Of a stretch of DNA of 64,000 bases, positions 1 through 64,000 are shown piece by piece. This DNA comes from Paracoccaceae bacterium. GTDB lineage: Bacteria; Pseudomonadota; Alphaproteobacteria; Rhodobacterales; Rhodobacteraceae. A model generated the notes under the pieces. It was not told where the DNA came from. It saw only the letters and a program-made list of their open reading frames with translations, and made no database searches. A program made the translations under genes and the position numbers. Location of the stretch: positions 1 through 64,000 of the forward strand of contig CACPBQ010000007.1 in NCBI GenBank assembly GCA_902632125.1, written 5' to 3'. Numbering within the stretch: the first letter of the stretch is position 1; each line of letters opens with the position of its first letter.

Positions 1-1
1 C

Positions 2-505
2 GATCCTCACGCTTGGTTATCAGTTGAAAACGCTCAGACCTGGTTAAATTTAGTTGCTGGTAAGCTTTCTGCTGCTGATCCAGAAAATGCTGGTGTTTAT
101 TTTGCAAATGCTGCTGAGGCCCGCGCAGAAATTGACGCGCTGATTAGGGAAGTCAATAGCATCTTAGAACCAGTGCGGGGTCGAAATTTCGTCGTCTTTC
201 ACGATGCTTATCAGTATTTTGAAACCAGTTTTGATTTTCCTGCCGCAGGGGCGATCTCGCTAGCAGATGCCTCTGATCCAAGTGCTGCGAGGATAGCTGA
301 GATCCAAGGTCGTGTTCGAGACGAGGGAATAAATTGTGTTCTCTCTGAGCCACAATATAACCCAAATCTTGTTGAAACTGTTTTATCAGGAACAGATGCT
401 AAAACTGGGGTCATAGATCCACTGGGATTTAGTTTAGAGCCTGGTCCCAAACTATACGGTGATCTTATTCGTAATATGGCTAAGGCTCTGGCTGGCTGTC
501 TCTGA
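2..505 (+). CDS. znuA: Zinc ABC transporter substrate-binding protein ZnuA, C-terminal part
   Basis: Periplasmic zinc-binding component of a ZnuABC-type importer; it captures Zn(II) and delivers it to the membrane permease. The gene runs in from the left edge, so the signal peptide and the N-terminal lobe are missing. About 167 residues remain. They begin with DPHAWLS, whose histidine is a family metal ligand. VFHDAYQYF (second ligand histidine) and SEPQYNP (C-terminal lobe) follow, and the protein ends with the family's ID-LG-L-G--Y pattern and a final CL. znuB, znuC and zur are not in the window. A hairpin terminator follows at once, so this is the last gene of its transcript. The family call is firm. 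Confidence 0.9.
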   Translation, partial: DPHAWLSVENAQTWLNLVAGKLSAADPENAGVYFANAAEARAEIDALIREVNSILEPVRGRNFVVFHDAYQYFETSFDFPAAGAISLADASDPSAARIAEIQGRVRDEGINCVLSEPQYNPNLVETVLSGTDAKTGVIDPLGFSLEPGPKLYGDLIRNMAKALAGCL

Positions 506-512
506 TAAAATT

Positions 513-547
513 ACCTGGCTGACCTTTTATAAGGCCAGTCAGGTTTT
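513..547 (+). terminator. Rho-independent terminator after znuA
   Basis: ACCTGGCTGACC pairs with GGCCAGTCAGGT across a short AT loop, with one G-U pair and one mismatch, and a run of five T follows. It lies 7 bases after the znuA stop codon. Confidence 0.8.
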
Positions 548-621
548 TATCAAGTTTAGAATTTCTAAACATAGGACTGTGTATCCGCGGTACTTCGGAT
601 TATAAAACGTTTTATGAGTGA

Positions 622-873
622 TTGAATTTGGTTAATAACTTAGGTGAAACTAAAATAAAAAAAAGGCGCAGCCAATCTGATCCTATGAAGGATTTTGACA
701 AGTTGCCCAAGATACTTCGAGACTGGTTAAACCTTGCAGCTTTACCATGGCGTCCTAAGTCTGTTTTCCGCGCTTATAATAAAGCTTTGCGCCAAACCGG
801 TGACCCAAGCCTAGCGCTAAGGCAATTAGAAAAATTACAGCAACAGAAACTTTCAATGGATCAAAAATTCTGA
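622..873 (+). CDS. Small conserved protein, DUF6525-like
   Basis: A basic protein of 83 residues. The pattern DPM-x-FDKLP-x-LR-x-WL followed by AALPWRPKS and a C-terminal RQLEKLQQ segment resembles the small Rhodobacterales family I know as DUF6525, whose function is unknown. The only start that keeps the conserved RRS-x-x-DPM region is the TTG used here. The next in-frame ATG (685) would remove the first 21 residues, including the basic KKRRSQ stretch. No signal peptide or membrane segment is visible. It follows the znuA terminator and so should have its own promoter. The family assignment is from memory of the motif and is tentative. Confidence 0.55.
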   Translation: MNLVNNLGETKIKKRRSQSDPMKDFDKLPKILRDWLNLAALPWRPKSVFRAYNKALRQTGDPSLALRQLEKLQQQKLSMDQKF

Positions 874-895
874 CGCAATTAAGGTTTGTTAAAAA

Positions 896-1180
896 CTACT
901 CAACCAAGTCGCCAGTCATTGGTATAGTGTGCCTATTTACCGGATCAAATTCTTGTAACATTGGTCTGCGCTCATCTAACCAATTTACTACACCGTCCTG
1001 AGCATTTTGTTCAAAACCTTCTGAGTCACGGATAACAATGGCAATAACCTCATCATCTTTCTTCATTACAAAATGAGTGCCTGGGTCTCTCTCTTTTCCA
1101 TTTTCGACGACATCCTGTAGAAAATCATCGTAATGTTCTGGCTTTGGTTTAAAACGTATTATACTTAATTTTTTGGACAT
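896..1180 (-). CDS. Small unknown protein, possibly ferredoxin-like ABM fold
   Basis: A protein of 94 residues whose function I do not recognise. I chose the ATG of MSKKLSIIRFKP because a GAGAGG ribosome-binding site lies 5-6 bases upstream; a longer reading would start eight codons earlier without one. The pattern of a first beta strand (LSIIRFKPKPEH), a helix (YDDFLQDVVEN), further strands (THFVMKKDDEVIAIVIRD) and a second helix suggests an antibiotic-monooxygenase-like alpha/beta barrel subunit, but no catalytic residue can be named. It is the third gene of an operon after the aminotransferase and the crotonase-fold protein, 60 bases downstream, and may act in the same pathway. Confidence 0.6.
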   Translation of the reverse strand: MSKKLSIIRFKPKPEHYDDFLQDVVENGKERDPGTHFVMKKDDEVIAIVIRDSEGFEQNAQDGVVNWLDERRPMLQEFDPVNRHTIPMTGDLVE

Positions 1181-1240
1181 TTTGCCCTCTCTTGAATTGT
1201 GCATTTAGATTATCAATGACTTGGAAAAAATCCAGTAAAT

Positions 1241-2092
1241 TCATTTGCTGAAAGGCTCGTTTTTTGTCCAATCAAAAGTGCCATCATCGCGCTCCTTAAC
1301 TGCTTGCTTCCAGCCTTTTTCTTCTACGCGTTTTTTAAAATTATGCCCTTCTGGGGTATGGCGAGAAATGCCATCTAGAAGGGTCGCCAACTGCTGTGTT
1401 CCAGATAGACCGGTTGCCTCTACTGCCTGATTGATAACCATCTTTTGCATAGCCAGCTGGTTGAGTGGAACGCTAGCAAGGCGTTGTGCCATCGCCTCAA
1501 CTTCACTATCAAGCGAGCCTTCCGGAACAGCTTTCAATACTAACCCCATATTGGCGGCTTCAGTTCCACTTATTTGGTCACCTGTAAATAAGACTCTTTT
1601 CGCCCGTTCGGCTCCAATCCTGTAGACCCACATTGCGGTGGATGGACAACCCCAAACACGTGTGGACATGTAGCCAATCTTGGCAGTTTCTTCCATGAAA
1701 ATCATATCACTGCATAAGGCTATATCCGAGCCTCCACCAACCGCAAAGCCATGAATTTTACAAATTACTGGTTTTGAACATCGCCAAAGCGACATGAACT
1801 TATGTGTATTATCCCACATAAATTTATAATCGATGAGGGGATCCCATTTCTCACCCTGATAGACATTATTCTCCCCCTGATTTTCAGCATAAGCTCCAAG
1901 GTCATAACCCCCACAGAAACCCTTCCCCTTACCTGAAAGAATAATCACGTGAATTTCAGAATCATTCTCTGCTTCAAGTACAGCGTCTTGCAGTTGGCCG
2001 GGGACATCATCATCTATGGCATTTAATTTCTCGGGACGGTTGAGGGTGATCCGGCCTATGCGGCCATCTTTTTCAAAAATAACTTTTTTCAC
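1241..2092 (-). CDS. Crotonase/enoyl-CoA hydratase family protein lacking both catalytic glutamates
   Basis: Crotonase-fold protein of 283 residues that should bind an acyl-CoA thioester. The oxyanion-hole elements are present: GFCGGYDL near residue 60 and HGFAVGGGSDIAL near 115. The two glutamates that hydrate the double bond in classical enoyl-CoA hydratase appear to be replaced: the PE motif position reads MST (GYMSTRVWGCP) and the second reads Lys in AKRVLFTGD. Hydration is therefore unlikely, and an isomerase, hydrolase or decarboxylase role is more plausible. Translation starts at a GTG that overlaps the stop codon of the upstream aminotransferase gene (GTGA), so the two are translationally coupled. 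The substrate is unknown. Confidence 0.85.
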   Translation of the reverse strand: MKKVIFEKDGRIGRITLNRPEKLNAIDDDVPGQLQDAVLEAENDSEIHVIILSGKGKGFCGGYDLGAYAENQGENNVYQGEKWDPLIDYKFMWDNTHKFMSLWRCSKPVICKIHGFAVGGGSDIALCSDMIFMEETAKIGYMSTRVWGCPSTAMWVYRIGAERAKRVLFTGDQISGTEAANMGLVLKAVPEGSLDSEVEAMAQRLASVPLNQLAMQKMVINQAVEATGLSGTQQLATLLDGISRHTPEGHNFKKRVEEKGWKQAVKERDDGTFDWTKNEPFSK

Positions 2093-3420
2093 GTATGCTG
2101 TCCTAACGTTGCCGTAATTGCTGTATCTAATTTTTCAATAAGCTCATCTAATTGATTATCTTCAATAATAAATGGTGGAGCAAGAAGGACATGGTCCCCG
2201 TTTTTCCCGTCTCTTGTTCCAGACATCGGATAGCAAATTAAACCAGCTTCAAATGCATTTGCCTTTAATCGAGCAGCAAATTTGTGACCTGAATCAAACG
2301 GCTGTTTTGCTTCTCGGTCTTCTACAAACTCAAGTCCTTGGAATAAGCCACGGCCACGCATATCACCTACGTTTGGATGTTGTGAAAATTTATCCTCAAG
2401 TGCCCTTGAAAGTTTTTTTCCTTTTTCAGCGGCGCGTTCCACTAAATCATTTTTTAATAGTTTTTCAATGACTGCCTGGGCTGCAGCTGCCGCAACTGGA
2501 TGACCAAGATAAGTATGCCCATGCTGAAATAGGCCACTTCCAGTTTCTATGCATTCATAAATTTCCGAAGTACAAAGCATTGCGCCAATAGGCTGGTAGC
2601 CTGCACCTAATCCCTTTGCGATACAAAGTATATCTGGGCTAACCTGCTCAGCATCACAGGCATATAAATAACCTGTTCTTCCCATGCCGCACATAACCTC
2701 ATCCAAGATTAACAATACACCATATTGATCACAAATTTTTCGTATTTTTTGAAAGTACCCGTCTACAGCTGGAACTGCTCCGAGAGTTGCTCCGACAACA
2801 GGTTCAGCCATGAATGCCATTACTGTTTCAGGACCAAGACGAAGAATTTCGTCTTCAAGCTCTTGAGCCATACGCTGTCCATATTCATAAGCTGTTTCTG
2901 TTTCTTCTCTAAGGATATATTCATAACAGGGTGCTATGTGGCTTACATTCATTAACAAAGGTGAAAACTGTTTGCGCCGCCATTCATTGCCACCAGCAGC
3001 GAGCGCTCCAAGAGTATTCCCGTGGTAGCTTTGTTTCCGTGCAATGAGATGTTGTCTTTCGGGCTGGCCATTTTCAATGTGAAATTGTCGAGCAAGTTTT
3101 ATTGCAGCCTCGGCTGCTTCAGATCCCCCGGAAACAAGATAGACGCGGTCCAATTGACCAGGTGCGTGTTTAATAAGTAATTCTGTAAGTTCTTCTGCAG
3201 GCTCAGATGTAAAAAAGCCTGTATGCGCAAAAGATAATTGATCAGCTTGTGCCTTAATAGCTGCTATAACGTCTGGATCCCCGTGGCCCAGGCATGAAAC
3301 GGCGGCTCCACCGGAACCATCTAAGTAGGGTTTCCCTGACTTATCATAGATATAACATCCCTGTGCGGTCACCGCTGTTGGTGGTAAAGTTTTCATATTC
3401 CTCGGGAAGGTTTTTGACAT
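2089..3420 (-). CDS. Class III PLP-dependent aminotransferase
   Basis: Fold-type I aminotransferase of 443 residues in the omega-amino-acid/acetylornithine group, moving an amino group from a substrate amine to a 2-oxo acid. It has the phosphate-binding VSGGSEAAEAAIKLAR segment, YHGNTLGALA, the cofactor aspartate in LILDEVMCGMGRTG, and the Schiff-base lysine in IAKGLGAGYQPIGA. The start is the ATG of MSKTFPRN, with GGAG nine bases upstream. It heads an operon with the crotonase-fold gene (4-base overlap) and a small unknown protein. That pairing suggests a catabolic route that turns an amine or beta-amino acid into an acyl-CoA. The true substrate cannot be read from sequence. Confidence 0.9.
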   Translation of the reverse strand: MSKTFPRNMKTLPPTAVTAQGCYIYDKSGKPYLDGSGGAAVSCLGHGDPDVIAAIKAQADQLSFAHTGFFTSEPAEELTELLIKHAPGQLDRVYLVSGGSEAAEAAIKLARQFHIENGQPERQHLIARKQSYHGNTLGALAAGGNEWRRKQFSPLLMNVSHIAPCYEYILREETETAYEYGQRMAQELEDEILRLGPETVMAFMAEPVVGATLGAVPAVDGYFQKIRKICDQYGVLLILDEVMCGMGRTGYLYACDAEQVSPDILCIAKGLGAGYQPIGAMLCTSEIYECIETGSGLFQHGHTYLGHPVAAAAAQAVIEKLLKNDLVERAAEKGKKLSRALEDKFSQHPNVGDMRGRGLFQGLEFVEDREAKQPFDSGHKFAARLKANAFEAGLICYPMSGTRDGKNGDHVLLAPPFIIEDNQLDELIEKLDTAITATLGQHT

Positions 3421-3473
3421 CAAGAAACGCTCCGTGATTAGAACTTCTTACTTAAGGCTCAAAGTATATAGTT

Positions 3474-3486
3474 TTCGGTTACCGAA
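3474..3486. promoter_or_regulatory. Inverted repeat, candidate operator
   Basis: TTCGGT-T-ACCGAA is a perfect 6+1+6 palindrome, 54 bases upstream of the aminotransferase ATG, in the divergent gap before the EamA gene. It stands out against AT-rich surroundings. The binding protein is unknown. Confidence 0.4.
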
Positions 3487-3620
3487 CAACCTCCTAGATG
3501 ATCATTCTTTTTTTGAGTGCTAATTTGTCTAATGAAAACGACCTTTCTTGATGTCGCGAATTAGACGTCTATTAATTTTATTTCCACTATTGTGCAAAGC
3601 ATTGTTTGAGTGGACATTAA

Positions 3621-4538
3621 ATGAGCGAAACAAATGATCTAGGAAATTCGATTGGCCAGCGCAGAGGCTTAGTTTTTGTATTCATGGCAGGTGTTTTGTG
3701 GTCCACCGTGGGACTCGGCATTAGGATGATTGATGAAGCAACAGTTTGGCAAATTCTATTATATAGATCGATTAGTTTGAGTCTTTTTCTTGCAACGGTC
3801 ATTTATCTTAGATCTGGTGGAAATCTTATCAAAGTAGTCAAAGCGGCTGGCCTCCCAGGTTGCATTGCAGGTTTAGCTTTAGTTGGGGCCTACTCGGGTG
3901 GGATTTATGGGATACAATCCACCTCCGTCGCAAATGCCATGCTTTTATTTGCCTCTGCGCCTTTCATGGCAGCAATACTTGGTTGGATTTTTTTGCGCGA
4001 AATAGTACGTAAAGCAACTTGGGTTGCCATATTATTTGCTATCTTGGGTATCGGTATAATGGTTCAAGACAAAACCGAAGGTGGGGTGGCGCTTTTGGGA
4101 AATTTGGCAGCTTTAGGGTCTGCATTTGGGTTTGCAGTTTTTACAGTTGCACTTCGTTGGGGTCGGTCAGGGGATATGCTTCCAGCCGTATTCTTGTCTG
4201 GCATCTTTGCAATTTTCATAACTTCAAGTATTTGCCTGCTTAGCGGCCTTTCATTTCAAATTTCAGTTAACGATACCAGTATTTCTATGGGAATGGGTGT
4301 TTTTCAAGTTGGCGCAGGTTTAGTTTTATATACCCTTGGTTCTAAAACACTTCCTGCTGCAGAATTAACATTGTTATCTCTTGCAGAGGTTCTTCTTGGA
4401 CCTCTTTGGGTCTATTTGTTTCTAAATGAAGTTGCTACATTGAATACACTTTTAGGGGGGCTGGTTTTATTATTAGCAATTGCTGGAAACGCAATTTCCG
4501 GAGCTCGAAGAAAGCCACCACCTATCACCACACCTTAG
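3621..4538 (+). CDS. EamA/DMT-family permease
   Basis: Inner-membrane transporter of 305 residues with about ten hydrophobic segments arranged as two EamA repeats; the first begins at FVFMAGVLWSTVGLGIRM and the second at LLGNLAALGSAFGFAVFTVALRW. This family exports or imports metabolites such as amino acids and amines. The conserved glutamate near the end of each repeat is present (FLREIV and FLNEVA). It is the first gene of the plus-strand run and lies 8 bases before the choline-sulfatase gene, so it is probably cotranscribed with it. That position suggests movement of choline-O-sulfate or a product, but family members are too diverse to fix the substrate. Confidence 0.85.
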   Translation: MSETNDLGNSIGQRRGLVFVFMAGVLWSTVGLGIRMIDEATVWQILLYRSISLSLFLATVIYLRSGGNLIKVVKAAGLPGCIAGLALVGAYSGGIYGIQSTSVANAMLLFASAPFMAAILGWIFLREIVRKATWVAILFAILGIGIMVQDKTEGGVALLGNLAALGSAFGFAVFTVALRWGRSGDMLPAVFLSGIFAIFITSSICLLSGLSFQISVNDTSISMGMGVFQVGAGLVLYTLGSKTLPAAELTLLSLAEVLLGPLWVYLFLNEVATLNTLLGGLVLLLAIAGNAISGARRKPPPITTP

Positions 4539-4546
4539 GTATTGAT

Positions 4547-6058
4547 ATGACTCCAAAGCCCAACTTCTTAATAATTATGGTTGACCAATTAAATGGTACA
4601 TTCTTTCCTGATGGGCCGGCGGACTGGCTGCATGCACCAAACTTGAAGAATTTAGCTTGTAATTCAATAAGATTTAGAAACGCTTACACGGCAAGCCCTT
4701 TGTGCGCACCCGGGCGTGCCGCTTTTATGTCTGGTCAACTTCCATCCCAAAATGGAGTTTACGATAATGCCGCAGAATTTTCATCCACAATTCCAACTTA
4801 TGCACACTATTTACGTCGAGCAGGGTACCAAACATGCCTGTCGGGAAAGATGCATTTTGTTGGTCCTGACCAGTTGCATGGATTTGAAGAGAGATTAACA
4901 ACAGATATTTATCCTGCAGATTTTGGGTGGACTCCTGATTACCGCAAACCAGGTGAGCGCATTGATTGGTGGTACCATAATCTAGGATCGGTTACTGGCG
5001 CTGGTATCGGTGAGATTTCAAATCAACTAGAGTACGATGATGAGGTTGCTTTTAATGCTAAGAGCAAGATTTACGATTTGGCGCGCGGTCATGATCCACG
5101 TCCGTGGTGTTTGACGGTCAGTTTTACGCATCCACACGACCCTTATGTCGCTAGAAAAAAATATTGGGACCTCTACGAAAACTGTTCGCATCTCTTACCA
5201 GAGGTGAGCAAAATTTCTTACGAAGACCACGACGTTCATTCTAAACGTATCTTTGATGCGAATGATTGGCGCTCTTACGAAATAGATGATGTAATGATTG
5301 AGCGATCAAGACGTGCCTATTTTGCAAATATTTCATATTTGGATGACCAAATTGGTGAATTACTGAAAACGTTGGAAGAAACTGATCAAGAAGCGATTAT
5401 AATTTTTGTATCTGATCACGGTGATATGTTGGGTGAGCGTGGGCTGTGGTTTAAAATGTCATTTTTTGAAGGGTCGGCTCGAGTACCGTTGATGATCTCA
5501 GATTCCTCAATGAGCAGCCAAGTCATTAATAGTCCAGTTTCAACAATTGATCTCTGCCCAACCATCTGTGAATTGGCAGGGGTCACTATGTCTGAAGTTA
5601 AACCCTGGATTACGGGAGAGAGTTTGTGTTCCATTATGCGAGGAGAAAAAAGGCAGAGCCCGGTACTGATGGAGTATGCAGCAGAAGCAAGTCACGCGCC
5701 GATGGTCTGTATTAGAAAGGATCGATGGAAGTACATTTCTTGTTCTCTGGACCCAGAACAACTATTTGACTTGGATAAAGATCCGCATGAGTTAGATAAT
5801 TTAATTGGAAAGACTGATTACAAATCAACAGTTCAATTTTTTCGTGACACTATTGAGTCGACTTGGAATTTAGATCGCTTTGATCGAGATGTGCGAGAAA
5901 GCCAAGCTAAACGTAAAGTAGTTTATGAAGCTTTGCGTAAAGGAGGGTACTATCCATGGGATTTCCAACCTTTAAAGCAGGCATCAGAGCGATATATGCG
6001 TAATCATATGGACCTTAATATTTTGGAATCTATTCAGCGCTATCCATCGAATGACTGA
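4547..6058 (+). CDS. betC: Choline-sulfatase
   Basis: Cytoplasmic type I sulfatase of 503 residues that hydrolyses choline-O-sulfate to choline and sulfate. The active-site signature C-x-P-x-R is CAPGR at residues 53-57, whose Cys53 must be oxidised to formylglycine. The N-terminal metal site MVDQ (Asp13, Gln14) and SDHGDMLGE (Asp290, His291) are present. The stretches LPSQNGVYDNAAEF, SGKMHFVGPDQLHGFEERL and GERIDWWYHN closely match my memory of rhizobial BetC rather than general arylsulfatases, and the typical C-terminal extension (PWDFQP) is present. No signal peptide is visible. It sits between the EamA permease and a choline-dehydrogenase-like GMC enzyme, which supports the role. No formylglycine-generating enzyme gene is seen nearby. 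Confidence 0.92.
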   Translation: MTPKPNFLIIMVDQLNGTFFPDGPADWLHAPNLKNLACNSIRFRNAYTASPLCAPGRAAFMSGQLPSQNGVYDNAAEFSSTIPTYAHYLRRAGYQTCLSGKMHFVGPDQLHGFEERLTTDIYPADFGWTPDYRKPGERIDWWYHNLGSVTGAGIGEISNQLEYDDEVAFNAKSKIYDLARGHDPRPWCLTVSFTHPHDPYVARKKYWDLYENCSHLLPEVSKISYEDHDVHSKRIFDANDWRSYEIDDVMIERSRRAYFANISYLDDQIGELLKTLEETDQEAIIIFVSDHGDMLGERGLWFKMSFFEGSARVPLMISDSSMSSQVINSPVSTIDLCPTICELAGVTMSEVKPWITGESLCSIMRGEKRQSPVLMEYAAEASHAPMVCIRKDRWKYISCSLDPEQLFDLDKDPHELDNLIGKTDYKSTVQFFRDTIESTWNLDRFDRDVRESQAKRKVVYEALRKGGYYPWDFQPLKQASERYMRNHMDLNILESIQRYPSND

Positions 6059-6129
6059 TATATGAATTGATATTTTGCTGAGATTAATGTGGTATCCAAT
6101 AAAATCGCTATGCTTGTGAAGAGGAAAGA

Positions 6130-7746
6130 TTGGGGGATTTTGATTATATCATTGTTGGTGGTGGATCATCTGGCGCTACTCTGGCTGGGCGACTGACTGC
6201 AGATCCATCTGTAAAAGCGCTTTTGCTCGAAGCTGGTCCCTCAGATAGATCTTTTAAAATAAAAGTACCTTTAGGTTATGGTTCTTTATTTTATGATCAA
6301 AAGTTTAATTGGAAATATGAAACGGAACCTGAACTCGAGTTAAAAGGGCGCAGAATGTATTGGCCGAGAGGAAAAGTGTTGGGTGGTTCTAGTGCTATTA
6401 ATGCAATGGTTTATGTTCGAGGGCATCCAAACGATTATGAAGAATGGGCAGATGTTGCTCCAAGTTGGAATTGGAGCAATGTAAAACCCTATTTCAAAAA
6501 AATAGAATCTTGGAAAGGCGAGGACTCTCCGGTCAGAGGCAAGTCGGGTCCAGTTGGTATTTCAAATGTTGAAAACGATGTTCATCCCTTAACAAATAAG
6601 TATTTAGAAGCGGGCCAGGAATTAGGTTTTCCCCATAATAAAGACTATAATGGCAATCATATGGAAGGCGTCGCTGTTTATCAGACAACGACCTCTAATG
6701 GATTAAGGGTCTCTTCTGCTAGCGCTTATATAGCGAAAAAAAAACGCAGTAAAAATTTGAAAGTGATTTCAAATGCTCATGTAACCAAATTGATTTTTGA
6801 AGGTAGGCGAGTAATAGGAGTATCCTTTCTTCAGGGAAATAAAGAGACGAAAGTATTTACACGCGGAGAAGTTATTTTGAGTGCCGGCGCTCTTAATTCT
6901 CCACAACTTTTATATCTTTCTGGTTTGGGTCCTGCTGATGAACTAAAAGCGCATGGTATTCCCATATTACAGGACATGCCTCATGTGGGTCGTCATCTAC
7001 AAGATCATATCGGAGTAGACTTCACCTTGGCGGTTAACCGTCCCTCTCTTAATCAAAAGCTACGCCCCGTTTTGGGAAAACTAATGGTGGGTTTAGAATA
7101 CCTTTTTTTAAGGTCTGGCCCTCTTGCAATGAGCCTGAACCAGGCGGGGGGATTTGTGAAGTCTGAGCCTTCTTTGGCCTCACCTGATTTACAACTTTAC
7201 TTTTCGCCTTTGAGTTACTCGACAGCACCAAAAGGTAAACGTCCGTTAATGAGCCCAGACCCTTACCCAGCAGTCAGGCTAGGCTTCAACCCGACCAAAC
7301 CTACCAGTGAAGGTTGGATATCGCTTATGTCTTCAGATCCTCGTAAAAGCCCAAAATTTGTAGGAAATTATTTATCTACCGAAGAAGATAAAAAAGTGAT
7401 GATATCTGGGATGCATTTAATGCGAAAATTTTTACAAACAAAGGCAATGCAAAATATCGTTGATGAAGAAATTTCTCCTGGATCTGATTTAAAAGACGAC
7501 GAAAGTTTTATGGATTTTGCACGAGATGAAGGTGGAACGGTTTTTCATCAATGTGGCACTTGCCGAATGGGAAAGGACATTTCTTCATCGGTTGTAGATG
7601 AGAAGCTTAATGTCCATGGAACAAAAGGTCTTCGAATTGTGGATGCTTCAATTTTTCCAAGAATTACGACCGGTAATACTAATGGTCCTGCCATAATGGT
7701 TGGAGAGAAAGCCGCCGATATTATATTAGCGGATCGAAAGTTATAG
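6130..7746 (+). CDS. GMC-family FAD oxidoreductase, choline dehydrogenase-like
   Basis: FAD-dependent alcohol dehydrogenase of 538 residues. It has the N-terminal dinucleotide fold GGGSSG (residues 10-15), the GMC signature PRGKVLGGSSAIN (79-91), the second GMC signature GALNSPQLL, and the C-terminal catalytic block with His473 in HQCGTCRMG and the NTNGP motif from Asn516. BetA enzymes share this layout and oxidise choline to betaine aldehyde. Directly following betC makes choline the leading substrate, but general alcohol dehydrogenases of the family look alike, so I leave the symbol empty. The start is TTG, preceded by GAGGAAA at a good distance. No betaine aldehyde dehydrogenase gene adjoins it. 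Confidence 0.85.
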   Translation: MGDFDYIIVGGGSSGATLAGRLTADPSVKALLLEAGPSDRSFKIKVPLGYGSLFYDQKFNWKYETEPELELKGRRMYWPRGKVLGGSSAINAMVYVRGHPNDYEEWADVAPSWNWSNVKPYFKKIESWKGEDSPVRGKSGPVGISNVENDVHPLTNKYLEAGQELGFPHNKDYNGNHMEGVAVYQTTTSNGLRVSSASAYIAKKKRSKNLKVISNAHVTKLIFEGRRVIGVSFLQGNKETKVFTRGEVILSAGALNSPQLLYLSGLGPADELKAHGIPILQDMPHVGRHLQDHIGVDFTLAVNRPSLNQKLRPVLGKLMVGLEYLFLRSGPLAMSLNQAGGFVKSEPSLASPDLQLYFSPLSYSTAPKGKRPLMSPDPYPAVRLGFNPTKPTSEGWISLMSSDPRKSPKFVGNYLSTEEDKKVMISGMHLMRKFLQTKAMQNIVDEEISPGSDLKDDESFMDFARDEGGTVFHQCGTCRMGKDISSSVVDEKLNVHGTKGLRIVDASIFPRITTGNTNGPAIMVGEKAADIILADRKL

Positions 7747-7756
7747 AGGTGCATAA

Positions 7757-8863
7757 ATGCTAAGAATTACATCGATAGAGACTTTTTGTAACGAATTTGT
7801 TGGATTTGTGCGCATTACTGATGAGACAGGTCTTCAGGGCTGGGGTCAGGTCTCTACTTATCATTCAGATATTACGTGTCAGGTTTTGCATCGACAGGTA
7901 GCGCCATGGGTTTTGGGCGCTCGAATCTCCGACTTGGATGACTTGCTCGATTTAGTTACTGAACGCGAACATAAATTTCCGGGGTCTTATTTAAGAAGAG
8001 CAATAGGTGGTTTTGATACAGCTATTTGGGATTTAAGGGGCAAACAAAGCCAAAAACCTGTTGTCGAGCTGTTAGGTGGAGAGCCAGGTAAATTGAGAGT
8101 TTATGCCTCTTCAATGAAACGCGATATCACGCCAAAAGAAGAGGCAGAGCGCCTTGTGAGACTTCAGGGTGAACTTGGATATGACGCTTTTAAAGTAAGG
8201 GCAGGAGCTGAGGTTGGTCGCAACCAGGATGAGTGGCCAGGCAGAACAGAAGAAATTATTCCGACCATGCGTAAATACCTTGGTGAAGATGCTTCCCTAT
8301 TAATCGATGCAAACAGCTGTTATTCCCCGGATAGGGCAATTGAAGTTGGCCGAATGCTGGAGGATAACGGATTTTGCCATTTTGAAGAGCCATGTCCTTA
8401 CTGGGAGCTTGAGCAAACTAAAATTGTTACTGACACTCTTGGTATTGACGTCACGGGCGGGGAGCAGGATTGTGATATCCCAACTTGGAAACGAATGATC
8501 GATATGCGAGCTGTCGATATTGTTCAGCCAGATATTTTATATTTGGGTGGCATTTCGCGAACAATGAGAATTGTTGAGCTCGCAAAAAGTGCCGGACTTC
8601 CAGTAACACCGCATTGCGCAAACCTATCTCTGGTTACGCTTTTTACAATGCACTTATTAAAATCAATACCAAATGCAGGAAAATATTTAGAGTTTTCGAT
8701 TGAGGGTGCTGACTACTATCCGTGGCAACAAGACTTATTCAAAAATAGTTTGTTTGATATCGAAGACGGCTGTGTTTCTGTAAAAAGTGACCCTGGTTGG
8801 GGATTTGAAATTAATGATGAATGGCTTTCTAAGTCAGATTATAAGATCAGCCAATTTGAATAA
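7757..8863 (+). CDS. Mandelate racemase/muconate lactonizing enzyme family protein
   Basis: Enolase-superfamily enzyme of 368 residues that removes an alpha proton from a carboxylate with Mg(II) help. The metal ligands are Asp184 (IDANSCY), Glu210 (FEEPCP) and Glu236 (GGEQD). The base motif normally written KxK is KVR (Lys146, Arg148), while the opposite-face His286 (TPHCAN) and its partner Asp259 (QPD) are kept. This arrangement fits a dehydratase or one-sided epimerase better than a two-base racemase. It lies 10 bases after the GMC gene and before a flavin oxidase, so its substrate may be a hydroxy acid or betaine handled in the same pathway. I cannot name it. Confidence 0.85.
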   Translation: MLRITSIETFCNEFVGFVRITDETGLQGWGQVSTYHSDITCQVLHRQVAPWVLGARISDLDDLLDLVTEREHKFPGSYLRRAIGGFDTAIWDLRGKQSQKPVVELLGGEPGKLRVYASSMKRDITPKEEAERLVRLQGELGYDAFKVRAGAEVGRNQDEWPGRTEEIIPTMRKYLGEDASLLIDANSCYSPDRAIEVGRMLEDNGFCHFEEPCPYWELEQTKIVTDTLGIDVTGGEQDCDIPTWKRMIDMRAVDIVQPDILYLGGISRTMRIVELAKSAGLPVTPHCANLSLVTLFTMHLLKSIPNAGKYLEFSIEGADYYPWQQDLFKNSLFDIEDGCVSVKSDPGWGFEINDEWLSKSDYKISQFE

Positions 8864-8871
8864 AATATAAA

Positions 8872-8889
8872 TTTTTGAAATTTCAAAAA
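8872..8889. repeat. Perfect 18-base palindrome
   Basis: TTTTTGAAATTTCAAAAA starts 8 bases after the stop codon of the enolase-superfamily gene. No T run follows on the plus strand, so it is not a clear terminator. It could be an operator or a transcript-end hairpin. Confidence 0.4.
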
Positions 8890-8901
8890 AGATAGTTACA
8901 G

Positions 8902-8935
8902 TATAATTTGGGTATTTATTAAATTGTTTAAACAA
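8902..8935 (+). promoter_or_regulatory. Candidate promoter with operator before the flavin-oxidase and importer genes
   Basis: A consensus -10 hexamer TATAAT lies at 8902-8907, followed 16 bases later by a perfect 12-base palindrome TTGTTTAAACAA at 8924-8935. A dyad just downstream of a -10 box overlaps the expected transcript start, a common repressor position. No good -35 hexamer is seen at the right distance. This would control the gene at 8965 and perhaps the importer genes after it. Confidence 0.45.
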
Positions 8936-8964
8936 CAAAAATTTAAAACTTAGGGAATACAACA

Positions 8965-10263
8965 ATGTGGGCTGCAGACTGGAAAGATACATCTTATTGG
9001 CTTGATGATATGCCTCAGGTCTCAGGCGTTTCTAGAGATCTAAAACGTAAAGTAGATGTTTTAATTATAGGATCTGGCTACACAGGATTGAATGCTGCAC
9101 TAGAAATAGCAAGAGGCGGTCGCGAAGTGATGGTCATTGAAAGTGGCTACCCAGGATATGGGTGTAGCACTCGAAATGGTGGTCAAATAAGCACCCATGT
9201 TAAACCTTCGCTTGAAAAATTAACTCAAAAAGTTGGCGCATCAAGAGCAAGCGCAATGAGGCAAGAAGGCGTTAATGCATTAGATTGGATAGAGGAACTG
9301 GTTAATAGGGAAAAACTTGACTGTAATTTTCTGAGAGCCGGCCGATTTCATGCCGCTCATTCTAGAGATCAGTATGATTACTTGGCCAGAGATGCTGAAA
9401 AACTTACCAAGTTTGAAAACATTCCAACGGAAGTTGTGCCTAAAGCTGAGCAACATAGAGAGCTGGGAACAGATATGTATTATGGCGGCGTTGTTTTTCC
9501 TAGGCACGCTTCAGTACATCCAGCAAAATATCACCATCAGCTTTTATCGCGTGTTATCGAAGCCGGTGCTGCTGTTGTTAGTTACTGTGAAGCTCAGGCG
9601 GTAAATAAGCTTGACAAAGGCTTTGAAGTCCGAACTTCAAAAGGTGATATAGTTTGCCAGGATCTTGTCGTTGCCACGAATGGTTATACTACTACTATAA
9701 CTCCTTGGCTTCGCAGAAGAGTAATCCCAATTGGCAGCTATATTATTGCCACTGAGCCAATAGAAAAGGGATTGATGGACAGATTATTTCCTACAAATAG
9801 AAACATAACGGATACTTGTAAGGTCGTTTATTATTACCGCCCCTCCCCAGATCGTCAGCGGATTTTATTTGGTGGCCGCGTTTCAGCAAAAGAGACTAAT
9901 ACGGCGTCAAGTGGCCCAAAACTACACAATGACCTTGTGCGGGTATTTCCAGAATTAAGTGATACTAAAGTTACTCACTCTTGGTTTGGTACCGTGGCTT
10001 ATACTTTTGACGAACTTGCACATACTGGATGTCATGATGGAATATATTACTCTATGGGTTATTGTGGCTCTGGAGTTTCGATGGCAAGTTATCTGGGTAT
10101 GAGAATGGGCCAAAAAGTTTTGGGATTGGCTGAAGGAAAGACGGCGTTTGATGACCTGCCTTTCCCAACAAAACCTCTTTATACAGGAAACCCTTGGTTT
10201 CTACCGCCGATTGTTTCTTGGTATCGCTGGCGTGATAAAAGACAAATTGTTAACTCCAGGTAA
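8965..10263 (+). CDS. DAO-family FAD-dependent oxidoreductase, PuuB/OrdL-like
   Basis: Flavoenzyme of 432 residues in the D-amino-acid/glycine oxidase family. The N-terminal sequence WAADWKDTSYWLDD and the FAD site VLIIGSGYTGLNAALE (residues 32-47), then GCSTRNGGQIS, are typical of the group containing gamma-glutamylputrescine oxidase. The C-terminal GYCGSGVSMASYLG completes the FAD site. Such enzymes oxidise secondary or modified amines to an imine or aldehyde. It lies directly before a PotD/A/B/C-like importer, which suggests that the imported compound is an amine oxidised here. No glutamylputrescine synthetase is present, so a literal Puu pathway is not supported by the window. Confidence 0.85.
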   Translation: MWAADWKDTSYWLDDMPQVSGVSRDLKRKVDVLIIGSGYTGLNAALEIARGGREVMVIESGYPGYGCSTRNGGQISTHVKPSLEKLTQKVGASRASAMRQEGVNALDWIEELVNREKLDCNFLRAGRFHAAHSRDQYDYLARDAEKLTKFENIPTEVVPKAEQHRELGTDMYYGGVVFPRHASVHPAKYHHQLLSRVIEAGAAVVSYCEAQAVNKLDKGFEVRTSKGDIVCQDLVVATNGYTTTITPWLRRRVIPIGSYIIATEPIEKGLMDRLFPTNRNITDTCKVVYYYRPSPDRQRILFGGRVSAKETNTASSGPKLHNDLVRVFPELSDTKVTHSWFGTVAYTFDELAHTGCHDGIYYSMGYCGSGVSMASYLGMRMGQKVLGLAEGKTAFDDLPFPTKPLYTGNPWFLPPIVSWYRWRDKRQIVNSR

Positions 10264-10348
10264 AAGTAATTTTTATAAACTTTTGTTGCTTAAATCCCCC
10301 GACTCAGTACAGTCTTACTGATGATTAAAGTAATAGGGAGGGAATTTT

Positions 10349-11410
10349 ATGAAAAAAACTATTATGAAATCAGCCATTGGAGGCCTTGCCGCCGCTGGTT
10401 TGATGTTAACAGCTGCCGTTAGCTATGCTGACGATACACTAAGAATTGTTTCTTGGGGTGGTGCATATCAAAAAGGGCAGTCACTGGGCATTTTTCAGCC
10501 TGCTGCTAAGGCAATGGGCATTACCGTGAAAGAAGATACTTATGGCGGTATTTCTGATGTGAAACTGATGGTGAAATCTGGTGCTGACAAGTTTGATATA
10601 TTTTCAAGTGGAGCAGGTAGTTGTGCTTCAGGCGCAGCGGAAGGTGTTTTAGAAAAACTAGATTATTCAGTAATTGATGTAAGTAATCACTTGCCTGGAA
10701 TGTACAGTGATTATTGTGCTGGTGCTGATATTTTCTCTGTGGTTGCAGCTTATAATACCGAAACTTTTGGAGAGGGAAATGGACCTAAAACATGGGCTGA
10801 TTTCTATGACGTCGAAAAGTTTCCTGGCACTCGTGCTATGCGAAACAAGGTTGATGGTCAGCTTGAAACAGCTCTTTTAGCTGACGGGGTTCCTAAGGAA
10901 CAAGTTTATGAGGTCTTGGACAGTGAAGAAGGAATAGAAAGAGCACTCAATAAGATTAGATCTATTAAACCCCACATTGCTGTTTGGTGGTCTTCTGGAG
11001 CTCAGCATGCTCAACTAATGAAAGATGGTGAAGTTGACATGACCACAGGCTGGAATGGTCGATTTGATGTTGCCAAAGAAGATGGTGCTAAAGTGGCATA
11101 TGATTGGCAGTCTGGTATTATGGACTGGGAAGGCTACGGAATTCCAAAAGGTGCAAAGAACAAAGATTTGGCAATGAAGTATATCGCAGAGATGATGAAG
11201 CCCGAGTACATGGCAGAATTTGCTAAATACATTACTTATGGTCCGACTAATGGAAAAGTATATGAGCTTGGCCTCATGGAAGACTCCAGAGCACGTATGA
11301 TGCCTAGCCATCCTGATAATGCAAAGTATCAGCTTACAATAAGCCAAGATTGGTATGCTAAGTGGCGTACAATAGCTGCTGAAATGTATACTGAAATGAT
11401 GACTGAATAA
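10349..11410 (+). CDS. Periplasmic solute-binding protein of a PotD-like ABC importer
   Basis: Secreted protein of 353 residues with a clear signal peptide (MKKTIMKSAIGGLAAAGLML...), probably cut after AVSYA at residue 27. The mature part starts DDTLRIVSWGGAYQKGQ, typical of extracellular solute-binding proteins of the polyamine/opine class. A strong GGGAGGG ribosome-binding site precedes the ATG. It is the first of four importer genes, with a hairpin between it and the ATPase gene, an arrangement often used to make more binding protein than membrane parts. The ligand could be a polyamine, a betaine-like compound or an aminophosphonate; the sequence alone does not decide. Confidence 0.87.
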   Translation: MKKTIMKSAIGGLAAAGLMLTAAVSYADDTLRIVSWGGAYQKGQSLGIFQPAAKAMGITVKEDTYGGISDVKLMVKSGADKFDIFSSGAGSCASGAAEGVLEKLDYSVIDVSNHLPGMYSDYCAGADIFSVVAAYNTETFGEGNGPKTWADFYDVEKFPGTRAMRNKVDGQLETALLADGVPKEQVYEVLDSEEGIERALNKIRSIKPHIAVWWSSGAQHAQLMKDGEVDMTTGWNGRFDVAKEDGAKVAYDWQSGIMDWEGYGIPKGAKNKDLAMKYIAEMMKPEYMAEFAKYITYGPTNGKVYELGLMEDSRARMMPSHPDNAKYQLTISQDWYAKWRTIAAEMYTEMMTE

Positions 11411-11435
11411 TATACTCATCTCAATTAAAACTAAG

Positions 11436-11461
11436 CGCTCGAAGGAATTATCCTTCGGGCG
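11436..11461 (+). terminator. Intercistronic hairpin after the binding-protein gene
   Basis: CGCTCGAAGGA and TCCTTCGGGCG form an 11-pair stem (one G-U) with a four-base ATTA loop. Only a weak AATTTAT follows, so it probably acts as a partial terminator or as protection of the upstream mRNA end rather than a full stop. Confidence 0.7.
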
Positions 11462-11485
11462 AATTTATACAGTGATTACAAATTA

Positions 11486-12559
11486 ATGAATGAAACTTCT
11501 CTAAATATATCTATTCGTGAAGTCACAAAGAAATATGATCAATTTTACGCGTTGAAAGACGTAAGCCTAGAAATCAAATCTGGTGAATTTATGACCCTTC
11601 TAGGACCGTCGGGATCTGGAAAGACAACCCTTTTGATGGTTTTGGCAGGTTTTACAAACCCAGATTACGGTAGTGTAAAATTTGGAGATGAAGAGGTTAT
11701 TTTAAAGCCACCACATCTTCGTGGTATTGGCATGGTTTTTCAAAACTATGCTCTTTTTCCGCATATGACAGTTGAACAGAATGTGGGCTATCCTCAAAAA
11801 CTGCGTGGTGTTAGTGCAGCAGAAACAAAGCGAAGCGTTGAGGAAGCACTCAATACTGTAAAACTTGAAGGGCTGGGACATAGAGGAATAAATGAGCTTT
11901 CTGGAGGTCAGCGTCAACGAGTGGCGCTTGCCAGAGCCATAGTATTTAAACCTAAGATACTATTAATGGATGAACCACTTTCTGCGCTTGATAAGAAATT
12001 GCGTGAGGAAATGCAGATAGAGCTTAGGCAGTTGCATGACACTCTCAATATGACAACAGTTTATGTTACACATGATCAGAAAGAAGCGCTGACGATGTCA
12101 GATAGAATTACAGTCATAAATCATGGTGAGCTTATGCAGCTTGGAACACCTAATGAAATTTATGAGCATCCAAACAATCACTTTATTGCTGACTTCATTG
12201 GAGAGTCGAGCCTTCTTCCTGTTTCCATTCGCGATGGAAAAACCAGCTTAAATGGCGAAAAGATTGTTTTGGCTGAAAAGGCTGAGAAAGATGGTGATTA
12301 TCTTTTAGTAGTACGCCCAGAAAAAGCATTTTTAGCCGATAAGAAAGTTAAAGGGGCAAACTACTTTTCTGGAAAATTAATCGATTCTATTTTTCAAGGG
12401 GAGAGCCAGCTCTTGGTCGTAAAGCTCAATTCAAATGATGATGGGCAAGAGGTTCGTGTTCGTGTTCCAAATGAAAGTGTAACACAAAAAGCTCTTCCAG
12501 AGGTAGGCCAAACAGTCTCGATCGGGCTCAAGGTTGCAGATAGCTACGTGGTAAGCTGA
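11486..12559 (+). CDS. ABC importer ATPase, PotA-like
   Basis: Cytoplasmic ATPase subunit of 357 residues. Walker A is GPSGSGKTT (residues 40-48), the signature is LSGGQRQRVALARA, Walker B is ILLMDEPLSALD and the switch histidine is in VTHDQKEA. The C-terminal third (from about residue 240) is a TOBE-type regulatory domain, containing VVRPEKA, as in polyamine/iron/sugar importer ATPases. It is followed after two bases by the first permease gene. Substrate specificity does not reside in this subunit. Confidence 0.92.
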   Translation: MNETSLNISIREVTKKYDQFYALKDVSLEIKSGEFMTLLGPSGSGKTTLLMVLAGFTNPDYGSVKFGDEEVILKPPHLRGIGMVFQNYALFPHMTVEQNVGYPQKLRGVSAAETKRSVEEALNTVKLEGLGHRGINELSGGQRQRVALARAIVFKPKILLMDEPLSALDKKLREEMQIELRQLHDTLNMTTVYVTHDQKEALTMSDRITVINHGELMQLGTPNEIYEHPNNHFIADFIGESSLLPVSIRDGKTSLNGEKIVLAEKAEKDGDYLLVVRPEKAFLADKKVKGANYFSGKLIDSIFQGESQLLVVKLNSNDDGQEVRVRVPNESVTQKALPEVGQTVSIGLKVADSYVVS

Positions 12560-12561
12560 GA

Positions 12562-13449
12562 ATGACAATTGTTGAAGCGGAAAAACTTAACCAAAAGGGT
12601 TTACAAAAAGTTGCTTCGAACGAGCGGTTCACCTTTTTTGGATTAACTTTGCCATATCTGATTATGGTGACAGCTTTGATTGTAATTCCTGTCGGCTGGT
12701 TATTTTATCTTTCATTTATTGGAAGAGATGGAAGTTTCTCATTTGAAAACTATGAACGTATGATGAAAAGCAAGGCTTACATTCGTATTTTTATAACCAC
12801 ATTTAAAATAAGCATACTTACAACAATAATCTGTGCTGCAATAGGTTACCCGCTTGCCTATTTCATGTCTCAGCTATCTCGAAAATGGGCCAATATATGT
12901 ATGATTGGCGTACTAATTCCATTTTGGACAAGCCTATTGGTGAGAACCTACGCTTGGTTGGTTCTGCTCCAAAAAAAGGGACTGTTGAACAATATGGCTA
13001 TCGAAATGGGTTTGATTACTGAACCTATCAAAATTGTTCATAACACAACAGGGACGCTTATTGGGATGGTCCATATTATGCTGCCGTTCTTAATTTTGCC
13101 ATTGTATGCAAACATGCGATCTATAGACAAAGATACATTGAAGGCGGCGTCGAGCTTGGGGGCCACACCAACTCGAGCTTTTTGGACAGTATTTTTCCCC
13201 CTTTCTTTGCCTGGCTTGCTTGCTGGACTCTTGATTGTTTTTGTTCTTTGTCTTGGTTTTTATGTAACACCTGCAATACTCGGTGGCGGAAGAGTCATTA
13301 TGGCTGCTATGAAAATATCCAGTAATATTGAGCTCTATTTTAGTTGGGGAGCAGCCAGTGCACTTGGTGTTGTCTTGCTTGTTGTAACGGGGATAATTCT
13401 CTTTATTGCCTCAAAGCTAGTTTCCATGGACCAACTTGGGAATAGGTGA
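12562..13449 (+). CDS. ABC importer permease, PotB-like
   Basis: Inner-membrane permease of 295 residues with about six membrane segments. The ABC-ATPase coupling loop is SLGATPTRAFWTVFFPLSLPG, matching the EAA motif. The N-terminal segment LTLPYLIMVTALIVIPVGWLFYLSF is the first membrane helix. Its start codon lies two bases after the ATPase stop and its stop overlaps the start region of the second permease, so translation is coupled. It forms a heteromeric channel with the next gene product. Confidence 0.9.
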   Translation: MTIVEAEKLNQKGLQKVASNERFTFFGLTLPYLIMVTALIVIPVGWLFYLSFIGRDGSFSFENYERMMKSKAYIRIFITTFKISILTTIICAAIGYPLAYFMSQLSRKWANICMIGVLIPFWTSLLVRTYAWLVLLQKKGLLNNMAIEMGLITEPIKIVHNTTGTLIGMVHIMLPFLILPLYANMRSIDKDTLKAASSLGATPTRAFWTVFFPLSLPGLLAGLLIVFVLCLGFYVTPAILGGGRVIMAAMKISSNIELYFSWGAASALGVVLLVVTGIILFIASKLVSMDQLGNR

Positions 13450-13454
13450 GCATT

Positions 13455-14300
13455 ATGAGTTTTTTGAATAAAAATGTCTCTGAGACGCAAATTCGTTTAA
13501 AAGACAGGCTCTGGCTTTATATTTTCTCATATATAATTTTATTCTTACTGATTGTACCATCTTTGGTGGTGATCCCGATGTCATTTTCAGCCAGCCAATA
13601 TCTTGAATTTCCGCCTAGAGAATGGTCGCTCAGATGGTATGAGAATTACTTTTTTGCTTGGAAAGTCGAGAACGGTTTTAATGATTGGATGCAGGCAACC
13701 TGGACCTCTGTAAAGGTTGCGGTACTAACAATATTTGTTGCCACGCCAGTTGGAACAATGGCGGCTTACGGTTTGGTGAATAGTAATTCTAGGCTCAGCA
13801 AGATTTTGTTTCCGATATTCATCTCGCCAATGATGGTCCCAATTATACTTGTTGCAATTGGTCTTTTTTACTTCTTCGTTCAATTTAAACTGGTTGGCAG
13901 TATTTTTGGTTTGGTTTTAGGTCATTCCTTGGTGGCAATGCCTCTTGTATTGATTATCGTATTCAGTGCTCTGAAAAACTACGACATGAACCAGGAAAAG
14001 GTTGCTCGCTCCTTAGGTGCCACACGATTTCGCGCCTTTCGGGAGATTACCTTACCTCAAATTAAATTTTCTATTATTTCTGCTTCTCTTATCGCTTTTC
14101 TAACATCTTTTGACGAAATAATTATTTCGCTCTTTGTTGCAGGAGGAGATAATTCTACAATTACCCGCAGCATGTTTCTAGCCTTGCGAGATCAGATCGA
14201 TCCTACAATCGCTGCAATATCAACAATATTGATCGTCATTTCATCGGGTCTGCTTATTATTATTCAACTGATTGGTAATAAAGAAAACAAAAAAGACTAA
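13455..14300 (+). CDS. ABC importer permease, PotC-like
   Basis: Second inner-membrane permease, 281 residues from the ATG, with about six membrane segments and the EAA loop SLGATRFRAFREITLPQIK. I chose the ATG because TAGGTGAG lies just upstream. An in-frame GTG nine bases earlier, overlapping the preceding stop codon, is the alternative start. It completes the importer. No terminator is evident before the convergent amidotransferase gene 35 bases later. Confidence 0.9.
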   Translation: MSFLNKNVSETQIRLKDRLWLYIFSYIILFLLIVPSLVVIPMSFSASQYLEFPPREWSLRWYENYFFAWKVENGFNDWMQATWTSVKVAVLTIFVATPVGTMAAYGLVNSNSRLSKILFPIFISPMMVPIILVAIGLFYFFVQFKLVGSIFGLVLGHSLVAMPLVLIIVFSALKNYDMNQEKVARSLGATRFRAFREITLPQIKFSIISASLIAFLTSFDEIIISLFVAGGDNSTITRSMFLALRDQIDPTIAAISTILIVISSGLLIIIQLIGNKENKKD

Positions 14301-14335
14301 AAATTTATTATTTCAGAGTTGTTTATTAAAAATTT

Positions 14336-15040
14336 TTATTTGGCTGGGTTTGCAAAAAGCTGTGACATGAAATTATAAAACCAAGCAGCTTGCGAAGCGT
14401 CGTATTTCATCATCAGATTGGTTTGCTTTTGGACACTCTGCACACCGAGGCAGTTTGTTGACGGTGAATCAGCCTGCCATCTTCTAAATCCCTCGATTGT
14501 GCATTCGGGATGATATTGAAGTCCAAAAATATTTTTTCCGTATCGGAATGCTTGATTTTCAAATCCCTCACTTCGCGCTAAATGAATGGCGCCTTTTGGA
14601 ATATCAAAAGTGTGAAAATGCGCTTGTGTGAAGAACTTTGGTTCTGACAAAAAATCTAACCCCTCATTTGTGGGAGTAACTTCATAATATCCAAACTCAT
14701 GACGATTGTCTTCGGTTGGACCAACCTTTGCTCCCAATAAATGAGCTATCTGTTGTGCGCCTTGGCACAGTCCTAAGATAGGTAAATTTGCCTCCATACA
14801 AGAGTTTATCCAGTTGGCTTCCTCTTTAAGAAAAGGATGTTTTTCCTTTTCAAAAACGCTGAACTTACCACCATAAACAACTGTACCAAATGTTCTTTCT
14901 GTTGGTTCGCCAAGAAGTTCACCTCGGAACGGAAATTTCTCAATTGGGATAAGGCCATTTAGTCGTGCGAAAGTAAACACACGATCATCTGCGGGTTCGT
15001 TGCTGTGCCGCACTAGAATTAACTCATTTTTCTTAATCAT
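14336..15040 (-). CDS. Class I glutamine amidotransferase-like protein
   Basis: Stand-alone triad amidotransferase-fold protein of 234 residues. The nucleophile is Cys92 in the elbow GLCQGAQ, with the His177-x-Glu179 pair in LQYHPECT, so the glutamine hydrolysis site is intact. It resembles GuaA-like amidotransferases of unknown substrate common beside amine oxidases and importers. It is not a PuuD, which has a different layout. It may hydrolyse a gamma-glutamyl amide formed during amine breakdown; that is inference from its position opposite the importer operon. The preceding TTG is in frame, but ATG is the better start. Confidence 0.8.
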   Translation of the reverse strand: MIKKNELILVRHSNEPADDRVFTFARLNGLIPIEKFPFRGELLGEPTERTFGTVVYGGKFSVFEKEKHPFLKEEANWINSCMEANLPILGLCQGAQQIAHLLGAKVGPTEDNRHEFGYYEVTPTNEGLDFLSEPKFFTQAHFHTFDIPKGAIHLARSEGFENQAFRYGKNIFGLQYHPECTIEGFRRWQADSPSTNCLGVQSVQKQTNLMMKYDASQAAWFYNFMSQLFANPAK

Positions 15041-15067
15041 CAAAAGAAACTCTTTTGTTATTCAAAC

Positions 15068-15679
15068 TTATGCTTGAAAATTTCCAGTAAGTGATGAGAC
15101 GAACCCTTCTTGAATGATTTCAGGGTCATAAGCTTTTCGACTAAAAACCTCTCTAACCATTGGTTCAAATGTATCTAATGGCTCAATCGGGTAATCTGGA
15201 TCAAAGCTGGATTGATCCCATCGTTCGCAAAACTCTGCGCAACTATCAAACACAGGGTGATCTCTAAATTGCTCCCGGGCGTTTCGATCCCAACCGTAGT
15301 GATGACCATAATAAAGCATCTGGAAAATTCCATGGTGCTCGACAGTCCATGCAACATCCCACCTAACAAATGGCCTTATTACCTCAGCTGACATCTTATC
15401 GTGATTTTGTGGAGCTAAGCCATCCCCAATATCGTGTAATAGTGCGCCGACTACCCAATCTAAATCTGCACCATCGCGAAGTGCCCGGGTTCCAGATTGA
15501 AGGCCATGCTCAAGGCGTGTGATTTTGTACCCTTCTAGTGTGGTCTCTCCAGCTCTTTTTAATTCCTCCAGTACTCGATCTGCAGTGAGAGCAAGATAGG
15601 GTTTTTCTAATCGGGCGAGTAATTCGTATTCCTCACGAGTTCCGTCTTTCATACTTACAAAATCTACATGTTCATCCAT
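15068..15679 (-). CDS. HD-domain protein, PhnZ-like diiron oxygenase candidate
   Basis: HD-domain protein of 203 residues. Candidate metal ligands are His58 (LEHGLQ), His82-Asp83 (ALLHDIG), His93 (NHDKM), His115 or 116 (EHHG) and Asp155 (ERWDQ). The LEH-x-LQ...GAD...ALLHD spacing resembles what I recall of PhnZ, the mixed-valent diiron oxygenase that cleaves hydroxylated aminoethylphosphonate, more than phosphohydrolase HD proteins. The tyrosine and glutamate that clamp the PhnZ substrate are not in the matching places, so the substrate should differ. It lies 27 bases upstream of the amidotransferase gene on the same strand and is probably cotranscribed. No 2-oxoglutarate partner oxygenase (PhnY/TmpA type) is in the window. 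Confidence 0.75.
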   Translation of the reverse strand: MDEHVDFVSMKDGTREEYELLARLEKPYLALTADRVLEELKRAGETTLEGYKITRLEHGLQSGTRALRDGADLDWVVGALLHDIGDGLAPQNHDKMSAEVIRPFVRWDVAWTVEHHGIFQMLYYGHHYGWDRNAREQFRDHPVFDSCAEFCERWDQSSFDPDYPIEPLDTFEPMVREVFSRKAYDPEIIQEGFVSSLTGNFQA

Positions 15680-15850
15680 AGTTATTCTCCATTTCGAAAC
15701 TCTGTAGAAAATTTAAAAGTCAAATTAATACTTAATAAATTAAATTCTATCTAAATTGTCCGCAACAGTTTTCTAAAACCGGCACTTATGTTTGAATTTT
15801 TTACGCTTTTCAGCCAGGTTAGTTTTTGAAGTTTTAACAATAGGCAATTT

Positions 15851-17065
15851 ATGAACGATCACATTGAAGAGAGTCCACAAATTTCTGGGTTTCGATTTAC
15901 TATTTACGTATTACCTTTTGCAATTTCCCAAACACTTGCTTGGGCGACATGCTTTTATTCATTTCCAGCTTTTTTGCCAATTTGGGAAGCTCAATTAGGG
16001 TTTTCTAAAACTTCGCTGACTGGTTCATATACTTTATCACTTATTGTGTCTGCCATTTTTGCTCCTTTCGTGGGACGGTTTATCGACAAAGGTTCAGGAA
16101 ATTTTGTATTTTGCTTTGGCACTCTTCTAGCTTTCTGTTGTCTCTTCTTACTGTCTAAAGCGACTGAGATTTGGCATTTTTACGTTCTATGGTTTTTTAT
16201 GGGTATAGCAATGTCTTGTTCTCTTTACGAAGCATGCTTTGCTTTTTTAACGAACACTATGGCGCATAATGCAAGACGAGCGATAACTTTTGTAACGTTG
16301 GCTGCCGGATTTGGTGGCACCATTTCTTTTTCAAGCGCTCACTTTTTGACCCAGTTTTTTGGTTGGAGATTAGCAATACTAATTTTTTCATTAGTAATTC
16401 TGATCGTTAATTTGCCTTTGGTGTGGAGTGCAACAAAAATGTTGAATAAAGTTTCCAACGGATTTGTTAAGCGATCTTCTGGAAATTTAAGAAATGTTCT
16501 ATCTGTAATAAAAAAGCCCACTTTTTGGTTAATTGGCGGCACTTTTGCGTTCATGTCACTCAATCATGGGATGATAATCAGCCATCTTCTACCAATTTTT
16601 TACGACCGTGGCCTTGATGCTAAAACGGCCGTACTCGCGGCATCCTGTATTGGGCCGATGCAAGTCATAGGTCGTTTGATGATGCTAGCATCTGAGAAAA
16701 AAGTTTCCGTATTCTCGCTTTGTTTTGTATCTTTTATTTCAATGTTTATTGCTGGTTGGTCAATCTATTTAGGAAATCTTTCATTTGGATTAATAATAGC
16801 TTTTGTTGTTTTTCAGGGAGCCAGCTACGGCGTTTTGAGTATTATTCGTCCTACGGTTATCTCAGGTCTTCTTGGTCGTAATGACTTTGGAATTATCTCC
16901 GGGCTGCTAGCTGTTGGGTTCGTGCTAGGATCTGCTTTAGCTCCGCTGTTTGGGTCGTTAGTTTGGCAGTTAGGTACCTACGACTTAGTTATATTTGTGG
17001 CGTTGCTGTTGCCTGCTTTTGCTTTAGTACTGTTAATTGGTGCCTGGCGTCTAAAACCACAATAG
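15851..17065 (+). CDS. MFS transporter
   Basis: Inner-membrane protein of 404 residues with about twelve hydrophobic segments, split by a basic central loop near residue 205 (KRSSGNLRNVLSVIKK). The loop between segments 2 and 3 reads GRFIDKG, the usual MFS signature region. Members of this subgroup take up carboxylates or other small metabolites, but no substrate can be assigned. It stands alone, with a hairpin after it. Confidence 0.83.
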   Translation: MNDHIEESPQISGFRFTIYVLPFAISQTLAWATCFYSFPAFLPIWEAQLGFSKTSLTGSYTLSLIVSAIFAPFVGRFIDKGSGNFVFCFGTLLAFCCLFLLSKATEIWHFYVLWFFMGIAMSCSLYEACFAFLTNTMAHNARRAITFVTLAAGFGGTISFSSAHFLTQFFGWRLAILIFSLVILIVNLPLVWSATKMLNKVSNGFVKRSSGNLRNVLSVIKKPTFWLIGGTFAFMSLNHGMIISHLLPIFYDRGLDAKTAVLAASCIGPMQVIGRLMMLASEKKVSVFSLCFVSFISMFIAGWSIYLGNLSFGLIIAFVVFQGASYGVLSIIRPTVISGLLGRNDFGIISGLLAVGFVLGSALAPLFGSLVWQLGTYDLVIFVALLLPAFALVLLIGAWRLKPQ

Positions 17066-17095
17066 CAAAATTATGCATTTTGATGAAAATATTTT

Positions 17096-17116
17096 AAACA
17101 GGGTTTGCCTCTGTTT
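17096..17116 (+). terminator. Probable terminator after the MFS gene
   Basis: AAACAGGG and CTCTGTTT form an eight-pair stem with one G-U and a five-base loop. A moderately T-rich ATTGTTC follows. It lies 30 bases after the stop codon and before the aquaporin-family gene. Confidence 0.5.
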
Positions 17117-17138
17117 ATTGTTCTAGTATCTAAATATT

Positions 17139-17792
17139 ATGAGAGCTTATGTTTGTGAATTTTTAGGCACGCTTTTTCTTGTGGCAACAGTGGTTGGTTC
17201 AGGCATAATGGCCGAAAACCTTTCAATGGGAAATCATGCTGTGTCGCTTTTGGCTAATGCTATTGCCACTGGTGCTATTCTGTATGTTTTGATTACAATA
17301 TTTAGCGAGATATCTGGCGCCCATTTTAATCCCGTTGTTAGCTTAATTATGTTTACCATGAAAAAGCTCAGCTTTTTTGAGTTTTTGGCATACATATCCG
17401 TTCAAATAATCGGGGGAATTCTAGGCACTTTTTTAGCACATTTCATGTTTGAGATATCAATTATTCAACTTTCGATGGACGTTCGTACAGGATATTCTCA
17501 ATATTTTTCAGAAGTTATTGCTTCTTTTGGATTACTGCTAACTATCTTGTTAGGGACGAAACAAAAATCAGCTTCCGTTGCGACGTTAGTCGCATTTTAC
17601 ATTACGGCTGCCTACTGGTTTACTTCTTCAACTAGCTTTGCAAATCCGGCCGTTACTATTGCAAGAACATTGACTGATACTTTCTCTGGTATTCAATATG
17701 GCGATACTATTCCATTTATTATAGCGCAAATTATTGGAGGTTTACTTGCATATCTGTTATTTAATTATCTTATTCAGTCCAAAAGAAATTGA
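17139..17792 (+). CDS. Aquaporin/MIP-family channel
   Basis: Inner-membrane channel of 217 residues with six membrane segments and both half-helix signatures: NPV at residues 64-66 (GAHFNPVVSL) and NPA at 169-171 (SFANPAVTIARTLTDTF). The replacement of the first NPA by NPV and the SFANPAVTIAR wording recall the bacterial AqpS group, some of which sit in arsenic operons. No arsR, arsC or arsH gene is present here, so an arsenic role is unsupported. It is 65 bases before a methyltransferase gene on the same strand. It could pass water, small neutral solutes or methylated products. Confidence 0.88.
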   Translation: MRAYVCEFLGTLFLVATVVGSGIMAENLSMGNHAVSLLANAIATGAILYVLITIFSEISGAHFNPVVSLIMFTMKKLSFFEFLAYISVQIIGGILGTFLAHFMFEISIIQLSMDVRTGYSQYFSEVIASFGLLLTILLGTKQKSASVATLVAFYITAAYWFTSSTSFANPAVTIARTLTDTFSGIQYGDTIPFIIAQIIGGLLAYLLFNYLIQSKRN

Positions 17793-17857
17793 AAACGCAC
17801 TGAGAGACTGAGCTAAGAAATATAAACTCAAGTGTTGAAAGAAAGCCACTAATAAAA

Positions 17858-18643
17858 ATGTCGAATGAAGTATTATATAACACTCAAGTAATCTCATTTT
17901 TGGAAGAGCTTTGGGGAGACGGATTCTTATCACCTGGAGGGTCCGATGAAGTTGATAAGGTACTTGAAGGAATAAATATTAAGGACCAGAGAGTTTTAGA
18001 TATTGGATCTGGATCTGGAGCTTGTGCAATTCTGCTTGCAAAGAATTATTTGGCGAAAACGGTAGTGGGAATTGATGTTGAACCACCTGTTTGTGAGGCT
18101 GCCCAGGCACGTATTTTGGCAGCAGGCTTATCAGAAAAAATTAGTATCGAACTTGTTTCCCCAGGCATATTACCTTTTGAGAATGTCTCTTTTGATGTTG
18201 TTTTTTCTAAGGATTCAATCATACACATTCCAGATAAGGCAGCTTTAGCTTCAGATGTATTCAGACTTTTGAAACCGGGAGGTCACTTTGCGGCATCAGA
18301 CTGGTTAATAAGTCATGGCGGAACGCCATCGCCTGAAATGTCTGAATATATAAAAGCCGAAGGTCTTGACTTTGCCATGGCTTCACCAAGCGAATATGAG
18401 GAGGCATTGTTTAAAGCAGGATTCATTGAGATAGAGCTAGTAAATAGAAACCCTTGGTATTCTAAGATCGCTGCTAAAGAGCTAGAATGGCTGAAAGGTT
18501 CAGATAGACAAGGTTTATCCAAACGATATGGGAAAGAGTTTATTGATCACCAAATTGAAATTTGGATGAAACTAGTTGGAGTTTTAAAAAGTGGAGAACA
18601 TTGTCCACATCACATCCGAGCAAAAAAACCTTCAGAAAGTTAA
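17858..18643 (+). CDS. SAM-dependent methyltransferase, phosphoethanolamine methyltransferase-like
   Basis: Class I methyltransferase of 261 residues. Motif I is VLDIGSGSGACAILLA (about residues 47-62), the acidic loop is VVGIDVEP, and the post-motif region reads FDVVFSKDSIIHIPDKAAL with LLKPGGHFAASDW. The N-terminal FLSPGG and SKDSIIHI-x-DK wording matches phosphoethanolamine and dimethylglycine N-methyltransferases rather than ArsM, whose cysteines are not arranged here. A role in choline or betaine-type N-methylation is therefore plausible, but the acceptor is not proven. It follows the aquaporin gene and converges on the SDR gene 5 bases away. Confidence 0.75.
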   Translation: MSNEVLYNTQVISFLEELWGDGFLSPGGSDEVDKVLEGINIKDQRVLDIGSGSGACAILLAKNYLAKTVVGIDVEPPVCEAAQARILAAGLSEKISIELVSPGILPFENVSFDVVFSKDSIIHIPDKAALASDVFRLLKPGGHFAASDWLISHGGTPSPEMSEYIKAEGLDFAMASPSEYEEALFKAGFIEIELVNRNPWYSKIAAKELEWLKGSDRQGLSKRYGKEFIDHQIEIWMKLVGVLKSGEHCPHHIRAKKPSES

Positions 18644-18648
18644 TTATT

Positions 18649-19359
18649 CTATTTGCTGGATTTCTTAAATTTTAATGATTTGGATGCAGGTGATAAGTTT
18701 ATTTCGTCTATTATCGTTCCCTGACGGGTTCCTAAAAAATCAAACACAATTTTAGCAATATCTTCTGTTTCAATGGCATTGGTTTCAAGCCCGTCCGGTT
18801 CAAACTCCAATTTATCAAAGAACGGACTTCTGACCATTCCAGGGTTTATTAAGCAAACTCGAACTCCCGCAGGCCCTGCTTCATTTCTAAGTGCTTGTGC
18901 AAATCCCCTCAAACCAAATTTAGCAGCTGAGTAAAGCGTTGCTTTTTTTTTGCCTATAACCCCAGCCTCTGACCCGAGTAAGAAAATATCTCCACTTCCT
19001 TGCGATTTCATATGAGCCACAACAGCTCGGCATAAGATAATATGCGAAACAAGATTAAGATTTATAAAGTTCTCAATCTGAAGACTAGAAAAGTTTTCTA
19101 AGGATTTGAAGTCTCCGAAACCAGCTCCGCTTACAAAAATGTCGATGTCAGGGTTTTCTTTAAGGATAGATTTCATTAATTCTGGGAGTTTTTTGACTTT
19201 ACTTAAGTCTGCTTCAACGGGAATATAATTTTTTTTACTCGGCTTGAATTTACTATGATCTCTAGCCAGACCGATCACTTTTATTCCGCTATTCAGAAGC
19301 TTTTCTGATATTGCCCTACCGATCCCACTTGAGCTTCCAGATATTAATGCGGCTTTCAT
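18649..19359 (-). CDS. Short-chain dehydrogenase/reductase
   Basis: Classical SDR of 236 residues. It has the NAD(P) motif GSSSGIG at residues 8-14, VSGAG (variant of NNAG), the catalytic serine region and Tyr-x-x-x-Lys in LYSAAKFGLRG, and the INPGMVRSPFF segment after it. It is the last gene of the operon glycosyltransferase, nucleosidase, radical SAM, SDR, 21 bases after the radical SAM stop. SDRs next to SPL-like or photolyase-like genes are common in marine bacteria, but their reaction is not known. The substrate is unassigned. Confidence 0.87.
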   Translation of the reverse strand: MKAALISGSSSGIGRAISEKLLNSGIKVIGLARDHSKFKPSKKNYIPVEADLSKVKKLPELMKSILKENPDIDIFVSGAGFGDFKSLENFSSLQIENFINLNLVSHIILCRAVVAHMKSQGSGDIFLLGSEAGVIGKKKATLYSAAKFGLRGFAQALRNEAGPAGVRVCLINPGMVRSPFFDKLEFEPDGLETNAIETEDIAKIVFDFLGTRQGTIIDEINLSPASKSLKFKKSSK

Positions 19360-19380
19360 GTTGATCTCTCTTTTGTTAAT

Positions 19381-20385
19381 TTAACTGATGCACTGAAAAA
19401 TTTTATTTTCTGATGTATAATTAGTTAACTCAGATTTTAAGAAATCATGCATTTGTTTTTCAATTTTTGTCCCATAGGATATAACACCATTGGCGTCTTC
19501 CATTGGGAACGCAAACAATTTGTGATCAGGGTGCAGGTTTGCTGCCTTTTTATACATGTTTTTTGGAAACCTCAGCGGGCCATAACTAATTGAATGCACC
19601 ATTGAAGGGTCTAGTCCTTCCATTATTTCAGAGAAAAGAGAGGAATAGAGTTTTTGCCAATCAGCCGTATAGATTAGCGGATCAAATCTTAGGCCTATTT
19701 TCCAACCAGCATTCGTAAGTTTTTTGATGGCATTAATTCGCCTACCTATACTCGGCGCTTTACTGTCTAGTGATTTTGCAATTTCAGCTGGTGATAAACT
19801 AAAGGCTACAATACAGTTTGATAACGCTTTTCTCTGAAGAAGTGAGCTTATGGCAATACTCTTAGTACGCAGTTCAAGCTCAGCATTAGGAAATTCACTA
19901 AAAAAATTCAAAGCATCGTCAGCAAATCCGCTTAATTTATCGAAGGCTAAAGAGTCACAGTCGTATCCAGAAAAGAATGTGAGAGTTTTGCCATTATATT
20001 CATTAATTTTTTCAGAAATTGAGGTGAAGAAGTCTTCATAATTTACAAATAAAACAAAATTTGCTGAAGAATACATTCCCTGTAAGAAGCAATATTTACA
20101 ATCATATAGGCAATTGTACATGTGAGAGAAATAAAAACTTTTGTGGGATTCCATGCCGAAGCCTGAAGGCACTGGTAAAACGAAGTTGTCGTATTTTTTT
20201 GCCAAGATGAGGGCCGGGTTTTTCTTCTGCAATTTAAAGTTTTGATGCCTTTTGTTAAATAATTCTTGATAACGATCTATCGGAACCCAATTCGCTCTAG
20301 GTAAAGCTCTTCGGATGCGCTGTGTTGTTTGATGTTCAGCAATCTGTTCCTCGAAAAAAATTGTTTCTATCAAAGCACGTTCCAA
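19381..20385 (-). CDS. SPL-family radical SAM protein (spore photoproduct lyase-like)
   Basis: Radical SAM enzyme of 334 residues. The cluster motif is C-x3-C-x2-C at Cys92, Cys96 and Cys99 (NCLYDCKYCFLQG), with the same CxYC-x-LQ ending as spore photoproduct lyase. Cys143 in SGYDCDSLAFD lines up with the hydrogen-donating cysteine of true SPL, and RFDPLIY and RFPKNMY match later SPL segments. SPL repairs a UV-made thymine dimer in spores. This organism is not a spore former, so the substrate may be another DNA or RNA lesion, or something else. The gene overlaps the nucleosidase stop by 16 bases and is clearly cotranscribed with it. Confidence 0.83.
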   Translation of the reverse strand: MERALIETIFFEEQIAEHQTTQRIRRALPRANWVPIDRYQELFNKRHQNFKLQKKNPALILAKKYDNFVLPVPSGFGMESHKSFYFSHMYNCLYDCKYCFLQGMYSSANFVLFVNYEDFFTSISEKINEYNGKTLTFFSGYDCDSLAFDKLSGFADDALNFFSEFPNAELELRTKSIAISSLLQRKALSNCIVAFSLSPAEIAKSLDSKAPSIGRRINAIKKLTNAGWKIGLRFDPLIYTADWQKLYSSLFSEIMEGLDPSMVHSISYGPLRFPKNMYKKAANLHPDHKLFAFPMEDANGVISYGTKIEKQMHDFLKSELTNYTSENKIFQCIS

Positions 20386-21239
20386 TCTTTTGCATTAGCC
20401 AAGACTTCTTTTTCCAACTTTATTATTATCTCTTTCGGCTTAGAATTCAAAAATTCAGAAAGGTCCAAATTTCTTGACGGAAAGGTAACCTTCCACTTCC
20501 TGTAGATTTCTCGAAACTTATACTTATTGGTCTCGGTGAATTTAAATCTTTTTTCAAACTCCAAAACTTCATTTGGGATTGAAAGACGTTTCTTTTCTTC
20601 CTCTACCAATATCTCAATTTCGGCTAAAATATCTGAGATTTTTGACAATTGTTTTTCTATCAATTCGCGAACTAAATGCTTTGAAATTAAAGATGATGAG
20701 ACATTTGGTGTGTCAGAAACAATCTTAATTACGTATGTAAGTTCATTACAGGAAAAAGATGGGGCCATTTCACAGAAACCAGCAGCCTCCATATCATATA
20801 ATGCTTTCTCTTCGTATCCATTTTCCGGTTTGCTGACTGTAAATAAAGTTGCTGCTGGTATTAGTTTGGAAAGTCTTAATCCTGGGAAAAAGGCAGCTCC
20901 ACTTTCTTTTGAGACCACTTTATTGGCCTGATATATCTCTCCTATCGGGTCCCTGTAAAAACCAGCTATTCCAAAATTAATCCAAGCCGAGTAGGCATTT
21001 ATTTTTAAATGGTTCTTTAAAAATGTCGCGGCAGCAGCTGCTTTTATCGACCCCATACCAGATATAACAAGAGCATGCCCTGTTAGTTCATTAGCATAAA
21101 TTGGGAACAGTGATTTATTTTCCACAATTTTCATATTGAAGACGTCTATTAATGGTGTGGCTTCTGCTCGAAGTGCAATTACCCAGCAAAATTTAATCAG
21201 AAGCCCCGAATTTTTCTCAACACCGGTTACTTCACTCAT
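20370..21239 (-). CDS. Nucleoside phosphorylase/MTAN-like protein with C-terminal extension
   Basis: Protein of 289 residues whose first two thirds have the phosphorylase fold of methylthioadenosine/adenosylhomocysteine nucleosidase. It begins WVIALRAEATPL, has VISGMGSIKAAAAA and WINFGIAGFY, then the catalytic-site YDMEAAGFCE and KIVSDTPN with the general-acid aspartate. About 100 charged residues (EIEILVEEEKKRL onward) follow that are not part of a normal MTAN. I chose the ATG within AATGAGTGA, overlapping the glycosyltransferase stop by 8 bases; an upstream in-frame start is possible. Next to a radical SAM gene it could clear 5'-deoxyadenosine or act on a modified nucleoside, which is inference. 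Confidence 0.75.
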   Translation of the reverse strand: MSEVTGVEKNSGLLIKFCWVIALRAEATPLIDVFNMKIVENKSLFPIYANELTGHALVISGMGSIKAAAAATFLKNHLKINAYSAWINFGIAGFYRDPIGEIYQANKVVSKESGAAFFPGLRLSKLIPAATLFTVSKPENGYEEKALYDMEAAGFCEMAPSFSCNELTYVIKIVSDTPNVSSSLISKHLVRELIEKQLSKISDILAEIEILVEEEKKRLSIPNEVLEFEKRFKFTETNKYKFREIYRKWKVTFPSRNLDLSEFLNSKPKEIIIKLEKEVLANAKDWNVL

Positions 21240-22098
21240 TGCCCAATAAACTCTCAAAGTAAATTATTTTTTTATTGAGCTCATCTGTAAAATCTTTTTT
21301 ACCGCGTTTCATGGAGCCATTCATCATTATTTTAAGCTTTAAGATAAGTTCTGTTAGAACAAGTTCGTATTTAGATCGACTTAAATTTATATTTTTTAGA
21401 AGTTTTTCTAGACTGTAGATCCTAAATCTGTCCATTCCCCAATACATTTGTGACAATTGATCTGAATGCCCACCATTTTTAATAGTTAGCTGTTCATTTA
21501 AAAAATGGGTCTTTTCAAAAGCACAGTATCTTAACCAAAAATCATAGTCTTCGCACGCTTTTAGCTTTTCATCAAAATTTCCAATGTCATTAAAAACAGA
21601 TCTGTGAATTAAGGCAGAGCTTGGTGAGATACAGCACATTTTCAGACATTTTTTAAAAAGGTCGCCTCCGTTTTTAATGTGCTTTTTATGCTGGTTCACT
21701 CTAATCCCTTTTCTTATCCAAATTTCGTCAGTATGGCTGACTCTATAGGAAAAGCTTTCTTTTTTAAGTGAAGATAACTGTGCTTCTAATTTAGTCGGCT
21801 TCCACTGATCATCAGAATCCAACAAAGCTACATATTCTGAGGACGATAATTCTATCCCGACATTTCTAGCAGAACTAACCCCGCCGTTCTCTTTATAGAT
21901 ATATCGCAGGGTATTCTTACGAGCTTCAGATAATGAAAATCCTAAATTTTTAAGGATATCCCAAGTTTTATCATTTGATCCATCATCAACGACGATAACT
22001 TCTGCAGGCTTTAATGTTTGGGATAATACAGAAGAGACACTTTCTTCGATGAAGTGTGCCCGATTGAAGGTAGGGATTATAACGGAAACGTTTGGCAT
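21232..22098 (-). CDS. Family 2 glycosyltransferase
   Basis: GT-A-fold glycosyltransferase of 288 residues. The N-terminal strand VSVIIPTFNRAHFIEESV, VVDDGSNDKTW and the sugar-nucleotide metal motif ALLDSDDQWKP (DxD region) are plain, and CEDYDFWLRYC carries the usual acceptor-side acidic residues. I used the ATG at the start of MPNVSVIIPT; a TTG 12 codons upstream extends the frame but adds residues that family members lack. No strong ribosome-binding site is visible. It is the first gene of the operon with the nucleosidase and radical SAM genes and overlaps the next start, an odd pairing. The sugar and acceptor are unknown. Confidence 0.85.
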   Translation of the reverse strand: MPNVSVIIPTFNRAHFIEESVSSVLSQTLKPAEVIVVDDGSNDKTWDILKNLGFSLSEARKNTLRYIYKENGGVSSARNVGIELSSSEYVALLDSDDQWKPTKLEAQLSSLKKESFSYRVSHTDEIWIRKGIRVNQHKKHIKNGGDLFKKCLKMCCISPSSALIHRSVFNDIGNFDEKLKACEDYDFWLRYCAFEKTHFLNEQLTIKNGGHSDQLSQMYWGMDRFRIYSLEKLLKNINLSRSKYELVLTELILKLKIMMNGSMKRGKKDFTDELNKKIIYFESLLGNE

Positions 22099-22207
22099 TA
22101 GAATAAATAGTTTACACAATTGAATAGCTATCAAACAGAGATTTTTACTTTATTTAAGAAATAAAAACTGCACTAGTAAGTAATCTAGAAGATTGAGAGG
22201 TATATTC

Positions 22208-23131
22208 ATGAAACCGCTAGCTTTTTCTAAATCTGGGAAATTCTGGAGAGGAAATCTGCATACTCACTCCAATCGCTCGGATGGGTTACTTTCACCTGAT
22301 GATTTATGTCAAAGTTATAAAGATGAAGGCTACAATTTCTTAGTGATTTCGGATCATTTTGTCGGTTTGTATAATTATCCAGTTACTGAGCCTTCAGATT
22401 TTAATGATCCAGACTTTATGACCATTTTAGGTGCTGAGCTTCACTCGGGATCTGTGGAGAATGGGGAGATTTGGCACATTCTTGCTGTAGGGTTGCCAAA
22501 AGATTTTGCACCTACTAATTCGCCTAATTTTGTCCCTACTGATAATCAAGAGACTGGGCCAGAAATTGCGAAGCGATGTGTTGATGCTGGTGCCTTTGTA
22601 ACCATAGCACATCCTCAATGGTCTGGGCTCACTTTGGCAGATGCTAGATCCATAGAGGCAGCTCATGCCGTTGAAGTTTATAATCACGGCTGTGCTGTGA
22701 GTACTGATCGTCCTGACGGATTTCATACATTAGACCTTCTCTTAGCAGAGGGCCGTAAGTTAAATCTTGTGGCGACAGATGACGCACATTTTACTGATCC
22801 TGATTACTTTGGAGGCTGGGTAATGGTTAAGTCTGATGAAAACAGTCCTATCTCTATTTTAGAATCTCTTAAAGAGGGCGCCTTTTACTCTTCACAGGGA
22901 CCTGATTTAGTAGATATTGAAATAGATACTGGCTCTGTAGAGGTTCAGTCGACACCAATCAGCACTGTTATTATTCAAGGACAAGGCTCGGCTTACGTTG
23001 CCCAACATGGTCAATCGCTGGTCTCCACGCAACTTTCACTAGAACGTCTTAAAAAAAGCCCATGGATTAGGGTGACTGTGATAGATCACAACGGAAAAAA
23101 GGCTTGGTCAAACCCTATATGGAGAAAATAA
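22208..23131 (+). CDS. PHP-domain metal-dependent hydrolase
   Basis: Protein of 307 residues in the polymerase-and-histidinol-phosphatase family. Metal-ligand motifs are NLHTHSNRSDG near the N terminus, VISDHF, GAELH, IAHPQW and the late ATDDAHF, in the expected order. Such stand-alone PHP proteins hydrolyse phosphate esters, but this subgroup with an N-terminal KFWRGNLHTHS and a C-terminal beta-rich part (about residues 225-307) has no known substrate to my knowledge. The ATG of MKPLAF is preceded by GAGAGG seven bases upstream. It is transcribed away from the glycosyltransferase operon and converges on the aldehyde dehydrogenase gene. Confidence 0.85.
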   Translation: MKPLAFSKSGKFWRGNLHTHSNRSDGLLSPDDLCQSYKDEGYNFLVISDHFVGLYNYPVTEPSDFNDPDFMTILGAELHSGSVENGEIWHILAVGLPKDFAPTNSPNFVPTDNQETGPEIAKRCVDAGAFVTIAHPQWSGLTLADARSIEAAHAVEVYNHGCAVSTDRPDGFHTLDLLLAEGRKLNLVATDDAHFTDPDYFGGWVMVKSDENSPISILESLKEGAFYSSQGPDLVDIEIDTGSVEVQSTPISTVIIQGQGSAYVAQHGQSLVSTQLSLERLKKSPWIRVTVIDHNGKKAWSNPIWRK

Positions 23132-23156
23132 GCGCCTCTTATAGATAAACTTGTAC

Positions 23157-24575
23157 TTACGCGCCCACTATGGCCTTTACTTCAAGAAACTCTTCCAAAC
23201 CCCATTCCGCTTTTTCTCGTCCATTCCCTGATTGCTTATAACCACCAAATGGTGCGTCTGGACCACCAGATCCATAATTTATATGAATTTGACCAGCTCT
23301 AAGACGTCGTGCAATTGAGGTAAGTGTTTCCTTGTTTTCCCCTGAAACATAAGCTGCAAGGCCATATTCAGTATCGTTTGCAATTTCTACAGCATTATCT
23401 ATGTCATCATAGGTCAGAATTGAAAGAACTGGACCAAATATTTCTTCTTTTGAAATTGTCATGTCATTTTCAACATCACCAAATACTGTAGGTTTTGCGA
23501 AATAACCTTGCTCTAATCCGTGTGGTTTGCCAGTGCCGCCAATCAATAGCTTGGCACCCTCATTAATTCCTTTTTCTATCAGATTTTGAACCTTTTTGTA
23601 CTGAACTTCACTTACCAAAGGCCCAATTATTGTGTCTTCTTTTTTGGGATCGCCCACAATTACTTTTTCCGCTGCGAGTTTTGCAATATCGTGAGCTTCA
23701 TCTTTTCGAGACGCTGGTACTAACATTCGCGTTGGTGCGTTGCAGGACTGGCCTGTATTATCCATACAAAGATCAACACCATTTTTTATAGATTTTTCAA
23801 AATCCACGTCATCAAGAATAATATTAGCTGACTTACCTCCAAGCTCTTGACTTACGCGTTTGACGCTATCAGCAGATGCTTTAGCAACTGCAACGCCTCC
23901 TCTTGTTGATCCTGTAAAAGACATCATATCAATATCTGGGTGAGAGGACATTGCCTCACCGACAACGGGTCCCATACCGTTTATGAGGTTGAAAACTCCA
24001 GCTGGAACTTTTGCTTCATCTAGTATCTCCGCCATGATCATAGAAGAAAGCGGAGCAATTTCGGAAGGTTTTAAAATGGCCGTGCAACCCGCGGCAATAC
24101 ACGGCGCAAGCTTTGATACAACTTGATTGATGGGCCAATTCCATGGGGTAATTAAACCACAAACTCCTATAGGCTCGTGCCGTATTAAAAACTTTCCATG
24201 TTCATATTCAAAAGTATGATTTGTCAATGAGCGTATAGCTGCTTTTAGATGCCCTAAGCCAACCATAGCTTGCGCTCCCTTAGCAAGGTGGGTTGGCGCA
24301 CCCATTTCAGTTTGAATAGCATCTGCGACATCGTCAAGTCGACGTTTGTATATTTCTCTGATTGTTGTAAGCAAATCTATTCTTTGCTCTACAGGTGTTT
24401 GAGAAAATGTTTGGAAAGCTTTTCGTGCCGCTCTTACCGCTTGATCAACGTGATCAGCCGTCCCAAGAGATATCTTTGTGACTTTTTCTTCAGATGCAGG
24501 ATTTATAACATCAAGTGTTTCGACACCACTTGGTTTTATCCAAGCGCCATCAACATAAAAGTCTAATTTTTCCAT
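23157..24575 (-). CDS. NAD(P)-dependent aldehyde dehydrogenase
   Basis: Aldehyde dehydrogenase superfamily enzyme of 472 residues oxidising an aldehyde to a carboxylate. Catalytic residues are visible: Asn147 in PWNWP, the general base Glu244 in QELGGKS and the nucleophile Cys278 in GQSCNAPTR. The C-terminal FGGYKQSGNGREKAEWGLEE is the usual dimer segment. GGAG lies seven bases before the ATG. It could serve the betaine or amine routes upstream in the window, but it lacks the N-terminal wording of BetB and is over 15 kb away from betC, so no substrate is assigned. Confidence 0.9.
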   Translation of the reverse strand: MEKLDFYVDGAWIKPSGVETLDVINPASEEKVTKISLGTADHVDQAVRAARKAFQTFSQTPVEQRIDLLTTIREIYKRRLDDVADAIQTEMGAPTHLAKGAQAMVGLGHLKAAIRSLTNHTFEYEHGKFLIRHEPIGVCGLITPWNWPINQVVSKLAPCIAAGCTAILKPSEIAPLSSMIMAEILDEAKVPAGVFNLINGMGPVVGEAMSSHPDIDMMSFTGSTRGGVAVAKASADSVKRVSQELGGKSANIILDDVDFEKSIKNGVDLCMDNTGQSCNAPTRMLVPASRKDEAHDIAKLAAEKVIVGDPKKEDTIIGPLVSEVQYKKVQNLIEKGINEGAKLLIGGTGKPHGLEQGYFAKPTVFGDVENDMTISKEEIFGPVLSILTYDDIDNAVEIANDTEYGLAAYVSGENKETLTSIARRLRAGQIHINYGSGGPDAPFGGYKQSGNGREKAEWGLEEFLEVKAIVGA

Positions 24576-24598
24576 CAATTTTCTCCGTAAAATGTTTA

Positions 24599-24610
24599 AG
24601 ATTCGAATCT
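24599..24610. promoter_or_regulatory. Palindrome upstream of the aldehyde dehydrogenase gene
   Basis: AGATTCGAATCT is a perfect 12-base dyad 24 bases upstream of the aldehyde dehydrogenase ATG, inside its leader or promoter. The remaining divergent gap to 24833 shows AT-rich promoter-like DNA and no gene. Confidence 0.4.
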
Positions 24611-24833
24611 ATTGCAATCTTCAGCTTTTGATCTCTATATTCTTAGGCCCAACATTTAAAGCTTTATCATGTTAATGCGACTTTGTCGTTTGTAAAATAG
24701 CTATTGTAATCTGGGTCATGCTTGAAAAATCTTTGAGTGGCATTGGAAACTTAAAAAAAAAGTAGCAATTAACGCCCCATGAGTTAATCCTGCATCTTGA
24801 ACATTTTCCAGGTATTAGAAAGGCCTACTTGAA

Positions 24834-25592
24834 ATGCGGAAAGTTTTAATCACGGCGGGAGCCACAGGTATTGGCTACACTCTAGCAGAACAATTCAGTG
24901 ATGCAGGTTATCAGATTTGGATTATAGATATTTCAAAAGAGGATTTAAAAAAATGTCCAAAAGAGTGGGAGTGTAGTAATCTCGATGTTTGTGACGAAAA
25001 CGCAATGTCGTCTCTTTTTAAAAATATTGATGAAAAATGGGCGGGATTAGATGTTCTGTGTGCCAATGCCGGAATAGCTGGAAAAACAGCGTTGATTGAG
25101 CATCAAGAAACTAAAGCATTTCGAAAGTGTGTAGATGTAAATTTAATGGGTGCCTTTCTATCTGTTAAAGGTAGTTTGCCGATTATGAAAAAACAAAAAA
25201 AAGGTAATATTATTTTCACTTCGTCTACTGCAGGTTTTAATGGGTTTCCATATCGCTCCCCTTACTCCGCAAGTAAATGGGCAATACACGGCTTTATGAA
25301 AACATTAGCCATGGAAGCAGGACCATTTGGAATAAGAGCAAACGCTATTGCACCTGGCTGTGTCGAGGGTGCCCGGATTGACGCGGTTATTGAAAGAGAA
25401 GCTGCAAAAAAAAAGACGTCACCAGATGTTATCAGGGAAGCTTATAAATCGGGCACATCCCTTAAGACTTTTGTGAACGCCAAGGATATAGCGTCAATGG
25501 CTTTATTTTTAGCCTCAGATCGGGCAAGCCGAATATCCGGTCAAGTAATTGCAGTGGACGGCCATACGGAAAACCCAGATCCCAAAATATAA
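24834..25592 (+). CDS. Short-chain dehydrogenase/reductase
   Basis: Classical SDR of 252 residues: cofactor motif TAGATGIG at residues 7-14, CANAGIAG, the catalytic serine in FTSSTAGF, YSASKWAIHG with the Tyr-x-x-x-Lys pair, and AIAPGCVEG. The C terminus DRASRISGQVIAVDGHTE is typical of sugar or hydroxy-acid dehydrogenases of this family. The cofactor loop ends in an acidic residue (IDIS), which favours NAD over NADP. It stands alone between the aldehyde dehydrogenase gene (divergent) and carB (convergent). The substrate is unknown. Confidence 0.88.
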   Translation: MRKVLITAGATGIGYTLAEQFSDAGYQIWIIDISKEDLKKCPKEWECSNLDVCDENAMSSLFKNIDEKWAGLDVLCANAGIAGKTALIEHQETKAFRKCVDVNLMGAFLSVKGSLPIMKKQKKGNIIFTSSTAGFNGFPYRSPYSASKWAIHGFMKTLAMEAGPFGIRANAIAPGCVEGARIDAVIEREAAKKKTSPDVIREAYKSGTSLKTFVNAKDIASMALFLASDRASRISGQVIAVDGHTENPDPKI

Positions 25593-25642
25593 TGATGGCA
25601 ATAGTTTTTTGCGGGAAGCCACCAATTAACTTTCTTTAAATG

Positions 25643-25672
25643 AAAAAGCTTGAAGCTGGTGTCGGATCAAGC
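25643..25672 (-). terminator. Terminator after carB
   Basis: Read on the minus strand, GCTTGA and TCAAGC pair across a 13-base loop and a run of five T follows. It lies about 33 bases after the carB stop codon. Confidence 0.5.
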
Positions 25673-25704
25673 CCATAGAGTTTGAAAAGGAATTTTTAGC
25701 GAAA

Positions 25705-28700
25705 CTAATTTTGTAAAGGTTTAACTTGTAAATCACCATCGGCATAAGATTGAATAGCCAATGCAGCCGCATTTGCTGCTGCGGCTGTGGTAAAATATGG
25801 TATTTTGTCAAATAGAGCTACGGACCTAATATCTCTGCTATCTCTAATAGATTGTACGCCTTCAGTCGTGTTCATAACCAATGAAATTTCATTATTTTTC
25901 ATACGATCAACTATGTTGGGTCGACCTTCGTGAACTTTATTTACTATATCACAATTTATCCCATCTTTCCGAATAAATTCTGCCGTTCCTCGTGTTGCTA
26001 CTAGCTCAAAACCGATTTCGGTTAGCAGTTTTGCTGTTTCTAAAAGAAGTGGCGTTTTATCGTTATCTTTTATGGAGAAGAAAACTTTACCGGACGTGGG
26101 TAGGTTCATGCCGGCACCAAGTTGGGCTTTCAGAAATGCTCGCGCAAAGTTTATATCCCATCCCATAACTTCACCCGTCGAACGCATCTCTGGCCCTAAT
26201 ATTGTGTCGACCCCTGGAAATTTTGCAAATGGCATGACCGCTTCTTTTACACTAAACCATGGCATATTTGGGTCAGCCAGGGTCATGGGATCCGTTTTCG
26301 GAAATTGCTCGTGATCAGCGATTCTTTTATAAGGCTCTCTTTTTACAAATTCCGACAATTTTTCACCCGCCATTAATCGGGCTGCAATCGAAGCGATTGC
26401 GCTATCGGTTGCTTTAGCAACAAAAGGCACTGTTCTGGATGCTCTAGGGTTAACTTCAATTAGATAAACTTCTTCGTCTTTTACTGCGAATTGTACGTTC
26501 ATAAGACCAATAACTTTTAGTCCAAATGCAAGTGCATGGGTTTGAATTTCAAGCTTTTCAATTACTTTTTTAGAAAGTGAATAAGGAGGCAATGAGCACG
26601 CACTGTCTCCGGAATGTACACCAGCTTCTTCTATATGTTGCATTATTCCAGCAACATGCACTTCTGTGCCATCACAAAGTGCATCCACATCGCATTCTAC
26701 AGCTCCAGAGAGATACCCGTCTAATAAAACCGGGCTTGAGCCGGAAACTATAACTGCATTATTAATATATTTTTCAAGTTGGTCTTGATTATGAACGATC
26801 TCCATGGCTCTGCCGCCGAGTACATATGAAGGACGAATGACTAATGGGAAGCCAATTTGATCAGCAATTTTCATTGCTTCTTGTTCAGTGGAAGCGCTTC
26901 CATTGTTTGGTTGTTTGAGTTGAAGTTTATTTACTAATGCTTGGAAACGTTCCCTGTCTTCGGCTAAGTCAATAGCATCTGGGGTTGTACCTAGAATTGG
27001 AATACCCTGCTCTTCTAAAGCTTTTGCAAGCTTAAGTGGTGTTTGTCCTCCGAATTGGACTATTACACCATGAAGAGTACCGCTACGCTGCTCAACATTT
27101 ATAATTTCCATTACATGTTCAAAAGTCAGCGGTTCAAAATATAATCGATCTGATGTGTCGTAATCAGTTGATACGGTTTCCGGATTACAATTAACCATTA
27201 TTGTCTCATAGCCAACTTCAGTTAGTGCAAAGCATGCGTGGCAACAGCAATAGTCAAATTCTATCCCTTGCCCGATACGATTGGGCCCTCCACCAAGTAT
27301 GATTACCTTTGTTTTCGTTGAGGGACGTGCCTCACATTCTACATCACCCATCATAGGAGATTCATATGTCGAGTACATATATGGTGTTTGTGCTTCAAAT
27401 TCTGCAGCACAAGTATCAATTCTCTTGAAAACTGCTGTTATGTTTAAATCATGACGCTTCTTCCTTACTTCTAATTCGGATGAACCAGTAATTTTAGCCA
27501 AGCGAGCATCAGTAAACCCTAACATTTTCAATTTTCTTAAATCATCAGCAGAAGACGGCAAACCTATTTTTCGGATATTATTTTCAGTATCAATAATTTC
27601 TCTGATGCGTTCGATGAACCAGGGATCATACAACGTGACAGCTTGGATTTCATCGTTAGTAATACCTAAACGCATAGCCTGTGCTATCGTTAATATCCTG
27701 TCAGGAGTTTGCTTGCTCAAAGCGTTTATTATTGACGAGGTGTCGTCAGAACCTGGTATATCTATTTCGTCTAAACCCGTAAGGCCTGTTTCCATAGACG
27801 CTAAGGCTTTTTGTAAGCTTTCATGAAAAGTTCGACCAATTGACATTACTTCTCCAACAGATTTCATTGACGTTGTCAGGAAAGGTTCTGATCCGGGAAA
27901 TTTTTCGAATGCAAATCTTGGAATTTTAGTTACAACATAGTCAATTGTAGGCTCAAAAGAAGCAGGAGTTACTTTTGTTATATCGTTGTCCAGTTCGTCT
28001 AATGTGTACCCAACGGCCAATTTTGCTGCAATTTTTGCTATAGGAAATCCAGTTGCTTTTGAGGCAAGTGCTGAAGACCTGGAAACCCTTGGGTTCATTT
28101 CAATCACAACCATCCGGCCGTCTTTTGGATTTATCGCCCACTGAACATTAGATCCGCCAGTTTCGACACCAATTTCTCTTAATACAGCGATGGAGCCGTT
28201 CCGCATATTTTGATATTCTTTGTCTGTAAGAGTAAGTGCCGGGGCGACAGTAATAGAGTCTCCGGTATGTACGCCCATCGGATCAACGTTTTCGATTGCG
28301 CAGACAATAATTGCATTGTCTGCTTTATCGCGAACAACTTCCATTTCGAACTCTTTCCAGCCAAGTAAAGATTCATCAATTAGAATTTGATTTACAGGTG
28401 ATGCCTCCATGCCAGTACGACAGAAATGTTCGTAATCAGACCGATTATATGCTACGCCGCCGCCAGTACCGCCTAACGTGAAAGCTGGTCTAATAATTGC
28501 GGGTAGCCCAATTTTATTTAAGGCTTTTAGCGCAATTTGAACGCCTTCGTTTACGTTTGCTGTACCCTCTGAATTTATAGGGGCGGTAACAATATTAGCC
28601 TTTGGGTTTTCGAGGCCTATTCTTTCCATGGCCTCACGGAATAATTTTCTATCCTCTGCCATTTCTATAGCATGACGTTTTGCGCCGATCATCTCGACAT

Positions 28701-29034
28701 TAAATCTATCCAAAACGCCAATAGCTTCCAGCTCAAGTGCCGTATTTAGCCCTGTTTGGCCACCCATGGTGGGCAACAAAGCGTCGGGCTGCTCCTTTTC
28801 AATAATTTTTGCAACAACTTCTGCGGTAATAGGTTCGATGTAAGTAGCATCGGCTAATTCGGGGTCTGTCATTATTGTTGCTGGATTTGAGTTAACAAGT
28901 ATTACCCTATAACCCTCTTCTCTAAGTGCTTTGCATGCTTGTGCGCCAGAATAGTCGAACTCACAGGCTTGGCCAATTACTATTGGACCAGCACCAATAA
29001 TCATTATAGACTTAATATCTGTTCTTTTAGGCAT
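25705..29034 (-). CDS. carB: Carbamoyl-phosphate synthase large subunit
   Basis: Large subunit (1109 residues) of the enzyme that makes carbamoyl phosphate from bicarbonate, ATP and glutamine-derived ammonia for pyrimidines and arginine. The N terminus [21 protein letters not shown] is the standard one, so I used its ATG and not an upstream in-frame codon. Two ATP-grasp halves are visible: [11 protein letters not shown] with [21 protein letters not shown] in the first, and [13 protein letters not shown] with [15 protein letters not shown] in the second. A C-terminal MGS-like regulatory domain ([13 protein letters not shown] onward) follows. carA is not in the window. It is divergent from pabB. 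Confidence 0.97.
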
Positions 29035-29216
29035 TATTATTATTCTAGATCTAAGCAGTATTGCTGGATTGTACTTGAGCAAATTGCCATGCGTTATAAT
29101 AGACATTACTTTTGGCGCAAGAGGTATCGTAAATTTTCAAAAAATATCCGGTTTCAGACCTATAATGTGGTTATGAGCATGGCTATAAGATTGTGGTAAC
29201 ACTAAGGTTAAAAGTT

Positions 29217-30338
29217 TTGAAAATCCATTTTGATACAGCGCCAAAGAAAAGCCTCCATTGGTTTAAAAATCCTTCAAAAATCATTAAAGCATGTAGCCCT
29301 TCGGAAGTCAGGGTTGCTTTGAAAGAGCTTCAGAAATGTTTGGATAACGGATATTGGATAGCAGGACTTGCTTCTTATGAGCTATCGTATGCTTTAGAGG
29401 CAAAACTTTCCAACTTATCTCATTCAAGTCAGCCTATTCCTCTTTTACAATTTGGTGTTTTTGATGGGCCAAGTAATACAAAATTAGAAAGTTCTACTTA
29501 TTCAATATCTTCGTTCGTTTCACAGTGGGATGAAACCAAATATAAACAGGTCTTTGATCAAGTTTTAGCCTATATCAAGGCCGGTGACATTTACCAGGCT
29601 AATCTTACATTCAGTTTGTTTGCAGATTTTCAAGGTGACCCTTGGACCTTTTATAAAGATCTTCAGAAAACACAAAAAGTTAAATATGGCGCTTATGTTG
29701 ATTTAGATAGTAAGACGTCGATACTTTCGAGGTCTCCAGAATTATTTTTTAAAACTGATAATGCGATGAATATTTCCACTAGACCTATGAAGGGTACACA
29801 ACCACGCGATCGCGATGACGAAAAAGATAAGAAAAATTTAGAATTCTTGAAAAATGATACTAAAAATCGTGCAGAAAATCTTATGATTGTTGATTTATTA
29901 CGGAATGATATCTCAAGGATAAGTAAGGTTGGAACGGTTAAGGTTCCAGAGCTTTATAAGATAGAGACTTATGAAACTGTTCACCAAATGACTTCTCTAG
30001 TTGTAGGAGAAATGAATAAAAAGACCACAGTAAGCGAATTATTAGAAGCTCTCTTTCCTTGTGGTTCAATAACAGGTGCTCCAAAAATTCGAGCAATGGA
30101 GATAATACACGAGTTGGAACAAAGACCCCGTGATATTTATTGTGGAACGATTGGTTGGATGGCTCCGGATGGAAGCTCTGAGTTCAATGTAGCTATCCGA
30201 ACTCTATTGATACAAAATGGAAAAGCAGTATTGAATGTTGGAGGTGGAGTTGTTTTTGATAGCACTTCGCAATCTGAATATGAGGAGGCACTTTGGAAGT
30301 CCCGTTTTACTCAAATATCCAAGAAGACCTTAAGTTGA
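29217..30338 (+). CDS. pabB: Aminodeoxychorismate synthase component I
   Basis: Makes 4-amino-4-deoxychorismate from chorismate and ammonia for folate synthesis. The protein of about 373 residues has the chorismate-binding core: IKAGDIYQANLTF, RSPELFF, PMKGTQPR (the lysine that separates PabB from anthranilate synthase), NLMIVDLLRND and GSITGAPKIRAME. The N-terminal domain is short, as in other alphaproteobacterial PabB. I prefer a TTG start preceded by AAGG, giving KIHFDTAP at the N terminus; an in-frame GTG eight codons earlier (29193) is possible. The aminotransferase class IV gene overlaps its end by 46 bases. Confidence 0.92.
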   Translation: MKIHFDTAPKKSLHWFKNPSKIIKACSPSEVRVALKELQKCLDNGYWIAGLASYELSYALEAKLSNLSHSSQPIPLLQFGVFDGPSNTKLESSTYSISSFVSQWDETKYKQVFDQVLAYIKAGDIYQANLTFSLFADFQGDPWTFYKDLQKTQKVKYGAYVDLDSKTSILSRSPELFFKTDNAMNISTRPMKGTQPRDRDDEKDKKNLEFLKNDTKNRAENLMIVDLLRNDISRISKVGTVKVPELYKIETYETVHQMTSLVVGEMNKKTTVSELLEALFPCGSITGAPKIRAMEIIHELEQRPRDIYCGTIGWMAPDGSSEFNVAIRTLLIQNGKAVLNVGGGVVFDSTSQSEYEEALWKSRFTQISKKTLS

Positions 30339-30934
30339 TTGAAACTTTCTTGTGGGATCCGGACGAGGGTGCACCTGACATTGACTTTCACTTAGAGCGT
30401 ATGTGTAAGTCTGCTACAAAGTTAAAGTTTAAATTTAGTGTAAATAAAATTTATGAAAAAATTTCCAAGATTAAGTCGCAAACCCGATTGCGGTGTCGGC
30501 TGACATTGAGTCTTACTGGTAAAATTGATATTTCCACCGCCACTCTAAGTCCCAGTTCTCAAATTTGGACCTTGCGCCTCTCAGATACTATTTTGAGTTC
30601 TTCCGACCCTTGGTTGTTGCATAAAAGCACTAATAGAGGATTGTATGATTCTGAAAGAGCAAAATTGCCTGATGGAATAGACGAATTTATTTATCTAAAT
30701 GAACGTCACGAAGTATGTGAGGGGACAATAACAAATATATTTGCCAAAATAGCTGGCCAGTGGTTAACTCCACCACTGTCAAGTGGATGTTTGCCTGGGG
30801 TTTTAAGAAGAAAGAAAATTGAAGCTGGCAGTTGCAAAGTCAAAATTATAACTTTTTCTGATCTTAAAAATGCTGAAAAAATAAGAGTTGGAAATGCTCT
30901 ACGTGGTGAAATAGATGCCGTTTTGAGCCACTAG
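30293..30934 (+). CDS. Class IV aminotransferase, PabC-like aminodeoxychorismate lyase
   Basis: PLP enzyme of 213 residues in fold-type IV, expected to release pyruvate from aminodeoxychorismate and give 4-aminobenzoate. The cofactor lysine is Lys111 in LLHKSTNRG, and the phosphate-binding NERHEVCEGTITNIFA segment follows. The TTG start is set by a strong GAGGAGG inside the end of pabB, five bases upstream. The frame overlaps pabB by 46 bases, which ensures coupled translation. The usual fusion of PabB and PabC seen in some bacteria is here two overlapping genes. Confidence 0.85.
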   Translation: MEVPFYSNIQEDLKLIETFLWDPDEGAPDIDFHLERMCKSATKLKFKFSVNKIYEKISKIKSQTRLRCRLTLSLTGKIDISTATLSPSSQIWTLRLSDTILSSSDPWLLHKSTNRGLYDSERAKLPDGIDEFIYLNERHEVCEGTITNIFAKIAGQWLTPPLSSGCLPGVLRRKKIEAGSCKVKIITFSDLKNAEKIRVGNALRGEIDAVLSH

Positions 30935-30997
30935 ACTTGACATCTGACTGACAAAGAGTTGTATCGCGACTACAAAACTCGATTTGGAATATTTACT

Positions 30998-32779
30998 ATG
31001 CATGCTTACCGTAGTCACACATGTGCTGATTTAAATAAGACCAACGTTGGAAGTGACGTTCGACTGGCTGGTTGGGTTCATAGAATTCGAGACCATGGCG
31101 GAGTACTTTTTATAGACTTGAGAGATCATTACGGTGTGACACAAGTCTTGTGCGACCCCGATAGTCCAGTTTTCTCAGAAATGGAGAAAGTTCGATCGGA
31201 GTGGTGTATAAGAATTGATGGGAACGTAAAAGCTCGAGATGAAAGTTTGATCAATTCAAAAATCCCAACTGGAGAAATTGAAGTTTTCATACGGGATATG
31301 GAAGTTTTAGGTGCATCGGCAGAGCTTCCCCTTATAGTTTTTGGAGACCAAGAATATCCGGAGGAAACCCGGTTAAAATATCGATACTTGGATCTTCGAA
31401 GAGAAGTTATGCAGAAAAACATGAATTTAAGGTCTGATGTCATAGCCTCTATAAGGAAAAGAATGTGGGGGTTGAATTTCAGAGAATATCAAACGCCTAT
31501 AATTACTGCTTCAAGTCCAGAAGGCGCTCGAGATTTCTTGGTGCCATCTCGGCTTCATCCTGGTAAATTTTACGCACTCCCTCAAGCTCCACAGCAATTC
31601 AAACAGCTGATAATGGTTTCTGGGTTCGATAAGTATTTTCAAATTGCACCTTGTTTCAGAGACGAGGATCCCCGCGCAGATCGTTCTCCAACAGATTTTT
31701 ATCAACTTGATATGGAAATGAGTTTTGTGACCCAAGAAGACGTATTTGACACAATCTCCCCAGTAATTTCGGGTGTTTTTGAGGAATTTGGTGGCAGTCG
31801 TAAAGTAGATAATCCTTCTGCTTGGCCTCAAATTAGTTATGAACAATCTGCAACATGGTATGGTACTGATAAGCCTGACTTGAGAAACCCAATAAAAATG
31901 CAAGTTGTCTCAGAACATTTTAAAGGCTCCGGTTTCGAAATATTTGCAAGTTTACTAGAGCAAGAGGGCACAGAAATAAGAGCTATTCCTGCTCCTACGG
32001 GCGGCAGTAGAAAGTTTTGTGACAGAATGAATGCCTTTGCACAAAAAGAAGGCCTTCCCGGAATGGGTTATATATTCTGGCGCGATAATGGTAATGGGAT
32101 GGAAGCCGCAGGTCCTTTGGCAAAAAATATTGGTCCTGAGAGAACAGAAGCTGTGCGAGCCCAGCTGGGCCTTGGTATAGGAGATGCTGCATTCTTCTTG
32201 GGCGGTAAACCTAAAAATTTCGAAAAAGTTGCAGGTAAAGCTCGGGACGTTATTGGTGAAGAGCTTAATCTCACAGAACATGATCGTTTTGCTTTCGCAT
32301 GGATTGTTGATTTTCCAATTTATGAAAAAGATGAGGAAACTGGTGAAATTGATTTTGAACATAACCCATTTTCAATGCCCCAAGGCGGGATAGCGGCACT
32401 AGAAGCTGACCCTTTGCAGGTAAAAGGTTTCCAGTATGATTTGGCATGCAACGGCTATGAAATAGTATCTGGAGCAATCCGAAATCATAGGCCCGAGATC
32501 ATGTTTAAGGCCTTTGAAATTGCAGGCTATGATGAAGTGGAGGTTAGAAATAAATTTGGTGGAATGGTAAATGCCTTTCAGTATGGAGCGCCACCTCATG
32601 GTGGTTGTGCTGCGGGAATTGATAGAATTGTCATGTTACTAGCAGATCAACAAAATATAAGAGAGGTTATAATGTTTCCTATGAATCAGCGAGCTGAAGA
32701 TCTAATGATGGAAGCTCCCAGTGAGCCAATGTCAGATCAACTAATGGAATTAAACTTGCGAGTAATACCACAAGAATAA
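30998..32779 (+). CDS. aspS: Aspartyl-tRNA synthetase
   Basis: Class IIb synthetase of 593 residues charging tRNA with aspartate. The N-terminal OB-fold anticodon domain begins [12 protein letters not shown] and includes [24 protein letters not shown]. Motif 2 is [21 protein letters not shown] and motif 3 is [14 protein letters not shown]. The bacterial insertion domain (about residues 290-420) is present. I used the ATG at the conserved N terminus; upstream in-frame codons lack support. A TTGACA hexamer at 30937 might be its -35 element, but no good -10 follows. Whether it also charges tRNA-Asn cannot be told here. Confidence 0.96.
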
Positions 32780-32791
32780 TTGGAGTTTAAA

Positions 32792-33196
32792 ATGATTGGC
32801 AGATTAAATCATGTTGCCATAGCTGTTCCTGATTTAACGGAGGCCGTTGATCAATATAAAAAGTTATTAGGTGCTTCAGTTGGTGAGCCTCAAGATGAGC
32901 CTGATCATGGCGTCACCGTGATATTTATTGAGCTGCCAAATACAAAAATTGAGCTTCTGCATCCTCTCGGCGAAAACAGCCCAATCAACGCGTTTCTAGA
33001 AAAAAATCCATCTGGTGGTATACATCATGTATGTTACGAAGTTGAAAATATTTTTGAAGCACGTGATCACCTAAGCGCCCAAGGCGCACGAATATTAGGC
33101 TCGGGTGATCCAAAAATTGGTGCCCATGGTAAGCCTGTCTTATTTCTACACCCTAAAGATTTTACTGGGACACTAATAGAATTAGAGCAGGTTTGA
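32792..33196 (+). CDS. mce: Methylmalonyl-CoA epimerase
   Basis: Small metal enzyme of 134 residues (vicinal oxygen chelate fold) that interconverts methylmalonyl-CoA epimers for propionate use. Motifs are GRLNHVAIAVPDL at the N terminus with the first histidine ligand, IELPNTKIELLHPLGENSPI, GGIHHVCYEVEN and the final GTLIELEQV glutamate. The ATG is preceded by GGAG six bases upstream. It follows aspS closely and precedes DUF1467 by six bases, an order common in Rhodobacterales. The methylmalonyl-CoA mutase genes lie outside the window. Confidence 0.95.
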   Translation: MIGRLNHVAIAVPDLTEAVDQYKKLLGASVGEPQDEPDHGVTVIFIELPNTKIELLHPLGENSPINAFLEKNPSGGIHHVCYEVENIFEARDHLSAQGARILGSGDPKIGAHGKPVLFLHPKDFTGTLIELEQV

Positions 33197-33202
33197 ATTA
33201 AT

Positions 33203-33475
33203 ATGGGTGTTACCTCCGCTTTAGTTCTTTTTTTTGTTATTTGGTTTTTAGTTTTTCTGGTTGTAATTCCCATCAGACTCGAAACGCAGGGTGATGTTGG
33301 AGAAGTGGAACCTGGAACCCATGCGGGAGCACCTGAGAATCATAGGTTGAAAAGGAAAGCTTGGATAACAACGGTTATATCGGCAATTATTTGGGTAGTG
33401 ATTGCATTTACTATTTTATCAGGAACTATCACAATTCACGATATAGATTTTTTTAATCGGATGAGTTCACACTAA
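33203..33475 (+). CDS. DUF1467 family membrane protein
   Basis: Small inner-membrane protein of 90 residues with two hydrophobic segments (residues about 5-24 and 52-74). Between them lies the conserved IPIRLETQGDVGEVEPGTHAG region and the basic HRLKRKAW that marks the family. The function is unknown. Position after mce is conserved in many alphaproteobacteria. It is convergent with the nitroreductase gene. Confidence 0.88.
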   Translation: MGVTSALVLFFVIWFLVFLVVIPIRLETQGDVGEVEPGTHAGAPENHRLKRKAWITTVISAIIWVVIAFTILSGTITIHDIDFFNRMSSH

Positions 33476-33487
33476 TCTTTACTGTGG

Positions 33488-34060
33488 TTATTCCCAAGTC
33501 ACGATTTCTGCAAGGTCAGGTCTTGGTCTTTCAGATGGAGCAATTGTTTCAGTACCAAAATAAATTATTCCAGCAACGCGTTCATTTGGTTCAAGATCAA
33601 AAGTTTTTGATACAAATTTTTTGTCATGTGAAATCCAGCCTGTAAGCCAATTTGCTCCCCAACCAGCAGCCAGCCCAGCGTTAACGAGGCTTAGACAAAC
33701 TGCTCCGGCAGAATATGTTTGCTCTATTCTAGGTATTTTTTCCGACGACTTTTGAACTTCGATTACGATGACACCTAACTCACCGTCTTCAAACTGTTTA
33801 GCAGCTTTTGCTGTAACCAATTCATCACAGTTGATTGAATTACAATATTCTCTTGCAGCAACAGCTGTCTTATCTAAAGCTGGTTTGCTTAGTACTTTAA
33901 GCCTCCATGGTTCTAATTTGCCATGATCAGGAACACGCGTCCCGGCCTTTAAAATTTCAACTAACTCAACATTTGAAGGGACTGGTTTTGTTAAAGTCTT
34001 TGCCGGCCTAGAGCGCCGTGTCAGTAAAAAATCTAAAGCTGCTTTGTTTTTTAATGTCAT
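33488..34060 (-). CDS. Nitroreductase family protein, YdjA-like
   Basis: FMN-binding protein of 190 residues in the small single-domain nitroreductase group. It has the N-terminal RRSRPAKTL flavin-phosphate site, GTRVPDHGKLEPWRL, and GAVCLSLVNAGLAAGWGANWLTG with the second flavin site. It probably reduces quinones or nitro compounds using NAD(P)H; the natural substrate is unknown for this group. It stands alone on the minus strand between mce-DUF1467 and pip. The ATG is taken instead of the TTG just before it. Confidence 0.88.
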   Translation of the reverse strand: MTLKNKAALDFLLTRRSRPAKTLTKPVPSNVELVEILKAGTRVPDHGKLEPWRLKVLSKPALDKTAVAAREYCNSINCDELVTAKAAKQFEDGELGVIVIEVQKSSEKIPRIEQTYSAGAVCLSLVNAGLAAGWGANWLTGWISHDKKFVSKTFDLEPNERVAGIIYFGTETIAPSERPRPDLAEIVTWE

Positions 34061-34117
34061 CAATCCTATCCAAAAATTTTGATTTATACATAGTTTAGCT
34101 ATAATTTATTGTTGGTT

Positions 34118-35086
34118 TCAGGCTACAAGCTCATTTGTTATTTTTACTAGTTCCGAAGATATTCCAGGTTCCGACATAGCATGTCCAGCTTGAGGCACTA
34201 TTTTGATTTTGGCATTTGGCCATTTTTCAAACAACTTAAAAGCGCTGTTTGGAGGACAAATCATATCAAACCTACCTTGAACGATGTGACCAGGAATGTT
34301 TTCAATTTTATCCATATTGTTTAAAATAGAATGTTCATCCTCTAGAAAACCATTGTTTATAAAGTAGTGATTTTCTAGACGAGCAAATGTTCGCGCATAG
34401 TCCGCCGGTGCCCTGCTTGAAATCCCGTCGGATGCAACAGATGCCAGAGCATTTTCCCAAGACGACCAATGTTGGCCATATTCCATCTCTTCTCTTATAT
34501 TTCCTGAAAAGAGGCGTTTGTGATAGGCTTTTATGAGATCTACATGCTCATCAGTTGGGATGGGATCTTTAAATTTTTTCCAAACATCAGGCCAAAATTG
34601 TCCAGCGCCTCCGCCATAAAACCAATCTAACTCTGGCTTTGTCATTAAAAAGACCCCGCGCAGTAAAAGATTACTTACGTGCTTTGGAAAATTTTGCGCG
34701 TATATTAGTGCAAGTGTAGCTCCCCAACTTCCACCAAACACCATCCATTCAGATATATTTAATTTTTTTCGGATAAGTTCTATATCGTCGATTAGGTGCC
34801 AGGTTGTATTGCTTTTAACTGACGCTTGTGGCTTAGAACGTCCGCATCCACGTTGATCAAAAAGAATAATATGATATTTATTGGGGTCAAAATACCTTCT
34901 CATGACAGGACTGCAACCACCGCCAGGCCCTCCATGCAGCACAATTACAGGTTTTCCTTCGGGGTTGCCGCATCTTTCAACGTAAATTTTATGTCCGTCC
35001 CCAACCTCCAACATATCATTGTCGAAAGGATCGATTGATGGAAACAAAAATTGACTTGCGCGTTTTTGACCAGAGAATTTATCCAT
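34118..35086 (-). CDS. pip: Proline iminopeptidase
   Basis: Alpha/beta-hydrolase of 322 residues that removes N-terminal proline from peptides. The oxyanion-hole motif HGGPGGG is at residues 51-57, the nucleophile Ser120 is in GGSWGATLAL, the acid region is VQGRFDMICPP and the catalytic histidine is in PQAGHAMSEP. DQRGCGRSKP and the cap domain from about residue 150 fit the S33 family. It is cytoplasmic, with no signal peptide. It is divergent from ubiG across 49 bases. Confidence 0.93.
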   Translation of the reverse strand: MDKFSGQKRASQFLFPSIDPFDNDMLEVGDGHKIYVERCGNPEGKPVIVLHGGPGGGCSPVMRRYFDPNKYHIILFDQRGCGRSKPQASVKSNTTWHLIDDIELIRKKLNISEWMVFGGSWGATLALIYAQNFPKHVSNLLLRGVFLMTKPELDWFYGGGAGQFWPDVWKKFKDPIPTDEHVDLIKAYHKRLFSGNIREEMEYGQHWSSWENALASVASDGISSRAPADYARTFARLENHYFINNGFLEDEHSILNNMDKIENIPGHIVQGRFDMICPPNSAFKLFEKWPNAKIKIVPQAGHAMSEPGISSELVKITNELVA

Positions 35087-35135
35087 ATTAGGACTATATG
35101 ATGTTTTATTACCAAATGACCAGACGGAGTGTTAG

Positions 35136-35882
35136 ATGAAAGCTGTTATTGATACAATAGATCCCAAAGAAGTGGCTAAATTTGAAGCCATGGCTGATGA
35201 GTGGTGGGACCCTCAAGGTAAATTTAAGCCTTTGCATATGCTTAATCCGTGTAGGCTTGATTATATTGTAAGTCAAATAGCTGTAGAATTTGATAGAGAC
35301 CTCAATAGCAGGGAGCCTTTCAAAGGATTGGAAATATTGGATATAGGTTGTGGGGGAGGCCTTCTTTGTGAGCCTATGGCTCGCTTGGGTGCTAATGTAG
35401 TTGGAGTGGATGCTGCTGAGAGGAATATACCCGTAGCGAAGGCGCATGCAAAAAGGTCTGACCTTTCGATCGATTATAGAGTTGGAACGGCCGAGGAATT
35501 AGTCGAAAGTGGAATTCAGTTTGATGTTGTGCTCAATATGGAAGTGGTAGAACATGTAGCCGACCCGCTTAGCTACCTAACTGCCTGCAAGCAACTTTTA
35601 GTAGAGGGTGGACTAATGATTTGTTCCACTATCAATCGAAACCCAAAGAGTTTCGCAATGGCGATTGTTGGCGCCGAATATGTGATGCGTTGGTTACCAA
35701 AAGGAACCCACGAATGGTCAAAATTTATAAAGCCGGATGAACTGTATCAACTTATTTCAAAATCTGGTCTCACTCCGGTTGATAAAAAGGGATTTGTTTT
35801 TAATCCAATAAAATGGTCCTGGGCTCTATCTGATAGAGACCTTAGTGTTAACTATGTAACTGCAAGTTTAAATAATAGTTAG
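35136..35882 (+). CDS. ubiG: Ubiquinone biosynthesis O-methyltransferase
   Basis: SAM-dependent methyltransferase of 248 residues that carries out both O-methylations of ubiquinone synthesis. The family N terminus [23 protein letters not shown] is clear, followed by motif [20 protein letters not shown] and VVGVDAAE, then [13 protein letters not shown] and the late [13 protein letters not shown]. The length is normal. It acts at the inner membrane face. The product serves the ubiquinol-cytochrome c pathway whose bc1 genes are in the window. Confidence 0.95.
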
Positions 35883-35900
35883 AAAAACGCCTTTTTTCAC

Positions 35901-36596
35901 TTAATCAAAAAGAAGCATATACCCAGCTCCTCTGACAGTTTGTAGGTATCTTGGTTGGCTAGGATTGACCTCTATTTTTCTGCGCAACCTTGTTATTTGG
36001 ACATCAATTGCGCGATCTTGGGCTAAGCTAACATCTTTACCTAGGGAAGTGACCAATTCCGCACGTGATATTGGTTCACCCAATGCCGAAGTAAAAATTT
36101 TCAAAAGATGGATCTCCGTTGTGGTTAAACGTATTTGGTTATTGCCTTCCCAAAGTTCACTGCGCGCAACATCATAATTTAAATTGCCAAAGTTCAAAGT
36201 CTTTGGAGACATCTGGTCTTTCTTTAAATCTGGCATTCTGCGTAGAATTGCATTTATACGCAACAACAACTCTTTGGGCTCAAATGGCTTAGGTAGATAA
36301 TCATCTGCACCTGCTTCTAACCCTTTTATTTTATCCTCGGTTTCCCCTCTAGCTGTGAGCAATAAAATGGGGGTAATATTTTTAGATTTTCTAAGTTCAG
36401 CCGTAAATGTAATACCGTCTTGACCAGGCATCATTACGTCGAGAATTATTATATCAAATTCTATTGTAGACAATAGCGTTCCGGCTTGTTCAGCATTTTC
36501 AGCAGTCGATACTAAATAATCACTTTGGATCAAGAACTGCTTTAAAAGAGAACGAATTCGTTCATCATCATCCACAATTAAAAGATGTGGATGCAT
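35901..36596 (-). CDS. petR: OmpR-type response regulator, PetR
   Basis: Two-domain DNA-binding response regulator of 231 residues. The receiver has Asp10/Asp11, the phosphate acceptor Asp53 in ILDVMMPG, the threonine in LLLTARG and Lys in PKPFEP. The winged-helix output domain ends RYLQTVRGAGYMLLFD. Its start directly follows the stop of a MarR-like gene. In Rhodobacter capsulatus a petP-petR pair with these domain types lies upstream of petABC; here ilvE and a barrel-protein gene lie between, but petABC is only 2 kb away. No histidine kinase gene adjoins. Confidence 0.85.
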   Translation of the reverse strand: MHPHLLIVDDDERIRSLLKQFLIQSDYLVSTAENAEQAGTLLSTIEFDIIILDVMMPGQDGITFTAELRKSKNITPILLLTARGETEDKIKGLEAGADDYLPKPFEPKELLLRINAILRRMPDLKKDQMSPKTLNFGNLNYDVARSELWEGNNQIRLTTTEIHLLKIFTSALGEPISRAELVTSLGKDVSLAQDRAIDVQITRLRRKIEVNPSQPRYLQTVRGAGYMLLFD

Positions 36597-37100
36597 CTAT
36601 TTACCTGCCTCTCTCAAATTTAAATAAATTTTATTGAGTTCGGGATCCATCATAGCTTCTAAAACTGTTTTAAACCCAGAAACGGCGCTGGGGCCAGCAT
36701 TTTTAAAGGCTTGTCGCATTCGGTTACTTTGAGCCAGGGATAGACGTTCTTGAAGTTCATATCCTTGATCGGTTAAGAAAAGATTCCTCTCTCTTTTGTC
36801 GCGAGTTCCTATTTTCACTTCAACGAGTGTATCTTCTACCAGAGTTCGTAAAACTCTGTTAAGTGACTGTTTCGTTACTCCCAATATGTTGAGTAAATTG
36901 TTAACTGTTGTTCCTGGTGAGCAATTTATAAAATGTATGGCGCGATGGTGAGCGCGTCCGTACCCGTATTCTTCTAAGATTCTATCTGGGTCGGCGGTAA
37001 ATCCGCGATATGCAAAAAACATGGCCTCAATGCCTTGTCGTAATTGTTTGTCTGTTAAATATAGAAGGGATTCGCCAGAGATATTGTTTGAATTGGTCAT
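36597..37100 (-). CDS. petP: MarR-family regulator, PetP
   Basis: MarR-type transcription factor of 167 residues with a winged helix around residues 60-115 (LLNILGVTKQSLNRVLRTLVEDTLVEVKIG and KRERNLFLTDQGYELQ as the wing). It is fused in operon order to the response-regulator gene with no gap. The pair matches the petPR arrangement of Rhodobacter, where both are needed for photosynthetic or general growth and were named for linkage to petABC. The ligand is unknown. It is divergent from ilvE, whose promoter region it may control. Confidence 0.8.
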   Translation of the reverse strand: MTNSNNISGESLLYLTDKQLRQGIEAMFFAYRGFTADPDRILEEYGYGRAHHRAIHFINCSPGTTVNNLLNILGVTKQSLNRVLRTLVEDTLVEVKIGTRDKRERNLFLTDQGYELQERLSLAQSNRMRQAFKNAGPSAVSGFKTVLEAMMDPELNKIYLNLREAGK

Positions 37101-37250
37101 TATGGATCTCCAAAGTTACCTCATAATAAGTCAGTCTTGTTGACATTGTAAGTATCAAATGTTAGCGAAATTTACATTTTGCGAAATTTTATGTCCGTTT
37201 CGGCCTTAATTTTGTAATTTTTGAAAAAAAGCAATTTAAGAGGATCCACA

Positions 37251-38120
37251 ATGTCAGGCGGCTACGATGATCGGGATGGTAAAATTTGGCTGGATGGGAG
37301 ATTTGTTGAATGGCGAGATGCCAATGTTCATGTCCTTACGCATGCAATGCATTATGCAAGTTCAGTTTTTGAAGGGGAACGTGCTTATAATGGTAAAATA
37401 TTCAAGAGTTGGGAGCATTCTGAGCGATTTAAGAAATCAGCTAATTTGATCGATTTTGAGATACCGTACACGATTGAAGAAATAGAAAAGGCTAAATATC
37501 AGTCATTAGAAAAAAATGGCCTTAAAGATGCTTATGTCAGAGCTTTTGCTTGGCGCGGCGCAGGCAGGGATATGGGGGTGGCGTCATCGCAAAACCCTGT
37601 TCGTGTAGCCATCGCTGTATGGTCCTGGGGTAATTATTATGGGGATGCGAAATTTAAAGGAGCTAAATTAGATATAGCGAAGTGGAGAAGACCAGATCCA
37701 GCGACAGCGCCATCACAAGCAAAAGCTGCAGGTCTTTATATGATTGCGACCATGTCCAAGCACGCAGCGGAAGATAAGGGTTGTTCAGATGCAATGATGT
37801 TTGATTACAGAGGCTACGTGGCCGAGGCAACCGGAGCAAATGTTTTTTTTGTGAAAGATGGAGCTGTGCATACTCCTAAAGCTGATGCTTTTTTAAATGG
37901 TATTACTCGTCAAACTGTCATTAACTTGTTAAAAGAAAAGGGCATTTCAGTAACTGAAAGGCATATAATGCCTGATGAATTGGAAAGTTTTGAACAATGC
38001 TGGCTAACTGGAACAGCTGCGGAAGTTACACCTGTTGGTCAGATTGGCGATTACAAATTTGAAGTGGGAGCACTGACTAAAGAGATATCAGATAGTTATG
38101 ATAAGACAGTTAGATCGTAG
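37251..38120 (+). CDS. ilvE: Branched-chain amino acid aminotransferase
   Basis: Fold-type IV PLP aminotransferase of 289 residues acting on leucine, isoleucine and valine. It starts MSGGYDDRDGKIWLDGRFVEW, with AGAGGA six bases upstream of the ATG. Family motifs follow: HYASSVFEGERAY, SQAKAAGLYM with the region near the cofactor lysine, DAMMFDYRGYVAEATGANVFFV and TGTAAEVTPV. The length is normal. It pairs with ilvA later in the window for branched-chain amino acid metabolism. Confidence 0.95.
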   Translation: MSGGYDDRDGKIWLDGRFVEWRDANVHVLTHAMHYASSVFEGERAYNGKIFKSWEHSERFKKSANLIDFEIPYTIEEIEKAKYQSLEKNGLKDAYVRAFAWRGAGRDMGVASSQNPVRVAIAVWSWGNYYGDAKFKGAKLDIAKWRRPDPATAPSQAKAAGLYMIATMSKHAAEDKGCSDAMMFDYRGYVAEATGANVFFVKDGAVHTPKADAFLNGITRQTVINLLKEKGISVTERHIMPDELESFEQCWLTGTAAEVTPVGQIGDYKFEVGALTKEISDSYDKTVRS

Positions 38121-38125
38121 ACATT

Positions 38126-38782
38126 TTAAAAATTGTAACTTACGCCAAAATTAAATGCATTTGTTAAAAGTTTGGTTTTTAAACTGCCACCATTTAATAA
38201 TGTAACTTTGTTGTCAGATGCTGTAAACTGATATTCAGAAAAGACTGAAAAATCGTCATTTAATCGTCTCGATAAACCTATAGCTGCTCTAAAAGCAAGT
38301 CCTGAAAATTGATATTCAAATGTATGTACGCCTCCAGAAGGTAAAGCATCTACGTGTGGGATTGCGACACCTAATCCTGCTAAGGAATAGGTATTAAAAT
38401 CATTTAACTCCCAAAGTTTCATAATATTCACGGTTAAAATATTGTGTCCATCTGTGAATTCTAGGCGATCAAACCCTGCGCTTTGTAAAGCGCTATTAGG
38501 TGCATATGCCTTTGTATGTGTAAACTCCGCTCCATAACTTAATCGATCATCACGCCAAAATGTTGTGCGAATACCATAGTAGATTGGAGCTTTGAAAGAT
38601 TTTCCTTCCCAGCCAACTAACTCACTATATTGCGCGCCAGATGTGCTATGCTTGCCAGTTATTCGGCTATGCGGTGATGATTGCACACCACCATAAAAAC
38701 TTATTTCTATTGAGTTCGCATAGATGTTTTCGGTTGGTAAAAATATTGCAAAAACTAAAAAGCAGTAAATAAATCGCGTCAT
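38126..38782 (-). CDS. Outer-membrane beta-barrel protein, lipid A oxidase-like
   Basis: Protein of 218 residues with an N-terminal signal peptide (MTRFIYCFLVFAIFLP...) probably cut near residue 22, alternating hydrophobic strands, and a terminal aromatic residue (NFGVSYNF) as in outer-membrane barrels. The wording IEISFYGGVQSSPHSRITG, GWEGKSF, PYY-x-GIR-type strand and GAEFTHTKAYA matches proteins annotated in Rhodobacterales as lipid A oxidase or outer-membrane protein. Oxidation of lipid A glucosamine is proven only for rhizobial LpxQ, so activity here is inferred. It converges on ilvE and diverges from petA. Confidence 0.75.
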   Translation of the reverse strand: MTRFIYCFLVFAIFLPTENIYANSIEISFYGGVQSSPHSRITGKHSTSGAQYSELVGWEGKSFKAPIYYGIRTTFWRDDRLSYGAEFTHTKAYAPNSALQSAGFDRLEFTDGHNILTVNIMKLWELNDFNTYSLAGLGVAIPHVDALPSGGVHTFEYQFSGLAFRAAIGLSRRLNDDFSVFSEYQFTASDNKVTLLNGGSLKTKLLTNAFNFGVSYNF

Positions 38783-38971
38783 TATTATTCTTTTATCAAA
38801 TAAAATTTGTAGTTCAAAGCTGTTAGTTTCTGAGTTTTTTCATAAATGGCGCGACACTTTAGCGCTTAATGCAAAAAACTGTATTATAGACAGGGTTCGA
38901 AGCTGGACTAAAGTTACACGTAGAGTTAAACACTCATCACTATTTCGAATCTCTCTGATCTGGAGATAAAG

Positions 38972-39013
38972 ATGCTGTGTAAGTTTGTGGAGTTCGATTG
39001 TGGCACAAAATGA
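38972..39013 (+). other. Possible 13-codon leader ORF overlapping the petA start
   Basis: An ATG at 38972 has GGAG six bases upstream, the best-placed ribosome-binding site in the petA leader. It opens a 13-codon frame ([13 protein letters not shown]) ending in TGA, in a different frame from petA and overlapping its GTG start by 14 bases. It may couple or modulate petA translation; chance is not excluded. Confidence 0.35.
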
Positions 39014-39557
39014 CGAAAACGGTACTCGCAGGGACTTTTTATTTTATGCAACCGGCGGAACGGCTGCGGTTGGAACTGGGGCAGCTGTTTGGCCACTAAT
39101 TAACCAGATGAACCCTTCAGCCGATGTTAAAGCTTTAGCGTCAATTAGGGTTGATATATCCGAGATAGAGCCAGGCACTCAACTGACCGTTAAATGGCTA
39201 GGGAAGCCTGTTTTTATTCGTCGACGAACCGAAACAGAAATAGAAGAAGCTCAAAATGTAAACTTAGACGATTTACTCGATAATGCGGCGCGTAATGATA
39301 ATATCGCAGAAGCTTCTGCCGACGACCAAAACAGGAGTTTAGATGAAAACGGGGAATGGCTAGTGATGATGGGTGTGTGTACTCATCTTGGCTGTGTTCC
39401 ATTAGGTGATGGTGCTGGCGAGTACAATGGCTGGTTTTGTCCATGCCACGGATCTCATTACGATACAGCTGGTCGGATCAGAAAAGGTCCGGCACCAGAA
39501 AACTTAGCTGTGCCAAAAGCTGTATTTGTAGATGATAGTACTATTAAGTTAGGATAA
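39000..39557 (+). CDS. petA: Ubiquinol-cytochrome c reductase Rieske iron-sulfur subunit
   Basis: Rieske protein of the cytochrome bc1 complex, 185 residues. A GTG start after GGAG and seven bases gives [20 protein letters not shown], with a twin-arginine-type N terminus (TRRDFLF) and one membrane anchor (about residues 14-36). The cluster ligands are Cys127 and His129 in CTHLGC (Cys132 in the disulfide) and Cys147 and His150 in CPCHGSHY (Cys149 in the disulfide). It accepts electrons from ubiquinol and passes them to cytochrome c1. It is first in petABC, with petB 12 bases later. Confidence 0.96.
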
Positions 39558-39569
39558 GGAGAAATCAGC

Positions 39570-40919
39570 ATGGCAGGAATTCCACACGACCATTATAAAC
39601 CAGGGTCAAAAGGCGAGAAGTGGTTGCATAGTAGACTTCCGATAGTCGGACTACTTTATGACACTCTGATGATTCCTACGCCAAAAAACCTTAACTGGAT
39701 GTGGATTTGGGGCATAGTTCTCACTTTTTGCCTGGCTTTACAAATTATCACTGGGATTGTTTTAGCAATGCATTACACGCCTCACGTGGATGAGGCATTT
39801 GCCAGTGTCGAACATATAATGCGTAATGTAAACGGTGGCCATATGCTGCGGTATTTGCACGCAAACGGAGCTTCACTGTTTTTTATTGCGGTATACTGCC
39901 ATATATTTAGAGGTCTGTATTATGGGTCGTACAAAGCCCCTAGAGAAGTTACATGGATAATTGGAATGCTAATTTATCTGCTCATGATGGGTACTGCTTT
40001 CATGGGCTATGTTTTGCCTTGGGGTCAGATGTCCTTTTGGGGAGCTACTGTCATCACCGGATTATTTGGGGCTATTCCTTTTATTGGCGATGCTCTTCAA
40101 ACTCTTTTACTAGGAGGACCAGCCGTTGATAATGCGACTTTGAATAGGTTCTTTAGTTTGCATTATTTGTTTCCTTTTTTGATTGCGGGACTTGTTATAG
40201 TCCATATCTGGGCCTTTCACACAACGGGTAACAATAATCCTACCGGTGTCGAAGTAAGACGTACTTCAAAAGAGGAAGCGGAAAAAGATACAGTTCCATT
40301 CTGGCCTTATTTTGTAATCAAAGATTTGTTTGCTTTGGCAGTTATTCTCGTCGTGTTTTTTGCAGTTGTAGGTTTTATGCCTAATTATTTAGGCCACCCC
40401 GATAATTATATCGAAGCCAATCCACTGGCCACACCTGCACACATCGTTCCAGAGTGGTATTTTTTACCATTTTACGCCATTTTGAGAGCTTTTACCGCTG
40501 ACGTTTGGGTCGTTATGATCGTTAGTTTTTTTACTGGTGGTATTATTGATGCGAAATTTTTTGGAGTTTTAGCAATGTTTGGTGCGATACTTGTAATGGC
40601 TCTAGCGCCATGGCTTGATACTTCTTCAGTTAGGTCCGCTAGATACAGACCTATGTTAAAACTTTGGTTTGCAATTTTAGTTTTTGATTTTTTCTTTTTA
40701 ATGTGGCTAGGTGCAATGCCTGCGGAAGAACCATATGCGTCGCTTTCCTTGATAGCGTCAACCTATTGGTTTGCATACTTTTTGGTGATTTTACCTTTGT
40801 TAGGTGTGCTCGAAAAACCTCTCCCGCAACCGAAAACAATTGAAGAAGATTTTAATAAATCACATGCCAAAAAACCTACAATAGAACCTTCTCCTCCAGC
40901 CGAAGTGCCGGCTGAATGA
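39570..40919 (+). CDS. petB: Cytochrome b of the bc1 complex
   Basis: Membrane subunit of 449 residues with eight expected helices and two b-type hemes. The Qo-site motif [15 protein letters not shown] is present, as are the [14 protein letters not shown] region and the heme histidine pairs in helices 2 and 4 ([38 protein letters not shown]). A long C-terminal tail of about 30 residues rich in Lys, Pro and Glu follows the last helix, as in other alphaproteobacteria. An AAGGAGAAAT site precedes the ATG. It is central to the pet operon. Confidence 0.97.
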
Positions 40920-40931
40920 ACCCTGGTGATT

Positions 40932-41729
40932 ATGATGGCATTTTTTGGTAAAATAACATTAAATATTTTCGCTTTTTTCTTTCTAACTGCAACTTCTATT
41001 TTTGCTGCTGGAGGGGGAGACAATTATGTCAAAGATTATAAATTTTCATTTGAGGGTCCGTTAGGATCTTTTGATCAAAATCAGCTTCAAAGAGGACTGA
41101 AGGTTTATACTGAAATATGTTCTGCTTGCCACGGTCTGAAGTATGTTCCAATACGTACTCTGGGTGATGAAGGCGGGCTGGGATATTCTGAAGATGAAGT
41201 TCGTGCTTATGCTGAAAACTACGAAATTTTTGATCCAGAACTTGATGATTATCGCCCAGCAAAACCGACAGATCATTTTCCGGAAGTTGTCGACGCTGGT
41301 GCCCCTGATCTTTCTCTTATGGCAAAAGCAAGAGCGGGATTTCATGGTCCCATGGGAACGGGAATAAATCAGTTTGTGAAAGGGATCGGAGGAGCAGAAT
41401 ATATAGCCTCTCTGCTTGCTGGGTATACTGGAGAAGAAAAAGAAGAGTTTGGGACAGTGTTCTATGAAAATACTGCATATCCTGGTCGTTGGATAGCAAT
41501 GGCACCACCACTTTACGGTGAAGACGTAGATTATGACGATGGTCATTCAAATGAGCTTAAGTACGAAGCGATGGATGTTGCTGCTTTTTTAACTTGGGCA
41601 GCGGAGCCAAAGATGATGGCCAGAAAGCATGTTGGTTTCCGTGCGGTTTTATTTTTAATACTATTGTCCGCATTGCTGTATGCCACAAACAAAACATTAT
41701 GGGCTCCAATAAAAAAGAAAGTGGCATAG
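40932..41729 (+). CDS. petC: Cytochrome c1 of the bc1 complex
   Basis: Periplasmic heme c protein anchored by a C-terminal helix, 265 residues. A signal peptide ([23 protein letters not shown]) is followed by the heme-binding CSACHG after [17 protein letters not shown], and the anchor is [19 protein letters not shown] near the end. RWIAMAPPL lies in the region that supplies the methionine ligand. I use the first ATG; a GTG two codons upstream and the adjacent second ATG are alternatives. It is last in petABC, 6-12 bases after petB. It passes electrons to a soluble or membrane cytochrome c. Confidence 0.95.
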
Positions 41730-41752
41730 TTTAAAATTCCGATTTTGATCAG

Positions 41753-42241
41753 TTAATCATTATCGGAAAGTCCAGCTCCTGCGCCACTAAGTCTGCTTTC
41801 TTCGGTAGCAGGTGCGTAAGTATTATTTGCATGGTTATTTAATATTTTGAATTGTGATTTGTTTAGGCAAGCACGAAATGATGGTATTTGCTTTGCTCCT
41901 CGGATAAATAATTCTTTTCCATTCCATTCATATTTATCCAATTTAACTTTGGTATCAGGTGCTACGATGACTGAGGCCGCTAAATCAAAAATATCCTTCA
42001 GTTTGTTGCTACTAGGTCGATCAATTTTCTTACAATAGTCTATCCAAAAAGAACTATCACTTAAATGATCAAGCCAAGTATCGAGTTTATCTACCCCAAA
42101 TGACATAAGCCAGGCCCCACAAGCGGCGGCATCTTCCGCAATTCCCCAAGGTAAACCTGAGCCCACTGCAGCCTTATTTAAGAGAGCTTCATATTCATTC
42201 AGAGAAAGCTCAATCCCTTGTGTCAAGGTGCCCAAATCCAA
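41753..42241 (-). CDS. DUF3726 domain protein
   Basis: Protein of 162 residues. The N-terminal SLNEYEALLNKAAVGSGLPWGIAEDAAACGAWLMSFG segment matches the DUF3726 family, which is named for sequence only. No signal peptide, membrane segment or catalytic motif is obvious. A C-terminal tail rich in Ser, Gly and Asp ends the protein. The gene starts 19 bases inside the end of the 557-residue gene upstream, so the two products probably work together. The pair lies between petC (convergent) and the acyl-CoA-synthetase-like/thiolase pair (divergent). The function is unknown. Confidence 0.75.
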   Translation of the reverse strand: MDLGTLTQGIELSLNEYEALLNKAAVGSGLPWGIAEDAAACGAWLMSFGVDKLDTWLDHLSDSSFWIDYCKKIDRPSSNKLKDIFDLAASVIVAPDTKVKLDKYEWNGKELFIRGAKQIPSFRACLNKSQFKILNNHANNTYAPATEESRLSGAGAGLSDND

Positions 42242-43896
42242 TTTTCTGGATCGCTTCCCGAAGACAATTCGTCCGGAAACGGTGCGCCTTTAAACATATT
42301 AATTCTTACCCATCTGTCGGAGCGGGGATCAAAATGGCAGGCGCCAAAGAATGATAATTTTGCTCGTAACATATCAATAGGTAACATAGAACTATCAATT
42401 GTATTATCCCGTATTTCTGAAAATGGTAATTCGCTACAAGTAAGACAGCGCCTTATTATGTGCCTATGTTCTGGGTAAGTCTGTAAAAAATCAGCTGTAG
42501 TTGTGTTTGGGTCAATTTCACAAAGATTTTTATATGCCCTTGCTATATCGCGACCTGGCTGCAGTGCCTGTTCGTATTCGTTTAATTCTGGCATCTCGTG
42601 CCGCTCACCCAAACGCGGCTCTAATTTTTCCTCAGAAGTATACCACGCTCGAGCATTACAATCAGGATCTGACCAATCAATTTCTAGAGCCCAACCATAA
42701 TAATTCTCAATAGCAGACTTTAACTTAGCGGTGGTTATGTCGCCATCTATTAGAAAAAGTTTTGTCTCGTCACAAGACATTTCATCACCAAAATTATCTA
42801 CTAGATGTCCATAAGGCTCTAAAATAAGAGAGTTTAACATTTCTTGGCCTTCAAAACTCAGTACTTTTTCCGACCAAACACATAAAATTTTCCATGGGAA
42901 ATCCACACTAAAGTCAAAATCTTCTAACTTTGCTTCTAGTTTTCCAATATCGTGTTCTAGAGCTCTATTTTTTTGAATTTGTATTGGGTGCTCTGACTGC
43001 CACGCTTTTAAGTGAGGTTTTAATCTTTTCACCAGGTCTTTAAATTTTTTAACTTCAGCTTGCGTGGAAGTTTTTAAATTTTTAACTGTTGCAATAGCGT
43101 TTTCTTTAGCTTCGAACCAATTGTGAATTAATCTAGGGTGATTGACTAAGAATGGTGCCATTCCAAGACCAGTCGAATTACCAACACCAAAAGAGCGCTT
43201 TATAACTTTATTTAGTTTTACTGCGTTATCTGGGTTTTTTAGTTTCGCCAGATGCTCAATCAAATCCATTACAAATGTTCGGATAAAATACACAGTCATC
43301 ATTTCTAATTGGAAAGGAGAGTTTGCTTCTTCACGGTTTACTACCACACGACGGTCTGCTGAACCAAATTTTCCTGATCCATAAACTGCAGTTGTACGCA
43401 TCAAATAGCCAACATCTCTTACACGCTTTATGTCTGGTTGATTACCATTTGCTAGACAGTCTAAAACGTAATTCCAGAGCCTAACGGATCGGTTAGCACG
43501 TGATAAACATAATTCATTTTGTGTTAGCCGACCCTCTTCCTGATAAGGCACATGTTTTTCTAATCTTTCTAAGTCATTAATTGTAGGCTTCCCATCGTAA
43601 AGAGTAAATGTAGCATCCCAAGCCGAGGCTATAACGCGATCGCTCCGCATTTCGTCAGGTAAATCATGTGAAAAACATATCAGAGTATAATCCCGTTTTG
43701 GTGTGCTGAACCTGTATAATGCTCTGCCTACACCATTTTCATTTATTTCAAATAGGTCTCTATTAAACTCCCAATTTTCTCTTGAAGCTCTTCTTAAAAA
43801 TTGTCTCAAGAAAGAAAGCCTGGACTGATGCATGGAGCCCATACGATCTAAGCGCATCACCTTTTCAGCGGATCGTTTAAGATTGGAAATTCCCAC
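42223..43896 (-). CDS. Conserved protein of unknown function, 557 residues
   Basis: I do not recognise a function. The N terminus is basic (RLDRMGSMHQSRLSFLRQFLRRA). A glycine-rich FGVGNSTGLGMAPFL lies at about 236-250 and is followed by a long charged helical, probably coiled-coil region (about 257-327). A CLTC pair occurs late, and the end reads DRWVRINMFKGAPFPDELSSG. No signal peptide or membrane segment is visible. The GTG start is uncertain; in-frame ATGs at codons 14, 19 and 22 are alternatives, but the conserved-looking RLDRMGS region argues for a start at or before codon 14. Its product is tied by gene overlap to DUF3726. I recall this pair in other proteobacteria, with no known role. 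Confidence 0.75.
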   Translation of the reverse strand: MGISNLKRSAEKVMRLDRMGSMHQSRLSFLRQFLRRASRENWEFNRDLFEINENGVGRALYRFSTPKRDYTLICFSHDLPDEMRSDRVIASAWDATFTLYDGKPTINDLERLEKHVPYQEEGRLTQNELCLSRANRSVRLWNYVLDCLANGNQPDIKRVRDVGYLMRTTAVYGSGKFGSADRRVVVNREEANSPFQLEMMTVYFIRTFVMDLIEHLAKLKNPDNAVKLNKVIKRSFGVGNSTGLGMAPFLVNHPRLIHNWFEAKENAIATVKNLKTSTQAEVKKFKDLVKRLKPHLKAWQSEHPIQIQKNRALEHDIGKLEAKLEDFDFSVDFPWKILCVWSEKVLSFEGQEMLNSLILEPYGHLVDNFGDEMSCDETKLFLIDGDITTAKLKSAIENYYGWALEIDWSDPDCNARAWYTSEEKLEPRLGERHEMPELNEYEQALQPGRDIARAYKNLCEIDPNTTTADFLQTYPEHRHIIRRCLTCSELPFSEIRDNTIDSSMLPIDMLRAKLSFFGACHFDPRSDRWVRINMFKGAPFPDELSSGSDPENWIWAP

Positions 43897-44031
43897 AATG
43901 TGATTAATTGGACCTACTCCTGAATTTAAAAATTTAATAGATTTTTATAATAAACTGTGTTTTTGGATTTTCCAAGTCCACTTGATATTATAATTACTTT
44001 AATAAATAAAACTCAACTTTACAGATATATA

Positions 44032-44043
44032 TTTCTTAAGAAA
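44032..44043. promoter_or_regulatory. Palindrome before the acyl-CoA-synthetase-like gene
   Basis: TTTCTTAAGAAA is a perfect 12-base dyad 25 bases upstream of the start of the ANL-type gene, in a very AT-rich divergent gap. It could be an operator, but such dyads arise easily in AT-rich DNA. Confidence 0.3.
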
Positions 44044-44068
44044 AAATTAACTTTAGCTCTTAAAATTT

Positions 44069-45256
44069 TTGGTGTTAAAATTGGCAAACTTATTTAATTG
44101 GCACGCTAACTCACGGTATTCAAATTTAAATTTAAAGCCATGCAATTTTTCAGAGGCTATATCGGCAAATATTGCACTAGGAATTTTTATTAAAAAGATT
44201 TCAGAGGGCAAGTGCCCGATTATTTTGGATTTTGATCAAGTAAAAAGTAGCAACTATAATAGTGTTGGCGTTTTCAGAACTAAAACTGGTGGAACCTCTA
44301 AAGAACCTAAATCTGTCCTAAGAACTACCCAGAGCTGGATCAGTTCATTTGAAGTCATCAAATCATTACAAAAAGAAAAAGAAAAATATTTGATATTTGG
44401 TGATTTAACACATTCTTTAGCATTATATGGAGCGCTTGAGGCGTTGTATTTAGGACATAATGTTCACCAAGTGAAGAAACTTAGATCTAAAAGTGAATTA
44501 AAGGCAACGATTAAATCTGAACCAACTTTTGTTTATATCACGCCTACACAAATAAGATTTATTTCACCGCTTTTTATAACCCTACCCAGTGCTTTAAATG
44601 TTTTTATTGGAGGAGGGCGCCTAACTTCTCAAACTAGAGAAATGGCCAAACAAATTTTTCCTAATGCGGTCTTACATTTATTTTATGGATCCAGTGAAAC
44701 AAGCTTTATAACACTTTCAGATAATTTTACCCCAGTTGGATCAGTTGGTAGGGCTTTCCCAAATGTTAACATAAAAATTGAAAAAAATGGATCCAACAAA
44801 AATCGCATATGGGTTAAATCAGATTACCTATTTTTGAAATATGCTCAAGGGGCAAGTAAAAATGTGGTTTGGCAAGATAATTGGTTAACAATTGGTGAAT
44901 ACGGAAAGATAGACAGAAATGGATATTTATTTCTTCTTGGTGAAGAAAATTCACGCATAACAGTCGCTGACAAAACCATAGCAACCTATGAAATTGAAGA
45001 CAGGCTTAAGGCGATTGACTATATAGTAGATGCGGCGGTTTGGAAAATTGAAAACAAATTGAGTGATTATCGAATAGTGGCTGCAGTAGCAACAACTAAA
45101 AAAATTCCCTCTGACCAGCTTAAAAAGGCTCTGATAGAAATAAACCAGGTCTTTAAACCTAAAAAGATTTATAAGATTAGTGTTAATCAGTGGCCATTAT
45201 TGCCATCAGGAAAAACAGATCTTAGAGCTTTGAAAAGTATCTGCCATGACTATTAG
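44069..45256 (+). CDS. Shortened ANL-family (acyl-CoA synthetase-like) protein
   Basis: AMP-forming ligase fold of 395 residues, about 100 shorter than usual acyl-CoA synthetases, mostly at the N-terminal side. A P-loop-like TKTGGTSKEPK lies at 71-81 and the A5 motif FYGSSET at 205-211. IGEYGKIDRNGYL (275-287) stands where TGD is usual, with Glu for Asp, and the catalytic Lys382 is in LPSGKTDL. It may therefore still adenylate a small carboxylate. Its TTG start is uncertain. The stop overlaps the thiolase start by 11 bases. The ANL-plus-thiolase pair beside bioY recalls yhfT-yhfS-yhfU of Bacillus subtilis, a biotin-regulated operon. Confidence 0.75.
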   Translation: MVLKLANLFNWHANSRYSNLNLKPCNFSEAISANIALGIFIKKISEGKCPIILDFDQVKSSNYNSVGVFRTKTGGTSKEPKSVLRTTQSWISSFEVIKSLQKEKEKYLIFGDLTHSLALYGALEALYLGHNVHQVKKLRSKSELKATIKSEPTFVYITPTQIRFISPLFITLPSALNVFIGGGRLTSQTREMAKQIFPNAVLHLFYGSSETSFITLSDNFTPVGSVGRAFPNVNIKIEKNGSNKNRIWVKSDYLFLKYAQGASKNVVWQDNWLTIGEYGKIDRNGYLFLLGEENSRITVADKTIATYEIEDRLKAIDYIVDAAVWKIENKLSDYRIVAAVATTKKIPSDQLKKALIEINQVFKPKKIYKISVNQWPLLPSGKTDLRALKSICHDY

Positions 45257-46361
45257 ACGTGTTTTCGTAATTGCAGGTAAGCGTAGCGCCGTTGCGCCAC
45301 GTGATGGAGCTTTTGCATCGCTGAACTATTATGATTTGGCAGCCCAGGTTTTGATCGACGTTTTGAATGCAGCAAAAATAGAAAAGCTCGACGTTGATGA
45401 ACTCATAGTTTCTAATGCTTTAGGTGCTGGTGGAAATCCAGCTAGAATGGTTAGCCTTGAAGCAAGGCTTAATCTTTCTGTAGGTGGAATTTCCATCGAT
45501 AGGCAGTGCTGTGGAGGATTAGACGCAATAAGTATTGGTTCAGATCTTATAAGAAGTGGTCGCTCAGAAGTTGTTGTTGCTGGAGGGGTGGAAAGTTATT
45601 CGACTCGACCAATTAGATTACGGTCGGAAAATACAGACAAGGTATTGGTTCCTTATGATCGACCTCCTTTTGCTCCTTTTGGTTTTAATGATCCTGAATT
45701 GGCAGAAGCCACTGCAAAGTTAGCAAGAAAGTTTGAAATTAGTAAAAAAGAACAAGATGACTGGAGTATTAATAGTCACTTAAATGCCTTGAAATCTGAA
45801 AAAATATTAAGATCTGAGATAACTCCAATTTTAGATCAAAAAAAAGATTTATTTACCAGAAAACTCAGCCAAAAAATTTGTGAAAGAGCACCTAAATTGT
45901 CAGATACCATTACTTATGCAAACTCCGCGATAGCGGCGGATGCAGCTGGTTTCGTTGTTCTGGTGTCAGAGAACTTTTTAAAAAATAGAATGCTTAAAGG
46001 TATTGAGGTTTTAGATTCTGCAACAAGTGGGGTTTTACCTGAAGAGGCACCATTAGCGCCAGCAGGAGCAATGAAAAAGCTTTTAGATCAAACAGAAGTA
46101 AGATTATCAAATTTAAATTTTATCGAACTTATGGAAGCTTATGCAGCACAAGCAATATTATGTTCTCGTATATGTGATCTAGATTTGGATATAGTAAACA
46201 TAAGAGGCGGGGCCCTTTCTAGGGGTCATCCGATTGGTGCGTCGGGTGCTATTTTGGTAGTTCGATTATTCAATGAACTTATTAAAACCGCTGGAAAATT
46301 TGGAATGGCAGCAATAGCTGCGGCCGGCGGTATAGGTTCGGCTATTATGTTAAAGTCTTAG
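45246..46361 (+). CDS. Atypical thiolase-family protein
   Basis: Thiolase fold of 371 residues. The nucleophile position is kept as Cys88 in DRQCCGGLDA and His328 is in GALSRGHPIGASGA. Two other catalytic positions differ: the NEAF motif reads MEAY (Met296 for Asn), and the C-terminal CxGGG motif reads AAAGGIG, with Ala358 for the acid-base cysteine. Ordinary Claisen condensation or thiolysis may be impaired, and an acyl-transfer role is possible. It is cotranscribed with the short ANL gene and ends overlapping bioY tail to tail by four bases. A place in biotin or pimeloyl-thioester metabolism is an inference from context. Confidence 0.8.
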   Translation: MTIRRVFVIAGKRSAVAPRDGAFASLNYYDLAAQVLIDVLNAAKIEKLDVDELIVSNALGAGGNPARMVSLEARLNLSVGGISIDRQCCGGLDAISIGSDLIRSGRSEVVVAGGVESYSTRPIRLRSENTDKVLVPYDRPPFAPFGFNDPELAEATAKLARKFEISKKEQDDWSINSHLNALKSEKILRSEITPILDQKKDLFTRKLSQKICERAPKLSDTITYANSAIAADAAGFVVLVSENFLKNRMLKGIEVLDSATSGVLPEEAPLAPAGAMKKLLDQTEVRLSNLNFIELMEAYAAQAILCSRICDLDLDIVNIRGGALSRGHPIGASGAILVVRLFNELIKTAGKFGMAAIAAAGGIGSAIMLKS

Positions 46362-46903
46362 TCTCTGGTTAAGACACTAGCGGGGCGCGCCTTGAATATC
46401 GCACCTGTTACTACTGTTGCAAGAATTACCTTTAAAATATCGCCGGGCAAGTAGATAGAAACAGCTACGACTGCTGCATTTAAAGACATACCTGCATTAA
46501 TCATCATACCAATCAGTCCAGGAATATAAAGTATGACTATTCCTCCCACTATTGTAGATAGAGAAACAGAAATTTGAATGTTTACAGACTTTGTTTTCTC
46601 CATAAGCCATCCAGTAACATAGGCCGCTAAGGGAAAACCAATTATAAAACCTGCCGAAGGCCCTGCAAGAAGGCCGATTCCTCCTCTACCTCCAGCCAGC
46701 AAGGGTAATCCTACTAATGTTAAAACAATAAAAAATAATGCTGCTAAACCACCTTTTTTGGAACCTAAAATTGTTCCACAAAGCATAATACCCAAACTTT
46801 GTGCGGTAATTGGTACACCTAAAGCTAACGGAAATGCAGGAACCAGCCCTAATACTGCAATCAGAGCGGCAAATAAAGCTACTAGGACACTTGTTTTTTC
46901 CAT
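46358..46903 (-). CDS. bioY: Biotin-specific ECF transporter substrate-binding subunit BioY
   Basis: Inner-membrane S component of 181 residues with about six membrane segments that binds biotin. Family motifs include PLALGVPITAQSLGIMLCG near the N terminus, the GGRGGIGLLAGPSAGFIIGFP segment and INAGMSLNAAVVAVSIYLPGDILK at the C-terminal side. The ATG shares a base with the upstream bioN stop (TGATG), giving coupled translation. With BioM and BioN it forms an ATP-driven high-affinity importer. No biotin synthesis genes are in the window, so the cell may rely on uptake. Confidence 0.95.
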   Translation of the reverse strand: MEKTSVLVALFAALIAVLGLVPAFPLALGVPITAQSLGIMLCGTILGSKKGGLAALFFIVLTLVGLPLLAGGRGGIGLLAGPSAGFIIGFPLAAYVTGWLMEKTKSVNIQISVSLSTIVGGIVILYIPGLIGMMINAGMSLNAAVVAVSIYLPGDILKVILATVVTGAIFKARPASVLTRD

Positions 46904-47517
46904 CAATTTTCTCGTTTTTTTATTCCACCTCTAGCACGGAGAGCTTCTGAAACATGATCAGCATCATCTAAAATTGATAAAGCTAAAGGTATAGAAATTC
47001 TCCAAAAACTGCGTTTAGTTGATCTGGCAGATTGCGCAAGCATTAAATTTTTTGCTCTTTGTTTTAAAATAGGAATTGACCTAATAAAAAGGCCGATCGT
47101 TATAGACACAGCATGAGAATTAATCCCAAAAATCTTGAGAAAAAATGAGTATTTTTGAATTGTCAAAATTATATCATGGATCTTGCTAGTTAGTAAAAAT
47201 AAGTTTGCTATTAAGAACGCTGAAGTGAGGCGAAAAATAAGGGTCAGACCTTTGTCAAAGTGGTCTAAATACAAATGCCAACAAGCTAAGATTATAATGA
47301 AAGGAATCGTAATCTTAAGACTAGATAATCCTAATCGTAGAAATTTTAATCCGCCGACAAAAAAATAAATAAGCAGGAGCGCCAAAAATATACCAAACAT
47401 TAAAATTGGATTTTTTATAAAAAATAGGAATGCAGCAGCAGCGCAGCTGATTAGCATCTTTTTTTGAATAGAAACCTCGTCTAATTTGGTATTGTCCAAA
47501 GAAACTTCAGCAAACAT
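46903..47517 (-). CDS. bioN: ECF transporter transmembrane subunit BioN
   Basis: EcfT-type coupling subunit of 204 residues with four to five membrane segments followed by the two short ATPase-contact motifs AQSARSTKR and ALRARGG. These Ala-Arg-Gly-type motifs define the family. Start and stop both overlap neighbours by one base (TGATG), the mark of a tight bioM-bioN-bioY operon like that of Rhodobacter capsulatus. Confidence 0.9.
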   Translation of the reverse strand: MFAEVSLDNTKLDEVSIQKKMLISCAAAAFLFFIKNPILMFGIFLALLLIYFFVGGLKFLRLGLSSLKITIPFIIILACWHLYLDHFDKGLTLIFRLTSAFLIANLFLLTSKIHDIILTIQKYSFFLKIFGINSHAVSITIGLFIRSIPILKQRAKNLMLAQSARSTKRSFWRISIPLALSILDDADHVSEALRARGGIKKREN

Positions 47518-48239
47518 CAAATTTTCTTTTCATCAAAATTTTTCATAGCATCTCTATACTCTTTTATAACAGATTTTGGTGGTCCATCAGCTTGAATAAT
47601 ACCTTCCTCAATCCAGATTAATCTCTGATATCTTTGGAATGTTTCCGGAACATGTGAAACGTGAATTATAGTCTGCTTCAGCGAATTTAAGAAATATTCC
47701 AGTTTTAACTGTGTAGGTATATCTATTCCGGTAAATGGTTCATCCAAAAGTAAAACTCTGGGTTTCATTAACAAAACTGCGAGGAGGCAAACCAAGTGTT
47801 TTTGGCCTTGAGACAAAGTAGAAACGGCTCGTTCAAACCAGTCAGCTTTATCATATTGATTTAAACATTCGATAACTTTTAGATCGGCCTCATTTCTGTT
47901 TAAGCCTAATTGAGTGAGGCCAAACCGAAGCTCTTCTCCAACAGTTGGAAAAATAATTTGGTGATCTGGGTTTTGGAAGATTATTCCAACCTTTCTAATA
48001 GCTTTATTTCTATGTTTTGCTACTTCGGTCCCATCGATTAAAACTTCACCACTGGTCAATTCTTGTAAGCCAGCTAAAATTCTTAAGAGGGTGGTTTTCC
48101 CCGAACCATTGCGGCCTATAAACCCAACCTTTTGCTCTATTATAGAAAGATTAAAGTTTTCTAAAATTCTCTCTTTTCCGTAAAAAACAGAAGCCGAGCG
48201 AATCTCAATTTCTGCTGGTTTTTCTCGGGAAATTTCCAT
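47517..48239 (-). CDS. bioM: ECF transporter ATPase BioM
   Basis: Cytoplasmic ABC ATPase of 240 residues. Walker A is GRNGSGKTT (about residues 42-50), the Q-loop region is IIFQNPDHQIIFPTVGEEL as in ECF ATPases, the signature is LSQGQKHL, Walker B is VLLLDEPFTG and the switch histidine is in IHVSHVPE. It powers BioN-BioY. It is first in the operon; the 73-base upstream gap holds TTATAGTTAT, only a weak match to the BioR operator. Confidence 0.92.
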   Translation of the reverse strand: MEISREKPAEIEIRSASVFYGKERILENFNLSIIEQKVGFIGRNGSGKTTLLRILAGLQELTSGEVLIDGTEVAKHRNKAIRKVGIIFQNPDHQIIFPTVGEELRFGLTQLGLNRNEADLKVIECLNQYDKADWFERAVSTLSQGQKHLVCLLAVLLMKPRVLLLDEPFTGIDIPTQLKLEYFLNSLKQTIIHVSHVPETFQRYQRLIWIEEGIIQADGPPKSVIKEYRDAMKNFDEKKI

Positions 48240-48312
48240 TTATTCATCTTCTGAGAGTGGAAAATAAACCATCGAATTGACTTATAGTTATTCCTTAACC
48301 AAATAGGCAGTC

Positions 48313-48903
48313 TTAGATAACCAAAACCTGCGTGCCAACTTCCGCCATATCGAATAATTCTGCAATATGTTCATTATAAAGGCCAATACATCCATTTGAA
48401 GATCGACGCCCTATTTTTCGCGTATCGTGAGTTCCATGAATTCGGAAATATGTCCAACTTAGGTATAGAGCATGCGTTCCCAAGGGATTTTCTGGGCCCG
48501 GTCCTATAAAATCTGGCCACTCTGGGTTTCTTACTTTCATAGCTGGTGTCGGTCTCCAGCTGGGGCCTTCTACCTTTCTGGTAACTTTTGTCCTCCCAGT
48601 TTTTATTAAATCATCAGACATCGGGACTGAAGATGGAAATAAACGATAAGTTTGTTCATCTGATGACCAATAATGCAATGCTCTGGAAGAGATATCGACC
48701 AAAATTGCACCTTTTCGTAGAGATTTAAAATACGGTTTCCAATTTAGGGCTCTAAAACTAGAAACATTGTGTCTGATATTTCCTGATATTTCTTTTTCTA
48801 TTTCGGTTGTATTGTCTTGGTTAACGTTTGATAAAGCAAGGCTTGGGGTACATAAGGAGGCCCCCGAAACTGCCAAGAAGTTGCGACGATTGATTTTGAA
48901 CAT
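48313..48903 (-). CDS. L,D-transpeptidase (YkuD), Tat-type signal
   Basis: Secreted cell-wall enzyme of 196 residues, forming or editing peptidoglycan cross-links or anchoring proteins. The N terminus NRRNFLAVSGASLCTPSLAL looks like a twin-arginine signal. The catalytic domain has GTHALYLSWTYFRIHGTHD and the nucleophile cysteine in SSNGCIGLYN; the residue after GCI is Gly where Arg is common. The N-terminal half before the catalytic part (from about residue 45) includes YYWSSDEQ-type strands common in this subgroup. It is divergent from a CAP-domain lipoprotein gene and close to a second transpeptidase. Confidence 0.9.
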   Translation of the reverse strand: MFKINRRNFLAVSGASLCTPSLALSNVNQDNTTEIEKEISGNIRHNVSSFRALNWKPYFKSLRKGAILVDISSRALHYWSSDEQTYRLFPSSVPMSDDLIKTGRTKVTRKVEGPSWRPTPAMKVRNPEWPDFIGPGPENPLGTHALYLSWTYFRIHGTHDTRKIGRRSSNGCIGLYNEHIAELFDMAEVGTQVLVI

Positions 48904-49011
48904 GGAAAAACCTTAATTGTGTTCTTCATATTTTAATGCAAGAACGTAGTAGGCTCAATTGGAAATATTGGGCTAAATCTTTGCCATCAAAAAGCATGGG
49001 TGTGGGACGAA

Positions 49012-49524
49012 ATGTTAAAGACTTTAATTTTGATTTCAATTGCAACTCTATTAATAGGCTGTGCTCCTCAAGAGGTGCAAATGGCACCAGATGGCAAGCC
49101 AGTTCCTAAAATTTATGATATGAGAGCCCAATCAACGGCGCAAATACAATTCCGAATGCTTGATGCTGTTAATGTTTTACGTTCGAGCCGATCTTTGACT
49201 AGTCTACAATTAAACGCTCAGCTAAATGCCGCAGCAGCCACCCATTCTCGTGATATGTCCTTACAAAACCGCCCATGGCACTTTGGTTCAGACGGATCTT
49301 CGCCTTTGGATAGAGCTAGACGTGTAAACTATTCAGGAGAGTTTTTGGGAGAGGTAATTTCTGAGACATTTGAGAATGAAATGGATACGCTTTCTGCATG
49401 GATGGAAAATAAAAATACTAGAGCTGTAATTTTAGATCCAAATGCGCTCGAATTAGGCTTTTCGTGGTTCCAAGAGCCCAGTGGGAAAATTTGGTGGACT
49501 TTGGTTTTAGGCGGTAAGACTTAA
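49012..49524 (+). CDS. CAP-domain (SCP-like) lipoprotein
   Basis: Probable lipoprotein of 170 residues. A signal peptide ends in the lipobox LLIGC, so the mature protein would be lipid-anchored at the cysteine. The CAP domain follows: MLDAVNVLRSSRSL, LNAAAATHSRDMSLQNRPWHFGSDGSSPLDRARRVNY with the usual His and GENI-like positions, and LELGFSWF. The GENI motif is reduced (FLGEVISETF). The ATG is preceded by GGGACGAA. It lies between two L,D-transpeptidase genes, which suggests an envelope role. Confidence 0.85.
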   Translation: MLKTLILISIATLLIGCAPQEVQMAPDGKPVPKIYDMRAQSTAQIQFRMLDAVNVLRSSRSLTSLQLNAQLNAAAATHSRDMSLQNRPWHFGSDGSSPLDRARRVNYSGEFLGEVISETFENEMDTLSAWMENKNTRAVILDPNALELGFSWFQEPSGKIWWTLVLGGKT

Positions 49525-49528
49525 TTAT

Positions 49529-50026
49529 TTATGGTAATATAAATATAGGTGTGCCAATATCGACAGCACTATATATTTCATCCATTTCATGATTTCTCAG
49601 CGCTATACAACCAAACGTCCAATCACGTTTCCACCATTTTGGTGATTTATCGCGGCCATGAATAAAAATATCACCTCCAGGGGACTTACCTAATTTTGCT
49701 GCTTCTATTTTATCGGATTCGTTGGGGTAAGATATGCCTAAAGACAAATAATACTGACTGTTTGGGTTTTTACGATTTATATAATATTTACCTTCTGGTG
49801 TTTTGCCATCACCTTCAAATTTCTTATCGCCTTTAGGTGAAAATCCCAACCCAATACGATAGCGGCGTAGGACTTTTTCACCATTAAAAAGATACATTTT
49901 CCGGTCTGCTTTTTTGACTACAATGGAAGTGATTGGTTGCTCAATTGCAAAGGTATTATTTGCCAAAGACAAAGTGGTACTAAAAAAAGTAAAGATAAAG
50001 GTAATCAGGACTAATTTTATTTTCAT
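49529..50026 (-). CDS. L,D-transpeptidase (YkuD), Sec-type signal
   Basis: Secreted enzyme of 165 residues with a Sec-type signal peptide (cut near SLANN, residue 22). The YkuD domain has VVKKADRKMYLFNGEKVLRRYRIGLG, GDGKTPEGKYYIN, FIHGRDKSPKWW and the catalytic cysteine in TFGCIALRNHEMDEI. This shorter type (ErfK/YbiS-like core only) is common in Gram-negative bacteria. It is convergent with the CAP lipoprotein gene, 4 bases away. Confidence 0.92.
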   Translation of the reverse strand: MKIKLVLITFIFTFFSTTLSLANNTFAIEQPITSIVVKKADRKMYLFNGEKVLRRYRIGLGFSPKGDKKFEGDGKTPEGKYYINRKNPNSQYYLSLGISYPNESDKIEAAKLGKSPGGDIFIHGRDKSPKWWKRDWTFGCIALRNHEMDEIYSAVDIGTPIFILP

Positions 50027-50125
50027 TTTATTTTTTGACTGCTCTTTTTCGACCTTATTAACTTTAGTATTTAATTCTTGGCAACAAATTTCTCGTTTTG
50101 ACTTTTTTTATTGTGATTAAAATAT

Positions 50126-51955
50126 TTAATTGGACTTTAAAAAACCACCAGATTGATGATGCCAAAGCTCAGAGTATAGTCCTCCTTTTGACAGCAAGGA
50201 CTGATGATCTCCATCCTCTACTATTTTACCCTCATCTAGAACAAGTATTCGATCCATTTGAGCGATTGTTGACAATCTATGAGCGATTGCAATTACTGTC
50301 TTACCACTCATCATTTTTTTCAAAGTATCTTGAATTTGGTTTTCAATTTCGCTGTCGAGGGCACTTGTTGCCTCATCTAATAGAAGAATAGGCGCATTTT
50401 TTAGAATAACCCGGGCCAAAGTTATCCGTTGCCTTTGTCCTCCTGATAGTTTAATTCCACGCTCTCCAACGTGGGCGTCGTACCCTTTTCTTCCACTTTC
50501 ATCTTGTAAATTTAAAATAAAATCATGAGCATGTGCTTTCTTTGCAGCTGCAGTGATTTCAACTTCAGATACATCGGATTTACCATAACAAATGTTTTCA
50601 CGGATTGACCTGTGTAGGAGGCTACTGTCCTGCTGAACAACACCAATAGACTTGTGCAGACTAACTTGAGTTATTTTTGAAATATCTTGGCCATCAATAC
50701 ATATTTCTCCAGCCTCTACATCATAAAAGCGAAGAATTAATTTCAATAAAGTAGATTTTCCAGCACCTGATCTTCCAACTAATCCGACTTTCTCGTTTTC
50801 ATTAAAAGTGATACTCAATTTATTCAAGCCACCCCTTTTAAGACCGTAGTGATGGCTTAAATTTTTTACTTCTATTCGGGCATTTGTAATTTCTAGATTT
50901 TCTGCATCCTCTTGATCCTTAAGCGTAATTGGATCAGCTAGAGTGCCCATACCCTCTTGTATGACACCAAGTTCTCTAAAAAATGAAGATATTGCCCACA
51001 TAATCCAGCCTGTCATAGCATTTAATCGAATTGCTAGAGCTGATGCAGCTGCAATGGTACCGGCAGTAGCCTCTCCATTATACCAAAGAAAAAGTGATAC
51101 ACCTATCAAACTCGTTGTTAATAATCCGTTCAGAATATTAAGGCCAAAGTCCATTATAGTATAAAGGCGCATTTCGTAGGCAAAAGTTTTTCGGGTTTTT
51201 TCAATAGCAGATTTAGCACTATCTAATTCTTGGTTTTGATAAGCGAACAATTTTACTGAATGAATGTTTGTATATGTATCGACGATTTGACCATTTAAAC
51301 TTGATCTTGCGTCTGAAGATGCTTTGGAGGCTGGGCTAATATTTTTTACAACCCAAACTATTAAAACAAGATATAATAAAAACCAGATTGCCATAGGAAG
51401 CATAAGACGAAAATCTACACTGTTTAGTAACAATAAGCCGCCAAAAATATAGGCAAGCGAGTATCCCAAAGCATCAAATATTTGGAATACCACTTCACCT
51501 GCCGATCTAGGTGTTTGCATGACCCTATTTGAAATTCGGCCTGCGAAATCATTTTCGAACCAGCCAATCGATTGTCGCAAAACATGTTTGTGTCCGCGCC
51601 ACCTAAAAAGTGTGGCGACATTAACCATAAGGGTATTGTTGATTAACAATACGTCTAAGGCAAAAATCAGTGGTCGAAGAATAAGGACAAAGGCTACCGC
51701 CCAAATAAAATTATTTGAATAATTTGTGAAGACATCTTTTGGTTCACCGCTAACAACATCAATTATCCAGCCTAATAAATAAATCAGGTAGATTTCGCTT
51801 GCTGCAGCTAATGTGGCTATCAAACCAGTTATTATAAATATACCCAGGAAAGGTTTCGTATAACTTATTAGAAATGAGCGAACGGTGTTCGGAGGGTTAT
51901 CTAATTCTTGGTAGTTAGCAAATGGGTCTACTAAATTTTCAAAAAAACGGAACAT
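50126..51955 (-). CDS. ABC exporter, permease-ATPase fusion
   Basis: Type IV (MsbA/multidrug-like) half-transporter of 609 residues. Six membrane segments fill residues about 30-330, and the nucleotide domain follows with GRSGAGKST (Walker A), LSGGQRQRITLARVILK (signature), ILLLDEATSALD (Walker B) and AHRLSTI (switch). It works as a dimer that exports lipids or drugs. It lies just downstream of cca on the same strand, as in many Rhodobacterales. The substrate is unknown. Confidence 0.92.
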   Translation of the reverse strand: MFRFFENLVDPFANYQELDNPPNTVRSFLISYTKPFLGIFIITGLIATLAAASEIYLIYLLGWIIDVVSGEPKDVFTNYSNNFIWAVAFVLILRPLIFALDVLLINNTLMVNVATLFRWRGHKHVLRQSIGWFENDFAGRISNRVMQTPRSAGEVVFQIFDALGYSLAYIFGGLLLLNSVDFRLMLPMAIWFLLYLVLIVWVVKNISPASKASSDARSSLNGQIVDTYTNIHSVKLFAYQNQELDSAKSAIEKTRKTFAYEMRLYTIMDFGLNILNGLLTTSLIGVSLFLWYNGEATAGTIAAASALAIRLNAMTGWIMWAISSFFRELGVIQEGMGTLADPITLKDQEDAENLEITNARIEVKNLSHHYGLKRGGLNKLSITFNENEKVGLVGRSGAGKSTLLKLILRFYDVEAGEICIDGQDISKITQVSLHKSIGVVQQDSSLLHRSIRENICYGKSDVSEVEITAAAKKAHAHDFILNLQDESGRKGYDAHVGERGIKLSGGQRQRITLARVILKNAPILLLDEATSALDSEIENQIQDTLKKMMSGKTVIAIAHRLSTIAQMDRILVLDEGKIVEDGDHQSLLSKGGLYSELWHHQSGGFLKSN

Positions 51956-52003
51956 TGTGTAGTTTATATCTTTCGTTTCTTAAATGACGAATTATCCTGT
52001 CGA

Positions 52004-53158
52004 CTATTTAATGGTAGCCAGCAACCTCTCTTTACTTAGTGTAAAATCAGATTCAATCCATTTTTGTTCTAAATACGCAAGCATTTCTCCTAATCGGGGA
52101 CCGGAAAAATATTCTGCCAAGTCAAACGGTTTGATCGGAAATTTGGCAACAGATCCTTTTTTTATTTGGTCAAAAACATTTTTGCTAGGTTCTATATTTT
52201 GCAAGCTTGACCTCACCAATATAGCATCTAAAGCCATATTTTTGTTGTATCGATAAGATAGTTCTGCAGCGTCTTTCTTATTTGTTGCCTCCTGTCTTAA
52301 AATTTGATGAGCTTTTGCTTGTTTTTTTGAAAATCTCAACTGTGATTTTAAGTTGTCACCCGTGTAAGCGGCTAAACGTCTGATAGCGCAAGGTGCGACG
52401 TCAAGTCTTTCTTCGAGCTTTATTAGGCTGCTTAGACTGGCGTGATTGCAAGTATTAAAAATTTTTGAATTAATTTTTGCCTTTTCCATTAGAAAAATTG
52501 AATATTCAAGACCAGGTGCAGCAAACAATTTTAAAATTTCATCGCCTTTCCTTTCAACGGATATTGTGTCTAAGCCATCTCTTAAATCATTTAATGCAGT
52601 AAGTTCGGCCTCGTGGGTTTCATCCTCTTTCCCAAATAATGCGAGGAAGCGAAAAAATCTTAAAATGCGCAAATAGTCTTCTTTAATTCTTTCACGGGGA
52701 TTCCCAATGAATTTTATACGTTTTTCGAATATATCAGGAATTGCATTCAAAGGATCTAAAATTGTTCCATCTTGCTCAGAAAATATGGCATTAATGGTGA
52801 AATCACGTCGTTTTGCATCTTCTAAAATTGATTTCGAAAATCTGACTTTAGCTTTTCGCCCATCTGTTTCAATATCCTCGCGTAGAGTGGTTATCTCGTA
52901 GCTTCTCTTGTCGGCTACTACTGTTACAGTTCCGTGTTCAATGCTTGTAGGTACTGCTTTTAGTCCCGCTTTTTTCATCATTTCCAAAACTTCTGTTGGA
53001 TGGGCACTTGTAGAAATATCAATATCCTTAACTTCAGTATCTAAGATGGAATTTCGGACGCAGCCACCAACAAAGTAGGCCTGAAATCCTTTGGAGAGTA
53101 ACTTATCCATCACTAATCTAGTTGATCGAATATTTAACCAATCTGCATGTATTTTCAT
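52004..53158 (-). CDS. cca: CCA tRNA nucleotidyltransferase / poly(A) polymerase family
   Basis: Class II nucleotidyltransferase of 384 residues that builds or repairs the CCA end of tRNA. The catalytic domain begins FVGGCVRNSILDTEVKDIDIST (GGxxR at 31-35, Asp45 and Asp47), followed by DAKRRDFTINAIF and IKEDYLRILRFFRF. The start ATG overlaps the stop of the nudix gene (ATGA). A poly(A) polymerase activity cannot be excluded from sequence. Confidence 0.9.
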   Translation of the reverse strand: MKIHADWLNIRSTRLVMDKLLSKGFQAYFVGGCVRNSILDTEVKDIDISTSAHPTEVLEMMKKAGLKAVPTSIEHGTVTVVADKRSYEITTLREDIETDGRKAKVRFSKSILEDAKRRDFTINAIFSEQDGTILDPLNAIPDIFEKRIKFIGNPRERIKEDYLRILRFFRFLALFGKEDETHEAELTALNDLRDGLDTISVERKGDEILKLFAAPGLEYSIFLMEKAKINSKIFNTCNHASLSSLIKLEERLDVAPCAIRRLAAYTGDNLKSQLRFSKKQAKAHQILRQEATNKKDAAELSYRYNKNMALDAILVRSSLQNIEPSKNVFDQIKKGSVAKFPIKPFDLAEYFSGPRLGEMLAYLEQKWIESDFTLSKERLLATIK

Positions 53159-53763
53159 TGGGTCAATGCCCTTGATAAATTCAATAATATTCTGGCAGTC
53201 GCACCCCAGATATAATGGGGACCGTATGGGACAATATAGTACCGTCTTTGCGAACCATTCCATTTTCGCGTTTGAACTGAGAAGTTTTTCTCATTTAAAA
53301 TATGATCAAAAGGTACAGTAAAAATTTCATCAACTTCATCGCACTGTAATGTTTCTTGGAAAGATTGTCTGACTATCCCTATGTAAGGCCTGATTATAAA
53401 GCCAGTTGCAGTTTTATGGGTTGGGAGAGAGGCAATGATCTCAACAAGCTGTCGATTTAGACCAACCTCTTCTTCTGTTTCCCTGAGGGCAGTTTCTACG
53501 GCACTTCTATCGAATTTTTCTTTTTTACCCCCGGGGAAAGATATTTGGCCTGGGTGATTTTTAAGGTTAACCGATCTTTGGGTTAGTAAAATCTCAAGAT
53601 CTTGTTTGAAAGTTAAAATTGGAATTAATACACTAGCCTCAAGAAAATTTAACTTCTGATTAAAAGCCATATCTGGATTAAGATCAAAATCTGAGGAGCA
53701 AGATTCGTATTTTGAAAGATTATTCTTAATACTGGCTATTAAACTGTTATTATGATTTTCCAT
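53155..53763 (-). CDS. Nudix hydrolase, CoA pyrophosphatase-like
   Basis: Nudix protein of 202 residues. The Nudix box GGKKEKFDRSAVETALRETE with EEVGL spans about residues 79-101, and the SVNLKNHPGQISFPGG just before it is the UPF0035-type signature of CoA/acyl-CoA pyrophosphatases (NudL-like). It is the middle gene of hslO-nudix-cca, overlapping hslO by 14 bases and cca by 4. Confidence 0.9.
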   Translation of the reverse strand: MENHNNSLIASIKNNLSKYESCSSDFDLNPDMAFNQKLNFLEASVLIPILTFKQDLEILLTQRSVNLKNHPGQISFPGGKKEKFDRSAVETALRETEEEVGLNRQLVEIIASLPTHKTATGFIIRPYIGIVRQSFQETLQCDEVDEIFTVPFDHILNEKNFSVQTRKWNGSQRRYYIVPYGPHYIWGATARILLNLSRALTQ

Positions 53764-54739
53764 TTTTGGTAGCCTGAAATCCTACTGTCTCTGGACTCAA
53801 ATCATAATGTGCTCCGCAAAATTGACAATCAGCGGTTACCGTGCCTTCAGGTGTCGTCATTTTTTCAATATCTTTTGCTGAATAAATTGACAAAGACTGT
53901 CGAACGCGTTCTTCGCTACAGGTACAACCAAATTCCACGCTTTGCGGTTCAAAAGCTCGTGGAACTTCTTCGTGAAATAATCTGACAAGAAGATTTTTTG
54001 GCTCCACAACTGGACCAGTGAGTTCAATCTCTTCAACTGTATCCAATAATATATTTACACGGTTCCAATCATCATGTTCATTCCCAGTCAATAGATCTGA
54101 CGCGACCATTAGGCCATCTTCTCCTGAGCCCCCCTCGCCAGATACCTCTATTGATGATTTTGGCATGTGTTGAATCATTATTCCTCCAGCACGCCAGTGC
54201 TCTTTGCGGTCCTTTTCTATTGATTTTCCAAAACTAAGCTTAAATCGAGTCGGGAGTTGTTCAGATTGAGCAAAGTAAGCTTCAGCACAAGAAGCTAACG
54301 ACCCGCCCGAAAGTGGGGTAATTCCTTTATAAGGCTTCATACCTTCGCCTTGGTCAATTAAAATTGCAAAGTACCCTTGACCGAGTTGCTCAAAATAAGG
54401 TGCTTGATTTAGGCGTTTTTCATCAAAACTTGCGTAAGCTCTTATTTTTGCAGGTTCCCCTTTTTTTGATGGCCCATAGTAATCTGTTGCAATCATTCGG
54501 ACTGCACCTTTTGATTGTATTTGCAGAGATAGTTTCCATCTTAACTTAATACTTTCGCCTATTATCGCAGTTAACAGTGCCATTTCTGCCACCAATGCTT
54601 CGACGACGTAAGGATAGTTGTGTTGTTTGAGGACGCCTTCAAGAACCCCGTCTAATCTTGCCACGCGACCTCTTATGTCAGATTTATCAAGTTGAAATGG
54701 AAGTATTGTATCATCCCAAATTTTAGCTGACGAGTCCAT
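53750..54739 (-). CDS. hslO: Redox-regulated chaperone Hsp33
   Basis: Cytoplasmic holdase of 329 residues activated by oxidation. The C-terminal zinc-redox centre has the expected four cysteines: CTC (FGCTCSEERV) and CQFC (ADCQFCGAHYD). LRLFHEEVPRAFEPQ-like and GITPLSGGSLASCAEAYFAQSEQLPTRF segments are family marks. It is first in a three-gene string with nudix and cca, all joined by overlaps. Confidence 0.95.
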   Translation of the reverse strand: MDSSAKIWDDTILPFQLDKSDIRGRVARLDGVLEGVLKQHNYPYVVEALVAEMALLTAIIGESIKLRWKLSLQIQSKGAVRMIATDYYGPSKKGEPAKIRAYASFDEKRLNQAPYFEQLGQGYFAILIDQGEGMKPYKGITPLSGGSLASCAEAYFAQSEQLPTRFKLSFGKSIEKDRKEHWRAGGIMIQHMPKSSIEVSGEGGSGEDGLMVASDLLTGNEHDDWNRVNILLDTVEEIELTGPVVEPKNLLVRLFHEEVPRAFEPQSVEFGCTCSEERVRQSLSIYSAKDIEKMTTPEGTVTADCQFCGAHYDLSPETVGFQATKNGKS

Positions 54740-54821
54740 GGCAGGCTTTCTTTTATTACACTAGCGATACGCATACCCTGTCTATATAGTAGCCACAAGA
54801 TAACTCGAGTGAGAAAATAAT

Positions 54822-55259
54822 ATGCGACGATTTGGAAACGTTCCAAATTTGAAAAAAAAATACGTGAGAAGGCCCGGCGTTTATGCAATATTAACTCGCG
54901 GTGATCAGATTTTATTGACCTACCAAGAAGAACCAGATTTTGAATTCCAATTGCCTGGTGGCGGTGTGGATCACGGAGAAAACCCAATTCAGGCTCTGCA
55001 TCGTGAGGTTCTAGAAGAAACAGGATGGCTTATCTCTAAGCCTAGATTCCTCGGTTTATACAAACGCTTTGTATATATGCCTGAGTATAAAATGTATGCC
55101 GAAAAGGTATGCAAAATATATCACGCTATTCCTTCACTAAAGACAAAAAATACATTAGAAAAAGGTCATTCGGCTCATATTATGCATGCGCATTTGGCAC
55201 TTCGTTTATTACACGGTGGAGATTTACATTTTTTAGAAAATCATCTTTATAAAATTTAG
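54822..55259 (+). CDS. Nudix hydrolase
   Basis: Small Nudix protein of 145 residues. The box GGGVDHGENPIQALHREVLE followed by ETGW is at about 47-69 and is intact. The N terminus KKYVRRPGVYAILTRGDQILLTYQ is a usual Nudix start, and the substrate is a nucleoside diphosphate derivative of unknown kind. It is divergent from hslO and its stop overlaps that of the SDR gene by four bases. Confidence 0.9.
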   Translation: MRRFGNVPNLKKKYVRRPGVYAILTRGDQILLTYQEEPDFEFQLPGGGVDHGENPIQALHREVLEETGWLISKPRFLGLYKRFVYMPEYKMYAEKVCKIYHAIPSLKTKNTLEKGHSAHIMHAHLALRLLHGGDLHFLENHLYKI

Positions 55260-56068
55260 ACTAGATGAATTATATCCAACGGTTTTGCCGAGCCTCGTTT
55301 TGCAATAGATTTCTTTTTTAATTTGCGCATGCCTTCGATCCAGCGATCGTAATCTGACACTTTATTAGTTAAATACTTTTGAACTTCTGGATGAGGCAAG
55401 ATTAAAAATTCTCCCCGACACATTGCCTCGTAAACTTTATCTGCCACCACTTCGGGTGATAATAAACCTTCGATACTCTTTGCATCTGCAGGATCACTAA
55501 ATCCCAATAAATTGCTTGCAACATACTGTGGGCATATGACAGAGGATCTTATCCCTTCATCTCCATGTGATATCGCTATTCCTTCTGAAAAACTTATTGC
55601 AGCTGCCTTGCTGGCACTGTACGGAGCATCGCCAATTTGATAGAGAAGACCAGCGGCCGAGGCTGTATTTACAAGATAACCGTATTTACGATCCAACATT
55701 CCAGGTAATAATCTCCTGGCAGCATAAACGTGTGGCATTAAATGTAATTTCCAACTTAAATCCCAAGTTTTATTTGGAGCAGATGCAACATGATCTGGGT
55801 CAACAAAAATCGTTCCAGCATTTGAGATAAAGCAGTGAACGCTACCTAGTTTCTCTTCTGCAAAGGTAATAAAATTGTTGAGTTCTTTTTCTTGTGTCAC
55901 ATCACATACATACCCAAGGCCATCAAAGTTTTTGGCTATTTTAGGAGTATCTTTATTATTGTCAGCAATGACAACATTAGCACCCATTCGGGAAAACTTT
56001 TTAGATAATGAAAAACCGATACCTTGGGCTCCGCCAGTAATCAAAACTGTCTGATTTTTGAAGCCCAT
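55256..56068 (-). CDS. Short-chain dehydrogenase/reductase
   Basis: SDR of 270 residues: GGAQGIG at residues 12-18, an acidic IADNN cofactor loop (NAD preference), ISNAGTIF, the NTASAAG serine region and YSASKAAAISF. The C-terminal part is long (residues 225-270, RGEFLILPHPEVQKYL onward), as in several SDRs acting on large or lipid-like substrates. Its ATG shares a base with the ilvA stop, so it is coupled to ilvA, though a link to isoleucine synthesis is not evident. Confidence 0.87.
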   Translation of the reverse strand: MGFKNQTVLITGGAQGIGFSLSKKFSRMGANVVIADNNKDTPKIAKNFDGLGYVCDVTQEKELNNFITFAEEKLGSVHCFISNAGTIFVDPDHVASAPNKTWDLSWKLHLMPHVYAARRLLPGMLDRKYGYLVNTASAAGLLYQIGDAPYSASKAAAISFSEGIAISHGDEGIRSSVICPQYVASNLLGFSDPADAKSIEGLLSPEVVADKVYEAMCRGEFLILPHPEVQKYLTNKVSDYDRWIEGMRKLKKKSIAKRGSAKPLDIIHLV

Positions 56069-57309
56069 TAAATCACAAATTGTGCCAGTGTTTCGTCATT
56101 TGTAATATCTGAATATGTTATGCCGGCGTTCGAAAGTTTCTCAAAAAATTTATCGAAATAACTGGGATCTTTAGTTTCTATTCCAATCAATATTGATCCA
56201 AAATTGCGGGCCGATTTCTTCAAATATTCAAATCTTGTTATATCATCATTTGGGCCTAAAAAGTTTAAAAACTCTTTTAGAGCGCCGGGTCGTTGTGGCA
56301 TTCTGAGTATTAAATATTTCTTAACGCCTTTGAAACGCTGCGATCTTTCTTTTACCTCTGGTAAACGTTCAAAATCAAAATTTCCTCCAGTAGTAATACA
56401 AACTACAGTCTTGTTTTTAATTGATTGACCAAGATCTTGTAACGCGTCAATCGATAAAGCACCAGCTGGTTCGAGTACAATGCCTTCAACATTGAGCATC
56501 TCCAAAATCGAAATACATACCCTGTCTTCAGGAGCCCTCAAAACATTCGCTAAGCCAATTGATTTGAGTGTTTCAAAGGGTTTATTTCCAATTTTGCCAA
56601 CAGCAGCACCATCGGCAAAAGTATCGACTTTTTCTAAAGGAACTGGCTTTCCGGCAATTAAAGCAGCCCAAAGAGATGCGCCTCCCATAGGTTCAACTAA
56701 AGTGTATTGAGCATTATCTTCAAAATACCTTAGAACACCGGCTGAGAGCCCACCACCACCCACTGGCATAATGATATGATCAGGGCAAAATCCTAATTGT
56801 GCCTCGATTTCAACAGCAACTGAAGCTTGGCCTTCAATAATATTTTGATTATCAAACGGTGATAAAAAATAGCCATCATTTTTAGTACAAAAATCTTGGG
56901 CTGCCTTCATACAATCATCAAAGTAATCTCCAACTAATTGAATTTGAATTGCGTCACCGCCAAACATTTCAGTTTTTTGAATTTTTTGTTTTGGAGTAGT
57001 AACAGGCATAAAGATAGAACCCTTTACGCCAAAATGTTTACACATATAGGCAACGGCCTGAGCGTGATTTCCAGCACTCGCTGCAACTATAAGCTGGTTG
57101 TTTTCTAGTTTCCGCATTGCATTGAATGCTCCCCGTAACTTATATGAACGAACGGGGCTCAAATCTTCACGCTTTAACCAGATTTCGGTACCATAAATTT
57201 TTGAAAGGTGTTCATTCTTTTGAAGGGGTGTTCTTTCGAACACACTACGCATTGATTTTTCAGCGTCTTTTGCAGCTTTTTTAAAGTGTTCCATATTGTA
57301 GCTTTGCAT
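56068..57309 (-). CDS. ilvA: Threonine ammonia-lyase
   Basis: PLP enzyme of 413 residues converting threonine to 2-oxobutanoate for isoleucine. The cofactor lysine is Lys57 in VRSYKLRGAFNAM, and the glycine loop VGGGGLSAGVL binds the phosphate. A single ACT-like regulatory region follows (from about residue 325, KKYLILRMPQRPGALKEFLNF), the shorter form of the enzyme rather than the 514-residue enterobacterial type. Feedback by isoleucine is expected. The start is the ATG after a TTG. It is divergent from argG. Confidence 0.93.
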   Translation of the reverse strand: MQSYNMEHFKKAAKDAEKSMRSVFERTPLQKNEHLSKIYGTEIWLKREDLSPVRSYKLRGAFNAMRKLENNQLIVAASAGNHAQAVAYMCKHFGVKGSIFMPVTTPKQKIQKTEMFGGDAIQIQLVGDYFDDCMKAAQDFCTKNDGYFLSPFDNQNIIEGQASVAVEIEAQLGFCPDHIIMPVGGGGLSAGVLRYFEDNAQYTLVEPMGGASLWAALIAGKPVPLEKVDTFADGAAVGKIGNKPFETLKSIGLANVLRAPEDRVCISILEMLNVEGIVLEPAGALSIDALQDLGQSIKNKTVVCITTGGNFDFERLPEVKERSQRFKGVKKYLILRMPQRPGALKEFLNFLGPNDDITRFEYLKKSARNFGSILIGIETKDPSYFDKFFEKLSNAGITYSDITNDETLAQFVI

Positions 57310-57351
57310 CAAGTTTAAGCATGTTACAAGCGTTCAAAACACTAAATTACA

Positions 57352-57373
57352 TCGATAATTTTAATTTTATCGA
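57352..57373. promoter_or_regulatory. Inverted repeat between ilvA and argG
   Basis: TCGATAA and TTATCGA are perfect inverted arms around an eight-base TTTTAATT spacer, 42 bases upstream of ilvA and 72 bases before argG. It could be an operator for either gene. The rest of the gap is AT-rich. Confidence 0.4.
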
Positions 57374-57445
57374 AAAATATGTTTGCTTGCCCATTAGATT
57401 AAAAAACGTTATCGCGCTGAACTTAGAAATTTAGAGGATTACACA

Positions 57446-58681
57446 ATGTCCAAACCTAAAAAAGTTGTATTAGCTTATTCCGGTGGCTTAGATACATCTA
57501 TAATTCTGAAATGGCTTCAAAGCGAGTATGGCTGCGAGGTCGTAACATTCACTGCCGATCTAGGCCAAGGTGAAGAGTTGGAGCCAGCTAGAAAAAAAGC
57601 TGAGCTGCTTGGCATAAAACCTAATAATATTTTTATTGAGGATGTTCGTGAAGAATTTGTACAAGATTTTGTTTTTCCAATGTTTCGTGCCAATGCAATT
57701 TATGAGGGGCAATATCTTTTAGGAACCTCAATTGCCCGGCCACTAATTTCTAAGCGCCTGGTAGAAATTGCGTCAGAAACCGGTGCAGACGCTATTGCAC
57801 ATGGCGCAACTGGAAAGGGTAATGATCAAGTAAGATTTGAGCTATCGGCTTATGCTTTAGATCCAAACATTAAGGTGATAGCTCCTTGGCGAGAATGGGA
57901 TTTGAGTAGCCGAACTAAGTTGCTTGCCTTTGCAGATGAACATCAAATACCAATAGCGAAAGACAAGAAAGGTGAAGCTCCCTTTTCAGTTGACGCAAAT
58001 TTACTTCATACTTCATCTGAAGGAAAGGTTTTGGAAGATCCTGCAAAAATTGCTCCAGAATATGTTTTCCAGCGTACAGTTAAACCAGAAGATGCGCCGG
58101 ATGAAGCTGAAATAATAGAAGTCGAATTTGATAAAGGCGATCCAGTAGGAATCAATGGCAGTAAAATGTCGCCGGCAACAATTTTAACTTGCTTGAATGA
58201 GTATGGATATAAACACGGAATAGGTCGGCTAGACTTTGTGGAGAACAGATTTGTGGGTATGAAATCTCGTGGCATTTATGAAACTCCAGGAGGAGAGATA
58301 TTATTAGAGGCCCATAGAGGAATAGAACAAATTACTCTTGATAGTGGATCGGGACATCTAAAAGACACACTAATGCCAAAATATTCTGAATTAATTTATA
58401 ATGGGTTTTGGTATTCACCTGAGCGCGAGATGCTACAGGCTGCAATAGATCTCTCACAAGAATTTGTATCTGGAACAGTCAGACTAAAACTTTTTAAAGG
58501 CTCTGTGCATACGATTGGAAGATGGTCACACAACTCATTATATTCTGAAGAGCATGTTACTTTTGAGGACGACGCTGGAGCTTATGATCAAAAGGATGCT
58601 GCTGGCTTCATCCAGTTGAATGCTCTTCGACTGAAATTACTTTCTGCTCGAAATGCTCGTTTCAAAAAAGCTGTAGGTTAG
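57446..58681 (+). CDS. argG: Argininosuccinate synthase
   Basis: Enzyme of 411 residues joining citrulline and aspartate in arginine synthesis. The ATP PP-loop [15 protein letters not shown] is at residues 10-24, and the family segments [17 protein letters not shown] and [19 protein letters not shown] are clear. A GAGGA site precedes the ATG. It works downstream of carB-made carbamoyl phosphate. It converges on rlmN. Confidence 0.97.
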
Positions 58682-58686
58682 ATTTA

Positions 58687-59874
58687 TCAGTTTATGTCTA
58701 AAGTCACTGCAGTTCTCTTTGACTTTCGTTCCTTTTCTGTCGCAGATTTAAGTTGGCCACAAGCAGCCATTATATCCTCGCCTCTAGGTGTCCGTATTGG
58801 ACTGGCGTAACCAGCTCTATAAACAATTTCTGCAAAAGATTTTATTTGCTTCCAATCTGATCGTTCAAAGGGTGATCCGGGCCATTCATTAAAAGGTATC
58901 AAATTTATTTTTGCTGGGATTCCCTTTATTAATTTTACCAATCGACGAGCGTCTTCGTCAGAATCGTTTATGTTTTTGAGCATTACGTATTCAAATGTTA
59001 TTCTCTCAGAATTTGAAACTTTTGGATAGTTTTTTAGAGTTTCCAAGAGTTTTGAAATATTCCACTTTTTATTTATTGGGACTAGTTTATCACGAATTTC
59101 ATCGGTGGTGGCATGAAAAGAAATAGCTAATTGGCAACCAATCTCTTCTGCTGTCTTCGCGATTTCGGGAACTACACCAGAAGTTGAAAGTGTAATTCTT
59201 CTTCTTGATAATGCAATTCCCTCAGGATCCATTGCAATTTTCATAGCATCTCGAACATTATTAAAATTGTATAAAGGTTCGCCCATTCCCATTAAAACTA
59301 TATTAGATAGCATCCTAGGTTCTGTTTTTGGAACTCCTTGATTTGGCCATTCTCCCAAGTCATCCCTCGCAGCTAAAATCTGCCCCACAATTTCGCTAGA
59401 GGTTAGATTCCTTACCAGTCTTTGTGTACCTGTATGACAGAAAGAGCATGTTAAGGTGCACCCAACCTGAGAACTTATGCAAAGAGTTCCTCTATTTTCT
59501 TCTGGGATGTATACAGTTTCCACTTCATGCTCGCCGTTTATTCGCATTAAATATTTTCGAGTTCCATCTTGTGAAATATTTTTCGAGATTATTTCAGGAA
59601 CTGAAATCAGAAATTGTTTTTTGAGAGCCTCGCGATAAGGTTTGGCAAGGTTTGTCATTTTGCCAAAATCACGAATGCCCTTCTCGTATATCCACTGCCA
59701 TATCTGTCCAACACGCATATTAGCTTGTTTTTCTGGAGTCCCGCTCTCGATAAGCGCCTCCTTTAAAGAGGACCTAGTTAATCCAATTATATTTAGGAGA
59801 CCTTCAGGTGCTTTTCTTGGCACTGTCACAAAATCATTTGTTAATGTTTTTGATGTTTGAGTTTGTTCAATCAA
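58687..59874 (-). CDS. rlmN: Dual-specificity 23S rRNA/tRNA methyltransferase RlmN
   Basis: Radical SAM enzyme of 395 residues that methylates C2 of A2503 in 23S rRNA and A37 in some tRNAs. The cluster motif C-x3-C-x2-C is Cys139, Cys143 and Cys146 (CTLTCSFC), with GMGEPLYNF and the C-terminal Cys in MAACGQL that takes part in methyl transfer. The start and length are normal. It lies between argG and an ialB-type gene, a common Rhodobacterales order. Confidence 0.95.
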
Positions 59875-59941
59875 AATATTTCCTAGTCAAGTTTTGCACA
59901 GGTTATTTTTAAGTTGGTTAATTAAACTGGTGTTATTGGGC

Positions 59942-60481
59942 TTAATTACAGCGTTTTTCGGTATCTTCAACGGCTGCGGTAAATCCAAGTAACGAAAAAG
60001 TGTCTTGAGTTTTAGTGCCACGAGATGATTTTGCTGTTAAGATAGCTTTAGCGCCTTTTTTCATAGCTTCTATTATTTTAACGTCATCCTCGTCGGAACG
60101 AGCCCAAGCCCATTCACCTTCAGTAAACAGGGCAAAGTTAGTTCCATCGACATTTAAAGTTACATTTGATTTATCGGCAAAGGGATATCCACCAGTAAAT
60201 GTTATTTGGCCATTAACTTTACTTTCTGGCCGAAAATTTACGAACAAAAGAATATCCCCTCTTTTTACGCTCACAATCCTTCCGTCTCTTGTATTTATTG
60301 TTTCCTTAGGTTTAGACACACTCCAACACTCTTTTGGATTATCTTCCACAAAAATGCTCCAGTCTGTCTTTTCAGCAACTTTGTTGCTACTGGTTTCCTG
60401 CGAAAAAGCCTGAGTTGAAAGAGTTATGCCAGTGAAGGCGATAATTGTTGTTACTGACTGTACTAGCTTAAAGAATTTCAT
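59942..60481 (-). CDS. Invasion-associated locus B (IalB) family protein
   Basis: Secreted periplasmic protein of 179 residues. I start at the ATG of MKFFKLVQS, because AAGGAG lies nine bases upstream, and it gives a signal peptide with a likely cut after TQAFSQ (about residue 26). The rest matches the IalB family: WSIFVEDNPKECWSVSKP, FVNFRPESKVNGQITFTGGYPF, and a late cysteine (EKRCN) that could pair with the first. The family was named from Bartonella but is common in free-living alphaproteobacteria with no proven function. Confidence 0.87.
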   Translation of the reverse strand: MKFFKLVQSVTTIIAFTGITLSTQAFSQETSSNKVAEKTDWSIFVEDNPKECWSVSKPKETINTRDGRIVSVKRGDILLFVNFRPESKVNGQITFTGGYPFADKSNVTLNVDGTNFALFTEGEWAWARSDEDDVKIIEAMKKGAKAILTAKSSRGTKTQDTFSLLGFTAAVEDTEKRCN

Positions 60482-60645
60482 AAACAACTGCTCCTTCATC
60501 ATCAAAACCAATATTAATGTAGACTTTTTCTTTATTTAGTCATGCCCATTAAAATCATGTAGTAAGTTGACAGGACTCTAGCCTAAAATATGCTTCAGTT
60601 GAAACCCCTGGAAAAGTTAATTTTAAATAAAAGGTCTAAAATTAA

Positions 60646-61641
60646 ATGAAACCACAAATTATGTGTGAAATCTGGCGCGGCTCGTATTTAGAATCCATTC
60701 ATACTGGTATGGCCATAATTTGCGATAAAAATGGTGAAATAAGTCATCAATGGGGAGATCCAAATTCACTAATTTTACCTCGAAGTTCTGCTAAAATGAT
60801 GCAGGCTATTCCTCTTATAATATCAGGAGCTGAAAAAGAATTTTCTCTTGGAGAAGATTTGCTAGCTCTTGCCTGTGCTTCGCATAATGCAGCGGATATT
60901 CATTTATCAAGAGTCCAAAGTTGGCTTTCTCATCTTGGTCTGAGTGAAACTGATCTGAGATGTGGTCCTCAGCCACCAAAGGACCCACATGTGAAAGAAG
61001 AAATACGCGAAAAGGGGCAGCCACCTTGTCAAATACATAATAATTGTTCTGGAAAACATGCTGGTTTTCTTTCTGTTTCACGCCATTTGAACGCTGGTTC
61101 TGAATATACTGATCCTGAACATCCCGTACAAATTATGGTAATGGAAATATTCCAGGAATTAACGCAAAATAAAGTTGATGGAATTGCAATAGATGGATGT
61201 TCAGCTCCCAACCCTGCTGTGCCTTTATATTCTCTTGCCAGAGCTATGTCTTGGTTTGCTACAGCGCATTATCGAAATGACCAGCTTAGCAAAGCGGCAG
61301 TAAAGTTAAGAAATGCAATGGTTAATTATCCAGAGCTAGTGGCTGGTGAAGGGCGTGCTTGTACAAATCTGATGCAGGCTTGTGGAAAGAAAGCAATTTT
61401 AAAAACTGGAGCGGAAGGGGTTTTTGTAGCAATATTACCTGAGTTAGAAAAAGGAATTGCATTAAAAATAATTGATGGGGGAACTCGAGCTTCGGAATGT
61501 GCAATTGCTTCACTTCTTATACAATTAGGTGTTCTTAATCCAGATCATCCAACTGCACGAGCTTATACGCATGCGCCGATATTAAATTGGCGAAAGATCC
61601 AGACTGGGATCATGAAAGCGAGCAATTCGTTCAAAATATGA
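60646..61641 (+). CDS. Type II (Rhizobium-type) L-asparaginase
   Basis: Asparaginase of 331 residues unrelated to the E. coli enzymes and like the Rhizobium etli ReAV group. Active-site pieces seen are the Ser-x-x-Lys tetrad in PRSSAKMMQA (Ser47, Lys50), ACASHNAA, the zinc/catalytic NNCSGKHAGFL with Cys and Lys, and IDGCSAPNPA. It hydrolyses asparagine to aspartate and ammonia. No signal peptide is visible, so it is cytoplasmic. Its stop overlaps the pseudouridine synthase start (ATGA). Confidence 0.9.
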   Translation: MKPQIMCEIWRGSYLESIHTGMAIICDKNGEISHQWGDPNSLILPRSSAKMMQAIPLIISGAEKEFSLGEDLLALACASHNAADIHLSRVQSWLSHLGLSETDLRCGPQPPKDPHVKEEIREKGQPPCQIHNNCSGKHAGFLSVSRHLNAGSEYTDPEHPVQIMVMEIFQELTQNKVDGIAIDGCSAPNPAVPLYSLARAMSWFATAHYRNDQLSKAAVKLRNAMVNYPELVAGEGRACTNLMQACGKKAILKTGAEGVFVAILPELEKGIALKIIDGGTRASECAIASLLIQLGVLNPDHPTARAYTHAPILNWRKIQTGIMKASNSFKI

Positions 61642-62180
61642 TTATTTTGTTTAATAAGCCATTTAATGTTTTGTCCCAATTTACTGACAACTCAAATCAT
61701 TCAGCAGAAAGGAAAACTTTATCCCACTTCATAAATATTAAACAGGTTTATTCGGCAGGACGGTTAGATTTAGACAGTGAGGGCTTATTAATCTTAACCG
61801 ATGACGGCAGTCTGCAGTCAAAGATATCTTCGCCTAAATTTAAAATTGATAAAACATATTTAGTTCAGGTTGAGGGAATACCCACGGAAAAGGATTTGCA
61901 AGCTCTCAGAAAAGGACTGGAATTGAAAGATGGTCTTACAAAGCCTGCCAAAGCTCAAACAATCGAAGAGCCACAGTGGCTTTGGGAAAGAACCCCCCCC
62001 ATTAGGGTGCGTAAGACTATTCCGGATAGCTGGATCGAGCTGAAAATTAGGGAAGGGAAAAACAGGCAAGTTCGGCGAATGACTGCTAATATTGGATTCC
62101 CAACGCTTCGGCTTATCCGAACATCAATTGGAGAATGGAAGTTAGGAGATTTGAAACCTGGAGACTTCAAAGTTTTATAA
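61638..62180 (+). CDS. Pseudouridine synthase, RluE-like
   Basis: RsuA/RluB/E-family pseudouridine synthase of 180 residues without an S4 domain, as in RluE, which modifies U2457 of 23S rRNA in E. coli. The catalytic aspartate is Asp44 in SAGRLDLDSEGLLILTDDG, and the late motif is REGKNRQVRRMTANIGFPTLRLIR. The start ATG overlaps the asparaginase stop. A run of eight C (61993-62000) lies inside the frame, odd in an AT-rich genome. The target site is inferred from family only. Confidence 0.88.
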   Translation: MIILFNKPFNVLSQFTDNSNHSAERKTLSHFINIKQVYSAGRLDLDSEGLLILTDDGSLQSKISSPKFKIDKTYLVQVEGIPTEKDLQALRKGLELKDGLTKPAKAQTIEEPQWLWERTPPIRVRKTIPDSWIELKIREGKNRQVRRMTANIGFPTLRLIRTSIGEWKLGDLKPGDFKVL

Positions 62181-62213
62181 AGCGAGAAATCTACTTCATA
62201 TAAAGCTTTTAGG

Positions 62214-63566
62214 TTACATCGACGAAAAACCGTAATCCAAAGCATCTAAAATTTGGTCTACTTCTGCTTCCGATATCACAAGGGGTGGCGACATCAAGAT
62301 ATTGTTCAGTCCAAGCCGAACCATAGCTCCTGCTTCATACGTATTTTGATGTAGTTTTTTCATTTCATCCATACTCATGGCAGTTTTTTTCCTCTGATCA
62401 CTGACGACCTCAATAGCTGCCATTAAACCCTGACCTCCCCTTACATCACCTATAACATCAAATTTCTTTTTCAGTTTCAATATGCCCTCATAGAGTTGTT
62501 TGCCTCGAATTCCAGCATTGTCTTTTGTGCTAATTCTTTGAGTTTCAGAAAGGCAAGCACAAACAGCGGCTGCGCCAACAGGATGAGCGGAATAAGTGTA
62601 GCCATGAAATATGCCAGCTTCAGGACTATTAGAGTTTTCAAAAACATCTGCTACTTTTTCGCCCATTAAGGCTGCTCCCACAGGGAAATAACCTGATGTA
62701 ATACCTTTGGCCATACTCATCATGTCTGGTTTTACGTTCCAGTGTCTTGCGCCGGACCAGGACCCGGTCCGGCCAAAGCCAGTTATCACTTCGTCCGAAA
62801 TCATTAGTATACCGTTTCTTTCGCAAATTTCTTGCATCAGTCCCATAAAAGATGGGTCTGGAACTATCACACCACCGGCGCCTTGTATCGGCTCCATAAT
62901 GAAGGCGGCGATAGTGTTTTTGTCCTGAAAAGCAATTTCATCTTCGAATGCTTGTGCAATATTGATTGCCAATTTTTGGGGATCTCTTTCATGAAATGGA
63001 TTTCGATAAGTGTAGGGACTTGGCAAGTGAAAACAGCCTGGCAACAGAGGTTCGTATGCTATTCTAAACCTATTATTCCCATTCACAGATGCACCCCCAA
63101 AGTGTGTTCCGTGGTATCCTTTTTTCAAAGATATAAATTTTGTTCTGGTCGGCTCTCCCCGCAAACGGTGATATTGCCGTGATAGTCTTAGGCAGGTTTC
63201 TACAGAATCTGAACCACCTGATGTAAAAAAAACTTTTTCCATTCCATCAGTTTTAAACATTTCTTTGACCATGAAAGATGCTTCAATAGCAGCTGGGTTT
63301 GTTGTGCCCGCAAAACCAGAATAATATGGCAGGTGATTAAGTTGCTCAGATATTGCTTCTTTAATTACGTCGTTTGAGTACCCTAAATTTACGCACCAAA
63401 GGCCTCCAACGGCATCAACTGTTGTATGTTCGTCTATATCACTAATCTTTGATCCATTGGCACTTTTAATCACTTTTGGTGGATTGTTAATTGAGTCGCC
63501 TGGTGCCCCCATTGGATGCCATAGATGTTTTGCATTGTTTTCGATGATGAAGTTATTGTCGCGCAT
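62214..63566 (-). CDS. Class III PLP-dependent aminotransferase
   Basis: Omega-aminotransferase of 450 residues in the group of taurine, beta-alanine and putrescine pyruvate transaminases. Motifs are HLWHPMGAPGD and VDAVGGLWCVNLGY near the N terminus, TSGGSDSVETCLRLSR (phosphate site), YHGTHFGGASVNGN, the cofactor aspartate in LMISDEVITGFGRTG and the Schiff-base lysine in SMAKGITSGYFPVGA. The donor is probably an amine or amino acid with a terminal amino group. It is a different subgroup from the aminotransferase at the left end of the window. It converges on the rluE-like gene and diverges from smpB. Confidence 0.9.
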   Translation of the reverse strand: MRDNNFIIENNAKHLWHPMGAPGDSINNPPKVIKSANGSKISDIDEHTTVDAVGGLWCVNLGYSNDVIKEAISEQLNHLPYYSGFAGTTNPAAIEASFMVKEMFKTDGMEKVFFTSGGSDSVETCLRLSRQYHRLRGEPTRTKFISLKKGYHGTHFGGASVNGNNRFRIAYEPLLPGCFHLPSPYTYRNPFHERDPQKLAINIAQAFEDEIAFQDKNTIAAFIMEPIQGAGGVIVPDPSFMGLMQEICERNGILMISDEVITGFGRTGSWSGARHWNVKPDMMSMAKGITSGYFPVGAALMGEKVADVFENSNSPEAGIFHGYTYSAHPVGAAAVCACLSETQRISTKDNAGIRGKQLYEGILKLKKKFDVIGDVRGGQGLMAAIEVVSDQRKKTAMSMDEMKKLHQNTYEAGAMVRLGLNNILMSPPLVISEAEVDQILDALDYGFSSM

Positions 63567-63686
63567 ATTGTCTCCCCTATACTCAAATTTAAATTTAATT
63601 ACGTTTAAGTATCCTGTCGATTAAATTTTTGTGAAAACCTATCGTTTTATGGACAAAAATTATAAGGGTGTGTAAGCGACTAATTC

Positions 63687-64000
63687 ATGAATAAGACTAA
63701 ATCAGATCCAAATTATAAAGTTATCGCAGAAAATAGGCGTGCGCGATTTGATTATGCTATAGAAAACGATCTTGAATGTGGTGTTGTTTTGCTTGGATCT
63801 GAGGTAAAATCACTGCGAAATGGTGGTTCAAATATTGCCGAAAGTTATGCTCAAATTGAAAATGGCGAGCTGTGGCTGATAAATTCATATGTAGCGCCTT
63901 ATGAACAGGCAAAAAATTGGGGACACCAGGAACGTCGAAAGAGAAAGTTACTTGCGAACAAAAAAGAGTTATCTCGATTGTGGAATGATACCCAGCGTAA
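63687..64000 (+). CDS. smpB: SsrA-binding protein SmpB, 5' part
   Basis: Partner of tmRNA in ribosome rescue. The first 104 residues are present and the gene continues past the right edge. The family N terminus [17 protein letters not shown] is clear, then [25 protein letters not shown] and [19 protein letters not shown]. No tmRNA gene (ssrA) is seen in the window. The 120-base gap upstream has no gene. Confidence 0.95.

Follow-up and report, generated by a model that had tools for sequence, protein, structure and literature searches.

The block described here lies in a 64,000-nucleotide stretch of a Paracoccaceae genome (the window), where a biotin-import operon, bioMNY, faces what appears to be a two-enzyme module for activating an acyl group and then transferring it. 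We put the odds at roughly two in three (0.65) that the module pairs an ANL enzyme with a non-Claisen acyltransferase and is linked to the supply of biotin. That the substrate carries the biotin ring is a further step, and the explanation as a whole, ring included, falls somewhat short of even odds. Biotin itself, or another vitamer with its ring complete, taken up through BioY, would be the likeliest acid; a fatty acid, in a route that spares biotin, is the alternative reading. The comparison speaks against a classical thiolase and against precursor salvage in this lineage, and it finds the module together with its BioY in three phyla.

Two genes on the forward strand converge on three on the reverse. 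The short, YhfT-like ANL gene (44069..45256, +) starts with TTG and encodes 395 residues (Pfam AMP-binding, 65 bits). It overlaps by 11 bases the YhfS-like thiolase gene (45246..46361, +), which starts with ATG and encodes 371 residues (Pfam Thiolase_N and Thiolase_C, 108 and 100 bits). The tail of this second gene has four bases in common with that of bioY (46358..46906, −; Pfam BioY, 116 bits), the S component of an ECF transporter and the sole BioY found in the genome, so the BioY-family gene is immediately adjacent. With it in one operon lie bioN, the T component of the CbiQ family (46903..47520, −; Pfam CbiQ, 28 bits), and bioM, the ECF ATPase (47517..48239, −; Pfam ABC_tran, 96 bits). 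An earlier note on this DNA had described the converging pair and the four-base overlap, and the ORF coordinates agree. The arrangement is not an assembly accident, because same-genus genomes carry the thiolase with the same neighbours: it is present in 15 of 16 (the exception, G003, is 70% complete), and the neighbours are the same in the six regions read at length, the left flank of one (L194) lying beyond the contig end. No RNA family reached its gathering score within the 64-kb window.

What sets the thiolase-like protein apart is its active site, described here in Zoogloea thiolase numbering. Two residues of a beta-ketothiolase are in place: the nucleophile Cys89 (here Cys88; codon 45507..45509, +), in a DRQC motif where ordinary thiolases mostly have NxxC, and His348 (here His328; 46227..46229, +), in a GHP motif. 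Two are not. Met296 (46131..46133, +; LMEAY instead of NEAF) stands at the position of Asn316, and Ala358 (46317..46319, +; AAAGG instead of CIGGG) at that of Cys378. When 39 cluster proteins were aligned with 29 ordinary thiolases, Cys89 and His348 were kept in all 68 rows, whereas the catalytic base Cys378 was present in every ordinary thiolase and in none of the 39. Asn316 is lost in 24 cluster rows, including the window's, and kept in 15 (Bacillota, Azospirillum, Rhizobium and kin), while one Ser and two Met of motifs flanking the active site are largely replaced. The Asp of D-x-x-C was considered as a family signature and discarded, being present in 4 of the 29 ordinary thiolases; the nucleophile Cys and His kept, with Cys378 lost, do separate members from ordinary thiolases. 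In a tree built after removal of the catalytic columns, the 39 Cys378-less rows form one side of a branch (100/100, in all 200 bootstrap trees), and seven Bacillota YhfS-type thiolases share it with the window's protein. Tree and alignment left out seven near-identical genus copies (L003, L005, L006, L009, L013, L014 and L015), which have the same catalytic motifs; the handles L001, L002, L033 and L040 all stand for the window. Because Cys378 is lost and its losers occupy a single branch, YhfS-type proteins are probably not beta-ketothiolases. The thiolase had already been called atypical; the catalytic positions bear this out, and the missing base is what the present analysis adds. AlphaFold2 models from single sequences reached a mean pLDDT of 31.8 and 41.0 and were set aside.

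The ANL protein is indeed as short as it had been described. Its stop-to-stop frame is 399 codons. Residue 69 aligns to position 147 of the YhfT model, which is 487 positions long, and the protein therefore lacks about 80 of the N-terminal residues seen in its family. Besides its AMP-binding match it keeps the A5 Glu (Glu210) and A10 Lys (Lys382), but the A7 Asp has become Glu277 and the A8 Arg Glu292. That Arg is retained in 34 of 39 aligned family members and lost in the window's own subclade of five; given both changes, adenylation by the window's enzyme itself is uncertain.

Model ranking and the tree support placing the pair with yhfT-yhfS of Bacillus subtilis. The best NCBIfam ANL model for the first protein is that of YhfT (NF005797, PRK07638), which scores 155 bits where the runner-up reaches 84, over profile positions 147-480 and under the curated cut-off of 518. 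For the second, the best equivalog model is that of YhfS (NF005212, PRK06690), at 227 bits, under a cut-off of 498. Niallia proteins exceed both cut-offs, the ANL (L178) with 618 bits on NF005797. Raw scores fail as proof of YhfS kinship, since three other thiolases of the window's genome score equally high (219-252 bits on NF005212), and we judged kinship by model ranking and tree in their place. On both, the link to YhfT and YhfS drawn in the earlier note stands. Published passages describe YhfS and YhfT as biotin-controlled in B. subtilis and Staphylococcus aureus, and annotate them as a thiolase and a fatty acid-CoA ligase. Other papers label YhfS, by annotation, an acetyl-CoA C-acetyltransferase or an HMG-CoA synthase; when it was knocked down by CRISPRi in B. 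subtilis, biomass is reported to have risen, which the authors credit to saved acetyl-CoA (PMC6533722, PMC3686787, PMC8247319). Our search of openly licensed papers turned up none that gives the pair a role in biotin metabolism or describes the loss of Cys378 in YhfS.

The companionship with BioY extends well beyond this genome. All 18 family genomes that carry the pair (the window's own and 17 relatives) have BioY beside it, as do the best 28 of 1509 matching plasmid records, the matches at most 1.6 kb apart; these 28 (H1-H28) include several strains of one species, and the 1509 are mostly ordinary thiolases. The same holds for 7 of 8 matching genomes in a sample of 385 Alphaproteobacteria, counts that are lower bounds because at most four or five candidates per genome were scored, and for 7 of 7 Bacillota genomes with a Cys378-less thiolase, where the genes form bioY-ANL-THL operons. 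The Bacillota thiolase search took 32 of 80 loci and covered 31 of them (all but L084), with the regions of the nine highest-scoring genomes examined. Nonomuraea and Streptantibioticus, found through BioY or ANL searches, carry the association too, which thus recurs in Alphaproteobacteria, Bacillota and Actinomycetota. The earlier idea that this three-part association is conserved beyond Bacillus has therefore fared well, in the co-occurrence with bioY as in the tree shared with YhfS-type proteins. The order of the genes varies from one group to another, and this points to selection and not to synteny by inheritance. The link runs from the pair to BioY: as a predictor of the pair BioY fails, the thiolase being present in 0 of 80 loci seeded with solo BioY of Bacillota (a seed that biases the sample), one of which, L124, has a distant ANL match. 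Copies of the pair without an adjoining BioY, which weigh against the scheme, are of the Rhizobium p42f type (L051, L052, L208, L209) or come from G108 (L211); plasmid rows 29-40 are Rhizobium, and the one examined (H29, L052) has no BioY within 8 kb. Partner genes also vary by branch, a further point against it: of 35 wide loci, nine have a nitroreductase-family gene, six a thioesterase and 20 neither.

Gene content bears on what this BioY carries. Searches of 33 of the 37 family genomes (G019, G023, G034 and G036 left out) found bioB in none of the 18 that bear the pair, six of them at least 90% complete, and exactly one BioY in each. Because it is the sole BioY of genomes in which bioB was not found, it probably imports biotin, an argument that counts BioY, with other importer types such as YigM outside the search. 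The biotin protein ligase gene (BPL, birA ligase) was found in 28 of the 33 genomes and in 20 of the 20 that are at least 90% complete, though not in the window's own (70.6% complete), and we dropped the idea that the pair replaces BPL.

The intergenic stretch upstream of the ANL gene (43897..44068, +), aligned across seven same-genus sequences, contains a conserved block near GTGTTTTTTGATTTTCCAAG...TATTATAG, promoter-like by eye, and no conserved BioR- or BirA-type palindrome. Scored against the BirA operator consensus, the window's best matches have 5 of 16 mismatches before the ANL gene and 4 of 16 before bioM, and are equalled by 137 and 27 of 200 shuffles, respectively; we count neither as an operator. 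BioR control was also considered and set aside: the window has a single copy of TTATNNATAA, at 23139, away from the block, and the looser matches that a few relatives show before the ANL gene are not conserved. Six of the seven Bacillota operons are preceded by BirA-like repeats (3-4 mismatches of 16), weak support for the link to biotin supply, but only three of the seven have repeats rarer than 5% of shuffles, against 11 of 12 solo bioY controls.

How might the module work? To judge from its genes, BioMNY would import biotin. The ANL enzyme, with its retained A5 Glu and A10 Lys, would convert a carboxylic acid to an acyl-adenylate, and the thiolase-fold partner would load the acyl group onto the Cys it has kept, with the remaining His as activator, and hand it to an acceptor. 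This partner would be an acyltransferase (or a carrier or thioesterase) rather than a beta-ketothiolase because, with Cys378 and here also Asn316 gone, the usual carbon-carbon chemistry should be unavailable. A more pointed version, which we hold only tentatively, has BioY importing a biotin-ring vitamer the cell cannot use, its side chain shortened, unsaturated (alpha-dehydrobiotin) or conjugated. The ANL enzyme would activate its carboxylate and the thiolase-fold protein hold or transfer the acyl group. Partners that differ by branch (a nitroreductase-family flavoprotein in one, in another a 4HBT thioesterase) would reduce or release it, and usable biotin would result. On that version the Cys378-less thiolase would be, just as tentatively, a new kind of transport-coupled vitamin-salvage enzyme. 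If true, biotin auxotrophs of three phyla would have a pool outside current accounts, and the judgement of how much biotin is available to auxotrophs in sea and soil would change.

The tie to BioY could instead be one of regulation and not of substrate. Where biotin, and so acetyl-CoA carboxylase, is limiting, the ANL enzyme might activate fatty or other acids that the cell scavenges, and its thiolase-fold partner deliver the acyl group to ACP or some other carrier, so that less malonyl-CoA is needed; we give this perhaps a one-in-several chance. A review reports that B. subtilis YhfT makes acyl-adenylates, in its account no CoA thioesters, and that it acts on 3-hydroxy fatty acids in surfactin production, passing them to ACP (PMC10988940). 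Such sparing would also suit the reported repression of yhfS-yhfT by BirA with biotin in S. aureus (PMC6391492), the fab genes reported in Desulfovibrionales BirA regulons (PMC5343134) and the copies of the pair that lie apart from BioY. Yet the physical coupling to BioY is tighter than regulation alone requires and spans lineages with different regulators, the alphaproteobacterial BirA is reported to lack a DNA-binding domain (PMC5343134) and no operator was found at the window's block, and conserved residues flanking the active site have been replaced. Repair of the side chain seems to us unlikely: the Cys-His(-Asn) protein would act like a 3-ketoacyl synthase with malonyl units, lengthening a shortened biotin such as bisnorbiotin, and fatty acid synthase enzymes would complete the cycle. 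Decarboxylating synthases have a set like the Cys-His-Asn left after Cys378 is lost, and Cys89 and His348 are indeed kept, with Asn316 in 15 of the 39 rows; but the other 24, the window's among them, have lost Asn316 as well, and the cluster has no fatty-acid-type reductase set.

The remaining readings we regard as less probable still. The BioY-family protein and the pair might serve vitamin B5, in a pantothenate- or CoA-linked salvage. The earlier note took YhfU for a biotin transporter, a view now outdated, the protein having been reassigned as the pantothenate S component PanU (PMC11487621), and in Pseudosulfitobacter the genes immediately upstream of the pair are panB and one for a pantoate-beta-alanine ligase. 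That adjacency, however, is confined to one locus, which also carries nad genes; panB exceeds its cut-off in 5 of the 18 pair-bearing genomes, and the cluster BioY is the only one of family genomes that are without bioB and for the most part have BPL. No more credible is a breakdown of biotin in which a degradative thiolase takes part in beta-oxidation of the valeryl side chain. An ANL enzyme and a thiolase do make the minimal start and end of such a cycle, but the clusters examined carry no annotated hydratase or hydroxyacyl dehydrogenase, the thiolytic base is missing, biotin reportedly represses the S. aureus pair (PMC6391492) and the family's pair-bearers lack bioB. That last observation also contradicts, for this lineage, the earlier note's own proposal, salvage of pimeloyl thioesters or other precursors, since every known precursor route requires bioB, unless an unrecognised biotin synthase stands in for BioB. 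B. subtilis and S. aureus have yhfTS and also make biotin, so the idea is open there; here we give it next to no weight.

Several known systems are close to the block. BioMNY of Rhodobacter capsulatus is a known biotin transporter with single genes for the ATPase, T and S components in the order bioM-bioN-bioY, as in the window, and the two BioY proteins share one half of the BioY tree. In the stretches examined, no ANL-thiolase pair adjoins bioMNY in R. capsulatus, P. denitrificans, Tritonibacter, P. seriniphilus or Aliiroseovarius. The yhfU(panU)-yhfT-yhfS operon of B. subtilis and yhfT-yhfS of S. aureus hold the same three families as the window's block, a likeness that rests on the NF models and other Bacillota proteins rather than on those species' own sequences; the seven Bacillota operons share the DRQC motif and the loss of Cys378. 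There yhfT-yhfS follow a bioY-family gene, whereas the window's pair converges on a dedicated bioMNY operon, its ANL enzyme lacks the N-terminal part, its thiolase lacks Asn316, no BirA operator was found, and its BioY is read as a biotin importer where YhfU is reported as a pantothenate carrier. With ordinary acetyl-CoA acetyltransferases and 3-ketoacyl-CoA thiolases the window's protein shares full-length Thiolase_N and Thiolase_C, the nucleophile Cys and the His; from the superfamily the cluster proteins depart in lacking Cys378 (39 of 39) and in the replaced Asn316, Ser and two Met. For the chemistry we would look, by analogy only, to LuxE of bacterial luminescence, an acyl-protein synthetase of the ANL fold that passes acyl-AMP to a protein Cys. 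In LuxE the acceptor Cys lies within the synthetase and a reductase follows, whereas in the window the acceptor would be a thiolase fold.

The ANL enzyme of the window (AMP-binding and YhfT-like; 395 aa, TTG start, 44069-45256, forward strand) and the thiolase-like, YhfS-like protein whose gene overlaps it (371 aa, 45246-46361, forward strand) were assigned from open reading frames and Pfam. A longer ANL is impossible because its stop-to-stop frame is 399 codons. The thiolase-like gene meets bioY (46358-46906, reverse strand, then bioN and bioM on the same strand) tail to tail, four bases being common to both. The assembly amounts to 1.9 Mb and is 70.6% complete, and a search of plasmid records found the closest named relatives for the pair on Rhodobacterales plasmids, which makes Rhodobacterales the probable order of the window. 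Divergent from and upstream of the ANL gene (41753-43896) lie an uncharacterised 557-aa gene, without a hit in Pfam or NCBIfam at E 0.001, and a DUF3726 gene, both kept in the two subclades of the genus. Between these subclades the block 44069-48239 diverges much faster than some flanking genes: identities are 35-37% for the ANL, 32-36% for BioN and 43-45% for BioM, with 87-88% for cytochrome b and 70-73% for L,D-transpeptidase in the flanks.

The pair and BioY form a recurring module, and the association claimed in the earlier note is borne out. When the window's own genome and 60 relatives were searched, 18 genomes (own plus 17) held a match at 41% identity or more, with ANL and BioY adjoining it in all 18; the next matches reach at most 34%, and the 12 of these fetched (L020-L031) all keep the catalytic Cys378 discussed below. 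Among the best 28 matches in plasmid records (35.9-49.3% identity) BioY is at most 1.6 kb away in every one, though several come from strains of a single species and the 28 are therefore not independent cases. An even sample of 385 Alphaproteobacteria (thiolase threshold E <= 1e-48) gave the thiolase in 8 and BioY in 154, with both in 8/8 (one-sided Fisher p = 0.0006) and at most 4 kb apart in seven. The eighth genome, G108, has them on different contigs: a nitroreductase-ANL-thiolase cluster (L211:5135-8350) lies without a nearby BioY, the sole BioY being elsewhere. The module is rare, occurring in at least 8 of the 385, and its Azospirillum/Rhizobium type in at least 3/398 Pseudomonadota, all three Alphaproteobacteria. 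Pair copies of the Rhizobium p42f type (L051, L052, L208, L209) have no BioY within the stretch fetched. In the reverse direction BioY does not predict the pair: the thiolase was found in 0/80 loci retrieved with a Bacillota solo BioY (one that stands apart from such a pair) and in none of ten further BioY stretches (L057 and L066 checked by tblastn).

What sets these thiolases apart is their active site. We aligned 39 from pair clusters with 29 ordinary thiolases, reading sites also against solved thiolases and using what we take to be the residue numbering of the Zoogloea enzyme. The nucleophilic Cys and the His are present in all 68, whereas Cys378 is found in none of the 39 (Ala in 23, Gly in 15, Pro in one) and in 29/29 ordinary enzymes. 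NxxC has Asp in place of its Asn in all 39 and in 4 of the 29; Asn316 is absent from 24 cluster thiolases and retained in 15; the TAGNxS Ser survives in 3/39 against 29/29; and the Met residues of GGxExMS and DPxxMG are largely or wholly replaced in the cluster proteins. With the catalytic columns removed, a tree still places all 39 on one side of a single branch (support 100/100; 200/200 bootstrap trees), and a single change each is inferred for Cys378 and Asn316. Those without a neighbouring BioY (Rhizobium, G108) fall inside the Cys378-less branch too. Cys378 is the acid-base residue of thiolases, taking off or giving back the alpha proton; its loss should abolish Claisen chemistry, yet Cys89 could still be acylated. 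YhfS has been termed an acetyl-CoA C-acetyltransferase or HMG-CoA synthase (PMC6533722, PMC3686787, PMC8247319), and in one of these papers its knock-down gave more biomass; the portions of all three drawn on here show no enzyme assay behind the labels.

The ANL retains the A10 Lys and A5 Glu in all 39 family members aligned. In the window's family the A7 Asp is mostly Glu and most proteins are short (368-417 aa), with 465 in G032 and 498 in G092; the A8 Arg is absent only from the window's subclade of five. According to the review PMC10988940, YhfT forms acyl-adenylates but no CoA thioesters, and in surfactin production it hands acyl groups on to ACP. That account agrees with acyl transfer straight to the Cys of a protein and points to fatty acids as well.

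Each of the 18 genomes bearing the pair has exactly one BioY and none has bioB (six are at least 90% complete); bioB occurred in 1/33 family genomes searched, G017, which lacks the pair. Biotin protein ligase is found in 28/33, including 20/20 of those at least 90% complete, and panB exceeds the cut-off in 5/18 bearers. With one BioY per bearer, no bioB and the ligase common, the cluster BioY is probably the biotin supplier. The absence of bioB also means that no known route would let the pair take part in making biotin from precursors here, so the pimeloyl or precursor salvage proposed earlier does not fit the window's lineage. A quick BioY tree, built without B. subtilis YhfU itself, splits in two (99% SH-aLRT): one half holds 31/31 pair-linked BioYs from three phyla, the R. 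capsulatus BioY and six other solo BioYs, while the second half holds 28 solo BioYs; the solo sample as a whole is biased because it was seeded with a Bacillota BioY. YhfU is reported to be specific for pantothenate (PMC11487621); if its operon counterparts share this, the substrate shifted within the pair-linked half. Our preferred reading is that BioY would import biotin, the ANL would adenylate its substrate and transfer to the Cys of the thiolase-like protein would follow, the latter having a non-Claisen function. The chief alternative is a biotin-sparing acyl route.

Gene order varies. The pair converges on the transporter genes in the window, L044, L045 and L048; the order is bioM-bioN-bioY-ANL-THL (THL, the thiolase-like gene) in Paracoccus aminovorans and Azospirillum, an MFS transporter gene then following in both Azospirillum loci, and ANL-THL-bioM-bioN-bioY-nitroreductase in Salipiger. 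Nonomuraea (bioY-ANL-THL-bioM-bioN) and Streptantibioticus (thioesterase-bioM-bioN-bioY-ANL-THL), found through BioY or ANL searches, serve as examples, not association tests. A nitroreductase-family gene accompanies the pair in nine of 35 wide loci, every one of them from the Asn316-less branch and one (L211) without BioY; the three of these genes that were scanned belong to PF00881. Six loci (in Rhizobium, Sinorhizobium, Streptantibioticus, G484 and G678) carry a 4HBT-type thioesterase, and the other 20, the window's genus among them, carry neither. Such partners hint at the reduction or release of a thioester without pointing to any particular acid. In Sinorhizobium meliloti Ak57 pSymB (L058:5500-6994) an unannotated ANL between bioY and the thiolase lies in two pieces in different frames, either a broken gene or a sequencing error. 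In Pseudosulfitobacter pseudonitzschiae (L045:4928-7995) the pair is immediately preceded by panB and a gene for pantoate-beta-alanine ligase, beside nadA and nadC. R. capsulatus bioMNY (L056) is preceded by malonate decarboxylase and malonate transport genes, including a short biotin/lipoyl carrier gene.

The kinship with YhfT and YhfS that had been suggested also stands. From 31 Bacillota genomes identified by way of their solo BioY loci we fetched the nine with the best matches to PRK06690, the NCBIfam model for YhfS. Seven have a Cys378-less thiolase, in 7/7 placed third in an operon of the order bioY-ANL-THL; the other two loci (L185, L186) keep Cys378, and no BioY was seen there. The Niallia proteins pass the NCBIfam cut-offs (thiolase 599 vs 498 for PRK06690; ANL 618 vs 518 for PRK07638, the YhfT model), those of L181 and L184 fall below, and each cut-off is passed by 1/14 control genomes, presumably B. 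subtilis. Scored against what we take to be the BirA consensus, a repeat with 3-4 mismatches of 16 and a common GTTGAC right half lies upstream of 6/7 operons; such repeats are rarer than 5% of shuffles in only 3/7 pair operons vs 11/12 solo bioY controls. In layout the seven operons resemble yhfUTS of B. subtilis, which is likewise bioY-ANL-THL (PMC4016012).
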